A stretch of DNA of 64,000 nt. Source: Xanthomarina arctica. Its GTDB lineage: Bacteria > Bacteroidota > Bacteroidia > Flavobacteriales > Flavobacteriaceae. The stretch spans positions 372,001 through 436,000 of the forward strand of contig NZ_BMFQ01000004.1 of assembly GCF_014638915.1 (NCBI RefSeq), read 5' to 3'. The first letter of the stretch is position 1, and every line of letters starts with the position of its first letter. Positions 1-64,000 of the stretch are shown here, in pieces. The notes under the pieces were generated by a model that saw only the letters and a program-made list of their open reading frames with translations, was not told where the DNA came from and did not search any database. Made by a program: the position numbers and the translations under genes.

Positions 1-680
1 TGGAGAAGAGGTCTTAGGGATTCCATCTAAGTGGGTGTATCGTTCATTAAAAAGAGATCTTAAACATTTAGATAAAGAGCTTTTAGGAATAGAGAAGCAA
101 CTTCTGTCATTAGTAAAACAAGACCAGCAAATACAATTAACTTTATTACAAAGCATACCAGGAATAGGGCTTAAAACTGCTTTATTCTTAATTGTAATAA
201 CTGATGGATTTAAGAAGTTTGAAACAGCCTCCCAATTATGTAGTTATGTAGGCATAACACCAACAATTAGAGAATCTGGAAGCAGTGTCAGAGGCAGAAG
301 TAAAATAAGTAAAGTTGGAAACAGAAAATTGAGGAACCTATTATTCCTATGTTCATTTAGTGCCTGTAAGCAAAATAAGGCTTGTAAAAATATTTATGAA
401 CGAATTGTAAATAAAGGAAAAAGTAAGAAGTTAGCGCTAATTGCAGTCTCTAATAAATTACTAAAACAAAGTTTTGCTATTGCAAAATCTGGTTTACCAT
501 ATGATGAAACTTACGTCTCAGTTCTGTCTAAATAAATAGCCTGAAATAGTAAAATAGAGAGCTTAAAATACTAAATCATAGAATTTTGAGCATGGAATAA
601 TAGTGAATAAAATTAATGAAGAAACTGCTTGTTTTTCAACTCAGTTCTTTGTTGTATGCTGGTGTTTATATTTAACAGTA
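1..680 (+). mobile_element. IS110-family insertion sequence, right part
   Basis: The window opens inside a transposase gene of the IS110 (IS116/IS902) family, so only the C-terminal coding part and the 3' flank of the element are present. IS110 elements usually lack long terminal inverted repeats, and I see none here; the right boundary is therefore a guess within the AT-rich stretch after the transposase stop. In the IS110 subgroup the structured bridge RNA lies in the left non-coding end, which would be outside this window. No target-site duplication can be assessed. Confidence 0.5.
2..535 (+). CDS. IS110-family transposase, C-terminal part (5' truncated by the window)
   Basis: This is the C-terminal Transposase_20 part of an IS110-family DEDD recombinase, which moves its element using a guide RNA in characterised relatives. 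The reading frame is open to the first base of the window, so the gene begins upstream and the GTG at 35 is only an internal codon. Diagnostic features are the SIPGIG helix-hairpin-helix-like segment, YVGITP, and the RGRSKISKVGNRKLRN block typical of the family; the conserved serine just before that block (in the ESGSS segment) is the likely catalytic one. The N-terminal DEDD (RuvC-like) domain lies outside the window. The visible part has no stop or frameshift, so the copy may be intact. Confidence 0.85.
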   Translation, partial: GEEVLGIPSKWVYRSLKRDLKHLDKELLGIEKQLLSLVKQDQQIQLTLLQSIPGIGLKTALFLIVITDGFKKFETASQLCSYVGITPTIRESGSSVRGRSKISKVGNRKLRNLLFLCSFSACKQNKACKNIYERIVNKGKSKKLALIAVSNKLLKQSFAIAKSGLPYDETYVSVLSK

Positions 681-747
681 AGTTTATTCCTCAACAAATC
701 TAACCTTTTTGTTTTCTTATAACCCTTTAAAATATTAAGGTATGCGT

Positions 748-1389
748 TTATAATACATAAGAGTTATTTTTCTTTTCATAAGCTATTGTGGTTGAAGGCC
801 CATGACCAGTATAAACAATAGTTGCATCGGGCTTAATTAATAATTTCTTTTTAATACCATCTACTAAAGTATTTAAGTTGCCATATGGTACTTCCGTATG
901 ACCAATATTCCCCTTGAAAAGAACATCTCCCCCAATCATAAAATCTTGCTGTTCACAGTAAAGGACTATACTTCCTGGTGAATGACCTGGTACATGAATA
1001 ATCACAAACGTTGATGTTCCTAAGGTTAACGTATCTCCTTCTTTGACATAATTGGTTAATGGAGATACGGGTTCCATATGAAGATTAAACCAGCCAGCCA
1101 TCTCTGGAATTCTTGGCATAAGTAAATTAGTTTCTTTATGACCTATTAAAGGAACTTTCCATTGCTTTAATGCAAAATTAACGCCTGCTACGTGGTCAAA
1201 ATGTGCATGTGTCAGCACGATTTTAGTAACATTTAATTGCTCTTTTTCTATAAAAGAAACTAGTATTTGTTCTTCTTCTGTATTCCAACAACCTGGATCT
1301 ATAAGAATGCAATCTTTGGTTTCAGAGTCCCAAAGCACATAAGTGTTTACTTGTACAGGATTAAATGGAAATACTTGTATCTGAATCAT
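748..1389 (-). CDS. MBL-fold metallo-hydrolase (glyoxalase II-like)
   Basis: A 213-residue cytoplasmic metallo-beta-lactamase-fold hydrolase of the glyoxalase II/YcbL type. The metal site is complete: THAHFDH supplies the HxHxDH motif, GHSPGS a further histidine, GGDVLF the bridging aspartate and YTGHGP the last histidine. No signal peptide or membrane segment is seen. The start overlaps the stop of the upstream alpha/beta hydrolase gene by ATGA, indicating translational coupling at the end of the minus-strand operon. The substrate cannot be told from sequence; thioesters such as S-lactoylglutathione are typical of the fold, and the neighbours (disulfide oxidoreductase, AhpD-like protein) suggest a thiol or electrophile stress context. 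The function beyond the fold is inference. Confidence 0.85.
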   Translation of the reverse strand: MIQIQVFPFNPVQVNTYVLWDSETKDCILIDPGCWNTEEEQILVSFIEKEQLNVTKIVLTHAHFDHVAGVNFALKQWKVPLIGHKETNLLMPRIPEMAGWFNLHMEPVSPLTNYVKEGDTLTLGTSTFVIIHVPGHSPGSIVLYCEQQDFMIGGDVLFKGNIGHTEVPYGNLNTLVDGIKKKLLIKPDATIVYTGHGPSTTIAYEKKNNSYVL

Positions 1390-2351
1390 AATTTCATATA
1401 TTTATCATAGAATTCGCCAAACGAATCGTACGTAAATTTTACCGCATCTTTAGAGATTTGAGCATTAGGAACGTAAGCATCAAAACCGTGATATGCACCT
1501 TTATATAATTTGAATTTCACATCAATATCTTCCTGTTTCAAAGCATCAATGTAAGCAATTGTTTCATCCTTAAATGGTTCCATATCACCCACAAATGAGA
1601 TGGTTGGAGGGAAGTTGGTGTAATCTTTATTTCTTGCTGCTGCTGCGTAGGCAGGAACATTTTTATTGTTAACTCGAATATCTTTTAAATAAGAATCCCA
1701 CCCTTTTTTATTTGATTTTGTATTCCAAACAGGAACCGATGTCATCTCTTTAGCCGAATTAGTATTCTGAAGGTCATCTATCATTGGATAGAATGGCATT
1801 TGAAAAGCTATGTTAAAATCACCTGTATCTCTTGCTTTTAGAGTAACAGCTGCTGTTAATCCACCACCACCACTATGACCAGCTACCATAAAATTATCAT
1901 CATAAATGCCGAGTTCATCAGCATTTTCTTTTGCCCACAACAACGTGTCATAGCAATCATTAAAAGCAGCTGGATATGGAGCGTCTAAAGCTTTTCTATA
2001 AGCAGGAGCGATAACTATACATGGTCTTTTTTCAATAAATTGTTTAATAATATCAAGATTCGGCATCATTTCTGGACTTCCTAAAATATAACCTCCACCA
2101 TGTATATATTGTAATAAAGGTAATTTTCCTTTGGCATTTAACGGTTTAAAAATACGTACTCTAATATCTGGTCCACCATTTTTACTTGGAATAAAGCGCT
2201 CTTCATTATGTAGTCCTTTTATTTTTTTTCCATTAAACATACGAGCTGAGAAATTCATCATCTTAATACCCCAATTTCTACTTGCCAAATAAGTAAAGGA
2301 TTTTAATGGCGTGTACATAGACTGAAGTCCTTTGTCTATTTTGTTTTTCAT
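1386..2351 (-). CDS. Alpha/beta hydrolase of the hormone-sensitive lipase family
   Basis: A 321-residue esterase-like alpha/beta hydrolase (abhydrolase_3/HSL family). The oxyanion-hole motif HGGGY is present about 85 residues in, the nucleophile elbow is GHSGGG, and the C-terminal catalytic histidine sits in AYHGFD; an acidic residue in the GDMEPF segment is the likely third member of the triad. These enzymes hydrolyse short-chain carboxyl esters. There is no clear signal peptide, so it is probably cytoplasmic. It lies 14 bp downstream of the DsbA/FrnE-like gene and overlaps the following metallo-hydrolase by 4 bp, so the genes are probably co-transcribed. The natural substrate is unknown. 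Confidence 0.88.
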   Translation of the reverse strand: MKNKIDKGLQSMYTPLKSFTYLASRNWGIKMMNFSARMFNGKKIKGLHNEERFIPSKNGGPDIRVRIFKPLNAKGKLPLLQYIHGGGYILGSPEMMPNLDIIKQFIEKRPCIVIAPAYRKALDAPYPAAFNDCYDTLLWAKENADELGIYDDNFMVAGHSGGGGLTAAVTLKARDTGDFNIAFQMPFYPMIDDLQNTNSAKEMTSVPVWNTKSNKKGWDSYLKDIRVNNKNVPAYAAAARNKDYTNFPPTISFVGDMEPFKDETIAYIDALKQEDIDVKFKLYKGAYHGFDAYVPNAQISKDAVKFTYDSFGEFYDKYMKL

Positions 2352-2365
2352 AATTTTTATATATT

Positions 2366-3010
2366 TTAATTTGCTAAAACCTCGGCTAACACTTGCTTAT
2401 AACTTGCAACAGATTGTGCTCCACCAACAGGTTCTGAGTCATTAAAATACATGGTTGGCACACCTGATACTCCTTGGTTTTTCCAATATTGTAATTGTTG
2501 TTCAACGTGCTTACGAGCTTCTGTATCATCTAATTTTTTAATCCCTTCATCAGCGTTCAGTCCAACAGCCAGTAATTCCTTATATAGAACATCTTTGTCA
2601 GATATATCCTTTCGTTCGCTGAAAAAAGATGCTACTAAACGCGAATTTAATTCGGTCTGCAAGCCATAACCTTTGGCATAGTCTAGTAAAATATGTACAT
2701 TTTTTGTATTCATCACTTTCATGCCATCAAAAAGATCAAATTTAAAGCCTTCAGCCTCAGCCATAGCAGCTAAGCGTAATTTATGTACATCTGTTTCTTC
2801 TTTGCTTGCTCCATATTTTTGCGACCTGTATAGATATTGGTCTATGCCTTCTGCAGGCAAACCTGGGTTTAATTCAAAAGGTTCCCATATGATTTCTACT
2901 TTATCTTGTAATTCCATTTCGGTAATTGCTTGCTGAAGTCTTTTGTATCCAATAAGACACCAAGGACAAACCACATCTGAAACGATGTTTATTTTTATCT
3001 TATCTGACAT
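2366..3010 (-). CDS. DsbA-family (FrnE-like) thiol-disulfide oxidoreductase
   Basis: A 214-residue thioredoxin-fold protein of the DsbA/FrnE subfamily, which lacks a signal peptide and acts in the cytoplasm, in relatives under oxidative stress or in polyketide tailoring. The active site is CPWC near residue 20, in the context DVVCPWCLIG; the cis-proline loop is GVPTMYF near the C-terminus. I chose the ATG at 3010 (MSDKIK) rather than the upstream ATG at 3055, because the longer form would overlap the preceding gene and adds residues before the first beta strand. It sits 16 bp behind the broken AhpD-like gene and 14 bp before the alpha/beta hydrolase gene. HxlR regulators are often found next to genes of this type. 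Confidence 0.9.
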   Translation of the reverse strand: MSDKIKINIVSDVVCPWCLIGYKRLQQAITEMELQDKVEIIWEPFELNPGLPAEGIDQYLYRSQKYGASKEETDVHKLRLAAMAEAEGFKFDLFDGMKVMNTKNVHILLDYAKGYGLQTELNSRLVASFFSERKDISDKDVLYKELLAVGLNADEGIKKLDDTEARKHVEQQLQYWKNQGVSGVPTMYFNDSEPVGGAQSVASYKQVLAEVLAN

Positions 3011-3026
3011 TTTTTCTAGTTTAAAA

Positions 3027-3598
3027 TTAGTTTTTAGTCCAAGCTCTGCTTTCAAATGCTTTGTCTACAGGGATATCAAAGATGTGATTTGTGTAGTTAC
3101 TCATTGTTTTAACAGCTGCCCCTGTAACAACACCAAGAATATGACTTTTTGTATAGCCTACATTCAAAAAGTTTTCAATATCTAATTCTGAAGGATAGCC
3201 TCGTTTCTCTATCATTATTTTAGAAAATAAACTTAATGCCTTCAATTTCTCATCAGGAATTTCTGTATTATTTCGTATTGCATCAGTTACTTCTTTAGGG
3301 ACTTTTGACATACGGTCTGCAATAACACTATGTGCAGCCATACAGTATTCACATCCATTTTCATAATTCATAGATAAAAATATAACTTCCTGTTCTTGTG
3401 GAGTAAAACCTGCATTTTTCTAAACGAATCATAAGCGTAGGTGTAGGCATCAAGTAACGCATCGTTATTTGCCATGGTGCCATACATATTGGCAATCATT
3501 CCAGCTCTTTTTTTAGAGGTTTCTAAAATGGAGCTTGATAACGTGTTTGCAGTTTCTATTGTTTTCGGTGCTAAGCTTACTTTCTTTATTGTATTCAT
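3027..3598 (-). pseudogene. AhpD-like carboxymuconolactone decarboxylase family protein, split by a frameshift
   Basis: Two overlapping reading frames (3368-3658 and 3027-3371) join into one AhpD-like protein of about 190 residues. The upstream frame gives MNTIKKVSLAPK up to YDSFRK and then runs into unrelated residues. In the other frame the sequence continues NAGFTPQEQEVIFLS and reaches NGCEYCMAAHS, with the family's CxxC and histidine. The switch falls in a run of five Ts (five As on the coding strand) at 3415-3419, where six would keep the frame. The family uses the CxxC pair as a peroxidase or alkylhydroperoxidase-like centre. Start chosen at the ATG at 3598. This is either a real inactivating indel or a homopolymer sequencing error; the good conservation on both sides of the break favours a recent event or an error. 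Confidence 0.82.
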
Positions 3599-3646
3599 AA
3601 TTTCTATTTTTTTCTTCAGTGATGAAGTTTTAGTTTCTAATATGAC

Positions 3647-3711
3647 GCAAGTATACAAAAGATACTACTGTTGTACAATACGTTACGTTTAGGTTAGCAA
3701 GTATACAAAAG
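3647..3711. promoter_or_regulatory. Pair of 15-bp direct repeats, candidate HxlR operator
   Basis: The 15-mer GCAAGTATACAAAAG occurs at 3647-3661 and again at 3697-3711, exactly 50 bp apart, about five helical turns. Each copy contains the palindrome GTATAC, and a further palindrome TTGTACAA lies between them at 3671-3678. The repeats lie 49-113 bp upstream of the AhpD-like start and on the other side of the HxlR gene. Bacillus subtilis HxlR binds a pair of direct repeats upstream of its target, so a similar role is plausible here. Binding itself is inference. Confidence 0.55.
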
Positions 3712-3814
3712 GATAGTGTTGTTGATGTGAAGACTTTATCGGTAAAAATAAATGAACTTTTTTTCAAGAAAAATTTAGTGACTTGTAAATTATAGCGATT
3801 AAGGGATTTTAAGT

Positions 3815-3822
3815 TACCTTTG
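3815..3822 (+). promoter_or_regulatory. Candidate -7 promoter element (TAnnTTTG) for the HxlR gene
   Basis: TACCTTTG matches the Bacteroidota -7 consensus TAnnTTTG. No TTG lies at the usual 17-23 bp upstream distance, so this is a half-match. A start here would leave a leader of about 85 nt before the HxlR ATG. Confidence 0.35.
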
Positions 3823-3914
3823 TAGTCTTAGTATATATTAGGTACTTATGTAAATCAGTTAGTTATGATTGATATATCCTATTTTTTATAAAAGTTAAAT
3901 AGAAATATAGTAGT

Positions 3915-4304
3915 ATGAATGACAAAAGAATGCAAGAGATGTTGGCTAATTTGGATGTAGAAAATCCATCAGAAGTATGTCCAATAAAAGATGTATTAGC
4001 TACAATGTTGGATAAATGGACTATGATGATAGTATTAGTTCTTGGAAAACACAAAGTGCTCCGTTTTGCAGATGTAAAAAGAAGTGTGGTAGGCATATCT
4101 CCTAAAATGCTGACTAAATCGTTGCGAACTCTAGAAAGAGATGGTCATGTAAAAAGAACTGTTTATCCAGAAGTACCTATTAGGGTAGAGTATAACTTAA
4201 CTGATCAAGGCTCTATCTTTTTGAAAAAATTAGTCGATCTAGCTGATTGGATAGTACCTCACGTACCTACCATTGTAAAAAACAGAGAAGAATTTATTAA
4301 ATAA
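3915..4304 (+). CDS. HxlR-family winged helix-turn-helix transcriptional regulator
   Basis: A 129-residue HxlR-type DNA-binding protein. The family signature begins with CPIKDVLATMLDKW, followed by the recognition helix region FADVKRSVVGISPKMLTKSL and the wing ERDGHVKRTVYPEVP, ending with YNLTDQG. A single cysteine (Cys22) is at the position used for thiol sensing in some family members, and may respond to electrophiles or oxidation. It is transcribed divergently from the AhpD-like/DsbA/hydrolase operon, the usual arrangement for an HxlR protein and its target. The 15-bp direct repeats between them are its likely operator. Regulation of the operon is inferred from the arrangement. Confidence 0.9.
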   Translation: MNDKRMQEMLANLDVENPSEVCPIKDVLATMLDKWTMMIVLVLGKHKVLRFADVKRSVVGISPKMLTKSLRTLERDGHVKRTVYPEVPIRVEYNLTDQGSIFLKKLVDLADWIVPHVPTIVKNREEFIK

Positions 4305-4771
4305 ACTGTAGAGGAATTAGAAATTCGGGAGAATTAAATAATGCTAATTTGTATTGGTCAAACTTGCTCTTTTACAAATTTTATTTCAAGTTGATAGTTC
4401 TATCATTTTAAAATGAGCTAGTGAAGGCTTTATTCATTTAACAATCCGATTATTTGACAGATGTTCCTCCACACTTGCATACAACATGTGATAACAGTGT
4501 TAATTAATTTATACTAATAATTTATTTGAGGCAAAAAGTGGCCGATTGATTATTCTGGAAATCACTTTCTTAGGATTATCGATTTACCATTTGGTTCAAA
4601 TAATTTTACCTTTAATCGATTATTTCTATAAGATCGATTACCGTTTTCTCCTTGCAGGATGGATGTAAAGTGCTTCTTAAAGTTTCGTTATAATTTTGAT
4701 ATTTATCATTTTATTTCATTTTGATTTCTTATATTATTGCAATAGATTATAAATTCTAAAACAATAACATT
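4305..4771. other. Intergenic region without a recognisable gene
   Basis: No open frame of coding character was seen in these 467 bases. It contains a cluster of GATTA/TCGATT elements around 4574-4640, including the perfect palindrome TAATCGATTA at 4613-4622. A TAATTTTG at 4691-4698 matches the -7 promoter consensus and could serve raiA, but no TTG lies at the expected distance upstream. Confidence 0.5.
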
Positions 4772-5071
4772 ATGAACATCATCATTCAATACGTAAACAT
4801 GGATTCTAGCGAATCTCTATCTAAATACACAACCGAAAAACTTGAAAAGCTTGCTAAAAAATATGATTGGCTAATTGCTTGCGATGTCTTTTTTAAACAA
4901 GATAACAATCAAAAAGAACAAGGTAAAATTTGTAATATGGAATTGAGTTTGCCTGGGCCAAGAATTTTTGCTACTTCAACTGAAAAGAATTTTGAAGCGG
5001 CAGTAAAAGAAACTATAAACGATCTAGATATTCAACTAGAAAAGAGAAAACAAACTTTTTCTACACACTAG
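4772..5071 (+). CDS. raiA: HPF/RaiA-family ribosome hibernation factor (short form)
   Basis: A 99-residue protein of the RaiA/HPF (S30AE) family, which binds the decoding centre of the small ribosomal subunit and inactivates or protects ribosomes in slow growth. The beta-alpha-beta-beta-beta-alpha order is visible: an N-terminal strand IIIQYVNM, the helix ESLSKYTTEKLEKLAKK, the strand segments around DVFF and MELSLPGPRIFA, and the C-terminal helix FEAAVKETINDLDIQLEKRK. Its length matches the short form lacking the dimerisation tail of long HPF. It is a single gene followed directly by a strong terminator, and the 467-bp upstream gap leaves room for growth-phase control. Confidence 0.88.
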   Translation: MNIIIQYVNMDSSESLSKYTTEKLEKLAKKYDWLIACDVFFKQDNNQKEQGKICNMELSLPGPRIFATSTEKNFEAAVKETINDLDIQLEKRKQTFSTH

Positions 5072-5094
5072 ATTTTTAAAAGAGTTTTAAGTAG

Positions 5095-5134
5095 AAAGCC
5101 ACAAATTCAAAACATTTTGAATCTGTGGCTTTTT
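5095..5134. terminator. Bidirectional intrinsic terminator between raiA and rlmH
   Basis: AAAGCCACA pairs with TGTGGCTTT and, after one mismatch, ATTCAAAA pairs with TTTTGAAT around a two-base loop. T-rich tracts flank the stem on both strands, fitting termination of the convergent raiA and rlmH genes. Confidence 0.85.
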
Positions 5135-5140
5135 ATTTTC

Positions 5141-5161
5141 TCACACCTCACACCTCACACC
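5141..5161. repeat. Tandem heptamer, TCACACC x3
   Basis: Three perfect copies of TCACACC follow the raiA terminator and end just before the rlmH stop codon. This is a short microsatellite-like array in a convergent intergenic space. Confidence 0.8.
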
Positions 5162-5168
5162 TGTTAAC

Positions 5169-5642
5169 TTATTGATGGTGATAAGGTTCATTTCTTAAAA
5201 TAGTAAAACCTCTATATAGTTGTTCCACAATAAATAAACGAATCATTTGATGGGAAAAAGTCATTTTAGATAAGGAGATTTTGCCTTGTGCTTTGTTATA
5301 AACATCGTTGGAAAAACCATAAGGCCCCCCAATAACAAATACCAATTGTTTGATACCGGAATTCATATGTTTCTGTAAATATTCCGAAAAACCAACCGAA
5401 CTAAATTGTTTTCCATTTTCATCTAGTAAGATCAAAATATCAGTGGGTTGAAGTTTGTTCAAAATCAATTCGCCTTCTTTTTGCTTTTGTTGCTCTTCAC
5501 TTAAATTTTTAACTTTTTTTAAGTCAGGAATAATTTCAAAATCAAATTTTATATAAAACCCCAAACGTTTTTGGTAATCGTCTATTAAAGCTTGAAGTTG
5601 TTTGTTGTCTGTCTTGCCAATGGCTAATAGCTTTATTTGCAT
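5169..5642 (-). CDS. rlmH: 23S rRNA (pseudouridine1915-N3)-methyltransferase RlmH
   Basis: A 157-residue SPOUT-class methyltransferase that methylates pseudouridine 1915 in helix 69 of 23S rRNA on the assembled 70S ribosome. The knotted SAM-binding region is clear: LLDENGKQFSS, then FVIGGPYGF and the C-terminal LSKMTFSHQMIRLFIVEQLYRG and NEPYHHQ that define RlmH. I chose the ATG at 5642 (MQIKLLAIG); the open frame extends upstream to 5753, but those 37 residues have no counterpart in the family. It stands alone, converges with raiA and is divergent from nadC. A CAAATTTA at 5751-5758 reads as TAAATTTG on this strand and could be a -7 element. Confidence 0.95.
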   Translation of the reverse strand: MQIKLLAIGKTDNKQLQALIDDYQKRLGFYIKFDFEIIPDLKKVKNLSEEQQKQKEGELILNKLQPTDILILLDENGKQFSSVGFSEYLQKHMNSGIKQLVFVIGGPYGFSNDVYNKAQGKISLSKMTFSHQMIRLFIVEQLYRGFTILRNEPYHHQ

Positions 5643-5835
5643 ATTCTTTCTAGTTGGGTCACTACTTCGAGGTCTATCGCGAAGATTAAACTTGTAAATA
5701 CTACTGGAAGGTTTGAATGAAACCAACATTTTCATTTTATGAATAAAATACAAATTTACATTTTAATTAGAATTAAGAATTTAGAATGTAAATAATTTGC
5801 TTTTCAATTAGTATTTTTACGTCAAATTAACATTT

Positions 5836-6693
5836 ATGATTTCGCAAGAGCAATTCAACAAAGAGATAGAATTAATAGTAGCAAATGCTATTCGTGAAGA
5901 TGTAGGAGATGGAGATCATAGTTCTTTAGCTTGTATTCCCGAAAAAACTATAGGAAAAGCCAAGCTTTTGGTTAAAGATGAAGGTATTATTGCAGGAGTG
6001 GAATTTGCGAAAATTGTTTTTGCCTATATTGATAAAGATTTAAAGGTGGAAACACTTATTGAAGATGGTTCTAAGGTGAAGTATGGTGATATTGTATTTT
6101 ATGTTGAAGGATCCTCTCAATCCATTTTAAAGGCAGAAAGGTTGGTTTTAAATGCCATGCAACGCATGAGTGCTATTGCTACAAAAACGAAACAGTTTGT
6201 TGATTTGTTAGAGGGAACTGGAACCAAAATATTGGATACCAGAAAAACCACTCCAGGTATTCGCGCTTTAGAAAAATGGGCTGTGAAAATTGGAGGAGGA
6301 GAAAACCATAGATTTGCTTTGTACGACATGATTATGTTAAAGGACAATCACATAGATTTTGCAGGTGGTATTACGAAAGCCATTACTAAGACCAAAGATT
6401 ATTTAAAAAACACTGATAGAGATTTAAAAATTATTGTTGAAGCAAGAAATTTAGATGAAATTAAAGAAATTATAGAAAATAAAGGTGTTTATAGAATACT
6501 AATTGATAACTTTAATTACGAAGATACTAGAAAAGCTGTTGCTTTAATTGGTGACACTTGTTTAACAGAATCTTCTGGAGGCATCAACGAAAAAACGATT
6601 AGGAAATACGCTGAATGTGGTGTAGATTATATTTCTTCGGGCGCTTTAACACACTCAGTTTATAATATGGATTTAAGTTTGAAAGCTGTTTAA
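5836..6693 (+). CDS. nadC: Nicotinate-nucleotide pyrophosphorylase (carboxylating), quinolinate phosphoribosyltransferase
   Basis: A 285-residue type II phosphoribosyltransferase that converts quinolinate and PRPP to nicotinate mononucleotide, CO2 and pyrophosphate in de novo NAD synthesis. The N-terminal open-faced sandwich (EDVGDGDHSS) is followed by the alpha/beta barrel with LNAMQRMSAIAT, LDTRKTTPG and the phosphate- and quinolinate-binding GGGENHR and LKDNHI motifs; the C-terminus carries ESSGGI and DYISSGALTHS. The length is normal. The next gene starts 54 bp downstream, so it may lead a short operon with the YihY membrane protein and DUF2147 genes, although no functional link is evident. 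Confidence 0.96.
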   Translation: MISQEQFNKEIELIVANAIREDVGDGDHSSLACIPEKTIGKAKLLVKDEGIIAGVEFAKIVFAYIDKDLKVETLIEDGSKVKYGDIVFYVEGSSQSILKAERLVLNAMQRMSAIATKTKQFVDLLEGTGTKILDTRKTTPGIRALEKWAVKIGGGENHRFALYDMIMLKDNHIDFAGGITKAITKTKDYLKNTDRDLKIIVEARNLDEIKEIIENKGVYRILIDNFNYEDTRKAVALIGDTCLTESSGGINEKTIRKYAECGVDYISSGALTHSVYNMDLSLKAV

Positions 6694-6747
6694 TTCAGGA
6701 TTTATTTTTTATTATACAACCAAACACCAAACACGATATATTAGTTA

Positions 6748-7689
6748 ATGACCAAACCTATAGAAGATAAATTAAGTAAAATCCCTGTTTTAAATTTGGT
6801 AGTCAAATTTTTAAAACAAATTAAACTTCCAGGTTTGGAAGGGCTTTCTTTATACGATTTAATAGAGTTATACATCATTGGAATAGGGAAAGGTGCTTTA
6901 ACAACCAGAGCAAGTGCAATAGCTTTTAGCTTTTTTACAGCTTTGTTTCCCTTTTTGCTTTTTATATTAATTATTATTCCACTTATTCCAATAGATGATT
7001 TTAAAATAGAGTTTTTAAATTTTTTGAACTCGTTCTTGCCACCAACTACTTCAGATTTTTTCTTCGATAGTATTTTCGATAATATCGAAGCTTCCGAACG
7101 TGGAGGGCTTCTTTCTTCAGTATTTTTAGTTTCTATTTTTTTAATGGCCAATGGCATTAGCGCTGTGTTTGTTGGATTTGAAAGTTCATTTCACGAACAA
7201 TTAACTCGTAATATCATTAAACAGTATTTATTCGCCATGGGAGTAGCTTTAATTCTGGCCTTTTTATTAATTCTTACAGTTGTGGTTCTTGGTTACTTTG
7301 AAATTTATGTACTTGGAAACCTAGAAAGTTATGGTGTTTTAGAAAAAAGTAACAACCAATTCTGGATTACTGTGGCTAAATATGTATTTTTTGTTATTAT
7401 GGTATATTTAGCAACTGCCGTGTTGTATTATTTTGGAACTAGAGAAGGTAAAACATCGAAATTTTTCTCAGTAGGGGCTATGTTTACAACTATTTTAATT
7501 ATTTTGAGCTCCTATTTATTCGGAATTTATATTGAAAATTTTTCACAGTATAATGAACTTTATGGCTCTATTGGAGCATTGTTAATTCTACTATTTTATT
7601 TGTGGTTAAACTCTAATATATTACTTTTGGGATACGAATTGAATGCTTCATTAAACAGATTAAAAAAAATAAATAAAACCTATGTATAA
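6748..7689 (+). CDS. YihY/BrkB-family integral membrane protein
   Basis: A 313-residue inner-membrane protein of the YihY/virulence factor BrkB family (once misnamed RNase BN). About six hydrophobic segments can be seen, beginning after a soluble N-terminal stretch of some 50 residues; the family signature TTRASAIAFSFFTALFPF precedes the first membrane helix, and LYGSIGALLILLFYLWLNSNILLLG forms the conserved last one. The molecular function of the family is not established. It overlaps the DUF2147 gene by 8 bp, so the two are translationally coupled, and it follows nadC by 54 bp. Confidence 0.9.
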   Translation: MTKPIEDKLSKIPVLNLVVKFLKQIKLPGLEGLSLYDLIELYIIGIGKGALTTRASAIAFSFFTALFPFLLFILIIIPLIPIDDFKIEFLNFLNSFLPPTTSDFFFDSIFDNIEASERGGLLSSVFLVSIFLMANGISAVFVGFESSFHEQLTRNIIKQYLFAMGVALILAFLLILTVVVLGYFEIYVLGNLESYGVLEKSNNQFWITVAKYVFFVIMVYLATAVLYYFGTREGKTSKFFSVGAMFTTILIILSSYLFGIYIENFSQYNELYGSIGALLILLFYLWLNSNILLLGYELNASLNRLKKINKTYV

Positions 7690-8104
7690 AATACTCCTAC
7701 TTCTACTTTTAATGCCCTTAACAATGAATTCTCAAAACATTTTAGGCAAATGGAAAACAATTGATGATAAAACGGGCAAAGCCAAATCTACCGTAGATAT
7801 TTATGAAAAGAACGGAGAGATTTTTGGAAAGATCATTGAAATTTATGATAGCTCAAAGCGGGATCTTCTTTGTGATACTTGTGAAGGGAACGAATATAAT
7901 AAACCAGTTTTAGGCCTAGTTATTATAAAAAACCTAACCCAGGATGGCGAGTATTTTGAAAACGGCACCATTTTCGATCCAGAATCAGGAAAAACTTATA
8001 AATGTAGATTGTCTATAGATGAGGATAATCCAAATAAATTAATGGTCAGAGGTTATATTGCATTTTTTTACGCAACTCAATATTGGGAACGCATAGAAAG
8101 TTAA
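7682..8104 (+). CDS. DUF2147 secreted protein
   Basis: A 140-residue exported protein with an N-terminal signal peptide (hydrophobic LLLLLLMPLTMNS, cleavage likely just before QN). The mature part is a single DUF2147 domain, a lipocalin-like beta fold recognised from the start ILGKWKTIDDKTGKAKSTVDI, the CDTC dithiol segment and the end YATQYWERI. The CxxxxC-like cysteines in LLCDTC could form a disulfide in the periplasm. Function is unknown. It overlaps the upstream YihY gene by 8 bp and is probably expressed with it. Confidence 0.85.
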   Translation: MYKILLLLLLMPLTMNSQNILGKWKTIDDKTGKAKSTVDIYEKNGEIFGKIIEIYDSSKRDLLCDTCEGNEYNKPVLGLVIIKNLTQDGEYFENGTIFDPESGKTYKCRLSIDEDNPNKLMVRGYIAFFYATQYWERIES

Positions 8105-8135
8105 AATCGCATTCTTAACTTAATAACTAAAACCC

Positions 8136-10586
8136 TTGCACTTTATAGACGTTATTCTTCCTATTCCACTTCCAAAACTATTTACTTATAGTATAACGGA
8201 AGCGGAAGCTGGTTTTTTGAAGCCAGGGATGCGTGTGTCTGTACCTTTTGGGAAAGCAAAAATCTACACGGCTTTAGTTTTTAATATTCATGGTAACGAG
8301 CCTTTGGTTTACGATGCAAAAGAGATTCATCAAATTTTAGATGATGAAGTTGTCGTTACCGAAAAGCAACTGGAACATTGGCAATGGATTTCAGAATATT
8401 ACATGTGCACTTTGGGTGATGTGATGCGTGCCTCTTTACCAAATGCTTTTTTATTGGAAAGTGAAACCGTAATTAGTAAGAATTATGATGTTACTATTGA
8501 TGAAGCGGATTTAAAAGACGATGAGTTTTTAATTTATGAGGCCTTACTTCATCAAACTTCTCTTAAAATACATGATATTGTAAGTATTCTAAATAAAAAG
8601 AATGTTCTTCCTCTAATAAAAAGCTTGTTGGACAAACAGGTTATTTTGGTCGAAGAAGAAATTTATGAAAAGTACAAGCCTAAACTGGTGCGTTATGTAA
8701 AACTTCATTCTAAATTTTCTTCTGAGAAAAACTTACAAGATCTTTTGGAAGATTTAAGTAGAGCTCCAAAACAAAGAGAAGTTGTTTTAACTTTATTCTC
8801 ACTTTCAGCTCAAATTAAAAAGCCTATTAAGGTTTCAGAATTAACAGAGAAAAGCAACACGTCTTCTGCTATTATTAAATCTTTAATTGATAAAAATATT
8901 CTAGAAGAATATTTTGTTCAAACGGATAGAGTCCAATACTCTGGTGATGAAAACAATCCATTAAAACAGTTAAACGAGCCTCAAAAAATAGCATTTCAAG
9001 AAATAAAGTCATCGTTTGAAACCTATAATATTACGTTGTTACATGGTGTTACTTCCTCTGGAAAAACAGAGATTTATGTCAAATTAATTGAAGAAGTTAT
9101 AGCTCAAGGAAAACAGGTTCTTTATCTCTTACCAGAAATTGCTTTAACAACGCAATTGGTTAATAGGTTACAGGATTATTTTGGTGAAAAAGTAGCCGTT
9201 TTTCATTCAAAGTATTCGTCTCACGAACGCGTAGAGGTCTGGAATCATGTTTTAAATAATTCTCCCAAAGCTCAAATTGTTTTAGGAGCACGATCGTCTG
9301 TGTTTTTGCCATTTAATAATTTAGGGTTGGTAATTGTAGATGAAGAACACGAATCTTCATACAAGCAGTTCGATCCAGCTCCAAGATATCATGCCAGAGA
9401 TACTGCTATTGTTTTAGCGCATCTTTTTAACTGTAAAACACTTTTAGGATCTGCCACACCAAGTATTGAGAGTTATTACAATACCAAACTAAAAAAGTAC
9501 GGTTTGGTAGAGTTAACTACTAGATATAACGATGTGTTAATGCCAGATATTGAGCTTGTAGATATAAAAGACAAGCAAAAACGTAAACGTATGACTGGTC
9601 ATTTTAGCGATAGGCTAATTGAAGAAATGACAGAGACACTCAAAGAAGGACATCAAATTATTTTGTTTCAGAATAGGAGAGGGTTTTCGCCTATTGTGGA
9701 ATGTCAAACCTGTGGTCATTCTCCTCAATGTCCAAATTGTGATGTTAGTTTAACCTATCATCAATACAAAGATGAACTACGTTGTCATTATTGTGGTTAT
9801 CATTCTGTTATGATAAAAACGTGTGAAGCTTGTGGTAGTGTCGACTTAGATAATAAAGGTTTTGGAACGGAACAAGTACAAGAGGAAGTTAGTACGTTAT
9901 TTCCAGAGTACAAAGTTGCTAGAATGGATTTGGATACCACTAGAGGTAAATATGGTTATGAGAAAATCATTACCTCTTTCGAACAAAAAGAAGTAGATAT
10001 TTTGGTTGGCACTCAAATGCTTACCAAAGGATTGGATTTTAGACATGTAAAATTGGTTGGGATCATGAATGCGGATAACATGCTTAATTTTCCAGATTTT
10101 AGAGCGCATGAGCGTAGCTTTCAGCTTATGTTACAGGTTTCAGGAAGAGCTGGAAGAACAGAAGAAAGAGGGAAAGTAATAATTCAAACGTATAATCCAT
10201 ATCATAACATTTTACAACAGGTATCTACAAATGCCTATCAGAAAATGTATGAAGAACAAATGGAGGAACGACGTAATTTTAAATATCCGCCTCTTTATAG
10301 GCTGATTAAAATTACCATAAAACATCGTAATTACAATATGGTAAACGTGGCATCAGATTGGTATGCTAAATCGTTAAGAATAGTTTTTAAAACTGATATT
10401 TTAGGCCCAGAGTTTCCAGCGGTGTCTAGAATTAGAAATCAATTTATTAAACACATTATTGTTAAAATCCCACCCAAGCAATCGGTGTCAAAAACAAAAG
10501 AAGCCATTATTAAAATTAATAATAGCTTCTTCGCTGTAAAAGATTTTAGGGCTGTAAGAGTAATTCTAAATGTTGATAATTATTAG
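8136..10586 (+). CDS. priA: Primosomal protein N' (replication restart helicase PriA)
   Basis: An 816-residue 3'-5' DNA helicase that reloads the replisome at collapsed forks. The N-terminal 3'BD domain begins MHFIDVILPIPL; the helicase core has Walker A GVTSSGKTE, Walker B DEEH and the GSATPS motif; the zinc-binding insertion holds paired cysteines in CQTCG, CPNC, CHYCG and CEACG; motifs V-VI appear as GTQMLTKGLDF and QVSGRAGR. The start is a TTG codon, chosen because the encoded MHFIDV is the conserved family N-terminus and no ATG is available nearby. It is longer than the 732-residue E. coli protein, mostly in the N-terminal half. It converges with the LytTR regulator gene. Confidence 0.96.
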   Translation: MHFIDVILPIPLPKLFTYSITEAEAGFLKPGMRVSVPFGKAKIYTALVFNIHGNEPLVYDAKEIHQILDDEVVVTEKQLEHWQWISEYYMCTLGDVMRASLPNAFLLESETVISKNYDVTIDEADLKDDEFLIYEALLHQTSLKIHDIVSILNKKNVLPLIKSLLDKQVILVEEEIYEKYKPKLVRYVKLHSKFSSEKNLQDLLEDLSRAPKQREVVLTLFSLSAQIKKPIKVSELTEKSNTSSAIIKSLIDKNILEEYFVQTDRVQYSGDENNPLKQLNEPQKIAFQEIKSSFETYNITLLHGVTSSGKTEIYVKLIEEVIAQGKQVLYLLPEIALTTQLVNRLQDYFGEKVAVFHSKYSSHERVEVWNHVLNNSPKAQIVLGARSSVFLPFNNLGLVIVDEEHESSYKQFDPAPRYHARDTAIVLAHLFNCKTLLGSATPSIESYYNTKLKKYGLVELTTRYNDVLMPDIELVDIKDKQKRKRMTGHFSDRLIEEMTETLKEGHQIILFQNRRGFSPIVECQTCGHSPQCPNCDVSLTYHQYKDELRCHYCGYHSVMIKTCEACGSVDLDNKGFGTEQVQEEVSTLFPEYKVARMDLDTTRGKYGYEKIITSFEQKEVDILVGTQMLTKGLDFRHVKLVGIMNADNMLNFPDFRAHERSFQLMLQVSGRAGRTEERGKVIIQTYNPYHNILQQVSTNAYQKMYEEQMEERRNFKYPPLYRLIKITIKHRNYNMVNVASDWYAKSLRIVFKTDILGPEFPAVSRIRNQFIKHIIVKIPPKQSVSKTKEAIIKINNSFFAVKDFRAVRVILNVDNY

Positions 10587-10595
10587 TAAAATAGA

Positions 10596-10643
10596 AATTT
10601 GTAAACAAATTCCGTTATTAAACTAATCCTGACGAAGTTCAGG
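10596..10643. terminator. Two inverted repeats between priA and the LytTR regulator gene
   Basis: AATTTGT and ACAAATT (10596-10611) form a perfect palindrome with a two-base centre, and CCTGA/TCAGG (10628-10643) forms a short stem with a six-base loop. They fill the 60-bp convergent gap and may act as weak terminators; neither has a strong T tract. The second resembles palindromic repeats common in flavobacterial intergenic regions. Confidence 0.4.
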
Positions 10644-10646
10644 GTA

Positions 10647-11345
10647 TTAGGTAATGTTATTTAAAGCATCAACTAATTGGGTCTTTTTATTTCTACTTAA
10701 AGGAATTTCATAAGCACCAACTTCAACATTCTTACTGTTAAATCTGTCAATTTTATCTAAATTAACAATATACGATTTATGGATTCTTAAGAACTTTCCT
10801 TCAGGAAGTTCGCTTTCAAAAGCTTTCATGGTAGAAAGTACAACTAAGCTTGTTTCTTCAGTAACAAGTTTTACGTAATCTCCAAGAGCTTCAATCCATT
10901 TAATGTCTTTAATATAAACTTTACGTTTTTTAAGGTTACTTTTTACAAAAATGTGTTCACCTTCTGTTTCATTAAAGTCTAGTTTTAATTTGTGATGTTC
11001 TACAGCTTTATCGACTGCAGTATTAAAACGTTCTCTTGTTATAGGTTTATGCAAGTAATCTGTAGCATCATAATTAAATGCTTTAAATGCATATTCTGTT
11101 TTTCCAGTAACAAAAATAATTTGGGGTTTGTTGTTTAATACGTCTAAAAGTTCGAAGCCATTTAAAACAGGCATTTCAATATCTAAAAATATTAAGTCAA
11201 CTTTATGGGTGTTTAGTCCATTTTTTGTCTCTAGAGCGCTATTGTATTCCGCTATTAAGTTAAGAGAAGGATGGTTTTCAATTAACTTAACAATGGAGAG
11301 GCGCTGAATTGCTGAGTCATCAACTACTACACAGTTTAAAGTCAT
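10647..11345 (-). CDS. LytTR-family response regulator
   Basis: A 232-residue two-component response regulator. The receiver domain (residues 1 to about 120) has the acidic pair in VVVDDS, the phospho-acceptor aspartate in DLIFLDIEMP, the switch threonine in IFVTGKTEYA and the lysine in LHKPI. The LytTR DNA-binding domain follows (HIFVKSNLKKRKVYIKDI, then FLRIHKSYIVNLDKI and PLSRNKK). I chose the ATG at 11345 (MTLNCVVVDD); the frame extends 14 codons upstream without homology-like sequence. No histidine kinase is adjacent, so its partner lies elsewhere. Such regulators in Bacteroidota usually pair with LytS-like membrane kinases. Confidence 0.92.
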   Translation of the reverse strand: MTLNCVVVDDSAIQRLSIVKLIENHPSLNLIAEYNSALETKNGLNTHKVDLIFLDIEMPVLNGFELLDVLNNKPQIIFVTGKTEYAFKAFNYDATDYLHKPITRERFNTAVDKAVEHHKLKLDFNETEGEHIFVKSNLKKRKVYIKDIKWIEALGDYVKLVTEETSLVVLSTMKAFESELPEGKFLRIHKSYIVNLDKIDRFNSKNVEVGAYEIPLSRNKKTQLVDALNNIT

Positions 11346-11482
11346 AACATTTAATTTATTTCGGTTAAGATATCGACAATAGTACAAATAATTCGGTTAA
11401 AAACCAAAAAACATCGATAAAACGTTTATTTTAACCTTTTTTAACGTTTCAAAATTAACCATAAAATATGTTCTTTTTAATG

Positions 11483-11513
11483 TTGCAATATATAAATATA
11501 ATACTTATTTTTG
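11483..11513 (+). promoter_or_regulatory. Promoter of rpsF-rpsR-rplI (TTG-N20-TAttTTTG)
   Basis: TTG at 11483-11485 and TATTTTTG at 11506-11513, 20 bp apart, match the -33/-7 promoter consensus of flavobacteria. The start site would be near 11520, giving a short leader of about 25 nt before the rpsF ATG. Confidence 0.7.
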
Positions 11514-11544
11514 CACCCATTTTTAACAATAAATACAATTTAAT

Positions 11545-11883
11545 ATGAATCATTACGAAACTGTTTTCATCTTAAATCCCGTTTTATCTGAAACACAGAT
11601 AAAGGAGACAGTACAGAAATATGAAGAATTTCTTACTTCTCGTGGAGCAAAGATGGTATCTAAAGAAGATTGGGGCCTAAAAAAATTAGCTTACCCAATT
11701 CAAAACAAAAAAAGTGGATTTTACCACTTATTCGAGTATCAAGTAGATGGAGAAGTTATTACTCCATTAGAAGTAGAGTTTAGACGTGATGAGCGTTTTA
11801 TGCGTTACTTAACTGTTGCTTTAGACAAACATGCTATATCTTGGGCAGAGAGAAGAAGAGTTAAACTTAAACAAAAAGCGTAA
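11545..11883 (+). CDS. rpsF: 30S ribosomal protein bS6
   Basis: A 112-residue small-subunit protein that binds 16S rRNA with bS18 on the platform. It starts with the typical [16 protein letters not shown] and has the conserved [23 protein letters not shown] core and RFMRYLT strand. First gene of the rpsF-rpsR-rplI operon, with two bases separating it from rpsR. No single-stranded DNA-binding protein gene lies between rpsF and rpsR, unlike in many other phyla. Confidence 0.97.
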
Positions 11884-11885
11884 TT

Positions 11886-12182
11886 ATGTCATCTATAGAA
11901 CAACAAGCAAAAGGAAAGAAAGACGGAGAAATTAGATATTTAACGCCTTTAAATATTGAAACGAACAAGAATAAAAAGTACTGTCGTTTCAAAAAATCTG
12001 GAATCAAGTATGTGGATTATAAAAATCCAGACTGGTTATTAGGTTTTGTAAACGAACAAGGTAAAATTTTACCAAGACGTTTAACAGGAACTTCTTTAAA
12101 ATACCAAAGAAAAGTATCTGTTGCTGTAAAAAGAGCACGTCATTTAGCATTAATGCCATATGTGGCAGATTTATTAAAATAA
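11886..12182 (+). CDS. rpsR: 30S ribosomal protein bS18
   Basis: A 98-residue ribosomal protein that forms a heterodimer with bS6 in the 30S platform. The conserved block [36 protein letters not shown] is followed by the rRNA-binding helix [20 protein letters not shown]. The N-terminal basic tail is of usual length for the phylum. It is the middle gene of a three-gene ribosomal operon, 13 bp upstream of rplI. Confidence 0.97.
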
Positions 12183-12195
12183 AATACTCATAACA

Positions 12196-12657
12196 ATGGA
12201 ACTTATATTAAAACAAGACGTTGAAAATTTAGGATTTAAAGACGATGTTGTAACGGTAAAGAACGGTTATGGTAGAAATTTTTTAATTCCTCAAAAGCAA
12301 GCTATTTTAGCAACTGTTTCTGCTAAAAAAGTATTAGCAGAAAATGTAAAGCAACGTGCATTTAAAGACAAAAAAGTAATTGATGATGCTAATGTAATTG
12401 CTGATGCAATTAAAGCATTAGAAATTAAAATACCAGCTAAAGCTACTGAAGGTGCTTCTGCAGGTGATAAATTATTTGGTTCAATTACCAAAACCGATTT
12501 AGTTGAAGCTTTCGAAAAAGCAGGACATGAAATCGATAAAAAATTCATCAACATTACAGGTGGAAATATTAAACGTTTAGGACAGTACAACGCTGTTATT
12601 CGTTTGCACAGAGAAGTAACTTTCGAAATTCCTTTTGAAGTTATTGCTCAATCTTAA
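12196..12657 (+). CDS. rplI: 50S ribosomal protein bL9
   Basis: A 153-residue two-domain large-subunit protein. The N-terminal domain (MELILKQDVENLGFKDDVVTV and GYGRNFLIP) binds 23S rRNA near the L1 stalk. A long helix rich in Ala and Lys (about residues 41-75) links it to the C-terminal domain with KLFGSIT and IKRLGQYNAVIRLH. The length is close to that of other bacteria. Last gene of the operon, followed by a clear terminator. Confidence 0.97.
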   Translation: MELILKQDVENLGFKDDVVTVKNGYGRNFLIPQKQAILATVSAKKVLAENVKQRAFKDKKVIDDANVIADAIKALEIKIPAKATEGASAGDKLFGSITKTDLVEAFEKAGHEIDKKFINITGGNIKRLGQYNAVIRLHREVTFEIPFEVIAQS

Positions 12658-12683
12658 ATTTTAGCATTTCTGCATTATAAAAT

Positions 12684-12716
12684 AAAACCGTTTAGAGCAT
12701 TCTAGACGGTTTTTTA
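12684..12716 (+). terminator. Intrinsic terminator of the rpsF-rplI operon
   Basis: A 13-bp stem (AAAACCGTTTAGA with TCTAGACGGTTTT, one G-T type mismatch) with a four-base GCAT loop, followed by a T tract. Confidence 0.9.
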
Positions 12717-12743
12717 ATTTTAATTATTTTAGAAACCTATCTC

Positions 12744-13628
12744 ATGCGCTTTACTTTTATATTGGTATTGTTGGTTTTATTTTCTTGTAAAGACAAAGCT
12801 AACCAAACACAAGAACTTAAAAAAGATTCTAGAACATCTTCTATTTTAATTGAAACCTTTCAATATAAAAAGGATGCCTCTCCTTTAATAAGTGTACATC
12901 GTGGAGGCGTAGGCTTAGTAAATTATCCAGAAAACTGTTTGGAAACCATAGCTTATGTTAACGATAGTATTCAAGCTGTTTTTGAAATAGATATTGCTAA
13001 AACAAAAGATGGTGTTTTAGTTTTAATGCACGATAATACTTTAGAAAGAACCACTACAGGAACGGATAAATTAACAAACTATAATTTTGAGGAATTACAG
13101 AGTTTTAATTTGGTGGACGATTTTGGAAATGAAACAGCCTTTAAAATCCCTAAATTCTTGAACGTTTTAGCTTGGGCTAAAACAAATAATGCCATCGTTA
13201 CTATTGATATAAAGCCAAGTGTGGATGTTGCTGAAGTCATCGATGCCATTAGGATGCAACAAGCAGAAGACATTTCTATCATCATAACTTACGATATCGC
13301 CCAGCTTAAAAAGGCTTATCAATTAGCTCCGGATTTACTCATGTCTGTGTCTGCTAGAAACCAAAAAGAATTGGATTGGTTGCTAGAAACTCAGATACCT
13401 TTAACTAACATGTTGGCTTTTACGGGTACCAAACTTTCGGATACTAGTTTGTATAACAACATTCATAAATTGGGTATAAAAACCATGTTAGGCACTCTTG
13501 GCAACTTAGACAAACAAGCCGCTTCCAAAACAGATTCACTTTATTTGAAATGGGATCAATTAGGAATTGATATCTTTGCAACAGATAGACCATTTCAAGC
13601 AGCAACTGCTTTAGAAATCAATAAGTAA
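12744..13628 (+). CDS. Glycerophosphodiester phosphodiesterase-family lipoprotein
   Basis: A 294-residue GDPD-like enzyme that would cleave glycerophosphodiesters to glycerol 3-phosphate and an alcohol. A lipoprotein signal peptide ends in the lipobox VLFSC, so the mature protein is probably membrane-anchored and faces the periplasm or cell surface. The TIM-barrel active site is recognisable: SVHRGG with the general-base histidine, PENCLE, then EIDIAKTKDGVLVLMHD with the metal-binding acidic residues and second catalytic histidine, and the DIKP strand later on. It follows the ribosomal terminator, so it is probably transcribed separately, and lies 28 bp ahead of the DUF6495 gene. Confidence 0.9.
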   Translation: MRFTFILVLLVLFSCKDKANQTQELKKDSRTSSILIETFQYKKDASPLISVHRGGVGLVNYPENCLETIAYVNDSIQAVFEIDIAKTKDGVLVLMHDNTLERTTTGTDKLTNYNFEELQSFNLVDDFGNETAFKIPKFLNVLAWAKTNNAIVTIDIKPSVDVAEVIDAIRMQQAEDISIIITYDIAQLKKAYQLAPDLLMSVSARNQKELDWLLETQIPLTNMLAFTGTKLSDTSLYNNIHKLGIKTMLGTLGNLDKQAASKTDSLYLKWDQLGIDIFATDRPFQAATALEINK

Positions 13629-13656
13629 ACTTTAATTGAAAATAGATTTATTACCA

Positions 13657-14124
13657 ATGAAATACGCTAGATTAACAAAAGAACAATTTGACGAACTGCA
13701 TAAAGAATTTATAAATTTTCTTGCTACACAAACCATTACTGCTAAAGAATGGGATGATATTAAAGTGAATAAACCTGAAGTTGCCGAACAAGAATTAGAC
13801 GTGTTCAGTGATTTGGTTTGGGAAGGTGTTTTAAGTAAAGTGGAATTTATAGAACATATTTCGCCACAACAAATACATTTATTTCAGTTAAATGAAGAGA
13901 ACATGCATTTAATAGTTATTAAAATAAAAAACCCAATCGATTTAACCTCTACAGATGGTTTTAATTGGTTGCGAGAAAACTTAATGGATGAGGATGTTGA
14001 ATTCTCTCAAGCTAAAAAAGATTATACAGACGATAAAAATTCTGATAAGTTTAAATTAATTCAACAAGGAGGTGTTATAACCAAAGGCGATTTATTTAGC
14101 TATTTAGATAAGTTGATTAATTAA
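13657..14124 (+). CDS. DUF6495-family protein of unknown function
   Basis: A 155-residue, strongly acidic soluble protein with no signal peptide or membrane segment. It resembles a small conserved family of Bacteroidota annotated as DUF6495, recognised by its start MKYARLTKEQFDELHKEF and the block PEVAEQELDVFSDLVWEGVL. I chose the ATG at 13657 over an in-frame TTG at 13636, as the former begins at the conserved N-terminus. No function is known. It lies just after the GDPD gene and may share its transcript. Confidence 0.75.
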   Translation: MKYARLTKEQFDELHKEFINFLATQTITAKEWDDIKVNKPEVAEQELDVFSDLVWEGVLSKVEFIEHISPQQIHLFQLNEENMHLIVIKIKNPIDLTSTDGFNWLRENLMDEDVEFSQAKKDYTDDKNSDKFKLIQQGGVITKGDLFSYLDKLIN

Positions 14125-14130
14125 TAAATT

Positions 14131-14143
14131 CCTGCGAATGCAG
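14131..14143. repeat. Short palindromic repeat, REP-like
   Basis: CTGC/GCAG around a GAAT loop, within a context (ATTCCTGCGAATGCAG) resembling dispersed palindromes often found between genes in flavobacteria. It lies directly after the DUF6495 stop codon. Confidence 0.4.
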
Positions 14144-14282
14144 AAATCCCTTTAATTTAAAGACTTTTTCAGGTTGTTTTCTTGATATAATCGAATCCCT
14201 GTAAAACAGAAATATTCATATTTTAATTAAGTAGATCTGTTTTTTCTTTCAGAAAAAACGTGAACTGACGTAATTAATTCTT

Positions 14283-14290
14283 TATTTTTG
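14283..14290 (+). promoter_or_regulatory. Candidate -7 element for hisS
   Basis: TATTTTTG matches TAnnTTTG and would place a transcript start near 14297, with a leader of about 90 nt. No clear TTG is found 17-23 bp upstream. Confidence 0.35.
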
Positions 14291-14364
14291 TTTTCCTCAT
14301 CATACAACCTCATTAGTGTTAGTGTGATGTGGAGTATAGTATAATTAATATTCATTAAATGAGA

Positions 14365-14382
14365 TTCCCACTTTCGTGGGAA
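14365..14382 (+). repeat. Hairpin immediately upstream of the hisS start codon
   Basis: TTCCCAC and GTGGGAA form a perfect 7-bp stem with a TTTC loop, ending six bases before the hisS ATG. It covers the ribosome-binding region, so it could hinder initiation, or may simply be an inserted REP-like palindrome. Confidence 0.6.
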
Positions 14383-14388
14383 GTAAAC

Positions 14389-15759
14389 ATGGCACAAAAA
14401 CCAAGCATTCCAAAAGGAACTAGAGATTTTACTCCAGAGCAAGTAGCAAAACGCAATTATATATTTAATACCATTCAATCACAATTTGAATTATACGGTT
14501 TTCAACCTATAGAAACGCCTAGTTTTGAGAATTCAGATACCCTAATGGGGAAATATGGAGAAGAAGGGGATAGGCTAATTTTTAAAATTTTAAATTCTGG
14601 AGATTATTTGAATAAGGTGGATGATACACTTTATGCTTCAAAGGATTCTAATGCAACGACTCCTAAAATCTCAGAAAAAGCACTTCGCTACGATTTAACA
14701 GTGCCTTTTGCTAGGTACGTCGTGCAACATCAAAACGAAATAGAATTTCCTTTTAAGCGCTACCAAATGCAACCAGTTTGGCGTGCAGATAGACCTCAAA
14801 AAGGACGTTTTAGAGAGTTTTATCAATGTGATGCGGATGTGGTTGGTTCTACATCTTTATGGCAAGAAGTAGAGTTTGTGCAATTATACGACGCTGTTTT
14901 TTCAGCCTTAAAATTAGAAGGTGTTACCATAAAAATAAACAACCGAAAAATATTATCTGGAATTGCTGAAGTTATTGGAGCAAGCGATAAATTAATAGAT
15001 TTTACCGTTGCTCTGGATAAACTGGATAAAATAGGAGAAGAGAAAGTAAAAGAAGAAATGCTTGGAAAAGGAATTTCTATGGAAGGTATTGAAAAACTTC
15101 AACCTTTATTTACACTTTCAGGATCTTTTAGTTCTCAAGTAGAACAATTAAAATCTATTTTAAGTACGTCCGAAGAAGGCAAAAAAGGAATAGAAGAATT
15201 AGAGTTTATAGATAAAGCTATTACACAACTTGGTTTGCAAACAGCAACTTTACAATTAGATGTTACTTTAGCTCGAGGCTTAAATTATTATACAGGAGCT
15301 ATTTTTGAGGTATCTGCTCCAGAAACTGTTCAAATGGGTTCCATTGGCGGTGGTGGAAGATACGATGATCTTACTGGTATCTTTGGTATGAAAGATGTAA
15401 GTGGTGTTGGAATTAGTTTTGGTTTAGATAGAATTTACTTGGTTCTTGAAGAACTAAATTTATTTCCGGAAACAGTTTCAAAGAATGTCGATTTACTCTT
15501 TATAAATTTTGGAGAAACGGAGGCTTTATTTAGTTTAAAAGCGATTAAACAGTTGCGTTTAAATCATATAAATGCGGAATTATATCCTGATACTGCCAAA
15601 ATGAAAAAGCAAATGAATCATGCCAACAAACGTAACATTCCTTTTGTAGTTTTAGTAGGAGATGAGGAAATGGAAACAGATAGTTATACTTTAAAGAATA
15701 TGATTTCTGGGGAACAAGACAAAGTATCTCTTGAAGTTCTAATTTCTAAATTTAAGTAA
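14389..15759 (+). CDS. hisS: Histidine--tRNA ligase
   Basis: A 456-residue class II aminoacyl-tRNA synthetase that charges tRNA-His. Visible features are the N-terminal [13 protein letters not shown], motif 1 and 2 regions ([44 protein letters not shown]), the histidine-binding [18 protein letters not shown] and motif 3 [11 protein letters not shown]. The C-terminal anticodon-binding domain ends near the stop. I chose the ATG at 14389 (MAQKPSIP) over the upstream in-frame ATG at 14359, which would add ten residues encoded by the hairpin region. It converges with the giant T9SS gene across a bidirectional terminator. Confidence 0.96.
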
Positions 15760-15836
15760 GTTATTTCTTCTCCCACTGAGTTTTTGAAAGCTTGAGTGAC
15801 TATGTTTTAAATGTACATTGTTAATGATTTATACAA

Positions 15837-15870
15837 AAAAGAGTCCTGAAAATTATTCAGGACTCTTTTT
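15837..15870. terminator. Bidirectional terminator between hisS and the T9SS protein gene
   Basis: A perfect stem of AAAAGAGTCCTGAA with TTCAGGACTCTTTT and a five-base loop, flanked by A and T tracts on either side, suits both convergent genes. Confidence 0.9.
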
Positions 15871-15912
15871 TGTGAGAATATATTTCGTTCTATAATTGAT
15901 TCCTCATTTGTT

Positions 15913-18900
15913 TTAATTGACTAAGACCTTTTTACTCACCACTCCAAATTCTGTTTGCAGCTTTATAATATAAGATCCAACACTTAGAGTTTTTGTTTTG
16001 ATTACCAAGTTTGCTTCCGTTTTAGAGTCTTCTATTTTGAAAATAGATTGTCCGATAATATTGAACATTTCTACAGATTTAATAGTCTTCAATTCTGGAT
16101 TTTGGATGGTGATGCTTTCATTCGTATTGACATATGATACTTGTAGAGAATTTGCTAATTCTATGGCTTCAACTCCCAAAGATTGGTTTGTAAATGTAAT
16201 TTCAAATCGATCCAAATAACTTCCAGCCTGTAAATAAATTGAATAATTTTCAACTCTTAAATCATGAATAAGACCTAATTCCTTATCATGGATATAAATG
16301 TTTAAAGTGCTTGGAACATTTTCTAAAATATCAATAGTAATATTATTTAAACCAGGATCTGATGTGTGTATTCCAATAGGTAATACGGTGTTTTCAGAAA
16401 TATTATCAATGCCTTGAATAATGTATTTTTCATTGTCAAGCATCCAATACATATCATCCATTTGGTTTTGATATAACAAACCATCAAATCCCCAATCGTA
16501 TTCTAAAGATGCTCTAGTGTCTTCAGTTAGCAATAACTGTCTATGAATGGTGTTGACAGAATTATAACCAAGACGTATTTTCATCCTGTTATCTTCGAAT
16601 TCTTCTTCAGTTGTTTCTTCGTTTTGCTCTTGTCTAATATAATTCGATAAAGTGCCTTCTTCTTTTACAAATCTTCTTTGTCCATTATTAAAATTAATAG
16701 TTCCTGTTCTTTTACCACTAACAAAGAAGCCTTGACCAACAGGAATAAAACGTCCGGGAGTTTTGGTTCCTGTTCCTACTTCTGCCACGTCAGGATTAAT
16801 GGTTCCCCAAGCAGCAGCACAAACACCTCCTGAAAAATTATAAGTAGCATAACCACCTTGATATTCGGATGATGAGTGAGAGCTTCCTCCCCAATGTTCC
16901 CAGAAATATAATGTACCATTAATTAACGGACTCGATTCTGAATTTCTTTCTATACCTGTAATATTGTCAACTTCTGGACCATTATCCAAAATAAACTGGT
17001 CTGCATCTATTGCCGAAGCATAAGGGTTACCAATTAAATAGTCGTTACCAGCGTTCAGGTTTAAAGTTAAAATATCGCCATTATTTGGCTTTCCTTGAAA
17101 TACATAGTTTTGCTCAAGAGTTAAATCGCCTTCAGTATTTTCTATGCCTTTCATAGTAAAACCTTCTCCAGCTTTAATGGTTCCCGTATTTCTTATATGT
17201 TGCCATGCCGAATAATCACTACTTGGTAAATTACCAAATTTCCATATCCAGTAATGTGCAATCCCAATTGGAGAGCCAGAGTTGCCATCATAACCTCCTA
17301 CAAAGGAAATGTTAGTTGGACTATCAGAATCTGTTCCATCTTTAACGATGTTATTATTTAACTTATAACTGTAATTATTAGGATATTCAGTGGTTGTAAA
17401 ACCTACTGGAGAAGACCAGTAATTGTAAGTAAAAAGGTCTTTTGTTCCTTGTTGATCTTTTTCAATTTTACCTGCACTTCCAACTAATAAACTACTTTCA
17501 GAACCTTGAACAAGTTGAGATTCGCCTTCAAGATCTATAAAGCCATTTAATTCCAAGTACCAACTAACGTTAAGTTCAGAATCATCATTTACGTGGTATT
17601 CAATAGGAGCAGAAGTAGCATCTAGTTCATCTATAAATAAGGCTAAATGGCCTTGATGTCCACTAAAGGAAACATCATTGTGTTTTACTTTTACAATGGA
17701 CCAATCATAGGTCACAACATCTTGTCCATGAACTCCATCTGCAAAGGAATCTACAGCGTCTGGTAAATTTCCACTTGAATGTGTTATAAAAGGCATTGGT
17801 GCAGTCTGGTTATCTATAAGTTTTGCATTATACAATTTAGCACCTGTACCAGAGTCGTAGTCTGGAGTTGTTAAGTCATCAACTATATCACCTTTAAAGA
17901 CGTCCATACGGTAATAACGCATTAAGGAAGGCCAGAGAATTGGGTCTATATAGGACGTACTGATAAAGTTTGCTATATCTTTTGGTACAACACTACCACG
18001 AACAACGCCATAATTATTTTCAATTTCCTGATACACCATTTTCTGAATTTCATTCTCAGATAATGTTTTGTTGAAAACACGAACTTCATCTATAAATCCT
18101 TTAAAGTATTTGTCAGTGTTGTTATCAGCTTGCTTCCCGATTCTAAAATTAAAAGGATTAGATTCTAAAAAGCTTCCAGCACCGAAAGTGCTAGATAGTT
18201 TCTCTCCATTGACATATAAAGTGATTTCTTCATCTTCTCCATTAAAAGAAGCAACAACGTGGTACCATTGGTTGGAGTTTATTGGATGACTATTCAAATC
18301 ATTTTGTGCACCAATATTGTTGGCTATTGCACGAATATAATAGTTGCCAGCAGATGGCTCAATCATAATCTTTAGATTTTCTTGTCCAAAAATAACCGCA
18401 CTTCCATTTAGAAATGATGGGTCAATTTTTATCCATCCCATGATTGTGGCATTCGTTCTGCCACTCAGTAATTCTGAATCTTCAATATAATCATTTCGAC
18501 CATCGAAATATAAATTTAATTTTCTGTCTAAATCACGTGGAGACCCAAAACGTTCATCATCGGTGTCGAACAAATCTAAAATACCATCTTTATCTGTATC
18601 GGTATTATAATTTTCGCCTCCAATAGATCCGTTAGCGTTTGTGTCTAAACTAGCATAAAGAGTTTGACTGATATCATAAGTGTTTCCATTTGATGTGGTA
18701 TCCATATAGTCTGGGATACCATCAGAATCGGAATCCACCACAAAATAAGTAGATCCTAAGCCTTGATTTGAATTACCAAATGCGGTTTCAAATGTGGATC
18801 CTGTGTTATAATCGTAAATATCAAGGATTCCATCAGCGAATAGTTCATGGATACCATCAGAATCAACATCTTTTTTACGTGCATAATCTGTATCTAAGCC

Positions 18901-21234
18901 ATCACCAACACCATCTCCATTTATATCACCATCTCCATTTTCAAAATTCAAATCTGCAGAATTTCCAGCTTTGGATTCATCAACGTCAAAAATAGTATCA
19001 TTATCACTATCAAGATCTAAGTAATTAGGAGTACTGTCGTTATCTGAATTCAAAATTGTAAAACCTTCAGCCAAGTCATGCATCCCATTAGCATTCAAGT
19101 CAATCCAGCCAGACGTATTTGTTAAGGTTGCAGTTCCTTCACTTAAATTGCCTAATCCAGCTTCAACAACATCAGGAATTCCGTCATTGTCAGAATCTAA
19201 ATCAAATATATCAGCAATGCCATCACTATCTGTGTCACATAATGTTTGAATAATGGTTATGTCGTCTATAGCCAAGTTGTTTCCAATACCTCCAGGAGTA
19301 TTATTAATAAATCTAACAATAAATGAGTTTACATCACCTAAATTAACGTTTGTACTAAATTCTTGCCATTCTCCTTGAATACATGTGTTATCTGTTGTGC
19401 TAACAGAGCATCTTCCTAAGGGAGTGGTATTATAAGTTGATAAGATATTTTCATTTAAATCTAAAAATTGAACGGTAATATCTGGTAAATCGGAACCCGA
19501 GAAACTAGATTGAGACATAATGTTTAATGCATAGAAGCTGTAGGAAATTGGAAAATTTGATAAAATGCCAGTTATGGTTGCTTCATAGAAAACTCCTGGA
19601 GTATCACTCGCGCTAAAAACGGCCATTCTTCCATTGATGTCATTAGGAGTATGATCTTCCCCATTGTACCAAGCCAAATCCCCATGTATGTTTTCTGGAT
19701 CACTGGCTTGGGTTCCTGTAATTTTTGAAACCACTGTATACTCGCCATGATCTAAAATCCATGAAGATTGATTTGGGCATTCTGGTGTATTCGTGCCAAT
19801 AAGACCATCTTCATAGCAGTAACTCGTATTTGCAGTATTATTGTTTATTGTTGCTCTACCTGTACCAACACCAAAAGTTTCATTTAGAAATTTATAATTA
19901 ACACTGTTTCCTCCTGCATTACCACAATTTTGTTGTTCAGCAGAATCCATAATACCATCATTGTCATCATCTATATCCACATGATCGAGAATGCCATCTC
20001 CATCACTATCATAGAAATATTGAATGGTAGTTCCTTGAATTAGGAATGTGTAGGTAGGTTCGTCTGAGTCATTACTAAAAACACTCACTAATGATGTTTT
20101 TTTTCCAAATTCTAAGGAATTATATGCAACGCTAAACGCACTAGAATCACCTCCTGAAATGGGGGTGTTAGAAGGAGGTCCTGTTATTGTGAAATTTTCG
20201 GAATTGGAAACTGTAATTTCTGAGATAATTAAATCGGCCGTACCTTCTGAATTGTCTATAGAGAAGGTATGTTCTTTTGTGCTTCCTAAGTCTACTAATC
20301 CAAAATTAGTAGCATCTATAAAATCTGGTGTAAGATCTCCATTCACTATTAAAGTGTTATCATGTCCTAAAATCTTAATTTCAGGGGCTGTAGCCATGCT
20401 TTGAATATGAATATCATCTATGGCCATATCACTTTTAAAATCAGAACCTATAAGACCTCTAAATCTTAATTTAATGATTTGCCCTGAATATGCAACTAAA
20501 CTTAAGTTTGCATCTTCCCATGGATCATCATTTGCTGTTTGAACTTGACCAGATTGAGTCCAGATATTTGTGTAGCTTGTCCCATTATTAGTACTGATAT
20601 CTACATTAAGTATTCCCATGTTTACTCCGTACATATGGTAAGAAAATGAAATCTCTGGAAAAGAAACGGTGCTCAAGTCAATACAAGGGCTCTCTAAATT
20701 TGATGTTTGATTGATGTTCCCTGATGCTTCTGCGTAAACATACCAAGAGCCACTTTTAGCTAATTCTGGTCCTGTAAAATATGAAGTTGTACTATTCATA
20801 TTTCTATCCCAATCAAATTCATCGGAATTATCTTGTGTCCAACCTCCAAAACCTGATTCAAAAGATTGCGTGTATGGAAAAGAGTTTATGGTCGTAGTGC
20901 AGTCATTTGTAGCAAAAGAACTTAAATCCATAATTTGGTTGTCTGGATTTAAGGTGTCACCAGAAGTTCCACTCCAATAGGTAACTTGCGTTGTGGATTT
21001 TTTCCATCCACGTTTATGAAATGGATCGATATCAATGGATAAAGAACTCCCTAGGATGAAAGCGTGATTATTATCTGATAGAATCCTATTCGTTTTTCTT
21101 GAGTTATTTTTAAGTGTAAATACTTTTTCTAAAGCGACAGCCGAGATCGTTTCAGATCGGGAAAAGGTGTTAATACAGAATATTAATCCAACAATAAGAA
21201 TAGTGTACCTGATGGTATACCTTAAGTTTTTCAT
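15913..21234 (-). CDS. Giant T9SS-secreted multidomain protein with MAM-like, thrombospondin type 3 and LamG-like domains
   Basis: A 1773-residue surface or extracellular protein. A signal peptide (residues 1 to about 30, core TILIVGLIFCINTF) directs export. Next come a MAM-like domain (about 112-280), a choice-of-anchor D-like domain (about 284-405), a first calcium-binding DxDxDG repeat block (about 408-432), a second jellyroll-like region, a long thrombospondin type 3 array rich in DSDGDGIPD-type loops (about 665-900), and a concanavalin A/LamG-like domain with FDGRNDYIED and WYHVVASFNG (about 910-1085). The region after that is less defined. The last 80 or so residues, with VEMFNIIGQSIFKI and ending GVVSKKVLVN, form a type A sorting domain for the type IX secretion system. 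It probably binds glycans or mediates adhesion; a catalytic role is not visible. Confidence 0.88.
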   Translation of the reverse strand: MKNLRYTIRYTILIVGLIFCINTFSRSETISAVALEKVFTLKNNSRKTNRILSDNNHAFILGSSLSIDIDPFHKRGWKKSTTQVTYWSGTSGDTLNPDNQIMDLSSFATNDCTTTINSFPYTQSFESGFGGWTQDNSDEFDWDRNMNSTTSYFTGPELAKSGSWYVYAEASGNINQTSNLESPCIDLSTVSFPEISFSYHMYGVNMGILNVDISTNNGTSYTNIWTQSGQVQTANDDPWEDANLSLVAYSGQIIKLRFRGLIGSDFKSDMAIDDIHIQSMATAPEIKILGHDNTLIVNGDLTPDFIDATNFGLVDLGSTKEHTFSIDNSEGTADLIISEITVSNSENFTITGPPSNTPISGGDSSAFSVAYNSLEFGKKTSLVSVFSNDSDEPTYTFLIQGTTIQYFYDSDGDGILDHVDIDDDNDGIMDSAEQQNCGNAGGNSVNYKFLNETFGVGTGRATINNNTANTSYCYEDGLIGTNTPECPNQSSWILDHGEYTVVSKITGTQASDPENIHGDLAWYNGEDHTPNDINGRMAVFSASDTPGVFYEATITGILSNFPISYSFYALNIMSQSSFSGSDLPDITVQFLDLNENILSTYNTTPLGRCSVSTTDNTCIQGEWQEFSTNVNLGDVNSFIVRFINNTPGGIGNNLAIDDITIIQTLCDTDSDGIADIFDLDSDNDGIPDVVEAGLGNLSEGTATLTNTSGWIDLNANGMHDLAEGFTILNSDNDSTPNYLDLDSDNDTIFDVDESKAGNSADLNFENGDGDINGDGVGDGLDTDYARKKDVDSDGIHELFADGILDIYDYNTGSTFETAFGNSNQGLGSTYFVVDSDSDGIPDYMDTTSNGNTYDISQTLYASLDTNANGSIGGENYNTDTDKDGILDLFDTDDERFGSPRDLDRKLNLYFDGRNDYIEDSELLSGRTNATIMGWIKIDPSFLNGSAVIFGQENLKIMIEPSAGNYYIRAIANNIGAQNDLNSHPINSNQWYHVVASFNGEDEEITLYVNGEKLSSTFGAGSFLESNPFNFRIGKQADNNTDKYFKGFIDEVRVFNKTLSENEIQKMVYQEIENNYGVVRGSVVPKDIANFISTSYIDPILWPSLMRYYRMDVFKGDIVDDLTTPDYDSGTGAKLYNAKLIDNQTAPMPFITHSSGNLPDAVDSFADGVHGQDVVTYDWSIVKVKHNDVSFSGHQGHLALFIDELDATSAPIEYHVNDDSELNVSWYLELNGFIDLEGESQLVQGSESSLLVGSAGKIEKDQQGTKDLFTYNYWSSPVGFTTTEYPNNYSYKLNNNIVKDGTDSDSPTNISFVGGYDGNSGSPIGIAHYWIWKFGNLPSSDYSAWQHIRNTGTIKAGEGFTMKGIENTEGDLTLEQNYVFQGKPNNGDILTLNLNAGNDYLIGNPYASAIDADQFILDNGPEVDNITGIERNSESSPLINGTLYFWEHWGGSSHSSSEYQGGYATYNFSGGVCAAAWGTINPDVAEVGTGTKTPGRFIPVGQGFFVSGKRTGTINFNNGQRRFVKEEGTLSNYIRQEQNEETTEEEFEDNRMKIRLGYNSVNTIHRQLLLTEDTRASLEYDWGFDGLLYQNQMDDMYWMLDNEKYIIQGIDNISENTVLPIGIHTSDPGLNNITIDILENVPSTLNIYIHDKELGLIHDLRVENYSIYLQAGSYLDRFEITFTNQSLGVEAIELANSLQVSYVNTNESITIQNPELKTIKSVEMFNIIGQSIFKIEDSKTEANLVIKTKTLSVGSYIIKLQTEFGVVSKKVLVN

Positions 21235-21655
21235 TTTGGTTAAGTTTGAGTTTGGGGCTAAACCTTAATTAATGATGTGTTATAATGTTTTTTAAATCAA
21301 CAGCTATAATTACTTAATATAATTGGTTTTGTTGATTATCTTAAATACCAAAAAATTCTAATTAGTACACAATTCGATTTGTTTAGAGGTAGTTAAGACT
21401 GCTAATATATTAAAATACTTGACAAAAAATCTATTAAACGCAAAAAAATCCGATAAAATGTATATTTGTAAAAAAGATACTACATAAAGTGGTTTGAAAT
21501 GATGCTTTAAAAGATATTTGTTAACATTTGTACCCAAACTAAATTAAAACCCGAAGTTTTCTGAATGTGGTTATTTTGGCTACGTCAGTATAATAGGATA
21601 CTAAATATTAAATAATTACCTTTAAAATCTACTTCAGTATTAATTAAACAGTCTT
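21235..21655. other. Divergent intergenic region with a candidate promoter element
   Basis: These 421 AT-rich bases separate the giant T9SS gene from the serine hydrolase gene. TATATTTG at 21461-21468 matches the TAnnTTTG -7 element on the plus strand, but no TTG lies 17-23 bp upstream and it is nearly 190 bp from the serine hydrolase start. No gene, hairpin or repeat of note was seen. Confidence 0.4.
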
Positions 21656-23230
21656 ATGAAACCACTAAAAAGTAACCACTTAATTTTAGCTTTTAGCTTC
21701 TTTTTAATTTTAAATGTATCTGCTTTTGCCCAATTATCATCAAGTCAAATTGATAGTTTGGTTGTAGATGCCATGGATAAATTTAAAGTAGCAGGAACAG
21801 CAGTAGCCATTGTAAAAGACGGTAAAATAATCTATGAAAAAGGCTTCGGCGTTATTTCAAAAACAACTCATGTCAAGGTAAATGAACACACCAATTTTGC
21901 AATTGCTTCAAACAGTAAAGCTTTTACAACTACCGCTTTGGCGCTTTTAGTTGAAGATGGAAAAATTAAATGGACTGATAAAGTGGTAGATCATATTCCA
22001 GAATTTAAAATGTACAATGCTTATGTTACTGAAAATTTCAATATTCAAGATTTATTAACACATAGAAGCGGACTAGGACTTGGAGTTGGAGATTTAATGT
22101 TTTTTCCAGATGGTTCAGATTTTACTATGGCCGACTTACTTTCAAGTTTCCAATATTTTAAACCGGTGTCTGCTTTTAGAACACAATTTGATTACGATAA
22201 CTTATTATATTTGGTAGCAGGAGAACTAATAGCAAGAAAAAGTGGTGTTACTTGGGAGGAATTTATTACGACTAGAATTTTTGAGCCTCTAAATATGGAT
22301 AGCTCTTATGCCGGATTAAATTTAATTCCAGATACAAGTAATTTAGCTTTACCTCATAGTACGGCAAGTGGCGATTTTGTAGTGCTACCAAGCTTTAAAG
22401 AAATGATGAATGGATCTGCTGGAGGGATTTATGCCAATGTAAACGATATTTCTCAATGGATGCTCGTGCAACTTAATCAAGGAAAATATGGCGAAAACCT
22501 AGAAAATCAATTATTCACCCTTGAAAGTCAGCATGAAATGTGGACCATCCACACCACTACAGAAGTGAATAGAAATCCGAGATACAATTCTCATTTTGCA
22601 GGCTATGGTTTGGGTTGGGATTTAACCGATAAAAAAGGAAACATGATTGTTTCTCACACAGGTGGACTTCCTGGAATGTTAAGCAGAACCGTTTTAATTC
22701 CTGATTTAAATGTAGGTATTGTGGTGCTTACCAATACAGAACCTGGAGGAGCAGGCGTTTTCATGGCAGTTTCTAGAACCATTGTAGATGGTTATTTAGG
22801 TTTGGATGATTTCCATTGGACAGACAAGTTCTATGATTATTTTAGTCAAAATGAAGCAGAAGGCGATGCCGTAATTAAGCAAGTCTGGGAGACGGTAAAC
22901 CTTAATAAAAAGGTCAAAATTAATGAATCAGATTACCTAGGCGTTTATAAAGATAACTGGTTTGGAAAAATGGAAGTCTTTAAAAAAGACGGGAAACTTT
23001 GGTTAAAATCCTATAAATCACCCAAATTAAATGGGCAATTACAATTTTACAAAGCCAATACTTTTGCTATTAAATGGGAATATCAAGACATGAATGCCGA
23101 TGCATTTGTCATGTTTTCTTTAGATGAAAACGGGATGGCTCAAAGCATTAAAATGAAAGGAATTTCTCCAAACATTGATTTCAGTTTCGATTTTCACGAT
23201 TTAGATTTGCAACGAGTTTCTAAAGACTAA
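21656..23230 (+). CDS. Secreted serine hydrolase of the class C beta-lactamase/penicillin-binding family with DUF3471
   Basis: A 524-residue exported hydrolase. An N-terminal signal peptide ends at VSAFAQ. The beta-lactamase-like domain has all three family motifs: SNSK (Ser85 and Lys88 as SxxK), YDN in the FDYDNLLY segment and HTGG followed by LPGML. The last 100 or so residues form a DUF3471-type beta domain often fused to these enzymes. Related proteins are esterases or D-amino peptidases rather than true beta-lactamases. The cardiolipin synthase gene begins 17 bp downstream, suggesting a shared transcript. Substrate is unknown. Confidence 0.9.
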   Translation: MKPLKSNHLILAFSFFLILNVSAFAQLSSSQIDSLVVDAMDKFKVAGTAVAIVKDGKIIYEKGFGVISKTTHVKVNEHTNFAIASNSKAFTTTALALLVEDGKIKWTDKVVDHIPEFKMYNAYVTENFNIQDLLTHRSGLGLGVGDLMFFPDGSDFTMADLLSSFQYFKPVSAFRTQFDYDNLLYLVAGELIARKSGVTWEEFITTRIFEPLNMDSSYAGLNLIPDTSNLALPHSTASGDFVVLPSFKEMMNGSAGGIYANVNDISQWMLVQLNQGKYGENLENQLFTLESQHEMWTIHTTTEVNRNPRYNSHFAGYGLGWDLTDKKGNMIVSHTGGLPGMLSRTVLIPDLNVGIVVLTNTEPGGAGVFMAVSRTIVDGYLGLDDFHWTDKFYDYFSQNEAEGDAVIKQVWETVNLNKKVKINESDYLGVYKDNWFGKMEVFKKDGKLWLKSYKSPKLNGQLQFYKANTFAIKWEYQDMNADAFVMFSLDENGMAQSIKMKGISPNIDFSFDFHDLDLQRVSKD

Positions 23231-23247
23231 AAAACCACCTACTTTTA

Positions 23248-24705
23248 ATGAACTACATTTTAATTCTAGAAATTGTTTATGTTATTGGTTTGATGCTGGT
23301 ATGTTATCGCGTAATTCTCGATACTCAAAACACCACAAAAGCATTAGCCTATTTATTATTGGTAATTTTTCTTCCCATAATTGGAATGATTTTCTATTTT
23401 TCATTCGGTGTCAATTATCGGATACGGAAAATGTATGGTAAAAAATTAATGACAAATGAAGATTTACAACTTAACCTTGAAAGGGAACTTATTTCATATT
23501 CCAAAGATGTTTTAAAAAAAGGTGATGAAAGTGTTCAAGAAAACAAAAAATTAATAAATCTGATTCTAAAGGATAATTTAAGTCCCTTAACCAATAATAA
23601 CGATGTTAAATTATTATTAAACGGAGAGACTAAGTTTCCGGAAGTTATAGAATGTATAAATCAAGCTAAACACCATATTCATATAGAGTATTATATTTTC
23701 GAAGACGATAATATAGGAACTCAAATTATTGATCTCCTTATTGAAAAAGTATCTCAAGGTGTCATGGTCAGATTCATTTATGATGATTTTGGGAGTCGTT
23801 CTATTAGAAAAAAGCAAGTAAAAAGGTTACAGGAAGGTGGCGTAAAAGTTTTCCCATTTTATAAAATTAAACTCATTGCTTTTGCCAATAGAATTAATTA
23901 TCGAAACCACAGAAAAATTATAGTTATAGATGGTCATACATCCTTTGTAGGTGGCATAAATGTTAGTGATAGATATATTAATACAGTGCCTAATAAGAAT
24001 AAGGTTTTTTGGAGAGATACCCATTTAAAAATAGTTGGGCCAGCAAGCTGGTATTTGCAATATCTGTTTTTATGCGATTGGAATTTTTGTGCTGAAGATG
24101 ACGTAACTATCACGAATCAGTTGTTTCCTGTAAAAGGATCTTTTGAATCCAAGAATGACAAACATGTACAAATTACGGCCAGTGGTCCAGATTCTGATGT
24201 GCCAACTATTAAATTTGCATTGCTTCAGGCGATTAATCTAGCGGAAAAGGAAATACTAATCACCACCCCATATTTTATTCCAAGTAATAGCATTATGGAT
24301 GCCTTGATGATTGCTGCAAAAAGTGGAGTGAAGGTAAAACTTATAGTGCCTAAAAATTCAGATTCTAAGTTGGTAAATGCGGCGGCCTGTTCATATTATT
24401 CAGATTTACTCAAATCTGGAGTAGAAATTTACCGTTATTGCAAAGGCTTTGTTCATGCTAAAACGTTGGTTATCGATAATGAAATTGCTGTTGTAGGAAC
24501 TGCAAATATGGATGTTAGGAGTTTTGATTTGAATTTTGAAGTTAGCGCGATTGTTTATGATGAAGAAATAGCAGATCAATTAAAAGCTTCTTTCTATGAA
24601 GATTTAGAGGACTCCACGCGAATAGATTTAAAACAATGGCAAAGCAGACCAGCACCTTATAGGTTTTTAGACAAATTAGCAAGGTTATTTTCTCCTGTTC
24701 TTTAA
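23248..24705 (+). CDS. cls: Cardiolipin synthase (phospholipase D family)
   Basis: A 485-residue membrane-bound enzyme that joins two phosphatidylglycerols to make cardiolipin and glycerol. Two N-terminal transmembrane helices (ILILEIVYVIGLMLVCY and AYLLLVIFLPIIGMIFYF) are followed by two PLD domains, each with an intact HKD motif: HRKIIVID about residue 220 and HAKTLVID about residue 405, each trailed by a GGIN or GTAN turn. Length and layout match bacterial ClsA-type enzymes. It lies 17 bp after the serine hydrolase gene. Confidence 0.94.
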   Translation: MNYILILEIVYVIGLMLVCYRVILDTQNTTKALAYLLLVIFLPIIGMIFYFSFGVNYRIRKMYGKKLMTNEDLQLNLERELISYSKDVLKKGDESVQENKKLINLILKDNLSPLTNNNDVKLLLNGETKFPEVIECINQAKHHIHIEYYIFEDDNIGTQIIDLLIEKVSQGVMVRFIYDDFGSRSIRKKQVKRLQEGGVKVFPFYKIKLIAFANRINYRNHRKIIVIDGHTSFVGGINVSDRYINTVPNKNKVFWRDTHLKIVGPASWYLQYLFLCDWNFCAEDDVTITNQLFPVKGSFESKNDKHVQITASGPDSDVPTIKFALLQAINLAEKEILITTPYFIPSNSIMDALMIAAKSGVKVKLIVPKNSDSKLVNAAACSYYSDLLKSGVEIYRYCKGFVHAKTLVIDNEIAVVGTANMDVRSFDLNFEVSAIVYDEEIADQLKASFYEDLEDSTRIDLKQWQSRPAPYRFLDKLARLFSPVL

Positions 24706-24843
24706 AAAAGAATCAAATTCAAATGAACACTACAACTGCAAATTGAGGCTTACTATTCTGTCTTTTATCTTTGTTCTTTAATCTATTTTCTTATTTCGTC
24801 ATTATTAATTTTTCATTCGTAATTAAATAACATTTCTTTTCCA

Positions 24844-24851
24844 TAATTTTG
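24844..24851 (+). promoter_or_regulatory. Candidate -7 element for the ABC-F gene
   Basis: TAATTTTG matches TAnnTTTG 19 bp before the ATG; a transcript would then have a very short leader. No good TTG was found at the expected upstream distance. Confidence 0.4.
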
Positions 24852-24869
24852 CGCACCTAAAAAATAGTC

Positions 24870-26507
24870 ATGATTTCAGTAGATGGATTAGCAGTAGAAT
24901 TTGGTGGACATTCGTTATTTAAAGACGTTTCTTTTGTTATAAATGAAAACGACAAAATTGCCTTAATGGGTAAAAATGGCGCAGGAAAATCGACCATGAT
25001 GAAGATTATTGCTGGAGAGCAAAAGCCTTCTAAAGGTCATATTAGGTTTCCAAAAGATGCCGTTATTGCTTATTTGCCTCAACACTTATTAACTGAAGAT
25101 GAATGTACCGTATTTGAAGAAGCTTCCAAAGCTTTCAAGCATGTTTTCGAAATGCGTGACGAAATGGATCAACTCAATAAAGCTCTAGAAACTAGAACAG
25201 ATTACGAGTCTGATGAATACATGTCTATTATTGAAAAGGTTTCAGATTTAGGCGAAAAATTCTACGCCTTAGAAGATGTAAATTATGATGCCGAAGTAGA
25301 AAAAGCACTTAGAGGTCTAGGTTTTAAACGTGAAGATTTAACGCGATTAACTAGCGAATTTAGTGGCGGATGGCGTATGAGAATCGAATTGGCAAAAATA
25401 TTACTTCAAAAGCCAGATTTAATTTTGTTAGATGAGCCTACAAACCATATTGATATAGAGTCTGTTATTTGGTTAGAAGATTTTTTGCTTAATAAAGCCA
25501 AAGCAGTTGTGGTTATTTCTCACGATAAAGCCTTTATTGATAATATTACAAACAGAACCATAGAAGTCACCATGGGGCGTATTTACGACTATAAAGCCAA
25601 TTACTCTCATTACTTGCAATTACGTGAAGAAAGACGTGCCAATCAGATAAAAGCCTATCAAGAACAGCAAAAATTTATTGCGGACAACATGCTTTTTATT
25701 GAACGCTTTAAAGGAACCTTTTCTAAAACAAATCAAGTAACTTCACGAGAGCGTATGCTTGAAAAATTGGAAATTATTAAGATTGATGAAATGGATACTT
25801 CATCTTTAAAATTACGTTTTCCTGCCTCTATTCGTTCTGGAGATTATCCTGTTACCGTTCAAGATCTAACAAAAACCTATGGAGATCATGTGGTTTTTAA
25901 AAATGCGAACATGTCAATTTCTAGAGGAGAAAAAGTATCTTTTGTAGGAAGGAATGGGGAAGGCAAGTCTACCATGATTAAAGCCATATTAGGGGAAATA
26001 GATTTTCAAGGAAAATGTAGTTTAGGACATAATGTGAAAGTAGGATATTTTGCTCAGAATCAAGCGTCATTACTGGATGATAGTTTAACCATTTTTCAAA
26101 CGGTGGACGAGGTTGCTAAAGGAGATGTTAGAACCCAAGTTAAAAACATTCTAGGGCGTTTTATGTTTGGAGGAGAAGATATAGATAAAAAAGTAAGTAT
26201 TTTATCAGGAGGTGAAAAAACCAGATTGGCCATGGTGAAATTGCTTTTAGAACCTGTTAACTTACTTATTTTAGATGAACCAACTAACCATCTTGATTTA
26301 AAATCTAAAGATGTTTTAAAGGAAGCTTTATTGGATTTCGATGGTACCTTAATTTTAGTGTCTCATGATAGAGACTTTCTACAAGGTTTATCTGAAAAAG
26401 TGTTCGAATTTAAAGACCAACGTGTCATTGAGCATTTTGAAAGTATTGATGCCTTTTTAGTTAGAAATAGAATAGAAAGTTTAAAACAAATGGATTTGAA
26501 TAAATAA
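24870..26507 (+). CDS. ABC-F family ATPase (ribosome-associated, YbiT/YkpA-like)
   Basis: A 545-residue soluble protein with two ABC domains and no membrane segments, as in ABC-F translation factors that act at the ribosomal E site. Domain 1 has Walker A GKNGAGKST, signature SGGWRMR and Walker B LILLDEPTNHID. The basic, glutamine-rich linker (around residues 240-310) matches the P-site tRNA interaction motif region. Domain 2 has GRNGEGKST, LSGGEKTR and LLILDEPTNHLD. Length and linker suggest the YbiT/YkpA-type housekeeping branch rather than an antibiotic-resistance branch, but this assignment is tentative. Confidence 0.92.
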   Translation: MISVDGLAVEFGGHSLFKDVSFVINENDKIALMGKNGAGKSTMMKIIAGEQKPSKGHIRFPKDAVIAYLPQHLLTEDECTVFEEASKAFKHVFEMRDEMDQLNKALETRTDYESDEYMSIIEKVSDLGEKFYALEDVNYDAEVEKALRGLGFKREDLTRLTSEFSGGWRMRIELAKILLQKPDLILLDEPTNHIDIESVIWLEDFLLNKAKAVVVISHDKAFIDNITNRTIEVTMGRIYDYKANYSHYLQLREERRANQIKAYQEQQKFIADNMLFIERFKGTFSKTNQVTSRERMLEKLEIIKIDEMDTSSLKLRFPASIRSGDYPVTVQDLTKTYGDHVVFKNANMSISRGEKVSFVGRNGEGKSTMIKAILGEIDFQGKCSLGHNVKVGYFAQNQASLLDDSLTIFQTVDEVAKGDVRTQVKNILGRFMFGGEDIDKKVSILSGGEKTRLAMVKLLLEPVNLLILDEPTNHLDLKSKDVLKEALLDFDGTLILVSHDRDFLQGLSEKVFEFKDQRVIEHFESIDAFLVRNRIESLKQMDLNK

Positions 26508-26572
26508 AAATTTATCAAATCCCAATTCCCAAAAAAACTAAATTCCAAAATAAGAATTTTATTTAAGCCATT

Positions 26573-26606
26573 GAACACTGAACACTGAACACTGAACACT
26601 GAACAC
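26573..26606. repeat. Tandem heptamer GAACACT, 4.9 copies
   Basis: Four perfect copies of GAACACT and a fifth lacking the last base, in the convergent gap between the ABC-F gene and the small protein gene at 26627. A microsatellite-like array of the kind prone to slippage; no promoter or coding role is evident. Confidence 0.9.
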
Positions 26607-26626
26607 GAAAACTGAAACTACAATCT

Positions 26627-26887
26627 TTATTCTTTTTTCTCTTCTCTATTTTCTTCAAGATAAACCTGTCCGCGATGTGGTTTTAAAGCATCTCGAATAG
26701 GTTTCATGTCTGCTTCTTCAACAACCATAAATGCAATAGTGTGCATCTCGCTTAATATTTCAAAACCAGTTATATTTAATGGTAATTGTTGTGCAACAAT
26801 ATATTCTTTTAAATGTATTTCGTGATGTTCGGCTGTTTTAGCTGAGTCTGGACCTTTAAAATCCCAAATTAATTTTAGTTTACGCAT
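26627..26887 (-). CDS. Conserved small protein of unknown function
   Basis: An 86-residue soluble protein I cannot name. The segment MRKLKLIWDFKGPDSAKTAEHH at the start and the C-terminal block with a histidine- and acid-rich tail (LKPHRGQVYLEE) suggest a compact alpha/beta fold, possibly of dimeric ferredoxin-like type, but that is only an impression. I chose the ATG at 26887 because it overlaps the stop of the upstream SRPBCC gene by 8 bp, a typical coupling arrangement; the open frame continues nine codons further upstream. Confidence 0.65.
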   Translation of the reverse strand: MRKLKLIWDFKGPDSAKTAEHHEIHLKEYIVAQQLPLNITGFEILSEMHTIAFMVVEEADMKPIRDALKPHRGQVYLEENREEKKE

Positions 26888-27335
26888 CTGTAACGGAAGT
26901 TCCTTTTTCTGCAAAATTCTTAAAATCTTGCATGTATTGTTTTGTTTGTTTTTTAAAAGTGCTTGGCATGAGTATTAACATCATTCTTAACTTAAAACTG
27001 CTAGGAAAAAATTCAAAATGAGCATGCCATTTAGTAAAACCTTTATCTGTTTCTTCAAAATAATTTTCTTGAATATTTTGCATGTTGTTTGTGTCATACA
27101 TAACATGGAACTCGTAAGGTAACTTTTTGTGTGTTACGGTTTCAATAAGTTCTATGTGCTGTTTTCCTAATATATAATTCAATTTCATTTTAGCACCTAT
27201 ATCACCGGGAGTACCAGAAATATAGTCATAACCCTCAAATCCGCGTTGCCAAAATTTTAGAAGTTCGGGATTATTCAGTTTTTTAATAAAATCGCGCAAA
27301 GGAATATGTATTAATATTTCCGAAGTATATTTCAT
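26880..27335 (-). CDS. SRPBCC-family protein
   Basis: A 151-residue soluble protein of the START/SRPBCC fold, which forms a deep hydrophobic pocket for lipids or aromatic ligands. The N-terminal strand and helices (TSEILIHIPLRDFIKKL and LLKFWQRGFEGYDYISG) and the alternating beta pattern that follows, with the final helix FKKQTKQYMQDFKNFAEKG, fit the fold. It is the first gene of a two-gene minus-strand unit with the 86-residue protein. It is divergent from the SurA-like operon, whose promoter lies in the shared upstream region. The ligand is unknown. Confidence 0.75.
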   Translation of the reverse strand: MKYTSEILIHIPLRDFIKKLNNPELLKFWQRGFEGYDYISGTPGDIGAKMKLNYILGKQHIELIETVTHKKLPYEFHVMYDTNNMQNIQENYFEETDKGFTKWHAHFEFFPSSFKLRMMLILMPSTFKKQTKQYMQDFKNFAEKGTSVTDA

Positions 27336-27437
27336 AGCAATTTCATTTATTAATTTTAAATATACATATTAAATGGCATTTAAAACATGCAATTTAAAAC
27401 ATACTAAAAAACTTTCATAACCGTTTGTTAATGCATC

Positions 27438-27467
27438 TTGTTATATAGCTTAATATTATTACTTTTG
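27438..27467 (+). promoter_or_regulatory. Promoter of the SurA-like chaperone operon (TTG-N19-TActTTTG)
   Basis: TTG at 27438-27440 and TACTTTTG at 27460-27467 with exactly 19 bp between, an ideal match to the Bacteroidota -33/-7 promoter. Predicted start near 27474, about 20 nt before the ATG. Confidence 0.75.
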
Positions 27468-27494
27468 CATCTGTATCAAAAATAAAAACCAAAC

Positions 27495-29444
27495 ATGAAT
27501 AAATATTTTTTAATTCTCGTTTTTACTTTGTGTTTTTTCACAATAAAAGCTCAAAATTCTAATGATGAAATTTTATTTACAGTAGAAAATGATCCTGTTT
27601 ATGTTTCAGAATTCACAAGAGTTTTCAATAAGAATATTGAATTAGTTAAAGACGAATCTCAAAAAGATGTTGACGAATATTTGAAGCTTTTTGTTAACTA
27701 CAAATTAAAACTAAAAGAAGCCAAGACTTTAGGGTTGAATGAAAAAAAGTCATACATCAATGAATTATCTAGCTACAAAACGCAATTAGCAAGTAACTAT
27801 TTAACAGATTCTAAAGTTACAGACGAGCTAATTGAAGAAGCTTACAGTAGATCTATAAATGAAGTACAAGCTAGCCATATTTTAATTCGTTTGTCAGAAA
27901 ACGCTACGCCACAAGATACATTACAAGCCTACAATCAATTATTAAAATTACGAAACAGAGTTTTTAATGAAGGTTTTGAAGCCGTTAAAAATGAAGTACA
28001 TGATGGTAAAAACGTGTATGCCGAAGATCTAGGATATTTTTCTAGTTTTAAAATGGTATATGATTTTGAAACCGCAGCTTACAGTACAGCTGTTGGGGAG
28101 GTTTCTATGCCTTTTAAAACTAAATTTGGCTACCATATTGTTGTGGTTACAGATTTTAGAACCTCACGTGGTGAACGTACCGTAGCACATATTATGATTG
28201 ATAATCAAAAAAAGGATCAATCTCAAGATAATCCAGAATCTAGGATTAATGATATTTATTTAAAGTTACAACAAGGTGAGGATTTTGAATCTTTGGCAAA
28301 ACAATTTTCTGAAGACCAAAGTTCAGCAAGTAAAGGTGGTATGTTATCTCCGTTTACCGGAGGCCAGTTAAGTTCTTTGAAATTTGAAAATGAAGCATTT
28401 GCTCTGGAAAAAGTAGGAGATATTTCAAAACCTTTTGAATCGGAATTCGGGTGGCACATCATAAAACTATACGATAAAAAATCTGTAGAGTCTTTTGAGA
28501 CTATGAAAGGTGTTCTTCAAGAAAAGGTAAAGCGCGATTCTCGTTCTCAATTGATTAATGAATCACTAATTAGTACCTTAAAGAAACAATATAAGATTAG
28601 CGATAAAAGACCCGATCTAAATTATTTTGTTACTATTGTGAATGATGGCTATTTTGTTGGAAGTTGGAAGCTTCCTGCAGATTTTAAGGCAAACGAGACG
28701 CTTTTAAAAATACAAGATAAGAAAATTACAAATGGTGACTTCGGTTCTTTTTTAGAGAAAAATCAAAAGAGACAAATGCCTAAAACGTCTATAAAAAATT
28801 TAGTAGATACTAGTTATGATGCGTTTTTAGAAAAACAATTGATTCTGTATAAAGAGGAGAACTTAGAAGTGGAGAATCAAGATTACGCGAATATTGTTGA
28901 AGAATACAGAGATGGTTTGTTGTTATTCGATTTAATGGAAACCGAAATATGGAATGCTGCTAAAACAGATTCTGTTGGACTTCAAAAGTATTATAAAGAC
29001 AATAAAGAAAATTATTTCTGGAACCAAAGAGTAGATGCCGTAGTTGCGTCTTCAGCTAAAAAAGCAACAATAAAAAAGGTTCAAGGTTTATTACTTGATA
29101 AAAAAACACCAGAACAAATTAAGGAAACTATAAACTCAGAAAAGACTATAGATGTTATTTTTACATCGGGTATTATGGATGCACAGCACCAATCTTTGCC
29201 AGAATCTTTTCAGTTTAAAACTGGAATTTCAGAGATTTATAAATTCAACGATGGTTATATTGTAGCTAACGTTTTAACTGTTTTAACTAAAGAATTAAAA
29301 ACCTTTGAGGAAGCCAAAGGATCTGTTATAAGCGATTTTCAAAATTATAAAGAAGCCAATTGGATTTTAAGTTTAGAGAGCAAATATAAAGTCACTATTT
29401 ATCCAGCTGTTCTTGAAAAAGTAAAAAAGCAATTAAATAAATAA
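27495..29444 (+). CDS. Periplasmic peptidylprolyl isomerase with two parvulin domains (SurA/PpiC-like)
   Basis: A 649-residue exported folding factor. The signal peptide (FLILVFTLCFFTIKA) ends just before QNSNDE. A helical N-terminal chaperone segment is followed by two parvulin domains: about residues 122-222 with ASHILIRL and FGYHIVVV, and about 228-325 with AHIMID, GGMLSPF and FGWHIIKL. The remaining 300 residues are unassigned, mainly helical sequence. SurA-like proteins assist outer-membrane protein folding. First gene of a set of three adjacent genes of this type, three bases from the next. The promoter directly upstream is one of the best in the window. Confidence 0.92.
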   Translation: MNKYFLILVFTLCFFTIKAQNSNDEILFTVENDPVYVSEFTRVFNKNIELVKDESQKDVDEYLKLFVNYKLKLKEAKTLGLNEKKSYINELSSYKTQLASNYLTDSKVTDELIEEAYSRSINEVQASHILIRLSENATPQDTLQAYNQLLKLRNRVFNEGFEAVKNEVHDGKNVYAEDLGYFSSFKMVYDFETAAYSTAVGEVSMPFKTKFGYHIVVVTDFRTSRGERTVAHIMIDNQKKDQSQDNPESRINDIYLKLQQGEDFESLAKQFSEDQSSASKGGMLSPFTGGQLSSLKFENEAFALEKVGDISKPFESEFGWHIIKLYDKKSVESFETMKGVLQEKVKRDSRSQLINESLISTLKKQYKISDKRPDLNYFVTIVNDGYFVGSWKLPADFKANETLLKIQDKKITNGDFGSFLEKNQKRQMPKTSIKNLVDTSYDAFLEKQLILYKEENLEVENQDYANIVEEYRDGLLLFDLMETEIWNAAKTDSVGLQKYYKDNKENYFWNQRVDAVVASSAKKATIKKVQGLLLDKKTPEQIKETINSEKTIDVIFTSGIMDAQHQSLPESFQFKTGISEIYKFNDGYIVANVLTVLTKELKTFEEAKGSVISDFQNYKEANWILSLESKYKVTIYPAVLEKVKKQLNK

Positions 29445-29447
29445 TCC

Positions 29448-30308
29448 TTGAAACAACCTAAAAACATAATATACCTTTTATCTTTTTTATGGTTGTTTGT
29501 TTCTTGCGATTTTTTTAAAGAAACAGACGATAGAAAAGCCGTTGCCAGAGTCAATGACACTTATTTATACGAAGAGGATATTCAAAGCCTAATCAAAGAA
29601 GGTATGTCTAGCCAAGATAGTGCTATGGTGGTTAACAATTATATAAACCATTGGGCTACACAACAATTATTAGTGGATGGTGCCAAGCGAAATTTAACTG
29701 AAACCAAACAGGAGTCCTTTAATAAGCTGGTTATGGAGTACAAAAGCGATTTATATTCCAAAGCCTATTTAGAAGCTCTTGTTGCAAAAAATATTGATAC
29801 CGTTGTTAGTTTGGCCGAAGTGGAATCCTATTATAACGATTATAAGCAGGTTTTTGTTCTAAATGAAGATCTAATAAAACTTCGCTATGTTAATGTAGAC
29901 GAAAACAGGTTGGATTTAAATGGTCTGGAAACCAAATTCAAACGTTTTAACGAAGCAGATAAAAAGGAACTCGATTCTATTTCAATTCAATTTAAGACTT
30001 TTTCATTGAATGATTCCGTTTGGGTTAAAGTAAATCAGGTTATTGATAAAATACCACCTATTACAAATGAAAATCGAAATGAATTGTTAAAAAAATCTAA
30101 TTTTATACAACTCAAAGATTCATTAGGATTATATTTGGTGCTTATTAACGATGTTCTACTTAGAAGTAGCACGGCGCCATTAGAATATGTGAAGCCTACC
30201 ATAGACAAAATTGTCATAAACAAACGAAAATTGGAGCTCATTAGAGAATTAGAAAAGGATATTAAACAAGATGCAATTAAAAATAAAAAATTTGAAATCT
30301 ATAATTAA
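29448..30308 (+). CDS. SurA-like lipoprotein without a parvulin domain
   Basis: A 286-residue lipoprotein with a signal peptide ending in the lipobox LFVSC. The first 120 residues (VARVNDTYLYEEDIQSL followed by helices with NYINHWATQQLLVDGA) resemble the N-terminal chaperone segment of SurA/PpiC proteins, but no parvulin signature is visible in the rest. It starts with TTG three bases after the preceding stop; no ATG is available near the signal peptide. It probably acts as a membrane-tethered chaperone partner of the flanking isomerases. The role is inferred from position and resemblance. Confidence 0.75.
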   Translation: MKQPKNIIYLLSFLWLFVSCDFFKETDDRKAVARVNDTYLYEEDIQSLIKEGMSSQDSAMVVNNYINHWATQQLLVDGAKRNLTETKQESFNKLVMEYKSDLYSKAYLEALVAKNIDTVVSLAEVESYYNDYKQVFVLNEDLIKLRYVNVDENRLDLNGLETKFKRFNEADKKELDSISIQFKTFSLNDSVWVKVNQVIDKIPPITNENRNELLKKSNFIQLKDSLGLYLVLINDVLLRSSTAPLEYVKPTIDKIVINKRKLELIRELEKDIKQDAIKNKKFEIYN

Positions 30309-31716
30309 ATTAAATCAGTACCTACTTATCTGTTTCACCTGCTTAGTAACAGAAGTTGTTTCCGCACAAATTATTATTGAAGACGAAGTAGTAGAAGTAA
30401 AAACGGTTGCCGTGGATACTTCAAATTCCAGAAAAATTGATGGAGTTGCCGCAGTTGTTGGAGATTATATCATTCTTGATTCAGATATAGACAATACCAT
30501 TCTTCAGCTTAAAGCACAAGGTGCTTCTATGGAAGGTGTTACTAGATGTCAATTGTTTGGTAAATTACTGGAAGATAAATTATATGCACATCATGCTATT
30601 CAGGATAGTGTTATTGTTTCTGATGCCGAAATTCATGCATCAGTCGATTACCAATTGAACCAATTTTTGGAGCAATCTGGAAAGACTATGGAAGAACTAA
30701 TAGCTTTTTATAATAAAGAAGATGAAAAGAGCTTTAAAGCAGAAATGTTCGAAATCAATAAAAGCAATAAGCTAGCTAGCGAAATGCAGCAGAAAATTAT
30801 TAGTGATGTTGAAGTAACTCCAGAAGAGGTAAGACAGTTTTTTAATAAAATCCCTGTGGACGAAAGACCAACTTTTGGAACCGAATTAAAAGTATCACAA
30901 ATTGTTATTGAGCCAGAAGCATCAGCTGAAAATATTCAAAAAGTAATTGATCAATTAAATCAATTTAGAGCAGATGTTTTAGATAATGGAGCAAGTTTTC
31001 GTTCAAAAGTAGTATTATATACAGACGATAAAGAGTCTATTAAAACTGGTGGACTATATACCTTATACAGAAAAAAACCTAGAATGGTAAAGGAATTTAG
31101 AGATGTTGCCTTTGCCATGCAAGAAGGTGAAATTTCAGAACCTTTCAAATCTGAGTTTGGTTATCATATTATTTACTTAGAAAAAATTAGAGGACAAGAA
31201 TACGATGTGCGTCACATATTATTAATCCCAGAAGTATCGCAAGATGCCGTTACTGAATCAAAAGCGGAGATTGATAAGATTAGAGAAAGTATTGTAGCTG
31301 GAGATATAACCTTTGAAGATGCAGCAAGAGAGTCTAGCGACGAAAAGGAAACTAGAAGCGAAGGGGGGCATTTCATTAACCCTGCAACACAAGATTATAA
31401 TTTCGAATTAACCAGAATGGATCCAGAACTTTATGGACAAATTGAGGGTTTAAAAGACGATGAAATAAGTTTGGTACTTACTGAAAGAGGTAGAACAGGA
31501 AACGTTAAATTCAAAATCATGAAAGTTAGCGATCGTGTAGATGAGCACGTAGCAGATTATTCTAAAGATTACTTGAAAATAAAGGAGTTGGCTTTAAATG
31601 AAAAGAAATTTAAAATCATTGAAGATTGGCAAGACGAAAAAATTATGGAAACCTATATTAAAGTTAATGGGGAACATAGAGATTGTGAGTATTCTAGCAA
31701 CTGGTTAAAAAAATAA
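30271..31716 (+). CDS. SurA-like periplasmic peptidylprolyl isomerase
   Basis: A 481-residue exported isomerase and chaperone. A signal peptide core (YLLICFTCLVTEVVSA) is preceded by an unusually long basic segment, because the ATG overlaps the previous gene by 38 bp; a shorter form without an ATG cannot be excluded. The SurA N-terminal domain (KIDGVAAVVGDYIILDSDID) is followed by two parvulin-type domains: about residues 200-308, ending FGYHIIYLEKI, and about 312-415, starting VRHILLIP. The last 60 residues return to the helical chaperone domain. Third of three consecutive SurA-like genes; the MoxR gene follows after two bases. Confidence 0.9.
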   Translation: MQLKIKNLKSIIKLNQYLLICFTCLVTEVVSAQIIIEDEVVEVKTVAVDTSNSRKIDGVAAVVGDYIILDSDIDNTILQLKAQGASMEGVTRCQLFGKLLEDKLYAHHAIQDSVIVSDAEIHASVDYQLNQFLEQSGKTMEELIAFYNKEDEKSFKAEMFEINKSNKLASEMQQKIISDVEVTPEEVRQFFNKIPVDERPTFGTELKVSQIVIEPEASAENIQKVIDQLNQFRADVLDNGASFRSKVVLYTDDKESIKTGGLYTLYRKKPRMVKEFRDVAFAMQEGEISEPFKSEFGYHIIYLEKIRGQEYDVRHILLIPEVSQDAVTESKAEIDKIRESIVAGDITFEDAARESSDEKETRSEGGHFINPATQDYNFELTRMDPELYGQIEGLKDDEISLVLTERGRTGNVKFKIMKVSDRVDEHVADYSKDYLKIKELALNEKKFKIIEDWQDEKIMETYIKVNGEHRDCEYSSNWLKK

Positions 31717-31718
31717 AT

Positions 31719-32672
31719 ATGTCGGACGTAGCCAAAGTAGAAGCATTAGTTAAACAATATCATGCCTTAAAATCAGAGATTGCCAAAGTCATTATTGGTC
31801 AAGATGAGGTAGTAAGTCAGATATTAATTGCTATTTTCTCTGGTGGTCACGCCTTACTTATTGGAGTTCCTGGATTGGCAAAAACCTTAATGGTAAATAC
31901 TATTGCACAAACCTTAGGGCTCGATTTTAAACGCATTCAATTTACACCAGATTTAATGCCAAGTGATATTCTTGGAAGTGAAATTCTAGACGAGCACAGG
32001 CAATTTAAATTTATAAAAGGCCCTATTTTTGCTAACATCATTTTAGCAGATGAGATAAATAGAACTCCTCCAAAAACACAAGCGGCTTTATTGGAAGCCA
32101 TGCAAGAACGTTCAGTAACAGTAGCTGGACATAATTATAAGCTAGATTTACCTTATTTTGTTCTTGCAACTCAAAATCCAATAGAGCAAGAAGGTACTTA
32201 TCCCTTGCCAGAAGCACAATTAGACCGTTTTATGTTTGCAATCAATTTAGACTATCCAACCTTCGAGGAGGAAGTACAAGTTGTAAAAGCCACAACAAGT
32301 GATGTTCAAGCTAAGGTGAATTCATTATTTTCCGCTCAAGAAATTACGGAAATTCAACATGTAATTCGTAGAATTCCAGTGGCAGATAACGTTATTGAAT
32401 ATGCGGTAAAAATGGTTGCTAAAACGAGACCACATGGAGATTCGGCCCCAGAATTAGTTAAAAATTACCTAGATTGGGGAGCAGGTCCAAGAGCCTCTCA
32501 AAATTTAATACTTGCGGCAAAAACGCACGCAGCCATTCATGGAAAATTTTCTCCTGATATTGAAAATGTGCAAGCAGTTGCAGAAAGTATTTTAAGGCAT
32601 CGAATTATTAAAAATTACAAAGCCGAAGCCGAAGGTATTTCTGAAGTGCAAATTATTAAAAGCTTGTTCTAA
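31719..32672 (+). CDS. MoxR-family AAA+ ATPase
   Basis: A 317-residue AAA+ chaperone-like ATPase. Walker A is GVPGLAKT, Walker B and the following conserved stretch are LADEINRTPPKTQAALLEAM, sensor 1 lies in FVLATQNP, and the arginine finger region follows PEAQLDRFMF. MoxR proteins help mature metal or cofactor-dependent complexes and work with von Willebrand factor A domain proteins; the usual DUF58 and VWA partner genes are not next to it here. It directly follows the SurA-like genes, suggesting a shared envelope biogenesis transcript. A weak terminator is seen downstream. Confidence 0.94.
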   Translation: MSDVAKVEALVKQYHALKSEIAKVIIGQDEVVSQILIAIFSGGHALLIGVPGLAKTLMVNTIAQTLGLDFKRIQFTPDLMPSDILGSEILDEHRQFKFIKGPIFANIILADEINRTPPKTQAALLEAMQERSVTVAGHNYKLDLPYFVLATQNPIEQEGTYPLPEAQLDRFMFAINLDYPTFEEEVQVVKATTSDVQAKVNSLFSAQEITEIQHVIRRIPVADNVIEYAVKMVAKTRPHGDSAPELVKNYLDWGAGPRASQNLILAAKTHAAIHGKFSPDIENVQAVAESILRHRIIKNYKAEAEGISEVQIIKSLF

Positions 32673-32744
32673 ATTACATTCTTTCACTTTTTCATTTTTT
32701 GCTCTAAAATTCTATAATTTAATTTTCTAGAAGCTTTATTCAGA

Positions 32745-32772
32745 TTAACATTTTTGTTAATTTATTATTTTA
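32745..32772 (+). terminator. Weak intrinsic terminator after the MoxR gene
   Basis: TTAACA and TGTTAA around a TTTT loop, followed by a T-rich but interrupted tract. The stem is only six AT-rich pairs. Confidence 0.35.
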
Positions 32773-32887
32773 TAGGTTGAAAATTTACGAAACTCCTAAA
32801 TAATTTCACTAAAAACAGCTATTTGTTGAATTATATTCAGCATAAATTCTATTATGTTGCATATTTTTAAATCTCCTTTAAAATTTG

Positions 32888-32895
32888 TAATTTTG
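32888..32895 (+). promoter_or_regulatory. Candidate -7 element for the aconitase gene
   Basis: TAATTTTG fits TAnnTTTG; a start near 32902 leaves a leader of about 50 nt. A TTG at 32857-32859 is 28 bp upstream, too far for an ideal match. Confidence 0.4.
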
Positions 32896-32952
32896 CATTC
32901 CCAGGGGTCCTTGGAACTATTGAAATGAATAACAATCTTATAAATAAAACTT

Positions 32953-35217
32953 ATGGCATTTGATATAGACATGATTAAAAAAGTGTATTCCACAATGGCG
33001 GAGCGTGTAGATGTTGCGCGTAAAATTGTAGGAAAACCATTAACACTTTCAGAAAAGATTTTATACACACACCTTTGGGATGGAACACCAACCACAGCGT
33101 TTGTTAGAGGAAAAGATTATGTAGATTTTGCACCAGATAGAATTGCTTGTCAAGATGCGACTGCACAAATGGCTTTATTACAGTTTATGCAAGCTGGAAA
33201 AACCAAAGTAGCTGTTCCAACAACGGTTCATTGCGATCACTTAATTCAAGCAAAACAAGGAGCAACTCCAGATTTATTGCGTGCTAACCAAACAAGTAGT
33301 GAAGTATTCGACTTTTTGGCGTCTGTATCTAATAAATATGGTATTGGATTTTGGAAACCAGGAGCAGGTATTATTCACCAAGTAGTTTTAGAAAATTACG
33401 CATTTCCAGGTGGAATGATGATTGGAACCGATTCTCATACAGTTAATGCTGGTGGATTAGGAATGGTTGCTATTGGAGTAGGGGGAGCAGATGCTGTAGA
33501 TGTTATGGCAGGAATGGCTTGGGAACTTAAATTCCCAAAACTTATCGGAATTAAATTAACAGGAAATATTAATGGTTGGACGTCGGCAAAGGATGTAATT
33601 CTTAAAGTAGCTGGAATCTTAACTGTTAAAGGTGGAACTGGTGCTATTGTTGAGTATTTTGGCCCAGGTGCTAAAAACTTATCTTGTACAGGAAAAGGAA
33701 CCATTTGTAATATGGGAGCTGAAATTGGTGCTACCACCTCTACTTTTGGGTACGATGATTCTATGGAACGTTATTTACGAGCCACTGATAGAAGTGATAT
33801 TGCAGATGAAGCAAATAAAATACGTGAATATTTAACAGGAGATGATGAAGTATATGCAAATCCTGAAGCATATTTCGATCAAGTTATTGAAATCGATTTA
33901 GATACCTTACGTCCACATTTAAATGGACCATTTACACCAGATTTAGCTACACCAGTTGGAGAGTTGGGACCTAAAGCAAAAGCGAATGGTTGGCCAATTA
34001 AAGTAGATTGGGGTTTAATTGGTTCTTGTACGAATTCTTCATATGAAGATTTAACACGTGCCGCTTCTATTGCAAAACAAGCTGTGGATAAGAAAATCAA
34101 ATCTAAAGCTGATTTTGGTATCAATCCAGGTTCTGAACAAATTCGTTTTACTGCAGAACGTGATGGTATTTTAAAGATCTTTGAAGATTTAAATGCTACT
34201 ATTTTTACGAATGCCTGCGGTCCTTGTATTGGACAATGGGATAGAAGTGATTTAAAAGGAGATGAAAAAAACACCATTGTACATTCATTTAATCGAAACT
34301 TTTCTAAACGTGCAGATGGTAATCCAAATACGCATGCTTTTGTAGGTTCGCCAGAAATGGTTGCGGCTATTGCAATTTCAGGGCGTTTGGATTTTGATCC
34401 AATGAATGATACCTTGATAAATGAAGATGGCGAAGAAGTGAAATTAGAAGAGCCAAGAGGAATAGAATTACCGCCTTTAGGATTCGATGTTCTTGACGCT
34501 GGATATGTAGAGCCTTTAAAGGATGGAAGTAAAGTAAACGTATCTGTAAGTCCTACTTCAGAACGTTTGCAATTATTAACGCCTTTCCAACCAATTGGAG
34601 ATAATATTAAAGGAGCTAAATTACTAATAAAAGCTTTTGGTAAATGTACTACAGATCATATATCAATGGCTGGACCTTGGTTACGTTTTAGAGGACACTT
34701 AGATAATATTTCTAACAACTGTTTAATAGGTGCTGTAAATGCGTTTGGAAAGAAAACAAACTTTGTTAAAAACCAATTGACAGGTGATTTTGGTGGAGTG
34801 CCAGATGTAGCAAGAGATTATAAAGCTAAAGGAATTAACTCAATAGTTGTGGGTGACCATAATTATGGAGAAGGATCTTCTAGAGAACATGCCGCTATGG
34901 AACCAAGACATTTAGGGGTTGTAGCAGTTCTAGTAAAATCGTTTGCACGTATCCACGAAACAAACCTTAAAAAACAAGGGATGTTAGGTTTAACATTTGC
35001 TAACGAATCAGATTACGATTTAATCCAAGAAGATGATACTATCAATTTCCTTGATTTAAACGAATTCGCTCCAGGGAAACCATTAACTATAGAGTTTGTT
35101 CATAAAGATGGCTCTAAAGACGTTATAACGGCGAATCACACCTACAATCAAGCTCAAATTGATTGGTACCATGAAGGTTCTGCTTTAAACTTAATTAAAA
35201 GACATAATGCTTCTTAA
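32953..35217 (+). CDS. acn: Aconitate hydratase (mitochondrial-type)
   Basis: A 754-residue iron-sulfur enzyme that interconverts citrate and isocitrate in the TCA cycle. It is of the shorter, mitochondrial type rather than the roughly 890-residue AcnA or the AcnB type. Cluster ligand cysteines appear in [12 protein letters not shown] and [10 protein letters not shown]. Substrate motifs include GTDSHT near residue 160 and, in the swivelling C-terminal domain, [11 protein letters not shown] and [16 protein letters not shown] strong terminator follows 24 bp after the stop, so it is expressed as a single gene. Confidence 0.96.
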
Positions 35218-35241
35218 AAAGTAAGTATTTGAAATAAATTT

Positions 35242-35275
35242 AAAAAATCCGTTAGAATTTTCTAACGGATTTTTT
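35242..35275 (+). terminator. Intrinsic terminator of the aconitase gene
   Basis: AAAAAATCCGTTAGAA is followed by its exact complement TTCTAACGGATTTTTT, giving a stem of up to 16 pairs with a T-rich loop and tail. Confidence 0.9.
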
Positions 35276-35473
35276 AATGCCAATTTTATTAAAAAAAAGC
35301 TTTTTATATTACACATTAGAATTCAAATTGTGGGTATAGATAGAACTAGATATCAAGAAGGAGTTCTTATTATCTTTTGCTACACGATGATAGGTTAAAG
35401 TGGCTAATACCTTTTGGAAGAAATTATGGGCTTCAAATGTTAATCAAAAAAAAGCTAAATAAAGAGACACAAA

Positions 35474-35501
35474 AAAACTCCTGAATTACTTCAGGAGTTT
35501 T
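35474..35501. terminator. Second stem-loop downstream of the aconitase gene
   Basis: AAAACTCCTGAA and TTCAGGAGTTTT form a 12-bp stem with a TTAC loop, flanked by A and T tracts, so it can work in either direction. It probably serves the minus-strand gene at 35696-36268. No gene was found in the stretch between this hairpin and the aconitase terminator. Confidence 0.75.
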
Positions 35502-35637
35502 ATTTATGTTTTAATATATAATCTTAAGATTTTTAGAGTTTACTTGTATCGAACCATAATTTTGTGAGGATCTTATCCCTAATCTAAACAATTTCTCCAT
35601 CCCGATAACTAACGTATGCCTTGGAGTTTCCGATTTA

Positions 35638-35688
35638 CCTCTCCTTTGGAGAGGTCGAAACTTCTTTTTTAGGAAGTTTCGGGAGAGG
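35638..35688. repeat. Compound palindromic repeat with alternative pairings
   Basis: CCTCTCC-TTT-GGAGAGG at 35638-35654 and GAAACTTC with GAAGTTTC at 35657-35680 form two adjacent hairpins; the following GGGAGAGG at 35681-35688 could instead pair with the first CCTCTCC. It lies eight bases from the stop of the minus-strand gene and resembles dispersed flavobacterial intergenic repeats. Confidence 0.65.
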
Positions 35689-35695
35689 CAAAAAA

Positions 35696-36268
35696 TTAGA
35701 ATCTATAAATAACTTCAGCACTGTTTTGAATATAATTTTTTAGATAAATCCATTCATTGAAGCCCCATTTACCCATAGTTTGAATTCTAAAACCAATGTT
35801 GTTTTCTAACCAAAATTGGAAACCAAATCCAAAATCAAAAGTAGCAGTATTATAACTGGCAACACTGGTATAACCAAGTCCAGAGATTAAGTACCCTTGA
35901 AACCAATTTAACTGATACGTAGGCATAAATAACTGATCATAATAAAATTTGGCAGTGGCGTCTATAGCGAATAAGGTTTCATCTTTACTTAAATAACCAC
36001 CATTTTGTAAATTAGAACTTTCCAAGCCATTTAAAGTCAAAGAGACATTAGCTGCAAGTAACTCAGAAAAACGTCTTTCTGCTCCAATGGTAAAAGGATT
36101 TTTGAAATTCCAATTTCCTGTATCAAAAGGTTTATCAAATTGAAAACCATCATTGTCTACTACATTGATACCAGCACTAATGGTCCAAGGCACATCTGTA
36201 ACAGCACCATATTGGCTGAAACCGTAAGTGCTAATTAAAAGGCAAATTGATAGGGCTAATTTATTCAT
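35696..36268 (-). CDS. Predicted outer-membrane beta-barrel protein
   Basis: A 190-residue exported protein with a signal peptide cleaved near YGFSQ. The mature sequence alternates polar and aromatic or hydrophobic residues (for example NPFTIGAERRFSELLAANVSL and FDFGFGFQFWLENNIGFRIQ) and ends in RF, with a terminal aromatic residue as in outer-membrane barrels; eight strands would fit its size. It resembles OmpA-type or porin-like small barrels in this phylum without matching one I can name. It lies 79 bp downstream of the nucleotidyltransferase gene and may belong to the same transcript. Confidence 0.65.
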   Translation of the reverse strand: MNKLALSICLLISTYGFSQYGAVTDVPWTISAGINVVDNDGFQFDKPFDTGNWNFKNPFTIGAERRFSELLAANVSLTLNGLESSNLQNGGYLSKDETLFAIDATAKFYYDQLFMPTYQLNWFQGYLISGLGYTSVASYNTATFDFGFGFQFWLENNIGFRIQTMGKWGFNEWIYLKNYIQNSAEVIYRF

Positions 36269-36347
36269 AGTATATTTTGGCGTAAAAATAAGATTAATTC
36301 TGTCATCAACAAAATAATAATCAAGATATAAGAAAGATTTGAATTGA

Positions 36348-37412
36348 TTAGAATTTTGATATTTTTAATAGTTTGAATATACGGTTATAATCAGCAAGAA
36401 CAGCTTTTCTATATTCCTTATTAATTATAAACATATAGATCCTTTGAAATAAAACCTTTAGAAAGCTTAATTTATTTAAAACATAGTCAATTAAATGGGA
36501 TAGCTTAGTATGCTCAAATTTATATTTTAGATAGTATAATTTTAAACTATTTTTTTTAAAAATCTGTGGTTCAATTTCATCAAAAAACAGGGATAGCAAT
36601 TGAAAATAGTTTTTTGAATATTTATTGTTTATTTCGTCTAAAACACAAATTTCAGGATGTCTATTTAAAATTGTTAAGCTATCAAAGGCACTCCTAAATC
36701 CTATTTTTGAAAAATAGTAACCCTTATCATTAATTTGCCAATTCAAGACACTATGTTGTAATAAATGAATGTTCGAAGGAATAAAAACTTTATTAATTAA
36801 CTGCTTTGATTCTAAGATTGAATTAGGCATCAATAAGCTTGTGTTTTTACTATTAAACAAGCGTCTATGTATTTCCACCGCAGCTAAACCCGACTTAGGA
36901 ATTAAACGTGGTAAGTGTTTATGATCAGTGTATTGATGTAAAGGAGATTCTTGAGCCGCTTCAAAATTAGCATTAAGTAACAATTGATAAGCTGTATGCA
37001 TATCTTTGGAATCTACTAATATATCTATATCTCCAATCATTCTTTCTCCTAAATCAGAATAATAGGCTCCAGCTAATAAAGCAGTTCCTTTTAGAAAAAC
37101 GTGATTTATATGATGGGTTTGAAATAGATTACTGATATTATTAACATCGTTAAGAATTGAGGTATTCCTATTTCTGTTGATACTTGTTATTTCATTAAGG
37201 TATTCTTTAAGGTCTAAGGGTAAGACATGTAAAAGCGATTTTTGATCTAATCGGGTATAAATTGTGGGTAAAACTAAATGACGGCTTGCATATTTTACAA
37301 GTGTTTCCCAATCGAATAAGGGATTGGATAATAATTTTTTTAATTGAATAGGATCGTTCTTATAGCTCAAAATAGATGCAATAACTTTAAGAGTATGATA
37401 ATAGGAGACCAT
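36348..37412 (-). CDS. PF14907-type nucleotidyltransferase-like protein of the kinase/peptide cassette
   Basis: A 354-residue soluble protein of the uncharacterised nucleotidyltransferase family (NTP_transf_5). The nucleotidyltransferase core is seen around residues 100-140: HVFLKGTALLAGAYYSD supplies the glycine-rich helix and GDIDILV the metal-binding aspartate pair. The rest is mainly helical and unassigned. I chose the ATG at 37412 over an in-frame TTG at 37421. It lies 41 bp after the HPr-kinase-like gene. Related proteins are encoded with HPr-kinase-like proteins in some lasso-peptide and exosortase/EPS loci, where their reaction is not established. Function here is inferred from family and neighbours. 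Confidence 0.8.
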   Translation of the reverse strand: MVSYYHTLKVIASILSYKNDPIQLKKLLSNPLFDWETLVKYASRHLVLPTIYTRLDQKSLLHVLPLDLKEYLNEITSINRNRNTSILNDVNNISNLFQTHHINHVFLKGTALLAGAYYSDLGERMIGDIDILVDSKDMHTAYQLLLNANFEAAQESPLHQYTDHKHLPRLIPKSGLAAVEIHRRLFNSKNTSLLMPNSILESKQLINKVFIPSNIHLLQHSVLNWQINDKGYYFSKIGFRSAFDSLTILNRHPEICVLDEINNKYSKNYFQLLSLFFDEIEPQIFKKNSLKLYYLKYKFEHTKLSHLIDYVLNKLSFLKVLFQRIYMFIINKEYRKAVLADYNRIFKLLKISKF

Positions 37413-37453
37413 ATTATTCAATTTAATTTTGCTCTAATGAGTCAAAAAGGATT

Positions 37454-38584
37454 TTATTCGTCAATTAGACTTTTAATTTTTAACACGACAGAATTGGAGT
37501 CACTGTAAGTTAATTTATAAAAATGACAGGTTTCTAACCAATCAAGAAAATAAGCAGCATTTTCGGCGATAGGAGAAAGCCAGGAATCAGGTATTAAAAT
37601 GTTTAAAATCTCTTCAGCACTTATAATATCCAATTTGGTTTCAGCCTCAGGACTATACGCAACTAAAATTATTTTGTTACAGGAGATAGGTTCTTCAATG
37701 GTGTTAATTGGGCTAACATATTTAAGATCTCCTTTTTTAATATGAGACAAAGAATTAGCTTTAAATTCAATCTTTTCAGAAAGAGAATCTAATAATCGAA
37801 ATGAGCCATTTTTCATTGAAATGGCGGAAGGGTAGGGATTGATTTTTTGAGATTTTGCCAATATAGGCGTAAAATCATCTGCAATTAAATTAAAGCCATT
37901 TGCCATTAATAAGGTAGCCAAAGTGCTTTTTCCTTTACCCGATTCCCCAACTAACATAATAGCTTCTTTACTATTAGATATGGTAGAAGCATGAAATGTT
38001 CCAAGCCAATCATCTTCAATTGTGTGGGTCAAACCGCATAATAACTCCATGGCAAATTTGCCTTGAAGCAAATGATAATCACTTTGGTTATAGGTTCCTA
38101 AATGAATTTTGTTTTTAAATAAGTGTAACGTCTCATTGTTGTTTTTTATGTAAAAGGTGAAATTAGATCTTAGATTCGGGTCTTTAAGTTCTAAATAAGA
38201 AAATTGTGGGTGAATTATGTCCTTCTCGAATTGAGATTGATAACACACTTTTATTACTAAATCTTTAATTTTATAAAATACAGAGATATAATTTGTGTCT
38301 GAAAACCCTGTAAATTCTATAGTATTCAGATCAGATTGGACAACATTTAATGAGTTCAAAAGCTGTTCAAATTCCGAATATAATTTGTTAGATAAAGTAG
38401 ATGGAAAATTATCTAAGGTGTTTATAAAAAAATGAAATTCGCTATCATCTTTGCTTTTAATAAAACTAGATAATAGCGAATAATTCAAATCATTTAAGAG
38501 AATATACTTATTTGAGTTTTTAAACCATAAAATAGTAACTCCATGAATTTCACGAATTAAGGATGGAGCTAATGACAATTTCAA
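37454..38584 (-). CDS. HPr-kinase-like P-loop protein with a PqqD-like N-terminal region
   Basis: A 376-residue protein. The C-terminal half resembles the catalytic domain of HPr kinase/phosphorylase: P-loop GESGKGKST (Gly213 to Thr221), followed by a DD pair in NLIADDFTPIL (about 235-240). The first 82 residues (YILLNDLNYSLLSSFIKS and a helical segment to LLNSLN) look like a degenerate PqqD-type peptide-binding fold, by pattern only. Neither HPr nor other PTS genes are near, so the target is unlikely to be HPr; the preceding 63-residue protein is the obvious candidate. The start is a TTG two bases after that gene's stop, so translation is coupled. HprK-related kinases with PqqD partners and a nucleotidyltransferase are known from EPS and lasso-peptide loci. 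Confidence 0.78.
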   Translation of the reverse strand: MKLSLAPSLIREIHGVTILWFKNSNKYILLNDLNYSLLSSFIKSKDDSEFHFFINTLDNFPSTLSNKLYSEFEQLLNSLNVVQSDLNTIEFTGFSDTNYISVFYKIKDLVIKVCYQSQFEKDIIHPQFSYLELKDPNLRSNFTFYIKNNNETLHLFKNKIHLGTYNQSDYHLLQGKFAMELLCGLTHTIEDDWLGTFHASTISNSKEAIMLVGESGKGKSTLATLLMANGFNLIADDFTPILAKSQKINPYPSAISMKNGSFRLLDSLSEKIEFKANSLSHIKKGDLKYVSPINTIEEPISCNKIILVAYSPEAETKLDIISAEEILNILIPDSWLSPIAENAAYFLDWLETCHFYKLTYSDSNSVVLKIKSLIDE

Positions 38585-38586
38585 AA

Positions 38587-38778
38587 CTAGTTAGTTTCAA
38601 AAACATCCTCAGGACCTTCTTGTTGCACTCTATTACCTGGGTCTGGAGGTGAAGACGCATGTGCTTTTTTAGGACTTAATATAAAAAAGGTACCCACAGC
38701 TGTTATTGCGGCGTATTTACCCATTTTCTTTAGCGCTTCGTTACGCGTTATTTGATTTTTTGAAGAGTCTTTATTCAT
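38587..38778 (-). CDS. Small exported protein, candidate substrate of the HPr-kinase-like protein
   Basis: A 63-residue protein with a clear export signal: charged N-terminus (TRNEALKKMGKY, mildly reminiscent of a Tat motif but with one arginine), a hydrophobic core at residues 22-34 (YAAITAVGTFFIL) and an AHA cleavage site after residue 41. The mature peptide would be 22 residues starting with SSPPDPG and ending in VFETN; it is acidic, Pro-rich, without cysteines, and has two serines and one threonine that could be phosphorylated. It is the first gene of the cassette, two bases before the kinase-like gene. A precursor peptide role is an inference; a simple small secreted protein is possible. 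Confidence 0.7.
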   Translation of the reverse strand: MNKDSSKNQITRNEALKKMGKYAAITAVGTFFILSPKKAHASSPPDPGNRVQQEGPEDVFETN

Positions 38779-38861
38779 ATTGCAAATATAAAAATCATTT
38801 ATATATAATTACCTTTATGTGCCAATAGATTGTTTAAAACAATAATTAGCAATTTAATGAA

Positions 38862-38903
38862 CCTCTTATAAATTATCATAAGGTTTGAATAATTTATAAG
38901 AGG
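38862..38903 (-). terminator. Stem-loop between the 1180-residue T9SS gene and the small exported protein gene
   Basis: A perfect 14-bp inverted repeat (CCTCTTATAAATTA and its complement) with a 14-base loop lies about ten bases past the T9SS gene stop. The 3' flank on the minus strand is only partly T-rich, so it may attenuate rather than fully end transcription into the cassette. Confidence 0.6.
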
Positions 38904-38912
38904 CTTTAAATA

Positions 38913-41900
38913 TTATCTAATAATTACTTTTTGATTTTTTGTTAATGATTTATTCGATATTGAAACAGCATAGATTCCAGTTGCTAATGTGGATACGTCA
39001 ATTTGATTATTTGAACTTCCAGATTCTAAACTGGAGCTTAATACCAAGCGACCTTGCATATCATATACTTTAACTAAAGTAGTGTCTGTCAAGTTTCCTT
39101 TAATAAAAATAGCTTTAGGTGTTGCAGTAGCAAAAACATGAATGCTATTAAAAGCGACTTCTTCAATAGATAAGGCAGATTCTGCAAATCTTAAAAAGAA
39201 ACGCCCAGTTCCGGTAATATTAGATGTTGGTGTCAATGTATAATTGCCTTCGTTTAATAAGGTTACTGTATTAGCTACCATATCTTCTAAATACACATTT
39301 GTAGATTCTGGTAAACTCGATTCTAAAATGCTAAAAGTTAATTCTTGTCCTTGAGGTGCACGTACTCCTAATGGGATGGTAACATCAGCATAATCTAAAT
39401 AACCTAAAGATTGAATTGCAATAGCATTTCCAGTATTATCTTCAACTAATTGAGAATATATAGAGAATGCAGGAGCACTTCCTCCAAAGACATTAGAATC
39501 GTAACCTGGATCAAGTCCTAAAGTAGCATTATTAGTAAAATAGAAATCTGTTTTATATAGTTTATCTGTACTACTCAATTCAAGTTTTAAATGTTCAATT
39601 GGTTCTGTAGCCATTCTTCCTGGAATAAAATCATCTGTAGTCCCTATAGAGCGCATACTAGGGCTGAAAGAAATAGTTCCTCCACCTGTTTTTGAAGCTA
39701 CTAGGAAACCTTGACCAGGTGCCATAACTGCGGCAGGATTTGCATCAGAATATGCTTGATTCCAGATATTCCAGCCATCTGAAGCATTACCATCATATCC
39801 GTAAACACCCGAACTAACTGTTTCAAATTCTGAATTGTTAGAGGCTAAAAAATCAGATAACGAGATATAAGATGGATAAGGATTACCCACTAAATTCCAT
39901 TCCGGATTATAAGGTCCTGCAATTACAATAGGCACATTAACATTACCTGTATTAACAATACCTGTAAAGTTTAAATTTAAATTATCGTTTGTTGCGGCTC
40001 TATAACCAGTACCTGGCGCTAAAACTACCGATTCGTCCGAAGGGATACTTGTATCATAAGTTAAATACAAACCTGTTACTTTATCGAAAGGTCCAAATAA
40101 TTTTCGAGTTGGAGTGGCAGGGTATGAATATAAATTAGGATTATTGTTTGCTAACTCTCCAAAAGTTTGACCAGTAACAGGTGCTGAAATTAAATCGTTA
40201 TTGCCAGCATATGAATTTACATGTCTGTTATAAGTTACAGCTCCAGTAGATTTTCCTTCAACAATTAAGCTAGAGTAACTGTTAGAAATGGAATTTAATT
40301 CTAATAATCCGTCTGTAAACAAATCGGAATTTAATTTAATGGATTGACTATTAGATACAGAAACAGTAGCGCCATTTGCAATAACTAGATTATTTAATTC
40401 AATATTAGTACCTACATTGTAAGTACCATCCTTTACAAAGGCATTTTCCAACCCTGTTGAATTAGTGGGTGGATAAGGTGTCCATGCACTGTTCGTGTAT
40501 AACAAGCCATCAAAAACACTTACCACTTTAAAATTATCAAATCCTGAATAGCCATCTGTTCCGTTGTTACTTACTCTAATCTGCAACGCGACTGTTTCAA
40601 CTGAATCAGGAATATCTAAGATAATGGTTTCAGCATCCTCCTCAACAGGACCGTTACCATCAAGTAAAAATACCCAACCTTGACTTATACCATCATAAAA
40701 AAGTTCATATTGTGCATCGTCACCATTATCGACATACCCAATAATTTGCCAGTCAAATTGTACAGTAACATTGTTAAAGCTACTTATGTCAACATCGGCA
40801 AAAGTAATAGTAGCAAATCCACTAGTTCCATTATCAATTTCATCGTATAAATCATTTTCGCCTAAAATATTATTGGTAAAAGAAGGGTAGTTTAATGGAG
40901 CTGCATCAGCGATATCGATAATTCCATAATATCCATCAGTACCCCAACCATTATCAAAAAATGGGGTATCATGGGTATAAGTCCATTCTGGCGAAGGAAG
41001 GTCAAAATCTTGCATAGCAATTGTAATTAGTGGACCCAATACATTAAAAGTATCACTAACTACAAACCCCAATCCACCTGATCCAAAAGCAAATAAATTT
41101 ATATCTGTTTCTGTTTCATTGAAAATTAAAGTATTTAATGTGGCAACACCTCCTAATATGGTGTAATCTATGGGAGCTCCATTTAAAGATCCCGCAGATA
41201 GAATGGAAACAGTACCTGTACCATCTAAATCAAAATTATTATTTATATCAACAGCATGGATGATAGGAAAAGGTGTCATTATTTCAAACTGATTAACATC
41301 TGTAGGTTGTGTTGTGAAAATTAACTGAGAAGCTACAACTTCTAGACGATTATCATCACCAATAATTAATGTTTGAGCCCCTCCTGCATCCGATAACTCG
41401 AATGTGGAGCCATTAACGCCATCGGGTATCGCACTACTAACTGTCAGTTGAAATTGTTCATTGTCCGTAATACTAGTTCCAAATGTGGCGTAAACATCAA
41501 AAGTTTTAGAACCATTGTCTGGTGCCAATAATCCAGTTCCACCATTAATCCCATTAAAGGTTATGGTTGTCCCAACAGAAGTTACTTCGCCCACATTTGT
41601 AGCACCATCAAATATGGAAATGGCTGCAAAATTACTTGAACCAGCTACTTGGAAAGATAAATCCTCAAGAATGGTTGGCAAAGCATCGGCATCCATTAAA
41701 TCATTTCCTCCATCTTGTATTGTAAATTCACCAATCTTTAAAGCATTGGAAACAGTTAATCCAGAGGGTGCATCATATAGTAAGTAATCTATGTCATCCA
41801 TTGGGTCAAAACTTATGGAAGAAATGATGTTAGACTCAGCACTATTGATGGAAGCGGGTGTAATATTTCCTGTTAATCTTATGCCAGGTTGACTTATTCC

Positions 41901-42455
41901 AAATTCAGACCATGTTGGAGAACTTTTTATACGAAGCCATCCCTGATTAGTATTGGCATTCCATGCATATAATCGAAAAGTTATGGTCCCTGAATTTCCT
42001 GAATTAATACTTAATCCATTTAAATTATATACAATACTATTGTTTTCTGGCATTGCTACTGGGCTATTAATAGCAGTCCCAGCAGTTGCAAAACCATTGG
42101 TGCTATAGAAGAGTTGCCAAACTTTAGGCCCGTCGGTATTTCGTCTAAGGTGCATGTCCACTTCAGTTAATTCTACTTCAAAGTTTGTGTTTGCCTTCAC
42201 AGACCATTGCAAATAATCATTGTTTGTCTGGGCTGTAGCTTGTGATACTCCACTCCAACTTATTGTAGTATGATCAGTACCCACACGTCTAATTACGCCT
42301 GTTCCTCTTGTTATACCAATAGAAGAAATTGAGGCTGCATTACCAGTAGCGGTTGGAACAGCAATATTTGCACGATCTACAGTTACAATTGGACTTTGCC
42401 CATAAGTTAAGAGGCTGAAAGTAATTGAAACTAAAAGTAAGTAAATTTTTTTCAT
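38913..42455 (-). CDS. Large T9SS-secreted protein of 1180 residues
   Basis: A secreted or surface protein. A signal peptide (IYLLLVSITFSLLTYG) ends before QSPIVTV. Several beta-sandwich segments follow, with no catalytic motif that I recognise: an N-terminal region of lectin or adhesin type to about residue 200, Ig-like segments to about 470, and a jellyroll-like region with SSFNNVTVQFDWQIIGY and LQIRVSNNG around 550-640. Beyond that, repeats typical of T9SS-anchored proteins lead to NPEWNLVGNPYPSYISLSDF. The C-terminus (VKVYDMQGRLVLSS and IYAVSISNKSLTKNQKVIIR) is a type A T9SS sorting domain. It is divergent from the EPS operon. Function is unknown; adhesion or matrix binding is likely. Confidence 0.85.
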   Translation of the reverse strand: MKKIYLLLVSITFSLLTYGQSPIVTVDRANIAVPTATGNAASISSIGITRGTGVIRRVGTDHTTISWSGVSQATAQTNNDYLQWSVKANTNFEVELTEVDMHLRRNTDGPKVWQLFYSTNGFATAGTAINSPVAMPENNSIVYNLNGLSINSGNSGTITFRLYAWNANTNQGWLRIKSSPTWSEFGISQPGIRLTGNITPASINSAESNIISSISFDPMDDIDYLLYDAPSGLTVSNALKIGEFTIQDGGNDLMDADALPTILEDLSFQVAGSSNFAAISIFDGATNVGEVTSVGTTITFNGINGGTGLLAPDNGSKTFDVYATFGTSITDNEQFQLTVSSAIPDGVNGSTFELSDAGGAQTLIIGDDNRLEVVASQLIFTTQPTDVNQFEIMTPFPIIHAVDINNNFDLDGTGTVSILSAGSLNGAPIDYTILGGVATLNTLIFNETETDINLFAFGSGGLGFVVSDTFNVLGPLITIAMQDFDLPSPEWTYTHDTPFFDNGWGTDGYYGIIDIADAAPLNYPSFTNNILGENDLYDEIDNGTSGFATITFADVDISSFNNVTVQFDWQIIGYVDNGDDAQYELFYDGISQGWVFLLDGNGPVEEDAETIILDIPDSVETVALQIRVSNNGTDGYSGFDNFKVVSVFDGLLYTNSAWTPYPPTNSTGLENAFVKDGTYNVGTNIELNNLVIANGATVSVSNSQSIKLNSDLFTDGLLELNSISNSYSSLIVEGKSTGAVTYNRHVNSYAGNNDLISAPVTGQTFGELANNNPNLYSYPATPTRKLFGPFDKVTGLYLTYDTSIPSDESVVLAPGTGYRAATNDNLNLNFTGIVNTGNVNVPIVIAGPYNPEWNLVGNPYPSYISLSDFLASNNSEFETVSSGVYGYDGNASDGWNIWNQAYSDANPAAVMAPGQGFLVASKTGGGTISFSPSMRSIGTTDDFIPGRMATEPIEHLKLELSSTDKLYKTDFYFTNNATLGLDPGYDSNVFGGSAPAFSIYSQLVEDNTGNAIAIQSLGYLDYADVTIPLGVRAPQGQELTFSILESSLPESTNVYLEDMVANTVTLLNEGNYTLTPTSNITGTGRFFLRFAESALSIEEVAFNSIHVFATATPKAIFIKGNLTDTTLVKVYDMQGRLVLSSSLESGSSNNQIDVSTLATGIYAVSISNKSLTKNQKVIIR

Positions 42456-42526
42456 AATTTATAATTTGTTAACTAATTGATAGTCAAGCTTGAGTATCAG
42501 GTGTTTGATTTTTTAATAGCTGACCT

Positions 42527-42534
42527 CAAATGTA
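42527..42534 (-). promoter_or_regulatory. Candidate -7 element for the 1180-residue T9SS gene
   Basis: CAAATGTA reads TACATTTG on the minus strand, matching TAnnTTTG. No matching -33 TTG was found; the leader would be about 65 nt. Confidence 0.4.
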
Positions 42535-42598
42535 TGAAAAGTTGCTGACTTCTGAAACATTTTGTTTTCGAGAATTTAAAATAAAATAGTTGTCTAAC

Positions 42599-42630
42599 TT
42601 GCTAATGGAAATAATTTTAAGATATCTTTG
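42599..42630 (+). promoter_or_regulatory. Promoter of the exopolysaccharide operon (TTG-N21-TAtcTTTG)
   Basis: TTG at 42599-42601 and TATCTTTG at 42623-42630, separated by 21 bp, match the Bacteroidota -33/-7 consensus. Predicted start near 42637, with a leader of about 45 nt to the flippase TTG. It is the only good promoter found upstream of the 17-gene run. Confidence 0.7.
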
Positions 42631-42682
42631 TGGCCGTTTCCATGTTTCAGGATATTTACTTTAAATTCATTGCCCGAAAATT

Positions 42683-44113
42683 TTGCAAAAAACATTAAAA
42701 AAACAAGTATTAAATGGAATTGCTTGGCGAGGAAGTGCTGATATATTACAACAGATTCTTCAGATAGTTTTTACAATTATATTAGCTCGATTACTTACTA
42801 GAGGTGATTTTGGACTTGTGGCTATGGCGTTAATTGTTAATCGTTTTGTAAAAGCTTTGACATCTATTGGTTTTGGTCAGGCTATTATTCAAAGTCAAGA
42901 GATTTCGAAGGGGCAAATATCTGCTCTTTTTTATATGCAATTCGTTTTAAATTTAGTATTAACTTTAACAGTGTACTTTGGAGCTGGTCTTGCTGCCTCA
43001 TTTTTTGAGGAGCCAGGAATTAGACCTATCATTGAAGCTATTGCCGTAGTGCTTTTTTTACAAACCTTTCAGTTTCCAAATATTCTTATGCGTAAGCGCA
43101 TGGAGTTTAAAAACTTTTCGATTGCTGAAATAAGCTCTATGGTAATCTCTAACGTGGTAGCTGTAATTATGGCTTTATATGGGTTTGGGGTTTGGTCTTT
43201 GGTTTGGAGATTGATTATTCAAGGCGTCATTTACGGTATTCTTTCCTTTTATTTTGGACAATGGCTACCTGGTAAACCAGAGTTTAAAGGGATTAAACCC
43301 TTGTTGAAATTTGGAGTTAACATGTTAGGAGCTCAAATGGTTTATTTTTTTGCTGAAAATATGATAGGCTTGTTAACAGGTAGATATTTGGGGAAGGAAA
43401 TTATGGGGATGTTTAATATTGCATTTAATTTAGCTATTGTTCCAGCTTCAAAAATTCAATCAGTTTTAACAAGTGTGCTAACCCCTGGATTTTCAAAATT
43501 ACAGTACGAAGTTGAGAAATTTAGAGCAAATTATACAAAAGCCTTACATTATACCTCCTTATTATTTATGCCGTTTATGGTTATGTTGATGGCAATTAGT
43601 AATAATTTAATTTTTGTTTTTTATGGTCCAGAATGGTCTGAATCAGGAAAAATGTTAAGTATGTTAGCGGTAGTTGGTTTATTAAGAGGGTTGGTTCATA
43701 TTTTAAGAAGTGCTATAATTTCAAAAGGGAAATCTCGTGTTATGTTGGTTTCAACTTTGGTTGAAGTAGTTGTTTCCTTACCACTAATGTACTTGCTTTT
43801 ACCACATTTAGGGATTTATGGTTTAATTTGTGGATATATGGTAGGCGCTCTATCAGGTTGGGTTTATACCTCATTTTTTTATAACAAGGTTCTCGAAGAA
43901 AATAATGCAGCTTTGTCTGCAATTAAGGAAGCAATTTATATGGCTTTCATAATTTTTATTCCGGTTTATAGCATTGATTTTTTAAATTTAAAGCCCTTAT
44001 TTGGTTTATTATTACAACTTATATTGGGTACAATGATTTTTGTGTTTTTGCTAAGAAAGTTTGAGAGAGAATTATTTGAAAGTCTGCTTATAAAAATGAA
44101 AATTAAGAAATAA
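42683..44113 (+). CDS. Wzx-type polysaccharide flippase
   Basis: A 476-residue integral membrane protein of the MOP/polysaccharide transport superfamily that flips lipid-linked repeat units across the inner membrane. The N-terminal GIAWRGSADILQQILQIVFTIILARLLTRGDFGLVAMALIV region and about 12-14 hydrophobic segments fit the Wzx/RfbX type. The start is TTG: it encodes MQKTLKKQ, and no in-frame ATG lies nearby. It is the first gene of the operon, with the GNAT gene 22 bp behind. Direct functional evidence for flipping is from family members only. Confidence 0.9.
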   Translation: MQKTLKKQVLNGIAWRGSADILQQILQIVFTIILARLLTRGDFGLVAMALIVNRFVKALTSIGFGQAIIQSQEISKGQISALFYMQFVLNLVLTLTVYFGAGLAASFFEEPGIRPIIEAIAVVLFLQTFQFPNILMRKRMEFKNFSIAEISSMVISNVVAVIMALYGFGVWSLVWRLIIQGVIYGILSFYFGQWLPGKPEFKGIKPLLKFGVNMLGAQMVYFFAENMIGLLTGRYLGKEIMGMFNIAFNLAIVPASKIQSVLTSVLTPGFSKLQYEVEKFRANYTKALHYTSLLFMPFMVMLMAISNNLIFVFYGPEWSESGKMLSMLAVVGLLRGLVHILRSAIISKGKSRVMLVSTLVEVVVSLPLMYLLLPHLGIYGLICGYMVGALSGWVYTSFFYNKVLEENNAALSAIKEAIYMAFIIFIPVYSIDFLNLKPLFGLLLQLILGTMIFVFLLRKFERELFESLLIKMKIKK

Positions 44114-44135
44114 GCCTAGATAAATTTTAGAAATA

Positions 44136-45128
44136 ATGACGTATCAAGTTAAATTATTGGATAAAACATCAAAATCAGAAGTGAGTCAATGCCTTGACTT
44201 ATTACAAAATAGTTTTAAAGGTAGCTTAGAATATTTTAAATGGAAACATAACTTTAATGAAACTCAGGAAATAGAGGAATATACCTTTTGTATATTTAAA
44301 GATAACTTGTGTATTGCTACAACGCAAGCGATAATCAATGTAATCATAATTAATGGTGAAAAATATCGTTTTGGAATATTATGTGATGGAGCAACTCATA
44401 AAGACTATAGAAGACTAGGGTTATTTGAAGATTTATTGAGTCATATTAATGAGTTTGGAGAAAAGAATGATGTCGCTTTTGTATATAGTACAGGAAATGA
44501 GAAATCGAGAAAGGCGCTATTAAAATTGGGTTTTGAAGATTTTTTTACGACACTTAAAGCAACCAAGAGAGTTAGGTATAATCATCCGTTAATGATGGGG
44601 TACAATCTTTTTTTAAATAACTTTGGAAAGTTTACTTTTAAAAAGACGGATAATATTAAGGAGATATCCATAAAAGACTATGTTGTGTTTTCTGCCCAAC
44701 AAAAAAGTCAACATACCATAAGTTATGAAAAAACGGAAGGTTATCTAAAATGGCGTTTAGCAGATCCAACAGGGAATTATAAAATTTATGGGTCATTAAA
44801 TGATAATCAAATTCTAGAGGCTGTACTTGTTGTTAAAGCATCAAAGAATTTACTGTATATTGTAGATGCCATTTACAATAATGAAACGTCCTATCTAACC
44901 CAGTTGGTTAAATATGTATATAAGTTAGCCATTCTAGATAAAAATGTTTTAAAAATAAATAGTGTGCATAACAACTTCAAGAACATAAAAGAAGTATTTG
45001 AGGCTAATAAATTTAATATCGCTACAGAAGGTTCAAGTGCTTTACTTTTCGCATTGAAACCAGGATTTAAAATATCGCAATCTGAATTGGAAATGATGCA
45101 CTACATGCGAATAGATAAAAACGAGTAA
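44136..45128 (+). CDS. GNAT-family N-acetyltransferase
   Basis: A 330-residue soluble acyltransferase. The GNAT core lies in the first 150 residues: substrate-facing strand TTQAIINVIIINGEKYRFGIL, the acetyl-CoA pyrophosphate loop in the HKDYRRLGLFEDLL segment (RRLG resembles the R/Q-x-x-G-x-G/A motif), then VAFVYSTGNEKSRKALLKLGF. The C-terminal half may be a second, divergent GNAT-like domain, as in FemAB-type proteins. It probably acetylates an amino sugar or precursor of the polysaccharide. It lies 22 bp after the flippase and four bases before the deacetylase-like gene. Confidence 0.8.
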   Translation: MTYQVKLLDKTSKSEVSQCLDLLQNSFKGSLEYFKWKHNFNETQEIEEYTFCIFKDNLCIATTQAIINVIIINGEKYRFGILCDGATHKDYRRLGLFEDLLSHINEFGEKNDVAFVYSTGNEKSRKALLKLGFEDFFTTLKATKRVRYNHPLMMGYNLFLNNFGKFTFKKTDNIKEISIKDYVVFSAQQKSQHTISYEKTEGYLKWRLADPTGNYKIYGSLNDNQILEAVLVVKASKNLLYIVDAIYNNETSYLTQLVKYVYKLAILDKNVLKINSVHNNFKNIKEVFEANKFNIATEGSSALLFALKPGFKISQSELEMMHYMRIDKNE

Positions 45129-45132
45129 AGTA

Positions 45133-46140
45133 ATGAGTTTAAAAATCCATCTAGCAATTACTATAGATACGGAATGCGATAAAGGCGCTAAGTGGAAGGT
45201 AAAACAGCCCTTAACTTTTGAGAATATTTATCATGGTGTTGTTAATAATCTGCAACCCATATTTGATAAACATCAAATTAAGGCGACCTATTTATTAAGT
45301 CCAGAGATTATGATGGATGAAAAATCGGTAAAGGTTTTTAAGAATCTTGAGGATAGAGTTGAATTAAGTACCCATTTACATGCTGAGTTTATAGAACCGC
45401 AATCAAATTTTAATTGTACAAATACAAGTCTTTATCAGAGTGATTTTAATGCCGATATTGAAAGAGCGAAACTCGAAAATTTAACCGACTTGTTTAAGAA
45501 AACTTTTGGTTATCAGCCATTAACATTTAGAGCTGGCCGTTTTGGAATTAGTAAAGATTCCTTGCAGATTCTTCAAGACTTAGGTTATGTCGTTGATAGT
45601 TCTGTAACTCCAGATATGCAATGGCGGAATCAAGTGAGTGGTAATGTAGCAAATTTTTTTGGTGCACCTTATCAGCCTTACTATCCTTCAATAAAGGATT
45701 TTAGGAAAAAAGGAACCATGGATATTTTGCAGGTTCCAGTAACTTTAATCAATCCTAAACTTTCAAGATTACCTTTATGGTTAAAAAGAGGAATTAAGTT
45801 AAATAAACCATATCAACATATTATGTTTAATTATGGGACTAATTTTACTAAGCCAACATGGTTGAGGCCAACTTACTCTAATCTTAAAACAATGCAAAAT
45901 GTTACTAATAAATTTATCGAATTAAGCGATAATGAAGATGTGTTTTTATGTATGATGTTTCATAGCAATGAGTTTGAATTAGACATGAGTCCTTATAGTC
46001 TAACAAAACCAGCATTGGATAAAATTATGGAACGTTTAGATTCTTATTTAGAGTGGTTAAATAAAACACATAATACGTTTGGAATAGGACTTTCAGAGTT
46101 CAAAACCGTGTTTGACAATAAAGACACAAAACATACTTAA
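45133..46140 (+). CDS. Polysaccharide deacetylase-like protein
   Basis: A 335-residue protein of the NodB/polysaccharide deacetylase superfamily. The start LAITIDTECDKGAKW carries the conserved aspartates, STHLHAEF the metal-binding histidines, and LTFRAGRFGIS the RxGxxG-like strand; a late CMMFHSNEF resembles the catalytic histidine region. There is no signal peptide, so it would act in the cytoplasm, on a sugar nucleotide or lipid-linked intermediate rather than on finished polymer. Its stop overlaps the start of the sulfotransferase gene by one base. Confidence 0.8.
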   Translation: MSLKIHLAITIDTECDKGAKWKVKQPLTFENIYHGVVNNLQPIFDKHQIKATYLLSPEIMMDEKSVKVFKNLEDRVELSTHLHAEFIEPQSNFNCTNTSLYQSDFNADIERAKLENLTDLFKKTFGYQPLTFRAGRFGISKDSLQILQDLGYVVDSSVTPDMQWRNQVSGNVANFFGAPYQPYYPSIKDFRKKGTMDILQVPVTLINPKLSRLPLWLKRGIKLNKPYQHIMFNYGTNFTKPTWLRPTYSNLKTMQNVTNKFIELSDNEDVFLCMMFHSNEFELDMSPYSLTKPALDKIMERLDSYLEWLNKTHNTFGIGLSEFKTVFDNKDTKHT

Positions 46141-47069
46141 TGATGGATAGAAAGGTAATAATCCATATTGGATATTTTAAAACAGGAACGACTTGGTTTC
46201 AAGAAGTGTTCTTTCCAAAAGTGAATAATATTGCTTTTAGTAATCGGGCAAACTCATCTTTAGATGAGAACTTAATACTTATTAGACCTTTCGATTTTTC
46301 TTCTGAAAAGGTAAGAGGACATATTGATGATTTATTACCGGTAGATGACAACAAAACACTCTTATTATCAAGAGAGCGTTTGTCTGGTCATCCCTTTACA
46401 GGAGGTTATGACGCAAAGCTTATTGGAGACAGGCTTAAGGCAACCTATTCGGATGCAACAGTCGTTTTGTTTATTAGGGAACAAAAAAAAGCGATTGTTT
46501 CTACCTATAAGGAGTATGTGAAACGTGGAGGTATTGCACCCTTTGAAAAATGGATCTATACACACGAAAGAACCATCCCGAGTTTTCAATTAGATTATTT
46601 TAATTATCATAAACATGTTAGTTATTATTATGAGTTATTTGGGAAATCGAATGTTAAGGTTTATGCCTATGAAGATTTTACAGACGAACCGCAAAAGTTT
46701 TTAACAGCCTTTTCCAAAGAATTAAATTTAGATATTGATTTGTCACAATTTGATTTTAATAAAAAGGTTAATAAAGGTTTCTCCACGAAGTCTTTAAAAC
46801 TTTTAAGGTGGGCCAATAAATTTTCAAAAAACAAAAATCTAAACCCGTATCCAGCCATAAAAATTCCATTTTTAAGATTTATAATTACTAAATTTTGTAA
46901 GTTCATGGATGTCATGTTTTATTCTTGGATGAATCATGGGTTTTTAAAACCCAAAATACTGGTAGATATAGATAATAGGTTTAAGGAAAGTAATGCTGAG
47001 TTAAACCAATTACTAGACATGGATATTAAAAGCAAAGGTTACATTTGCAGTGATTTTAATGAAAATTGA
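46140..47069 (+). CDS. Sulfotransferase-family protein
   Basis: A 309-residue PAPS-dependent sulfotransferase-like enzyme. The 5'-phosphosulfate-binding loop is KTGTTWFQ near the N-terminus (consensus KxGTTW), and the 3'-phosphate-binding segment is FIREQKKAIVSTYKEYVKRGG, with the conserved arginine and serine. The C-terminal part is less conserved. In a polysaccharide operon it probably sulfates a sugar of the repeat unit, as in sulfated marine exopolysaccharides; the acceptor is unknown. Its ATG overlaps the previous stop (TAATG), so the genes are coupled. Confidence 0.85.
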   Translation: MMDRKVIIHIGYFKTGTTWFQEVFFPKVNNIAFSNRANSSLDENLILIRPFDFSSEKVRGHIDDLLPVDDNKTLLLSRERLSGHPFTGGYDAKLIGDRLKATYSDATVVLFIREQKKAIVSTYKEYVKRGGIAPFEKWIYTHERTIPSFQLDYFNYHKHVSYYYELFGKSNVKVYAYEDFTDEPQKFLTAFSKELNLDIDLSQFDFNKKVNKGFSTKSLKLLRWANKFSKNKNLNPYPAIKIPFLRFIITKFCKFMDVMFYSWMNHGFLKPKILVDIDNRFKESNAELNQLLDMDIKSKGYICSDFNEN

Positions 47070-47071
47070 AT

Positions 47072-48223
47072 ATGCTAAACATTGGTTTTATAACGAATAA
47101 TCACTACCCTCAAATGGGTGGTTTAGAATACTGCACGCATCATTTAGCAGAATACCTGAATCACTTAGAAGGTGTAAATGTTGCTGTAGCTTGTAGTACC
47201 TTGACTGATATTCCTTCTGATTTTAAGTATAGTTACCCATGTTATCGAGCTAAAAGTTTTTCAATATTAACACCTTGGTTGTTTCAGAGGAACCGGGAAC
47301 ATATGGTGAAACGAGAATCAATAAATTTGTTGCATGGTCAAATGCTTCATGGAGGAGGTTTTGATGCTATGGATTTAAGTAAAAAGTTTCAAGTTCCGTT
47401 TATTGCACAATCACATGGAGCAGATGTTCAAGTAGTTCCAGAAATTAATTATGGAGCATTAAATAATATAGAACAAAAGGAGCAAATAAAACAGGTCTTA
47501 AAAAGAGCAGATAAGCTAATTGCTGTAAGTTCAATTAACAAGCAGAATATGATTGATCTTGGTGCCAAACCAGAAAATGTGGAAGTAGTGCATAATGGTG
47601 TAGATATAGAAAAAATTAATGCCATACCTTTTTATGATTTAAGACCACAATTTAATTTAAAACCTGATGATTTTGTGATTATTACTGTTGGTCGTAATAA
47701 ACCGGTGAAGCGTATGGAACTACTTTTCGAAGCCTTGCAAAAATTAAAGGATTATAAATCGATAAAATGTCTATGTGTTGGACCTAAACAAAATTTAGAA
47801 AAGCTGGCAAAAAAGTATGATGTTCTTGATCAGGTAGTTTTGTCTGGATCTATTCCAGAAAATATGAACTTCAATATACAGCCCCCTTATCCAGATTTAA
47901 TCAATGCCTACAGAGCATCGAATGTTTTTGTGTCTTGTTCTTATGTCGAAGCTTTTAGTGGTGCTTCAACAGATGCGCTTGCTTGCGGTATTCCAATAGT
48001 TATAGGTCAAAAACACGGGGTGAAAGATGTTATTGAACGTGGTAAAACAGGTTGGGTAATGGAATCTGAAACTCCAAATGGGTTAGCCGATTTAATTCTT
48101 AGTCTATATGAGGATAGGGAGATGCTAAAATTAAATAATAAAGTAATTAAAACCTCTATAAACCAATTGTCTTGGGATAGGATTTCAAAGCAGATGGTAG
48201 AAGTTTATAAAAGTGTTGTTTAA
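47072..48223 (+). CDS. Glycosyltransferase family 4 protein
   Basis: A 383-residue GT-B fold transferase. The N-terminal acceptor domain begins NIGFITNNHYPQMGGLEYCTHHLAEYL with the glycine-rich loop; AQSHGADVQ and the IAVSS segment follow. The donor domain has VGRNKPVKRMELLFEAL, VLSGSIP and a SYVEAFSGASTDALACGIPIVIG block with the E-x7-E type arrangement of the family. I chose the ATG at 47072, two bases after the previous stop; an in-frame TTG at 47066 would overlap that stop. Donor and acceptor sugars cannot be told. Confidence 0.9.
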   Translation: MLNIGFITNNHYPQMGGLEYCTHHLAEYLNHLEGVNVAVACSTLTDIPSDFKYSYPCYRAKSFSILTPWLFQRNREHMVKRESINLLHGQMLHGGGFDAMDLSKKFQVPFIAQSHGADVQVVPEINYGALNNIEQKEQIKQVLKRADKLIAVSSINKQNMIDLGAKPENVEVVHNGVDIEKINAIPFYDLRPQFNLKPDDFVIITVGRNKPVKRMELLFEALQKLKDYKSIKCLCVGPKQNLEKLAKKYDVLDQVVLSGSIPENMNFNIQPPYPDLINAYRASNVFVSCSYVEAFSGASTDALACGIPIVIGQKHGVKDVIERGKTGWVMESETPNGLADLILSLYEDREMLKLNNKVIKTSINQLSWDRISKQMVEVYKSVV

Positions 48224-48225
48224 TT

Positions 48226-49662
48226 ATGCTATTCAACTCTTTCGAATATTTAATTTTTTTACCAACAGTCTTTCTGTTATATTGGTTTGTATTTAATCGA
48301 CACTTAAAACTTCAGAACCTTTTTTTATTAGTTATAAGTTATGTTTTTTATGGCTGGTGGGATTGGCGATTTCTTACATTAATTGCGTTTAGTTCTTTAA
48401 TAGATTATAACATAGGGTTACAATTAGATAAGACCAAGGTTGTAAAAAAACGAAAACTATTATTGTATACAAGCATTCTAGTTAATTTAGGGTTTCTAGG
48501 GTATTTCAAGTATTATAATTTCTTTATCGATAATTTTAAGCTTGCGTTTGACTCTATTGGTATTAATATGAACTTGTCCTCATTGCAAGTTATTTTGCCT
48601 GTGGGTATTAGTTTTTACACCTTTCAAACCATGAGTTACACTATTGATGTGTATCGAGAAAAACTAAAACCAACAAAAAATGCTATTCAGTTTTTTGCTT
48701 ATGTGAGTTTTTTTCCGCAGTTGGTAGCTGGACCCATTGAAAGAGCAAAGAATCTATTACCACAATTTAATACGAAGAGAAAATTTAGTGCTACGTTAGC
48801 TCAAGATGGATTGAGACAAATACTTTGGGGGCTTTTTAAGAAAGTGGTGATTGCAGATAACTGTGCTGTTTACGTCAATCAAATTTTTGATGCACCTCAA
48901 GATTATAATGGGATTACTTTGGTTTTTGGAGCAGTTATGTTTGCGTTTCAAATTTATGGAGATTTTTCAGGGTATTCAGATATAGCTATTGGTACAGCTA
49001 AATTATTTGGCTTTAACTTGATGCAAAACTTTGCAACTCCTTATTTTTCTAGAGATATAGCTGAGTTTTGGAGACGTTGGCACATTTCTTTATCAACTTG
49101 GTTTAGAGATTATGTTTATATCCCGCTAGGTGGAAGTAGAGGGTCTGTATGGTTTAAGGTTAGGAATACGTTTATTATATTTTTAGTAAGTGGGTTTTGG
49201 CATGGTGCCAATTGGACATTTATTGTCTGGGGATTTTTAAATGCATTATATTTTTTACCAATTTTGCTCACCAAGAATAATAGGAATCATTTGGATGTGG
49301 TTGCCCCAAATTCGGTTTTGCCATCAATAAAAGAATTATTTCTGATGCTTACAACATTTTGTCTAACAACCATTGCTTGGGTGTTTTTCCGTGCGGATAC
49401 TATAAATGATGCATTTAATTATTATCATTCTATTGTTTTTAATCCGAATGGTTTTTTAGGGAGGCTTGAGTTTATAAGAATTGTACCTATCTTATTCATA
49501 TTTATTATAATGGAGTGGTTTTTGCGTAAAGCAAATAAGTCCATGATTTTTTCAAATAAATTTACTTGGTTTAATTCCATGATGATTGTACTCGTAATAA
49601 TTCTAATAATTTGGTTGGGTAACTTTTTGAATCCTCAAGAATTTATATATTTTGATTTTTAA
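48226..49662 (+). CDS. AlgI-type membrane-bound O-acyltransferase (MBOAT)
   Basis: A 478-residue multi-pass membrane protein of the MBOAT superfamily, closest in layout to AlgI, which passes acetyl groups across the membrane for O-acetylation of polysaccharide. The conserved ILPVGISFYTFQTMSYTIDVYR, the FFPQLVAGPIERA segment, RRWHISLSTWFRDYVYIPLGGSR and GFWHGANWTFIVWGFLNAL with the catalytic histidine are all present. About ten membrane segments are seen. The next gene is an SGNH-like protein, the usual kind of partner that carries out final transfer to sugar. Confidence 0.93.
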   Translation: MLFNSFEYLIFLPTVFLLYWFVFNRHLKLQNLFLLVISYVFYGWWDWRFLTLIAFSSLIDYNIGLQLDKTKVVKKRKLLLYTSILVNLGFLGYFKYYNFFIDNFKLAFDSIGINMNLSSLQVILPVGISFYTFQTMSYTIDVYREKLKPTKNAIQFFAYVSFFPQLVAGPIERAKNLLPQFNTKRKFSATLAQDGLRQILWGLFKKVVIADNCAVYVNQIFDAPQDYNGITLVFGAVMFAFQIYGDFSGYSDIAIGTAKLFGFNLMQNFATPYFSRDIAEFWRRWHISLSTWFRDYVYIPLGGSRGSVWFKVRNTFIIFLVSGFWHGANWTFIVWGFLNALYFLPILLTKNNRNHLDVVAPNSVLPSIKELFLMLTTFCLTTIAWVFFRADTINDAFNYYHSIVFNPNGFLGRLEFIRIVPILFIFIIMEWFLRKANKSMIFSNKFTWFNSMMIVLVIILIIWLGNFLNPQEFIYFDF

Positions 49663-49663
49663 G

Positions 49664-50569
49664 ATGAAATTTGTAAAACATATAATTTTAAGTATAGCTG
49701 GAATCTTTGTCTTTGGCTTAATTATGAATTTCATAATAAAAAGGATTGCGTTAAAGGATTTCAAAATAAAAGCAGATAAAACTATTTTAGTTTTTGGTGA
49801 TTCTCATGCAGAATGTAATTTTTATGATGAAGGTAATGAGATTCAAAATTTCGGTGTGCGCTCTGAAGCTCCTAATTTTACATTATTGAAAGCTCAACAC
49901 CTTCTAAAACCAAATAGTAATCAGAAAATTGTTATGACATTATCACCTCATAATATTAGTAACTGGCGAGAAAAACAATATTATGAACAAGATTCTTCTG
50001 CAGGAATGATCAGCAAATATTGGAGTCTAATAGGTCATAGATATCTGTTGAATAATTACAGTAGCTTACCTGTGAAAACAAGAGCCCTATTGCATTTAAA
50101 AAAAGTAACTGGTGCTCCTAATATTGAGTCTTCATTTTTAGTTAAAAATAATTTTAAAGGTGGTTTTTATAGAGATAAGGATACAACAATTTTAAGTTCA
50201 AAATTTGTTAAAAAATCGTTCCAACGTCATTTTGGTGATGAAAATTTTAATAATAAAAATATAGAGTTAAGTTCGGAGAAATTTAAGAAATATTTTATAG
50301 AATTAATCGATTTTACAACCTCAACAAATGAGGAGGTAATAATTATTGGTACACCAGTTCATGAAAAATATTTAAGCTTATTGTCTCAAGAACAATATGG
50401 GGACTATAAATTATTTTTGTCACAGCTACAAGAGGAATTTCCAAAAATTCAAATACTTGATTATACAGAGTTAAGCATTCCAGATAACTTCTATCTAGAT
50501 AGCGATCATTTAAATTTTGAAGGAGCTAAATATTTCACTGAATTGGTAATTGAAGAAATAAATAATTAA
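49664..50569 (+). CDS. Membrane-anchored SGNH/GDSL-like protein, partner of the AlgI-type acyltransferase
   Basis: A 301-residue protein with one N-terminal transmembrane helix (HIILSIAGIFVFGLIMNFII) and a periplasmic domain. VFGDSHAECNF carries the nucleophile serine block of SGNH hydrolases and SDHLNFEGA the C-terminal Asp-x-x-His pair; GTPVHEK is probably part of block III. It resembles AlgJ/AlgX-type acetyltransferases in function, though overall similarity is not obvious. I chose the ATG at 49664 over a TTG at 49652 lying within the MBOAT gene end. Its stop overlaps the next start (TAATG). Confidence 0.8.
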   Translation: MKFVKHIILSIAGIFVFGLIMNFIIKRIALKDFKIKADKTILVFGDSHAECNFYDEGNEIQNFGVRSEAPNFTLLKAQHLLKPNSNQKIVMTLSPHNISNWREKQYYEQDSSAGMISKYWSLIGHRYLLNNYSSLPVKTRALLHLKKVTGAPNIESSFLVKNNFKGGFYRDKDTTILSSKFVKKSFQRHFGDENFNNKNIELSSEKFKKYFIELIDFTTSTNEEVIIIGTPVHEKYLSLLSQEQYGDYKLFLSQLQEEFPKIQILDYTELSIPDNFYLDSDHLNFEGAKYFTELVIEEINN

Positions 50570-51705
50570 TGAAATTAGCCATACTTGCACAATCCTACCT
50601 GTTTGATGAAACTGCTTCCATCAATGGGTCTTTGGTGCAATTATATAATTTAGCTCAAGGATTCTACAAAAATGGAGTAGAGGTTCATTATATATGTACA
50701 ACGAATGATACCTCTAAACCAAAATATGAACTTATAAATGGCGTTCAATTTTATTGGATTCAGTCTCAAAAGGGTCTTTTTGAATGGAAGCGAACCATGA
50801 CTCTTTACAAAAAAATACTTATTAATATTTCACCTGACGCTATTTATGTTCGTGGTCGAAATGTATTACAATTTATAGCGGGTACTTATGCCAAAGCCGA
50901 AAATAAAGTTTTTGTATGGGGAACCAATGGTGATGATAGTGCGGAGTTTAACAAAAATGTAAAGCGTTTAAGAGAGTCTAAAAGATCAATAGTCAAAAAA
51001 TTCTTGCTCTATCCTTTTAAAGCTCTTGAAGATATTTACATTAATATGGGTATGAAAATGCCTAACTACATAGTAAATCAAAATACACATCAAAAAGAGC
51101 AAACTAAAAAGTGCTTAAATAGAGATGGACTTGTTTTAAACAGTTACTATTATATTGAAAGTACAGAAGGAAGTCCAATTAAAAATAAAGTGTCATGGTT
51201 AGCTCGATGGTCTAAAGAGAAACAGCCCGAACTATTTATCGAAATGGTATCAAAATTAGAAAAACAGAATTTTAGTTTTATCATGGCAGGAACCTCTAAT
51301 AATTTGGATGAGAATAACAAATTAAAGGAAAAGGCTAAACAATTTAATATAGAAACACCTGGGAAAATAGCTTACAAAAATGTAAATGATTATTTTGCAC
51401 AATCTTTAATATTTGTAAACACCAGCTATAGAGAAGGGGTTTCAAATACATTTATTGAAGCGATGTTAAATGGTGTTCCTGTTTTATCCTTGAATTCTAA
51501 TCCTAATAATTGGTTAACCGATTTTAACATTGGATATTGCGCTAACGGTAAATTAGAAGATTTAACCAGAACTCTAAATGATTTATTGGAAGATAGAGAG
51601 AAGTTGAAAAAGATGAGTGCTGATTCAAAAACATTTGCAAAACAGCAGTTTTCAAATGATAGTATTATAGAAAGCTATATAAATTTATTTCAGAAAAATG
51701 CGTAA
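50569..51705 (+). CDS. Glycosyltransferase family 4 protein
   Basis: A 378-residue GT-B transferase. N-terminal LAILAQSYLFDETASINGSLVQLYNLAQGF is followed by a donor domain with NKVSWLARWSKEKQPELFIEMVSKL, FIMAGTSNN, then VNTSYREGVSNTFIEAMLNGVPVLSL, where EGVSNTFIEAM is the E-x7-E donor motif. A companion gene of similar type follows with an 8-bp overlap; the pair share the KQPELFIE/KRPELFIE segment and may be duplicates or act in consecutive steps. Sugar specificity is unknown. Confidence 0.88.
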   Translation: MKLAILAQSYLFDETASINGSLVQLYNLAQGFYKNGVEVHYICTTNDTSKPKYELINGVQFYWIQSQKGLFEWKRTMTLYKKILINISPDAIYVRGRNVLQFIAGTYAKAENKVFVWGTNGDDSAEFNKNVKRLRESKRSIVKKFLLYPFKALEDIYINMGMKMPNYIVNQNTHQKEQTKKCLNRDGLVLNSYYYIESTEGSPIKNKVSWLARWSKEKQPELFIEMVSKLEKQNFSFIMAGTSNNLDENNKLKEKAKQFNIETPGKIAYKNVNDYFAQSLIFVNTSYREGVSNTFIEAMLNGVPVLSLNSNPNNWLTDFNIGYCANGKLEDLTRTLNDLLEDREKLKKMSADSKTFAKQQFSNDSIIESYINLFQKNA

Positions 51706-52855
51706 AGGAGATAAAGTGGTGTTTGTAATGCCTTGGCATATTTCGGAACGAGGTGGTGGAGCAGAGGTTCAGGCTAATTATTTAGCCCAAGAATTAGCAG
51801 AAAGAGGTTTTCATGTTTCCTATATTTGTCAGACAACCATAACAAGCAAAATAAATACCATTGAACGAATAGACAATATTCATGTACATTTCTTAAGAGC
51901 ATCTGGAAGGTTTCAATGGCGTGATCAATATAAATATCTAGAACCGTTAAATGCAATTCAACCAGACTATATTTTACAGCGGTTGTCTTCTAATGTCACT
52001 TATGTAATAGGGAAATACAGTTCTAAAAATAACTGTAAATTAATATGGTTTTGTACAGATAATAAAAGCCCGTTTTCTGATTTTCATGCTTCAAAATTTA
52101 AAGAACGGTCAACAATTAAATCTTTAGGAATTTTGAAATACTCACTTTTATTAGCGAGTAATAAACTCATGGATTATTACCGAAATAAAGGTATGAATCA
52201 AGTAGATATAGCATTCTCACAAAATGATTTTCAGAAGGAAAAAGTAAAAAGTAGTTTTGGTTTAAAATCACATCATATGATTTCTGGTCATCCCTTACCA
52301 GAACATGGAATATCAATTTCAAAACGTTTTCAGAACAAAACCATTTTATGGTGTGCAAATTTTGGAGCCCATAAGCGTCCTGAGTTATTTATTGAATTAG
52401 CATCCAAAATGGTACATACAGATTATAAATTTGTTATGGTTGGAGGTCATAGTGATAAAAGTTATGTTGAACAGTTATTTTCTAACAAACCAAAGAATCT
52501 TATTACCACAGGCACGCTTAATTTTGATGAGGCCTTATGCTATTTTAATGAAGCCACTATTTTTGTGAATACATCGGCACCTGGTGGTGATGGTTTTCCA
52601 AATACATTTATTCAGGCTTGGTTAAGAGAGGTTCCTGTTGTTAGTTTTGGCTTTGACCCAGATAATATTATTTTTAATAATAAATTAGGTTATAATGTAT
52701 CACAACCAGACGAAGCCGTAAAACGAATAGAAGATTTACTAAATAACCAGGCCAAATATGAGAAGTTATCCAAAAACAGCTACACATATGCTATAGAAAA
52801 TCACAGTATAAAAAAAATGACTGATAATTTTTTAAAAGTCCTTCAAACTAAATGA
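51698..52855 (+). CDS. Glycosyltransferase family 4 protein
   Basis: A 385-residue GT-B transferase. The acceptor domain contains HISERGGGAEVQANYLAQELAERG with the typical glycine-rich loop; the donor domain contains WCANFGAHKRPELFIELASKM, KFVMVGGHS and NTSAPGGDGFPNTFIQAWLREVPVVSF, where GFPNTFIQAW replaces the usual second glutamate by glutamine. It overlaps the preceding gene by 8 bp and the following one by ATGA, so it is tightly coupled. Similarity to the preceding protein suggests a duplicated pair with changed specificity. Confidence 0.88.
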   Translation: MRKGDKVVFVMPWHISERGGGAEVQANYLAQELAERGFHVSYICQTTITSKINTIERIDNIHVHFLRASGRFQWRDQYKYLEPLNAIQPDYILQRLSSNVTYVIGKYSSKNNCKLIWFCTDNKSPFSDFHASKFKERSTIKSLGILKYSLLLASNKLMDYYRNKGMNQVDIAFSQNDFQKEKVKSSFGLKSHHMISGHPLPEHGISISKRFQNKTILWCANFGAHKRPELFIELASKMVHTDYKFVMVGGHSDKSYVEQLFSNKPKNLITTGTLNFDEALCYFNEATIFVNTSAPGGDGFPNTFIQAWLREVPVVSFGFDPDNIIFNNKLGYNVSQPDEAVKRIEDLLNNQAKYEKLSKNSYTYAIENHSIKKMTDNFLKVLQTK

Positions 52856-53931
52856 AAATATTACACTGCATAAACAGTCCCCATATAGGAGGTATTGAGC
52901 GTTTGGTGATTGAGCTTGCTATAGAGCAAAAAAAACAAGGGATTGATGTGTCCGTAATGTTAGATAGTTTAGAAGGACAATACTATGAGTATTTGTTATC
53001 TCAAAACATACCAATTCTAGAGTCTGAAGTTAAAGGTGGTTTCGATATGAGTCTAAGAACTTATAAAAATTTAAAAACAGCATTTAAAGTATTTCAAATT
53101 ATTCACCTTCATAATTTTTCACCTATAAGATCTATGGCGGCTAAAGCTTCCAAAGTAAAAATTGTTTATACAATACATGGGCTTTCTAAAGGAATAAGAA
53201 ATGAGAGTAAAATAAAAACTGTTATCAGGGAGGCTATCAAGACATATTATTTAAATCGCGTTGATATTTTGGTGGCTAATTCAGAATATACTTTAGGTTT
53301 AGCTATTGCTGGTTATGGATTAAAACATATTAATAAGTTAGTTGTATTAAATGGCATTAAACTACCTAAAGATACGCTCACAGGAAATAATAGCTCACAG
53401 GATTTCAATATTGGTTTAGTCTCTCGGTTTACGCCAAGAAAAAGAATTGATAGACTAATTGAGGCTTTTAAACTATTTTTAGATAAAGGAGGGAAAGGTA
53501 GGCTCATTTTGGTTGGAGACGGTTCGACATTCCAGGTCATTAATGAATTAATAACTAAATTAGAAATAGGAGACTTCATTGATGTTTTAGGGTATCAATC
53601 GAAAGTAGAAGATTACTATAAAACATTTAATGTATGTGTATTTCCTTCTGAACATGAACCATTTGGTTTGGTTGCTGTTGAAGCCTACCTTCATGGTAAA
53701 CCAGTCTTAGCCTTTAACGATTCTGGCGGTTTAAAGGAAGTTGTAGCCCCTTTAGAACCAGAAAACATTGTCGACACTGAAAATGAATTAGCCGAACGCT
53801 TAATTTGGTGTTTACAAAACAAAGATAAAATCCAACAAAATTCGGAAAAAAGAATACAATATGCTCAAAATAATTTTTCAATAGAACGTATGGAAAGAGA
53901 TTATTATAACGTTTATAAAAACATCCTTTAG
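52852..53931 (+). CDS. Glycosyltransferase family 4 protein
   Basis: A 359-residue GT-B transferase. The start ILHCINSPHIGGIERLVIELAIEQKKQG and the HLHNFSP segment define the acceptor side; the donor side has GLVSRFTPRKRIDRLIEAFKLF, LVGDGS, and PSEHEPFGLVAVEAYLHGKPVLAFNDSGGLKEVV with EPFGLVAVEA as the E-x7-E motif. This is a canonical GT4 (GT1-superfamily Pfam) enzyme. Both glutamates are present, unlike in the preceding gene. The next transferase starts four bases downstream. Confidence 0.92.
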   Translation: MKILHCINSPHIGGIERLVIELAIEQKKQGIDVSVMLDSLEGQYYEYLLSQNIPILESEVKGGFDMSLRTYKNLKTAFKVFQIIHLHNFSPIRSMAAKASKVKIVYTIHGLSKGIRNESKIKTVIREAIKTYYLNRVDILVANSEYTLGLAIAGYGLKHINKLVVLNGIKLPKDTLTGNNSSQDFNIGLVSRFTPRKRIDRLIEAFKLFLDKGGKGRLILVGDGSTFQVINELITKLEIGDFIDVLGYQSKVEDYYKTFNVCVFPSEHEPFGLVAVEAYLHGKPVLAFNDSGGLKEVVAPLEPENIVDTENELAERLIWCLQNKDKIQQNSEKRIQYAQNNFSIERMERDYYNVYKNIL

Positions 53932-53935
53932 CTTT

Positions 53936-55027
53936 ATGAAAATTCTATGGCTCGCACCAAATTTCAATCACTACAAAGCGCGTTTTCTCAATCATTTGGC
54001 AAACGATGCCAATGTTGAATTAACCATATTATCTGGTGCTGGTCGAGATAAGATGGGAGATCAAGAAATTGATGATAATTGGAAATTTGAGCACATAAAA
54101 ATCAATGTGTCTAAAAAAGACTTTGGTAAATCTAAAATTGTTAGAAACGAACTTAAATCTATTTTCGATAATTTTGATTGGGTCTTAATTCCTGCCGAAA
54201 AAAAAAACTTGTTATTATTATTTTATGCTTTGAAGCTTAAAAAAAATAATCCATCAGTTCAATTGTTTTCTTATAATCATCCAATTTTGAAATCTAAAAA
54301 TGGAAAAATTACATTTTTAGATAAACTAATTACTAAAATTTATTACAAAAAACTAGATCGGGTTATTTTTTATACAAAACAAAGTTGCGATTGGGCAATA
54401 AGTAAGAAGCTTATCAATTCTAATAAAGCATTCTGGGCAAATAATACTATTGACAATACTGAAATAGCAAAATTTTATTCTTTTCATCTACCACCAAATG
54501 ATAATCCTAGAATTGTATTTATTGGTAGATTAATTGCTTCTAAGAAAATAGAGGTTCTTCTTGAATATTATAGGGAACTAAAATTAAGAATTCCAAATTT
54601 GAAATTAGACATCATAGGTGATGGGCCAGAAAAATCAATTTTAGAACCTATTTTAAAAGTTGACATTGATGTTTTTTGGCATGGCACCCTAGTTGACGAA
54701 TCTAAAATAGCCCCAATAATGTCTAACGGATCTTTAGTATTTGTTCCAGGTCATTCTGGTTTATCAATAAATCATGCATTTGCTTATGGAAGACCATACA
54801 TTACCCTAAAAGGGCTAAGTCATGCCCCAGAACTTGATTATATTGACAATGAAGAAAACGGATATGTTCTAGCTGGAGATTTTAAAACTAATATTGATAC
54901 AATTTCAAAGTTGCTTATAAACGCTAATGAATTAGAAAGATTTTGTGTGAATGCAAAACAAAAGGGTGCTTCTTTATCTGTCCAGAAATGGGTAAATCAA
55001 TTAAAATCAAGTTTATTACATGAATAA
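53936..55027 (+). CDS. Glycosyltransferase family 4-like protein
   Basis: A 363-residue GT-B-type transferase, more divergent than its neighbours. The N-terminus WLAPNFNHYKARFLNHLANDANVELTIL suits the family, and the donor domain is seen in RIVFIGRLIASKKIEVLLEYYRELK, DIIGDGPEKSILEPIL and VFVPGHSGLSINHAFAYGRPYITLKG. The donor glutamate motif is replaced by GHSGLSINHAFAYG, which is unusual and may signal a different sugar nucleotide or a special mechanism. It overlaps the next gene by 8 bp. Confidence 0.85.
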   Translation: MKILWLAPNFNHYKARFLNHLANDANVELTILSGAGRDKMGDQEIDDNWKFEHIKINVSKKDFGKSKIVRNELKSIFDNFDWVLIPAEKKNLLLLFYALKLKKNNPSVQLFSYNHPILKSKNGKITFLDKLITKIYYKKLDRVIFYTKQSCDWAISKKLINSNKAFWANNTIDNTEIAKFYSFHLPPNDNPRIVFIGRLIASKKIEVLLEYYRELKLRIPNLKLDIIGDGPEKSILEPILKVDIDVFWHGTLVDESKIAPIMSNGSLVFVPGHSGLSINHAFAYGRPYITLKGLSHAPELDYIDNEENGYVLAGDFKTNIDTISKLLINANELERFCVNAKQKGASLSVQKWVNQLKSSLLHE

Positions 55028-56186
55028 TAAAAAAGCAAAAATATTATTTATAGGCCCAACACCACCTCCTTATTCTGGCCCAGAATTGAGCATGCAACAG
55101 TTTCTAGAATCCAAAACTTTAAATGCAACATATGATATCAGTTTTCTAAAAACCAATTTTAGAACCGATAACACCAAAAAAGGGAAGTTCGATTTATCCA
55201 TGCTAACTAACTTTTTTATCTTCTTTTCAAAGTTATTAAAGCTTCTTATATCAAATAGGCCTAATTGTGTGTATTACCCAATTACACCCACACAAGTTGG
55301 TTGGATAGGAAGAGATGTTTGGACTATTTTATTAAGTAAACTTTTTGGAGCGAAAGTGATTATTCATTTAAGAGGGAGTCATTTTAAACTCAATTTTCAA
55401 CAATTTAATGGTGTCATAAAAAGATTTATAGGTTTTAGTTTAAGAAAAGTAGACTGTGCCATTGTGCAAGCAAACTATTTGAAAGATCAGTTTGAACCAT
55501 TTATTTCGCAAGAGAAAATGGCTGTATTGTATCAGGCGATGGATGTAACCGAATACACCAATAATACTCATGTTGCCGTAGAAAAAGGAAAAATATTGGT
55601 CATGGGCCATATGACGAAAGCCAAAGGTTATACCGATATTTTAAAAATAATTCCTCAAATTTGTCAAGAATTTCCTTTTGCTAATTTTTACTTTGCCGGG
55701 AATATTAGAAAAGGAGAACGAGGGGTGTTTTATAATCAGTTTACTGGTGAAAAAATAACCTATGAAGATCCTTTTGAAGCCGAGCTAAAAATTTTGAATT
55801 CAGATTACAAAAATAACTATGTCAATTTAGGGATTATTAGTGGAAACGATAAAATGAAGCATTTACAATCATCCGATATATTTTTAACAGCCTCTTATTC
55901 TGAAGGATTTTCAAGATCCTTACTAGAAGCTATGTCAATAGGGAAACCTACAGTTTTTACACCCGTTGGAGCACATCGTGAAGTTTTTAATAACATGGTT
56001 CATGGGTTTTCTTTTGAGCCTGGTAAATTAGACCAACTTAAAGATGCTTTGAGAATGTTATTAAGTGATGAGCAAAAACGTAAAGAGATAGGAGAGAACA
56101 ATAGAAAAAATGTTATTGCAAATTTTTCTATTGAGACTATAGCAAATGATTTCAAGTCAATCATTTCAAATACACTTGCAACATGA
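55020..56186 (+). CDS. Glycosyltransferase family 4 protein
   Basis: A 388-residue GT-B transferase. It opens with ILFIGPTPPPYSGPELSMQQFLES, the common GPxPPPxxG loop of family members in Bacteroidota. The donor domain has ILVMGHMTKAKGYTDILKIIPQI, NFYFAGNI, and SYSEGFSRSLLEAMSIGKPTVFTPVGAHREVF, with EGFSRSLLEAM as the E-x7-E motif. It is the last of five transferases in a row. A 108-bp gap, the largest inside the operon, follows and contains a repeat-like sequence. Confidence 0.92.
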   Translation: MNNKKAKILFIGPTPPPYSGPELSMQQFLESKTLNATYDISFLKTNFRTDNTKKGKFDLSMLTNFFIFFSKLLKLLISNRPNCVYYPITPTQVGWIGRDVWTILLSKLFGAKVIIHLRGSHFKLNFQQFNGVIKRFIGFSLRKVDCAIVQANYLKDQFEPFISQEKMAVLYQAMDVTEYTNNTHVAVEKGKILVMGHMTKAKGYTDILKIIPQICQEFPFANFYFAGNIRKGERGVFYNQFTGEKITYEDPFEAELKILNSDYKNNYVNLGIISGNDKMKHLQSSDIFLTASYSEGFSRSLLEAMSIGKPTVFTPVGAHREVFNNMVHGFSFEPGKLDQLKDALRMLLSDEQKRKEIGENNRKNVIANFSIETIANDFKSIISNTLAT

Positions 56187-56234
56187 TAAGAGGGTGCTTA
56201 AAGATTTATTCTTCTAAAGAATTGTTAAAAGCGA

Positions 56235-56265
56235 ATAACACGCCTGTTCTGAACGAAGTCGAAGT
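56235..56265. repeat. Fragment resembling a dispersed flavobacterial intergenic repeat
   Basis: The stretch around TTCTGAACGAAGTCGAAG resembles a repeat motif common between genes in this group. It sits in the only gap over 100 bp within the EPS operon. I see only a weak palindrome, so it is likely a partial copy. Confidence 0.35.
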
Positions 56266-56294
56266 ATGTCCTAAAAAACTATAGATAGATACAC

Positions 56295-56753
56295 ATGAAA
56301 ACTATTATAAGAAAATTGGTACATTATTTTGGGAATATTCTGAGGTTTTTCCATCTGTCCTTTCTAAGAGCTTCAGGTGCAAAGATTGGAAAAAACACCA
56401 TGATAAGTTTAAATGCCAAAATTGATGTGAGACGAGGGAAGGTAACCATTGGAGACCATTGTTTAATTACCCATGGATGTTATGTTTTATCTCACGATGG
56501 TGCAGCACATGTTATCAATCCCGAGGATAATGGAACTGGTTATGTTACCATTGGCGATCATGTTTTTATAGGTGTAAACGCAGTTGTCATGCGAAATGTA
56601 ACTATTGGAAGTCATTCTATTATAGGGGCAGGTTCTGTGGTTAATAAAGATATTCCAGAGGGTGTGGTTGCCGCAGGGAATCCTATTAAAATATTAAAGG
56701 AGCTTACAAAACCTTATAAACCACTTCCTAAAAAGCATAAATCAGTCGAATGA
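56295..56753 (+). CDS. Hexapeptide-repeat acyltransferase (WbbJ/LbH-type)
   Basis: A 152-residue acyltransferase with a left-handed parallel beta-helix. After an N-terminal hydrophobic or amphipathic stretch (about 1-25), hexapeptide turns are clear: IGKNTMISLNAKIDVRRGKVTIGDHCLI, the catalytic SHDGAAH region, then VTIGDHVFIGVNAVVMRNVTIGSHSIIGAGSVVNKDIPEG. It resembles maltose/galactoside O-acetyltransferase types and probably O-acetylates a sugar of the repeat unit from acetyl-CoA. It overlaps the polymerase gene by ATGA. Confidence 0.9.
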   Translation: MKTIIRKLVHYFGNILRFFHLSFLRASGAKIGKNTMISLNAKIDVRRGKVTIGDHCLITHGCYVLSHDGAAHVINPEDNGTGYVTIGDHVFIGVNAVVMRNVTIGSHSIIGAGSVVNKDIPEGVVAAGNPIKILKELTKPYKPLPKKHKSVE

Positions 56754-57976
56754 TTTTAATTCCCCTTATAATTTTATTTGTTATTGTTATTACCAAAATG
56801 CAAAAAGGCATGTTCATGGCCTTTTTAGTATTGGTGGCTACAAAATCTATAATAGATGCCTTTTGGGAGTCTAAATTTGGGCCACTATCTATTCTTGCTC
56901 TGCAAGGTGTCCTAATTCCAATTTTGTTTTTCGATATTCTAAAAAAAAGGAAAACAGTTCCCAAATTTTGGTTACGAACGGCTAACATATATTTGGTAGC
57001 GATGTCTTTTGGATTAGTTTGGGGGTTTCTAGAAAAACCTTTGGGAGCTTTTGAAAATGTATTTTTAAGTTTAAATGCTTATTTAGGTTTCTTTATAATC
57101 CCATTACTTATAAACAAACAATCAGATTTCAGAAAGCTTTTAATTGCAATTATGATAGGGGGCATATTCCCGATTCTAGTTAGTTTGTATCAATTTCAAA
57201 CCGGTGTTATCTTTCAAGTAAGACAAACAGTTGGCTTAATTCGTTATGTTGGTTTTTATCACGATGCATTTCCAGTACGTTTTTATGGACTGATGACCTT
57301 GATGGCCGTATTAATTTACAACACACTATTTATAACAAAGTCCATCTGGTTAAAAATATTTATGGTGTTAATTAGTATGGGGGCTATTTTCTCCATCTAT
57401 TTAGTTTTTACTAAAGCAGGAGTGGGGATTATAGGATTGTGGATTGTATTATTGTTATTGTTTTCAAAATCGAAAGTAAAACAGGTTTTTTCAATTATTG
57501 TTGGTCTATCTGTAATTTTTATAGTTTTTGGAGATACTTTTTATAATAGCATAGAACAATTATTTAGTAAAGAAATTGGTTATGAAGCAGGCGATGTCAA
57601 GGATGTAAGGTATACTCTAGCTGGTAGAGGCTATATTTGGGATAGTGCATGGAATTTTTGGACAACCAAGCAAACCATATTTTTTCAATGGATGGGTGAC
57701 GGGATTGTAAGGCCAGTACATAACGAGTTTTTACGAGTTTTAATGGCAAATGGTATAATAGGCTTATTATTATTGGTTATTTTTGTATTCACCATGGTTA
57801 AGAATGTGTTTAAAATTCATAAAACCATTCGCGTTTTTGGTTTGATGTTGCTTGGAATGTATATGATAGATTGTATCGGGTTAGTGCCTGGTGTCTATTA
57901 CTATTATAACATTTTGGTTTGGGGCCTCATCGGTTTATTATTATTAAGAAAAGATTTATTTATAAAGAAAATTTAA
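56750..57976 (+). CDS. Wzy-like O-antigen polymerase/ligase family membrane protein
   Basis: A 408-residue integral membrane protein with about ten or eleven hydrophobic segments. The large periplasmic loop between the later segments contains AGRGYIWDSAWNFW and PVHNEFLRVLMANGIIGLLLL, the conserved H-N-x(3)-L pattern of the Wzy_C family, so it probably polymerises the lipid-linked repeat units flipped by the first gene product. Sequence similarity in this family is always low, and a ligase role cannot be excluded. Its ATG overlaps the acyltransferase stop; the next gene starts directly after its stop. Confidence 0.87.
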   Translation: MILIPLIILFVIVITKMQKGMFMAFLVLVATKSIIDAFWESKFGPLSILALQGVLIPILFFDILKKRKTVPKFWLRTANIYLVAMSFGLVWGFLEKPLGAFENVFLSLNAYLGFFIIPLLINKQSDFRKLLIAIMIGGIFPILVSLYQFQTGVIFQVRQTVGLIRYVGFYHDAFPVRFYGLMTLMAVLIYNTLFITKSIWLKIFMVLISMGAIFSIYLVFTKAGVGIIGLWIVLLLLFSKSKVKQVFSIIVGLSVIFIVFGDTFYNSIEQLFSKEIGYEAGDVKDVRYTLAGRGYIWDSAWNFWTTKQTIFFQWMGDGIVRPVHNEFLRVLMANGIIGLLLLVIFVFTMVKNVFKIHKTIRVFGLMLLGMYMIDCIGLVPGVYYYYNILVWGLIGLLLLRKDLFIKKI

Positions 57977-60115
57977 ATGCAACAATTAACACAAAAGCTA
58001 GGTTCTGGCGACATGATTATCCAAGAAGTACCTTATCCACAATTAGGAAAAGGCATGCTCATAGTCAAGAACCATTATTCCATTATTAGTGCAGGAACCG
58101 AGGGTTCTACCGTAGTAGCAGCTCGTAAAAGCTTAATTGGTAAGGCAAAAGAACGTCCACAACAGGTAAAGCAGGTCTTTGACGCTTTAAAAAAGCAAGG
58201 CCCTCTTCAAACCTATCGGGCGGTTATGAAAAAACTAGATGCCTATTCCCCTTTAGGTTACAGTTGCGCAGGAGAAGTTATCGAAGTAGGAGAAGGCGTT
58301 ACAGAATTTCAGGTAGGAGACAAGGTAGCCTGTGCAGGTGCAGGTTATGCCAATCATGCAGAAATAGTTTCGGTACCTGTAAATTTATGTGTAAAATTAG
58401 AGGCGGATGCTCATTTAAAAGATGCCGCTTATAATACCGTTGGTGCCATTTCCATGCAAGGTGTTCGTCAAGCCGATTTGCGTTTAGGTGAATCATGTGT
58501 TGTTATTGGGCTGGGTTTACTAGGTCAACTAGCGGCTTTAATTTTAAAAGCATCAGGTGTTACAGTAATAGGAGTTGATGTATCTGAATCTGCAGTAGAG
58601 CAAGCAGTAAAAAATAAAGCCGTTGATATAGGCTTAACAAGAGATGTTGCAGGTATAGAAGAGCAAATTCTAAGTGCAACGAATGGCATTGGAGCTGATG
58701 CGGTGATTATTGCTGCGGCGACTTCAAGTTTAGATCCTATTAATTTTGCAGGTGCTATTGCGCGCAAAAAAGGAAAGGTTATCGTTCTTGGTGCTGTTCC
58801 AACTGGTTTTGATCGCGATCCATTTTGGTATCGTAAAGAATTAGAATTAAAAATGGCCTGTTCTTATGGTCCAGGACGTTACGATCTAAATTACGAAGAA
58901 AAAGGGATCGATTATCCCGTAGCTTATGTGCGTTGGACAGAAAAACGTAACATGGAAGCCTTTCAATCGCTGTTAGCTACAAATCGCATAAATATTGACT
59001 ATTTAACAACTCACGAATTTGAATTCGATAATGCGAAACAGGCTTTCGATCTGGTGGTGGAAAAAACAGAGCCCTTTACAGGGATTGCTCTTAAATATGA
59101 TGTGGCTAAATTGCCATCAAAAATAGCCATTGCAACTTCAGAATCTGAAGTTTTAGGGAAGATTAATATTTCCTTTATTGGCGCAGGAAGTTATGCACAG
59201 GGCAATTTATTGCCAAATATTCCACAACATGCAGATATTTCTCGAATCGGTGTTCTAACCAATACAGGAACTACTTCAAAAAGAGTTGCAGAGAAATTCA
59301 AGTTTCAATTTTGTACCAGTGAGGAACAAGATGTTTTAAATGAAAAAACAAATACTGTTTTTATAGCTACGCGTCATGATTCTCATGGTCCTTATGTTTT
59401 AAAAGCGTTGGAAGCCAACAAACATGTATTCGTAGAAAAACCTTTATGTCTTCATGAGTCCGAGCTAGAACAGATTATGGAGGTGCAAAAAGTTTCTAAT
59501 AAATCGGTTATGATTGGTTTTAATCGACGCTTTTCGCCTTTAACTCAAAAATTAAAAAAAGCCGTAGGTAATAATCCTATGACGATGATTTATAGAATTA
59601 ATGCTGGAGCCATTCCTAAAGACAATTGGATTCAGGATATGGAAATCGGTGGTGGGCGAATTCATGGAGAGGTCTGTCACTTTGTAGATTATCTGACCTA
59701 TTTAAATGGTAGTTTACCTATTAAGGTGTCGGCAACTGCCATCCCAGATGCCAATCAGCTAAATGATACGATTAACGTCCTAATACAATTTGAGAATGGC
59801 TCTTCAGGAGTTATTGCGTATTATTCAAATGGATCAAAATCATTAACAAAAGAATATATAGAAGTTTTTAGCGCTGGTTTTACAGGAGTTCTTGAGGATT
59901 TTAAAGTCCTGAATCTTTATGGGAAAGGTAAACCAAAAAAGACAAAACTAATCAATCAGAATAAAGGGCAGAAAGAAATGGTAGATGCTTTTGTGAATGG
60001 TCTTTTAAAAGATGGTAATGCGCCAATTGCATTTAATGAAGTGGTTGCAGTAACAAAAACGTGTTTTAGCATCATTGAATCAATTAAACGTGGAGGAGAG
60101 CAGGTTGATATCTAA
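57977..60115 (+). CDS. Bi-domain oxidoreductase: zinc alcohol dehydrogenase-like plus Gfo/Idh/MocA-like
   Basis: A 712-residue fusion of two NAD(P)-dependent modules. Residues 1 to about 375 resemble a medium-chain (zinc) dehydrogenase: SAGTEGS, LGYSCAGEVIEVGEGV, the Rossmann loop VIGLGLLGQLAALI. From about 390 on is a Gfo/Idh/MocA sugar dehydrogenase: SFIGAGSYAQGNLLPNI, HVFVEKPLCL (the EKP signature), IGFNRRFSPL and GGGRIHGEVCHFVDYLTYL. Such fusions occur in many EPS loci and probably oxidise or epimerise a sugar nucleotide; the exact reaction is not established. The following gene starts inside its 3' end. Confidence 0.88.
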   Translation: MQQLTQKLGSGDMIIQEVPYPQLGKGMLIVKNHYSIISAGTEGSTVVAARKSLIGKAKERPQQVKQVFDALKKQGPLQTYRAVMKKLDAYSPLGYSCAGEVIEVGEGVTEFQVGDKVACAGAGYANHAEIVSVPVNLCVKLEADAHLKDAAYNTVGAISMQGVRQADLRLGESCVVIGLGLLGQLAALILKASGVTVIGVDVSESAVEQAVKNKAVDIGLTRDVAGIEEQILSATNGIGADAVIIAAATSSLDPINFAGAIARKKGKVIVLGAVPTGFDRDPFWYRKELELKMACSYGPGRYDLNYEEKGIDYPVAYVRWTEKRNMEAFQSLLATNRINIDYLTTHEFEFDNAKQAFDLVVEKTEPFTGIALKYDVAKLPSKIAIATSESEVLGKINISFIGAGSYAQGNLLPNIPQHADISRIGVLTNTGTTSKRVAEKFKFQFCTSEEQDVLNEKTNTVFIATRHDSHGPYVLKALEANKHVFVEKPLCLHESELEQIMEVQKVSNKSVMIGFNRRFSPLTQKLKKAVGNNPMTMIYRINAGAIPKDNWIQDMEIGGGRIHGEVCHFVDYLTYLNGSLPIKVSATAIPDANQLNDTINVLIQFENGSSGVIAYYSNGSKSLTKEYIEVFSAGFTGVLEDFKVLNLYGKGKPKKTKLINQNKGQKEMVDAFVNGLLKDGNAPIAFNEVVAVTKTCFSIIESIKRGGEQVDI

Positions 60116-61295
60116 ATTTCAAACAAGTTTTTTAAAATTAAAGGCCTATTGCGAAGCTGAAAATTTTAAGGGTTGGGATCCCTATGATGGTCTGAATTCG
60201 AAAATTTTTCAAGCTCTGCCTTTAAAACATTGGGACATTGCCAGATTGGCTTGGATTCAAGGTTTTAAAAGAAGTCCTATTAATTTTAGGAAATTTTTAT
60301 TAGTACCAAAACAGCATAACTCAAAAGGAGTAGCCTTATTTTTACTAGGTTACTGCAAGTTGTATAAAGCGTCTTTAAAAGGGGACAATACGTTCGGGAA
60401 TAGTGATGTTTTATTAAAGCAGATTAAGGAGATTACCGAGTTGCTTTTAAGTCTCAAATCTCCGGGGTATTCAGGTTCCTGCTGGGGCTATAATTTCGAT
60501 TGGCAGGCAAGACGTTTATTCTTATTCAAAAAAAATACACCTACTGTTGTGGCTACTGCATTTTGTGTAGAGGCTTTGTTGGAGAGTTATGAAATAACAA
60601 AAGACGTAGCTGTTTTAAAAGACACTTTAACGGCAGCCGATTTTGTGATAAACGATTTATCCAGAACGCCACAAGGCAATGGGTTTTTGTTTTCATATAG
60701 TGTGAAAGATGGCAATAATACGGTTATTAATGCGTCGCTTTTGGGGGCTAAAGTGTTAAGTTATTCTTATAAATACACAAAAAATAAAGAACATTTAAAA
60801 TTAGCAAAAGAGGCCGTTTTGGCAGCCTGTGAATTGCAAAAAGTAGATGGCTCTTGGATTTATGGTTTATTACCTGTTCAATCTTGGATTGATAGCTTTC
60901 ATACAGGCTTTAATTTAGATGCTATAGAAACCTATCAGAAAAATACTGGTGATGTTTCATTTCAAAAACATATTGATAAAGGTTTGGATTTCTACATCAA
61001 CAATTTCTTTGAAACTAATGGGATGCCAAAATATTATCATAATAAAACATATCCCATAGACATTCATTGTCCCGCTCAAGTAATGGTAACACTCTCTAAA
61101 CTAAACTTGTTTAAAGAAAATGAAGTATTAATATCTAAGGTTTTAGATTGGACTATAGATAACATGCAACATAAAAAAGGTTATTTTTATTATCAACTAA
61201 AAAAAGGAGTGAGTTCTAAAATTTCTTATATGCGCTGGTCTAATGCCTTTATGTTTAATGCCATGGCTCATTATCACTTAGAAATGCAATCCTAA
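60105..61295 (+). CDS. Alpha/alpha-toroid (six-hairpin-like) protein of EPS loci
   Basis: A 396-residue mainly helical protein with repeated hairpins, as in six-hairpin glycosidases or terpenoid-cyclase-type toroids. GWDPYDGLNSK near the N-terminus, CWGYNFDWQARR, PTVVATAFCVEALLESYE, DGSWIYG, QSWIDSFHTGFNLDAI and IDIHCPAQVMVTLSKL are its conserved-looking blocks. Proteins of this kind are often labelled delta-aminolevulinic acid dehydratase in databases, which the fold does not support. I chose the TTG at 60105 because GGAGGAG lies about seven bases upstream; an ORF start at 60075 would lack such a site. It overlaps the dehydrogenase gene by 11 bp. A lyase or hydrolase role in polymer editing is possible. 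Confidence 0.75.
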   Translation: MISKFQTSFLKLKAYCEAENFKGWDPYDGLNSKIFQALPLKHWDIARLAWIQGFKRSPINFRKFLLVPKQHNSKGVALFLLGYCKLYKASLKGDNTFGNSDVLLKQIKEITELLLSLKSPGYSGSCWGYNFDWQARRLFLFKKNTPTVVATAFCVEALLESYEITKDVAVLKDTLTAADFVINDLSRTPQGNGFLFSYSVKDGNNTVINASLLGAKVLSYSYKYTKNKEHLKLAKEAVLAACELQKVDGSWIYGLLPVQSWIDSFHTGFNLDAIETYQKNTGDVSFQKHIDKGLDFYINNFFETNGMPKYYHNKTYPIDIHCPAQVMVTLSKLNLFKENEVLISKVLDWTIDNMQHKKGYFYYQLKKGVSSKISYMRWSNAFMFNAMAHYHLEMQS

Positions 61296-61299
61296 AATT

Positions 61300-61998
61300 A
61301 TGATAACAGAATTTCTAAATGGCGTTAAAACCTATGCTCCAAGTTCAAGAAAAGAACTTATGGACTATGCTATGAGTCATAAAAAGATTTTGATTGCTGT
61401 AAATGCAGAAAAGATTTTACATGCAACGGATGAAAGTCGGAACCTTATAAACCGAAATTTAGGATATCCAGATGGTATAGGTGCTGTTTGGGCTTTACAG
61501 AAAAAAGGTCATCCAAATGTGGTGAAAATTCCTGGTTGCGAATTATGGTTGGATCTAGTTCAATCTTTTTATAAAGAAAAATCCTTTTACCTTGTTGGAG
61601 GAAAACAAGAGATTATTGAAAGAACTGTAAATACCCTAAAGAAAGATTTTTCTGGTATGAATATCTGTAATTATAGAAATGGGTATATCAAAGTAGAAGA
61701 GGAAGAATTAGCTTTAATTGAAGATATTGTCAAGCATAAACCAGATATCGTTTTGGTAGCTATGGGTTCTCCAAAGCAAGAATTACTTATGGAACGCATT
61801 CAAAATTCTCATGAGGCAACCTATCAAGGTTTAGGTGGTAGTTTTGATGTCTATACTGGAAATGTAAAAAGAGCTCCAGAATGGTGGGTAAAGAACAATT
61901 TAGAGTGGGCCTATCGCCTAGTAAAGCAACCATCAAGAATAAAAAGACAAATACATTTAGTGAAATTCTTCGTAAATTTGCACCTAGGAAAGTATTAA
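61300..61998 (+). CDS. WecG/TagA/CpsF-family glycosyltransferase
   Basis: A 232-residue GT26 enzyme that adds a sugar such as N-acetylmannosamine or its uronic acid to a lipid-linked primer in relatives. The conserved NRNLGYPDGIGAVWALQKKG (with the active-site Asp), KIPGCELWLDLV, YLVGGKQEIIERTVN, IVLVAMGSPKQELLMERI, the QGLGGSFDVYTGNVKRAPEWW block and LEWAYRLVKQPSR are complete. It is the last gene of the operon, four bases after the toroid gene. Together with wecB downstream, it hints that a ManNAc-type sugar enters the repeat unit. Confidence 0.93.
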   Translation: MITEFLNGVKTYAPSSRKELMDYAMSHKKILIAVNAEKILHATDESRNLINRNLGYPDGIGAVWALQKKGHPNVVKIPGCELWLDLVQSFYKEKSFYLVGGKQEIIERTVNTLKKDFSGMNICNYRNGYIKVEEEELALIEDIVKHKPDIVLVAMGSPKQELLMERIQNSHEATYQGLGGSFDVYTGNVKRAPEWWVKNNLEWAYRLVKQPSRIKRQIHLVKFFVNLHLGKY

Positions 61999-62028
61999 AA
62001 AGACATAAAGATTCATACTTACTATATA

Positions 62029-62105
62029 GCTCATGTATGGCTCATGTATGGCTCATGTATGGCTCATGTATGGCTCATGTATGGCTCATGTATGGCTAAT
62101 GTATG
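62029..62105. repeat. 11-bp tandem array, GCTCATGTATG x7
   Basis: Six perfect copies of GCTCATGTATG and a seventh with one C-to-A change, beginning about 30 bases after the wecG-like stop. The 11-bp period is close to one DNA helical turn. Confidence 0.95.
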
Positions 62106-62338
62106 AGGAGTGTATGAAAACAAAAAACAGAAGTCATGGAACCACTTGCAGACAAAGCGGGTGCAAAAAAAAATGGTTTCATATCTAAACTTGAAAACGG
62201 AAAAGACAAGATCTAACTTCCCACCTTAATAGGGTTTTTTGAACAAGGATTGAATAGAAGAATTGGATGGACATGCCTATAACCAAATAAAAAAAAACGT
62301 ACAGCCACGCTTGGTGTTTTTTAGACGGGAAAACTATA

Positions 62339-62371
62339 TAGTGACTCCGTAGTGACTCCGTAGTAACTCCG
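62339..62371. repeat. 11-bp tandem array, TAGTGACTCCG x3
   Basis: Two perfect copies and a third with one G-to-A change. The unit is unrelated to the array at 62029 but has the same 11-bp length. Confidence 0.9.
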
Positions 62372-62665
62372 TGTTAAATAATTTCGAAAAACAAACGAAG
62401 TCCAGCTCCTCTCTTTGGTTAATGAGGCACCCAAGCATGTAAAATAATCCAGTGAATTTTTTTAGCGAATGAGCAGAGAAGGCACGTGGATCAATAGTTT
62501 GGCCAGGTGCAACAGAGCTAAAATAAAGGTAGACAAGCAGGAGGTTTGAATTCTAAACGACTTTAACCTTTGTACAGTCATTTTAGGATTAAGAAATATA
62601 GTTGTATAATTATATTAGGATTTATTTATTAATCTGCATAGTTATTTTAGGGCTGGTCATATCAA

Positions 62666-62708
62666 TGGCTATCCTATACCTTCCTTATGGCTATCCTATG
62701 GCGTCCTA
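62666..62708. repeat. Degenerate 11-bp tandem array, TGGCTATCCTA type
   Basis: TGGCTATCCTA, a diverged TACCTTCCTTA, TGGCTATCCTA again and a ten-base TGGCGTCCTA follow one another, forming a third 11-bp-period array in the same gap. Confidence 0.7.
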
Positions 62709-62772
62709 TGAGAAAAGAAAGCAATAAAGGAATATTGAATAGGTATTAGACTAATTCTAATTCCTTTATCAT

Positions 62773-62820
62773 AACTCATTAACTCATTAATTCATTGCCA
62801 CATTAATTCATTGTCCCATG
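62773..62820. repeat. 8-bp period array, AACTCATT/AATTCATT type
   Basis: Six consecutive octamers (two AACTCATT, then AATTCATT, GCCACATT, AATTCATT and GTCCCATG) keep an 8-bp period with partial decay. A further direct pair of TTTGCATC lies at 62862-62877. Confidence 0.6.
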
Positions 62821-63004
62821 AACATTTATAATTCAAAAGATGGACGTTTTTTTTTAGATTCTTTGCATCTTTGCATCTCAGCGAGAGACATAAATACAGA
62901 AACTCAATGAACAAAGACAGAACATGAGTGATAGATGACTGAAAACTGAGGCTGAAGCCTCTTCTCCAATAAACAATAAAGAATACCAATAAAAAATAGT
63001 AAAC

Positions 63005-64000
63005 ATGTATAAAATCACAATCATAGCAGGTGCTAGACCAAACTTCATGAAAATAGCGCCCATAATTCATGAAATACAAACCGCAACATCAAACGGACAT
63101 GCTATAGATTTTAGGCTGGTTCATACAGGCCAACATTACGATAAAAATATGTCTGGCGATTTTTTTGAACAACTTCAAATCCCAGAACCTCACGCCAATT
63201 TAGAATGTAGTGGAGGAAGCCAAGCGGTACAAACGGCCAATATTATGATGGCTTTTGAAACTGAGTTAGTAGCAAACCCTGCAGATTTAGTTTTAGTGGT
63301 TGGCGATGTCACTTCCACAATGGCTTGTGCTTTGGTGGCACAAAAATTAAATACAAAAGTAGCACATGTTGAAGGAGGGATTCGTTCTAACGATTGGACT
63401 ATGCCAGAAGAAATAAATAGATTAGTAACCGATAGTATTACCAATTATTTTTTCACAACCTCAGAAACTGCTAATAATATTTTAAAAGGCAATGGTGTAA
63501 AAGAAAATCAAATATTTTTTGTTGGAAACACCATGATTGACACGCTTCTAAAACAAATGCCCAATTTTAAGGCTCCAGAAGTTTGGGATGAATTGGATTT
63601 GAAGGAAAAGGAATATATAGTTATGACATTACATAGACCGGCAAATGTAGATGAAGAAGGTCAGTTAAAAGCAATGATTGATGAAATAGTAGCCAACACA
63701 ACGGACCTGCCATTAATCTTTCCTGTTCATCCGAGAACAGCACAAATTTTAGAAAGTCTTCAAATCTCACATCCACGATTGCACACTGTTAAGCCCTTAA
63801 GTTATTTAGAATTTAACTATTTGGTAAAGCATGCCAAAGCGGTTATTACAGATTCTGGAGGAATTACAGAAGAGGCTTCCATTATGAATGTGCCATGTCT
63901 TACTTTAAGAGATAATACGGAAAGGCCTGAGACTATTACCTTAGGAACAAATGAGTTGGTTGGCACGAATCCCGAAAACATCAAGCCTTATCTTGAAAAA
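63005..64000 (+). CDS. wecB: UDP-N-acetylglucosamine 2-epimerase, non-hydrolysing (3' truncated by the window)
   Basis: The first 332 residues of a WecB-type enzyme that converts UDP-GlcNAc to UDP-ManNAc for surface polysaccharides. The frame starts at the ATG at 63005 and remains open to the last base. Signature blocks are IIAGARPNFMKIAP, LVHTGQHYDKNMSGDFF, VVGDVTSTMACALVAQK, VAHVEGGIRSNDWTMPEEIN, the HRPANVDE segment, FPVHPRT, and ITDSGGITEEASIMNVPCLTLRDNTERPET. About 30-50 residues of the C-terminus are probably missing. It probably feeds the WecG/TagA-like transferase at the end of the preceding operon. Confidence 0.95.
   Translation, partial: MYKITIIAGARPNFMKIAPIIHEIQTATSNGHAIDFRLVHTGQHYDKNMSGDFFEQLQIPEPHANLECSGGSQAVQTANIMMAFETELVANPADLVLVVGDVTSTMACALVAQKLNTKVAHVEGGIRSNDWTMPEEINRLVTDSITNYFFTTSETANNILKGNGVKENQIFFVGNTMIDTLLKQMPNFKAPEVWDELDLKEKEYIVMTLHRPANVDEEGQLKAMIDEIVANTTDLPLIFPVHPRTAQILESLQISHPRLHTVKPLSYLEFNYLVKHAKAVITDSGGITEEASIMNVPCLTLRDNTERPETITLGTNELVGTNPENIKPYLEK

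Follow-up and report, generated by a model that had tools for sequence, protein, structure and literature searches.

A small-peptide and kinase gene unit of Flavobacteriaceae associated with a class of type IX secretion system surface proteins

Related systems and layout of the locus

Pairs of an HprK-related kinase and a nucleotidyltransferase are widespread and carry the NCBI name HPr-rel-A. In Pseudomonadota, HPr-rel-A consists of a TIGR04352 kinase, a PqqD-family chaperone (TIGR04353) and a nucleotidyltransferase, and 5 of the 7 plasmid loci examined also encoded a protein with a twin-arginine-like N-terminus upstream of the kinase. The literature searched yielded neither a study of HPr-rel-A or its substrate nor a substrate for such pairs outside lasso-peptide loci. 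For the lasso-peptide kinases, published accounts report that a motif of His, Lys, Asp and Asp is essential, and that PsmN, a nucleotidyltransferase homolog of lasso loci, adds hexoses to phosphoserine. Among the cargo proteins of the type IX secretion system (T9SS), those of type A are attached to A-LPS by PorU, and those of type B have a PorP/SprF partner instead.

The window, which is the whole stretch of 64,000 nucleotides of Xanthomarina arctica DNA that was analyzed, contains a related locus. The initial annotation described a compact cassette of three minus-strand genes for a small exported protein, an HPr-kinase-like protein and a nucleotidyltransferase. Their positions, strand and order were all correct on the window's open reading frames, as was the spacing of two bases between the peptide and kinase genes. 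The three genes are a real conserved unit, but the unit is larger than a three-gene cassette: the T9SS gene upstream and, in close relatives, the barrel gene downstream belong to it and had been missed, as had the RRE-like N-terminal domain of the kinase. In Flavobacteriaceae the order usually runs from the gene for the T9SS surface protein through those for the small peptide, the RRE-kinase fusion and the PF14907 enzyme to, in some cases, one for an outer-membrane barrel. The features of the window are as follows:

38913..42455, minus strand: T9SS surface protein, 1180 aa, with TIGR04183 and PF18962 at its C-terminus and a module at about 701-1180
38860..38905, minus strand: inverted repeat and possible terminator between the T9SS and peptide genes, with 17-nt arms and one mismatch
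38783..38790, minus strand: TAnnTTTG (TATATTTG), putative promoter element of the peptide gene, from motif enrichment in gaps
38587..38778, minus strand: precursor peptide, 63 aa, ATG start, with a near-invariant Ser43 in the family alignment
37454..38584, minus strand: predicted RRE-kinase fusion, 376 aa, TTG start, from the TIGR04352 match, invariant residues, AlphaFold2 and Foldseek
36348..37421, minus strand: PF14907 nucleotidyltransferase-fold enzyme, 357 aa, TTG start, from the PF14907 profile and invariant residues
35696..36268, minus strand: outer-membrane beta-barrel, 190 aa, an optional part, from a TIGR04565 match below cut-off and gene cluster c3

The barrel protein scored 34 bits against TIGR04565, under the cut-off of 60. 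Its cluster (c3) occurred at 13 of 29 loci; at 12 of these the gene lay on the same strand and directly 3' of the PF14907 gene, the arrangement of close relatives. In the gaps between T9SS and peptide genes, of which the 50 with lengths of 40-250 nt were kept and those outside that range left out, 39 had TAnnTTTG no more than 60 nt away from the start of the peptide gene (3.5 expected from shuffles). The motif is a putative -7 promoter element of the Bacteroidota type. The inverted repeat 5' of the window's peptide gene forms a stem of 16 matched pairs. Stems of at least 11 pairs were found in only 8 of the 50 gaps (1.6 expected), and a general attenuator hairpin before the peptide gene was therefore rejected.

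The special tie to an EPS locus proposed in the initial annotation was not supported. A flippase cluster (c12) was found in 4 of 29 loci and a glycosyltransferase cluster (c19) in 3 of 29, both in close relatives only. Since EPS-type neighbors recurred in so few loci, an EPS partnership was rejected as a general feature, and the link between the peptide unit and EPS is weak.

The peptide and its two enzymes

The 63-aa protein, which contains KKAHASSPPDPG, had no match in Pfam or NCBIfam at E <= 1. As a precursor it would consist of the leader ITRNEALKKMGKYAAITAVGTFFILSPKKAHA followed by a tail that begins SSPPDPG. In an alignment of 26 sequences, R12, A15, T26, A27, L34, P36 and S43 were invariant, and the tails were more variable than the leaders. 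Among 123 distinct peptide variants, two of which escaped the script's pattern and were inspected by eye, 122 had a Ser right after an A-x-A-like site. This Ser was recovered although the search pattern, KYAAxTAxGT, contained no such residue. The tails, which start with it, were usually 10-14 residues long, with PFD, SGF and GWD as common C-termini. It was the single Ser/Thr of the tail in 25 of 121 peptides, and most tails had further Ser/Thr. Twin arginine (RR) was found in none of the 121 peptides, most of which had T/S-R-K, and a canonical Tat signal was rejected on this ground; TatC was present in all 7 genomes searched. Carriers of the peptide include cultured marine genera such as Winogradskyella, Psychroserpens, Gelidibacter and Xanthomarina.

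The kinase matched HPr_kinase_C (PF07475) at 5.8e-6 (26.4 bits, under the gathering score of 33.3) and HprK_rel_A (TIGR04352) at 2.5e-23 (82.6 bits, under the cut-off of 200). Both matches, though below their cut-offs, agree with its description as an HPr-kinase-like protein. PF07475 also matched 25 of 26 kinase relatives at E <= 1 (best 1.9e-8), and TIGR04352 matched all 26 (best E 1.4e-23). The HprK-like domain spans about residues 137-372 and has the HprK/PEPCK fold; H198, K219, D236 and D237 were invariant in all 29 kinases. In the AlphaFold2 model (pLDDT 89.3), residues 1-80 are predicted to form an RRE/PqqD-like domain of three strands followed by three helices (b-b-b-a-a-a). In a Foldseek search with this domain, ranks 1-7 of 213 were enzymes of RiPP pathways, mostly lasso B1 RREs, with TM-scores by query of 0.52-0.62 and E values of 0.04-0.33; there was no match at E 0.001, the best being 0.04. 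Neither of the two complete profile tables of the window kinase, Pfam and NCBIfam, listed a PqqD match, and the 25 Pfam families shown as most often matched by the 26 kinases did not include PqqD. A Methylobacterium relative of equal length, however, has a recognizable PqqD domain (5.9e-11) fused before the same kinase. The prediction for the N-terminus of the window kinase is an RRE domain that binds the leader.

The third protein matched PF14907 (NTP_transf_5) at 1.4e-34 with 120.3 bits against a threshold of 31.2, bearing out its assignment as a PF14907-type nucleotidyltransferase. PF14907 matched all 25 relatives of the third protein, and the enzyme motif was intact, with invariant K111, G112, D131, D133 and E183 (D131 x D133). 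The PF14907 gene was beside the kinase gene in 24 of 28 other loci and not beside it in the remaining 4.

Similar to HPr-rel-A, the window unit has a kinase of the same family and a predicted PqqD/RRE unit, its nucleotidyltransferase-family gene adjoins the kinase gene, as on a Sphingomonas plasmid, and its small exported protein is encoded upstream of the kinase, like the protein with a twin-arginine-like N-terminus in the plasmid loci. Different from HPr-rel-A, its kinase does not reach the TIGR04352 cut-off, the predicted RRE is fused to the kinase with no separate PqqD gene (TIGR04353) in the unit, and its peptide is linked to surface proteins of the T9SS. The unit also resembles the lasso tailoring enzymes PadeK/ThcoK (kinases) and PsmK-PsmN (kinase with a nucleotidyltransferase homolog). 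Its HprK-like kinase has the conserved His, Lys, Asp and Asp, a nucleotidyltransferase-like enzyme comes second, a peptide Ser is the presumed target, and its predicted RRE resembles the lasso B1 protein TbiB1. However, the Ser of the window peptide comes just after the leader and is not C-terminal, and the peptide has an export signal and a T9SS partner. The lasso B2 leader peptidase family (PF13471) was missing from all 5 genomes searched, the window's own included, which confirms the earlier remark that no such lasso gene was seen; no Asn-synthetase-like cyclase was recognized by eye among the window's ORFs of at least 120 aa. Because the B2 family was absent from these 5 genomes and the Ser was not C-terminal, a lasso-peptide locus was rejected. 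The peptide unit is instead best seen as divergent kin of HPr-rel-A, itself an unsolved system.

Co-inheritance with a class of T9SS surface proteins

Of 299 family genomes, 29 had the kinase (the window's own genome included), 32 the peptide and 33 the surface-protein module at E <= 1e-60; 27 had all three and 263 had none. The hypergeometric p for the kinase with the peptide was 5.5e-34, uncorrected for relatedness. In a phylum sample of 395 genomes, the peptide and a full-length kinase were found in the same 5. The refuting condition set in the initial annotation, a lack of conserved co-occurrence, was checked and did not apply; its proposal of a kinase and nucleotidyltransferase-like pair acting on an exported small peptide is supported. 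Of 28 other kinase loci, 22 had a gene for the small protein. The contig scan kept the 80 best of 412 relatives, with 79 loci. Of 85 peptide genes, 81 lay directly 3' of a T9SS-CTD gene and 68 had the kinase gene following at no more than 1.5 kb; the median distance from peptide stop to kinase start was 14 nt.

In two genomes (G383 and G597), the kinase/PF14907 pair was apart from six peptide genes each. Of these 12 peptide genes, 11 directly followed a T9SS gene of the module class, and the twelfth followed a peptide gene. The association is therefore not mere linkage. In a third genome (G123), two peptide genes were hundreds of kb from the kinase gene. The peptide was found without the kinase in G136, G275, G283 and G295, all except G295 being less than 90% complete, and the module without the peptide in G048, G066, G121 and G292. 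In several genomes a single peptide gene accompanied more than one module gene (at least 6 in G045, at least 5 in G157 and 3 each in G097, G261 and G069), and the idea that each peptide strictly pairs with one surface protein was therefore rejected. Of ten extra peptide loci outside kinase loci, four followed a T9SS gene of the module class, four did not (L090, L094, L095 and L098) and two were cut by the contig start.

The partner protein in the window matched TIGR04183 at residues 1117-1180 (39.9 bits against 23) and PF18962 (41.8 bits against 27); of 7 partner proteins scanned, 5 exceeded the PF18962 cut-off. Its C-terminal module of about 480 residues (about 701-1180) ends in a type A-like sorting domain. 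With proteins shorter than 500 aa dropped (113 of 124 other proteins kept), coverage by the 113 partner proteins was 108-113 over residues 701-1180 and 24-28 over residues 1-450. The module scan scored no more than 5 candidates per genome, and its module counts are lower bounds.

In a tree of sorting domains, all 95 partnered domains (97 before identical tails were dropped) grouped with 2 of 60 unpartnered ones at a support of 0.755, and a tighter group held 80 of 95 partnered and none of the 60 unpartnered domains at a support of 0.93; the unpartnered domains were our own selection from two genomes, 40 from G000 and 20 from G383. A PNP motif was found in none of the 97 partnered domains versus 39 of 40 unpartnered ones that were mostly strong TIGR04183 matches. 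However, PNP was missing as well from 18 of 20 unpartnered domains with low scores, so its loss was dropped as a mark of partnered domains and the tree grouping alone was kept. Similar to T9SS type A cargo, the partners end in a type A-like sorting domain. Different from type A cargo, their sorting domains form a group of their own and have no PNP, and they come with the module, the peptide and the enzymes.

Proposed mechanism and alternative explanations

We favor, with moderate confidence, a peptide-tailoring system that serves one class of T9SS surface proteins. The small gene would make a precursor whose conserved leader doubles as export signal and whose tail is led by Ser. The N-terminal RRE-like domain of the kinase would bind the leader, and the HprK-type kinase would phosphorylate the Ser in the cytoplasm. 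The PF14907 enzyme may then add a hexose or a nucleotidyl group to the phosphoserine. Export would remove the leader at the A-x-A-like site and free the modified peptide, which may act in trans with surface proteins that bear the module and its sorting domain. A likely substrate is visible here for a pair of this kind, namely a short peptide with one near-invariant Ser. A tiny exported peptide, two enzymes apparently suited to modifying it and a class of large surface proteins are inherited together in a family of mostly marine bacteria, which suggests that cell-surface proteins are decorated or fixed there in a manner not described so far. In the literature searched, no link between peptide tailoring and the type IX system was found; such a link raises the question of how a T9SS class reaches or stays on the surface.

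The peptide might further be an encoded surface-attachment linker for one cargo class, comparable to the seryl-sugar linker of A-LPS but made of peptide, although we regard this extension as doubtful. The free N-terminal amine of the exported peptide would be the acceptor when PorU-type transpeptidation cuts the sorting domain off module-bearing proteins, and a phospho-linked sugar on the Ser would tie the product to surface glycan. The separate sorting-domain group of the partners was counted for this possibility.

HprK/PEPCK-fold kinases take varied substrates. The kinase and the PF14907 enzyme could instead act on a surface glycan precursor or on the T9SS protein before export, with the peptide as an unmodified adaptor or chaperone, and nucleotide-sugar genes were indeed near a minority of loci (c6 in 9 of 29 and c11 in 7 of 29). 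The near-invariant Ser at one place in a variable tail and the RRE-like domain on the kinase make this unlikely, as does the enzyme pair of the same kind that is reported to modify a peptide Ser in lasso loci.

We also think it unlikely that the peptide is a free secreted RiPP, serving as signal or antibacterial, with the T9SS protein as receptor, carrier or immunity-like partner and not as target. A short Pro/Gly-rich tail behind a conserved leader, an RRE-like domain and tailoring enzymes are RiPP-like features, the tails vary more than the leaders, and some peptide genes stand alone (L093-L095 and L098). However, nearly all peptide copies follow a T9SS gene (81 of 85), the module is conserved while the remainder of the partner varies, which is unusual for an immunity protein or carrier, and no recurrent dedicated transporter or protease gene was found among clusters in at least 3 of 29 loci, named by eye from the first 90 residues.

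Finally, an adhesin cassette linked by chance and without joint function, to which the patchy presence of the unit in about one tenth of family genomes might point, was already disfavored and is highly improbable, given the kinase-peptide hypergeometric p and the co-inheritance that holds where the genes are unlinked (G383, G597 and G123).

Gene content and order of the unit

The initial annotation had described three consecutive minus-strand genes, the first two of which were two bases apart, and the coordinates confirmed both their positions and their order. These genes and the other features considered here are:

38913-42455, minus strand, large protein with a T9SS sorting domain (T9SS partner, 1180 aa)
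38587-38778, minus strand, small peptide (63 aa)
37454-38584, minus strand, HPr-kinase-like protein (kinase, 376 aa)
36348-37421, minus strand, PF14907-type protein (357 aa)
35696-36268, minus strand, small outer-membrane barrel (190 aa)
15913-21234, minus strand, second T9SS-type protein (1773 aa; TIGR04183, 1.8e-6) with a distantly similar C-terminal region and no peptide gene

The family assignments of the two enzymes also held. The kinase matched the HPr_kinase_C and HprK_rel_A profiles, both under the curated cut-offs, and the third protein scored far over the PF14907 cut-off. Searches of the Pfam and NCBIfam profiles with the 63-aa protein returned no family match at E<=1. For its 26 relatives, the NCBIfam search gave just four matches, all weak and scattered and each from a single member; the best was to a small Tat-target family (E 0.035).

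The kinase was found in 29 of 299 genomes of the same family (E<=1e-8). Outside the window, it adjoined a PF14907 gene in 24 of 28 loci and had a small-protein gene beside it in 22 of 28; in one further locus, L046, the copy of the latter is interrupted by an in-frame stop. Gene clustering identified two further members of the unit: the T9SS partner (24 of 29 loci) and the barrel (13 of 29 loci), the gene of which lay directly 3' of the PF14907 gene in 12 of those 13. Moreover, scanning the small-protein alignment against 84,980 named species genomes yielded 412 relatives. Among the best 80 of these 412 (79 loci), whose genera include Xanthomarina, Hanstruepera, Psychroserpens, Winogradskyella, Gelidibacter and Lutibacter, a T9SS-domain gene was located within 1.5 kb upstream of the peptide gene on the same strand in 81 of 85 cases (median gap 114 nt), and the kinase within 1.5 kb downstream in 68 of 85 (median 14 nt).

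At L030 and L049 (genome G040), the kinase was split across two frames with two matches side by side, a frameshift or a sequencing error. Near the cassette, past the T9SS gene, 9 of 29 loci had epimerase-like genes and 7 of 29 had nucleotide-sugar-dehydrogenase-like genes, both named by eye. They could be tied to an activated sugar for the system or simply reflect EPS loci.

Co-inheritance of kinase, peptide and T9SS module

The T9SS partners share a C-terminal module of ~480 residues, which includes the sorting domain. Tabulation of co-occurrence revealed the kinase in 29, the peptide in 32 and the module in 33 of the 299 family genomes, with all three in 27 and none in 263; the p-values for co-inheritance, which ignore the relatedness of the genomes, were about 1e-33. 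Genomes G383 and G597 carry the kinase and the PF14907 gene as a separate pair, and each has six peptide genes at other sites. Eleven of these 12 peptide genes were directly behind a T9SS gene similar to that of the window and the twelfth was behind another peptide gene. Thus, the parts of the system are co-inherited even though they are unlinked there. Of 395 genomes sampled across the phylum, five had the peptide, and these were also the ones that matched the kinase over its full length (E<1e-120). Matches in the other 94 genomes listed were far weaker (best 8.9e-16) and, in the alignments displayed, covered the P-loop part.

The exceptions among the family genomes were a kinase but no peptide in G048, whose contig starts within the kinase gene, a peptide but no kinase in G136, G275, G283 and G295, a module but no peptide in G048, G066, G121 and G292, and a peptide but no module in G067, G136 and G295. 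Ten further loci had a peptide gene away from the kinase loci: in four it was behind a T9SS gene of this class, in four it was not and two were cut by the contig start. At L093-L095, whose genomes are small (1.1-1.5 Mb), a lone peptide gene with a PPGPPGWD- or PQEPGGWD-like tail shares neighbors, such as one encoding a ~140-aa protein that begins with TKLTPFHLAIPVD, and has no adjacent T9SS gene; L093 starts at a contig start. Upstream of another lone peptide gene, five near-identical 119-aa ORFs are arranged in tandem (L090:80-2003, plus strand).

The peptide and its putative modifying enzymes

M1, R12, A15, T26, A27, L34, P36 and S43 were invariant in 26 aligned peptide relatives. The Ser, which is seven residues past the conserved Pro and right behind an A-x-A-like site, was present in 122 of 123 distinct variants (120 of 121 by script and two by eye), and the single exception had Tyr in its place; the search pattern, KYAAxTAxGT, did not contain Ser. 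An aromatic residue was behind the Ser in 110 of 121 peptides. The tail past the five-residue c-region was 10-14 residues long in 95 of 121 and exactly 12 in 53, while that of the window is longer (22). The leader is Tat-signal-like with R-K or R-N in place of R-R, which was found in none of the 121 peptides, and TatC was encoded in all seven genomes searched. Of 50 gaps between the T9SS and peptide genes, 39 had a TAnnTTTG element no more than 60 nt from the peptide gene (3.5 expected), an enrichment suggesting that the peptide gene has its own promoter.

H198, G213, S215, G216, G218, K219, D236 and D237 of the kinase were conserved in 29 of 29 sequences. Judging from the motif, the His, Lys, Asp and Asp residues probably correspond to the His-Lys-Asp-Asp motif that is described as essential in lasso kinases in a review (PMC9266682). 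The AlphaFold2 model of the kinase, built from 26 sequences, had a pLDDT of 89.3, and its whole chain matched PEPCK and HPr kinase in Foldseek. The first 95 residues (pLDDT 87.5) are predicted to form an RRE, the PqqD-like fold that binds RiPP leaders: ranks 1-7 of 213 Foldseek matches were RiPP enzymes, with E-values of just 0.04-0.33. Five of them were chains of TbiB1 with its leader peptide, one was a second lasso B1 and one a sactipeptide enzyme, which we take to contain an RRE. In a plasmid-encoded Methylobacterium protein of comparable length, the same kinase is preceded by a PqqD domain (5.9e-11). The PF14907 members retain K111, G112, D131, D133 and E183. In pseudomycoidin biosynthesis, the nucleotidyltransferase homolog PsmN adds one or two hexoses to the phosphoserine made by PsmK, as reported in two papers (PMC8498205, PMC9266682).

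The T9SS partner, the proposed mechanism and related systems

Residues 701-1180 of the window partner were common to 108-113 of 113 partner proteins, and residues 1-450 to only 24-28. The bodies of the partners vary, with YDG, LTD or HYR domains over cut-off in three others. Across 80 family genomes, the module profile divided genomes cleanly by the presence of the system (best score without the system, 1.6e-44; weakest genome with part of it, 2.3e-58). The sorting domains of the module form one group: one split in the tree held 95 of 95 partnered domains (from T9SS proteins next to a peptide gene) and 2 of 60 unpartnered ones (support 0.755), and a stricter split held 80 of 95 and 0 of 60, respectively (support 0.93). 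A missing PNP motif was dropped as a mark of partnered domains, as 18 of 20 low-scoring unpartnered domains also lacked it. The sorting-domain profile gave 83 matches in the window genome, which has one peptide gene and a single strong match to the module. In several genomes, module genes outnumber peptide genes, which would mean that the peptide acts in trans.

The genes, their co-inheritance, the conserved residues and the module are observed, and the fold is predicted. From these we infer each biochemical step of the reading that we somewhat favor, in which the leader would be bound by the kinase, the Ser phosphorylated, the phosphate extended and the peptide exported to act together with module-bearing T9SS proteins. 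The boldest reading, that the peptide is a linker for sortase-type attachment, appears unlikely; according to a review, PorU can couple cargo to short peptides as well as to A-LPS, the latter via a seryl amine (PMC10202324). Under the favored reading of a phosphorylated, exported peptide, the enzyme chemistry is of a known kind, as in lasso tailoring and HPr-rel-A, the NCBI-named system of a TIGR04352 kinase, a PqqD-family chaperone and a nucleotidyltransferase. This system differs from both in that the RRE is fused to the kinase and the exported peptide is tied to a class of T9SS proteins, a variant that appears to be new. The literature searched, which included few subscription papers and preprints, contained no description of the system.

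Kinase relatives were also found in 18 plasmid records by tblastn, of which 8 were inspected, 7 of them for the protein upstream of the kinase. A twin-arginine-like N-terminus was present on this protein in five of the seven loci (71, 91, 94, 177 and 274 aa) and was not seen in two. Although the sample is small, an exported protein as the substrate of HPr-rel-A kinases in general is thus a fair hypothesis. The upstream twin-arginine-like proteins of the Pseudomonadota plasmid loci (L234-L237 and L239), three of which are small (71-94 aa) and unannotated in PLSDB, are possibly unrecognized HPr-rel-A substrates. One of the eight plasmid loci was a lasso-type cluster with a gene for the leader peptidase B2.
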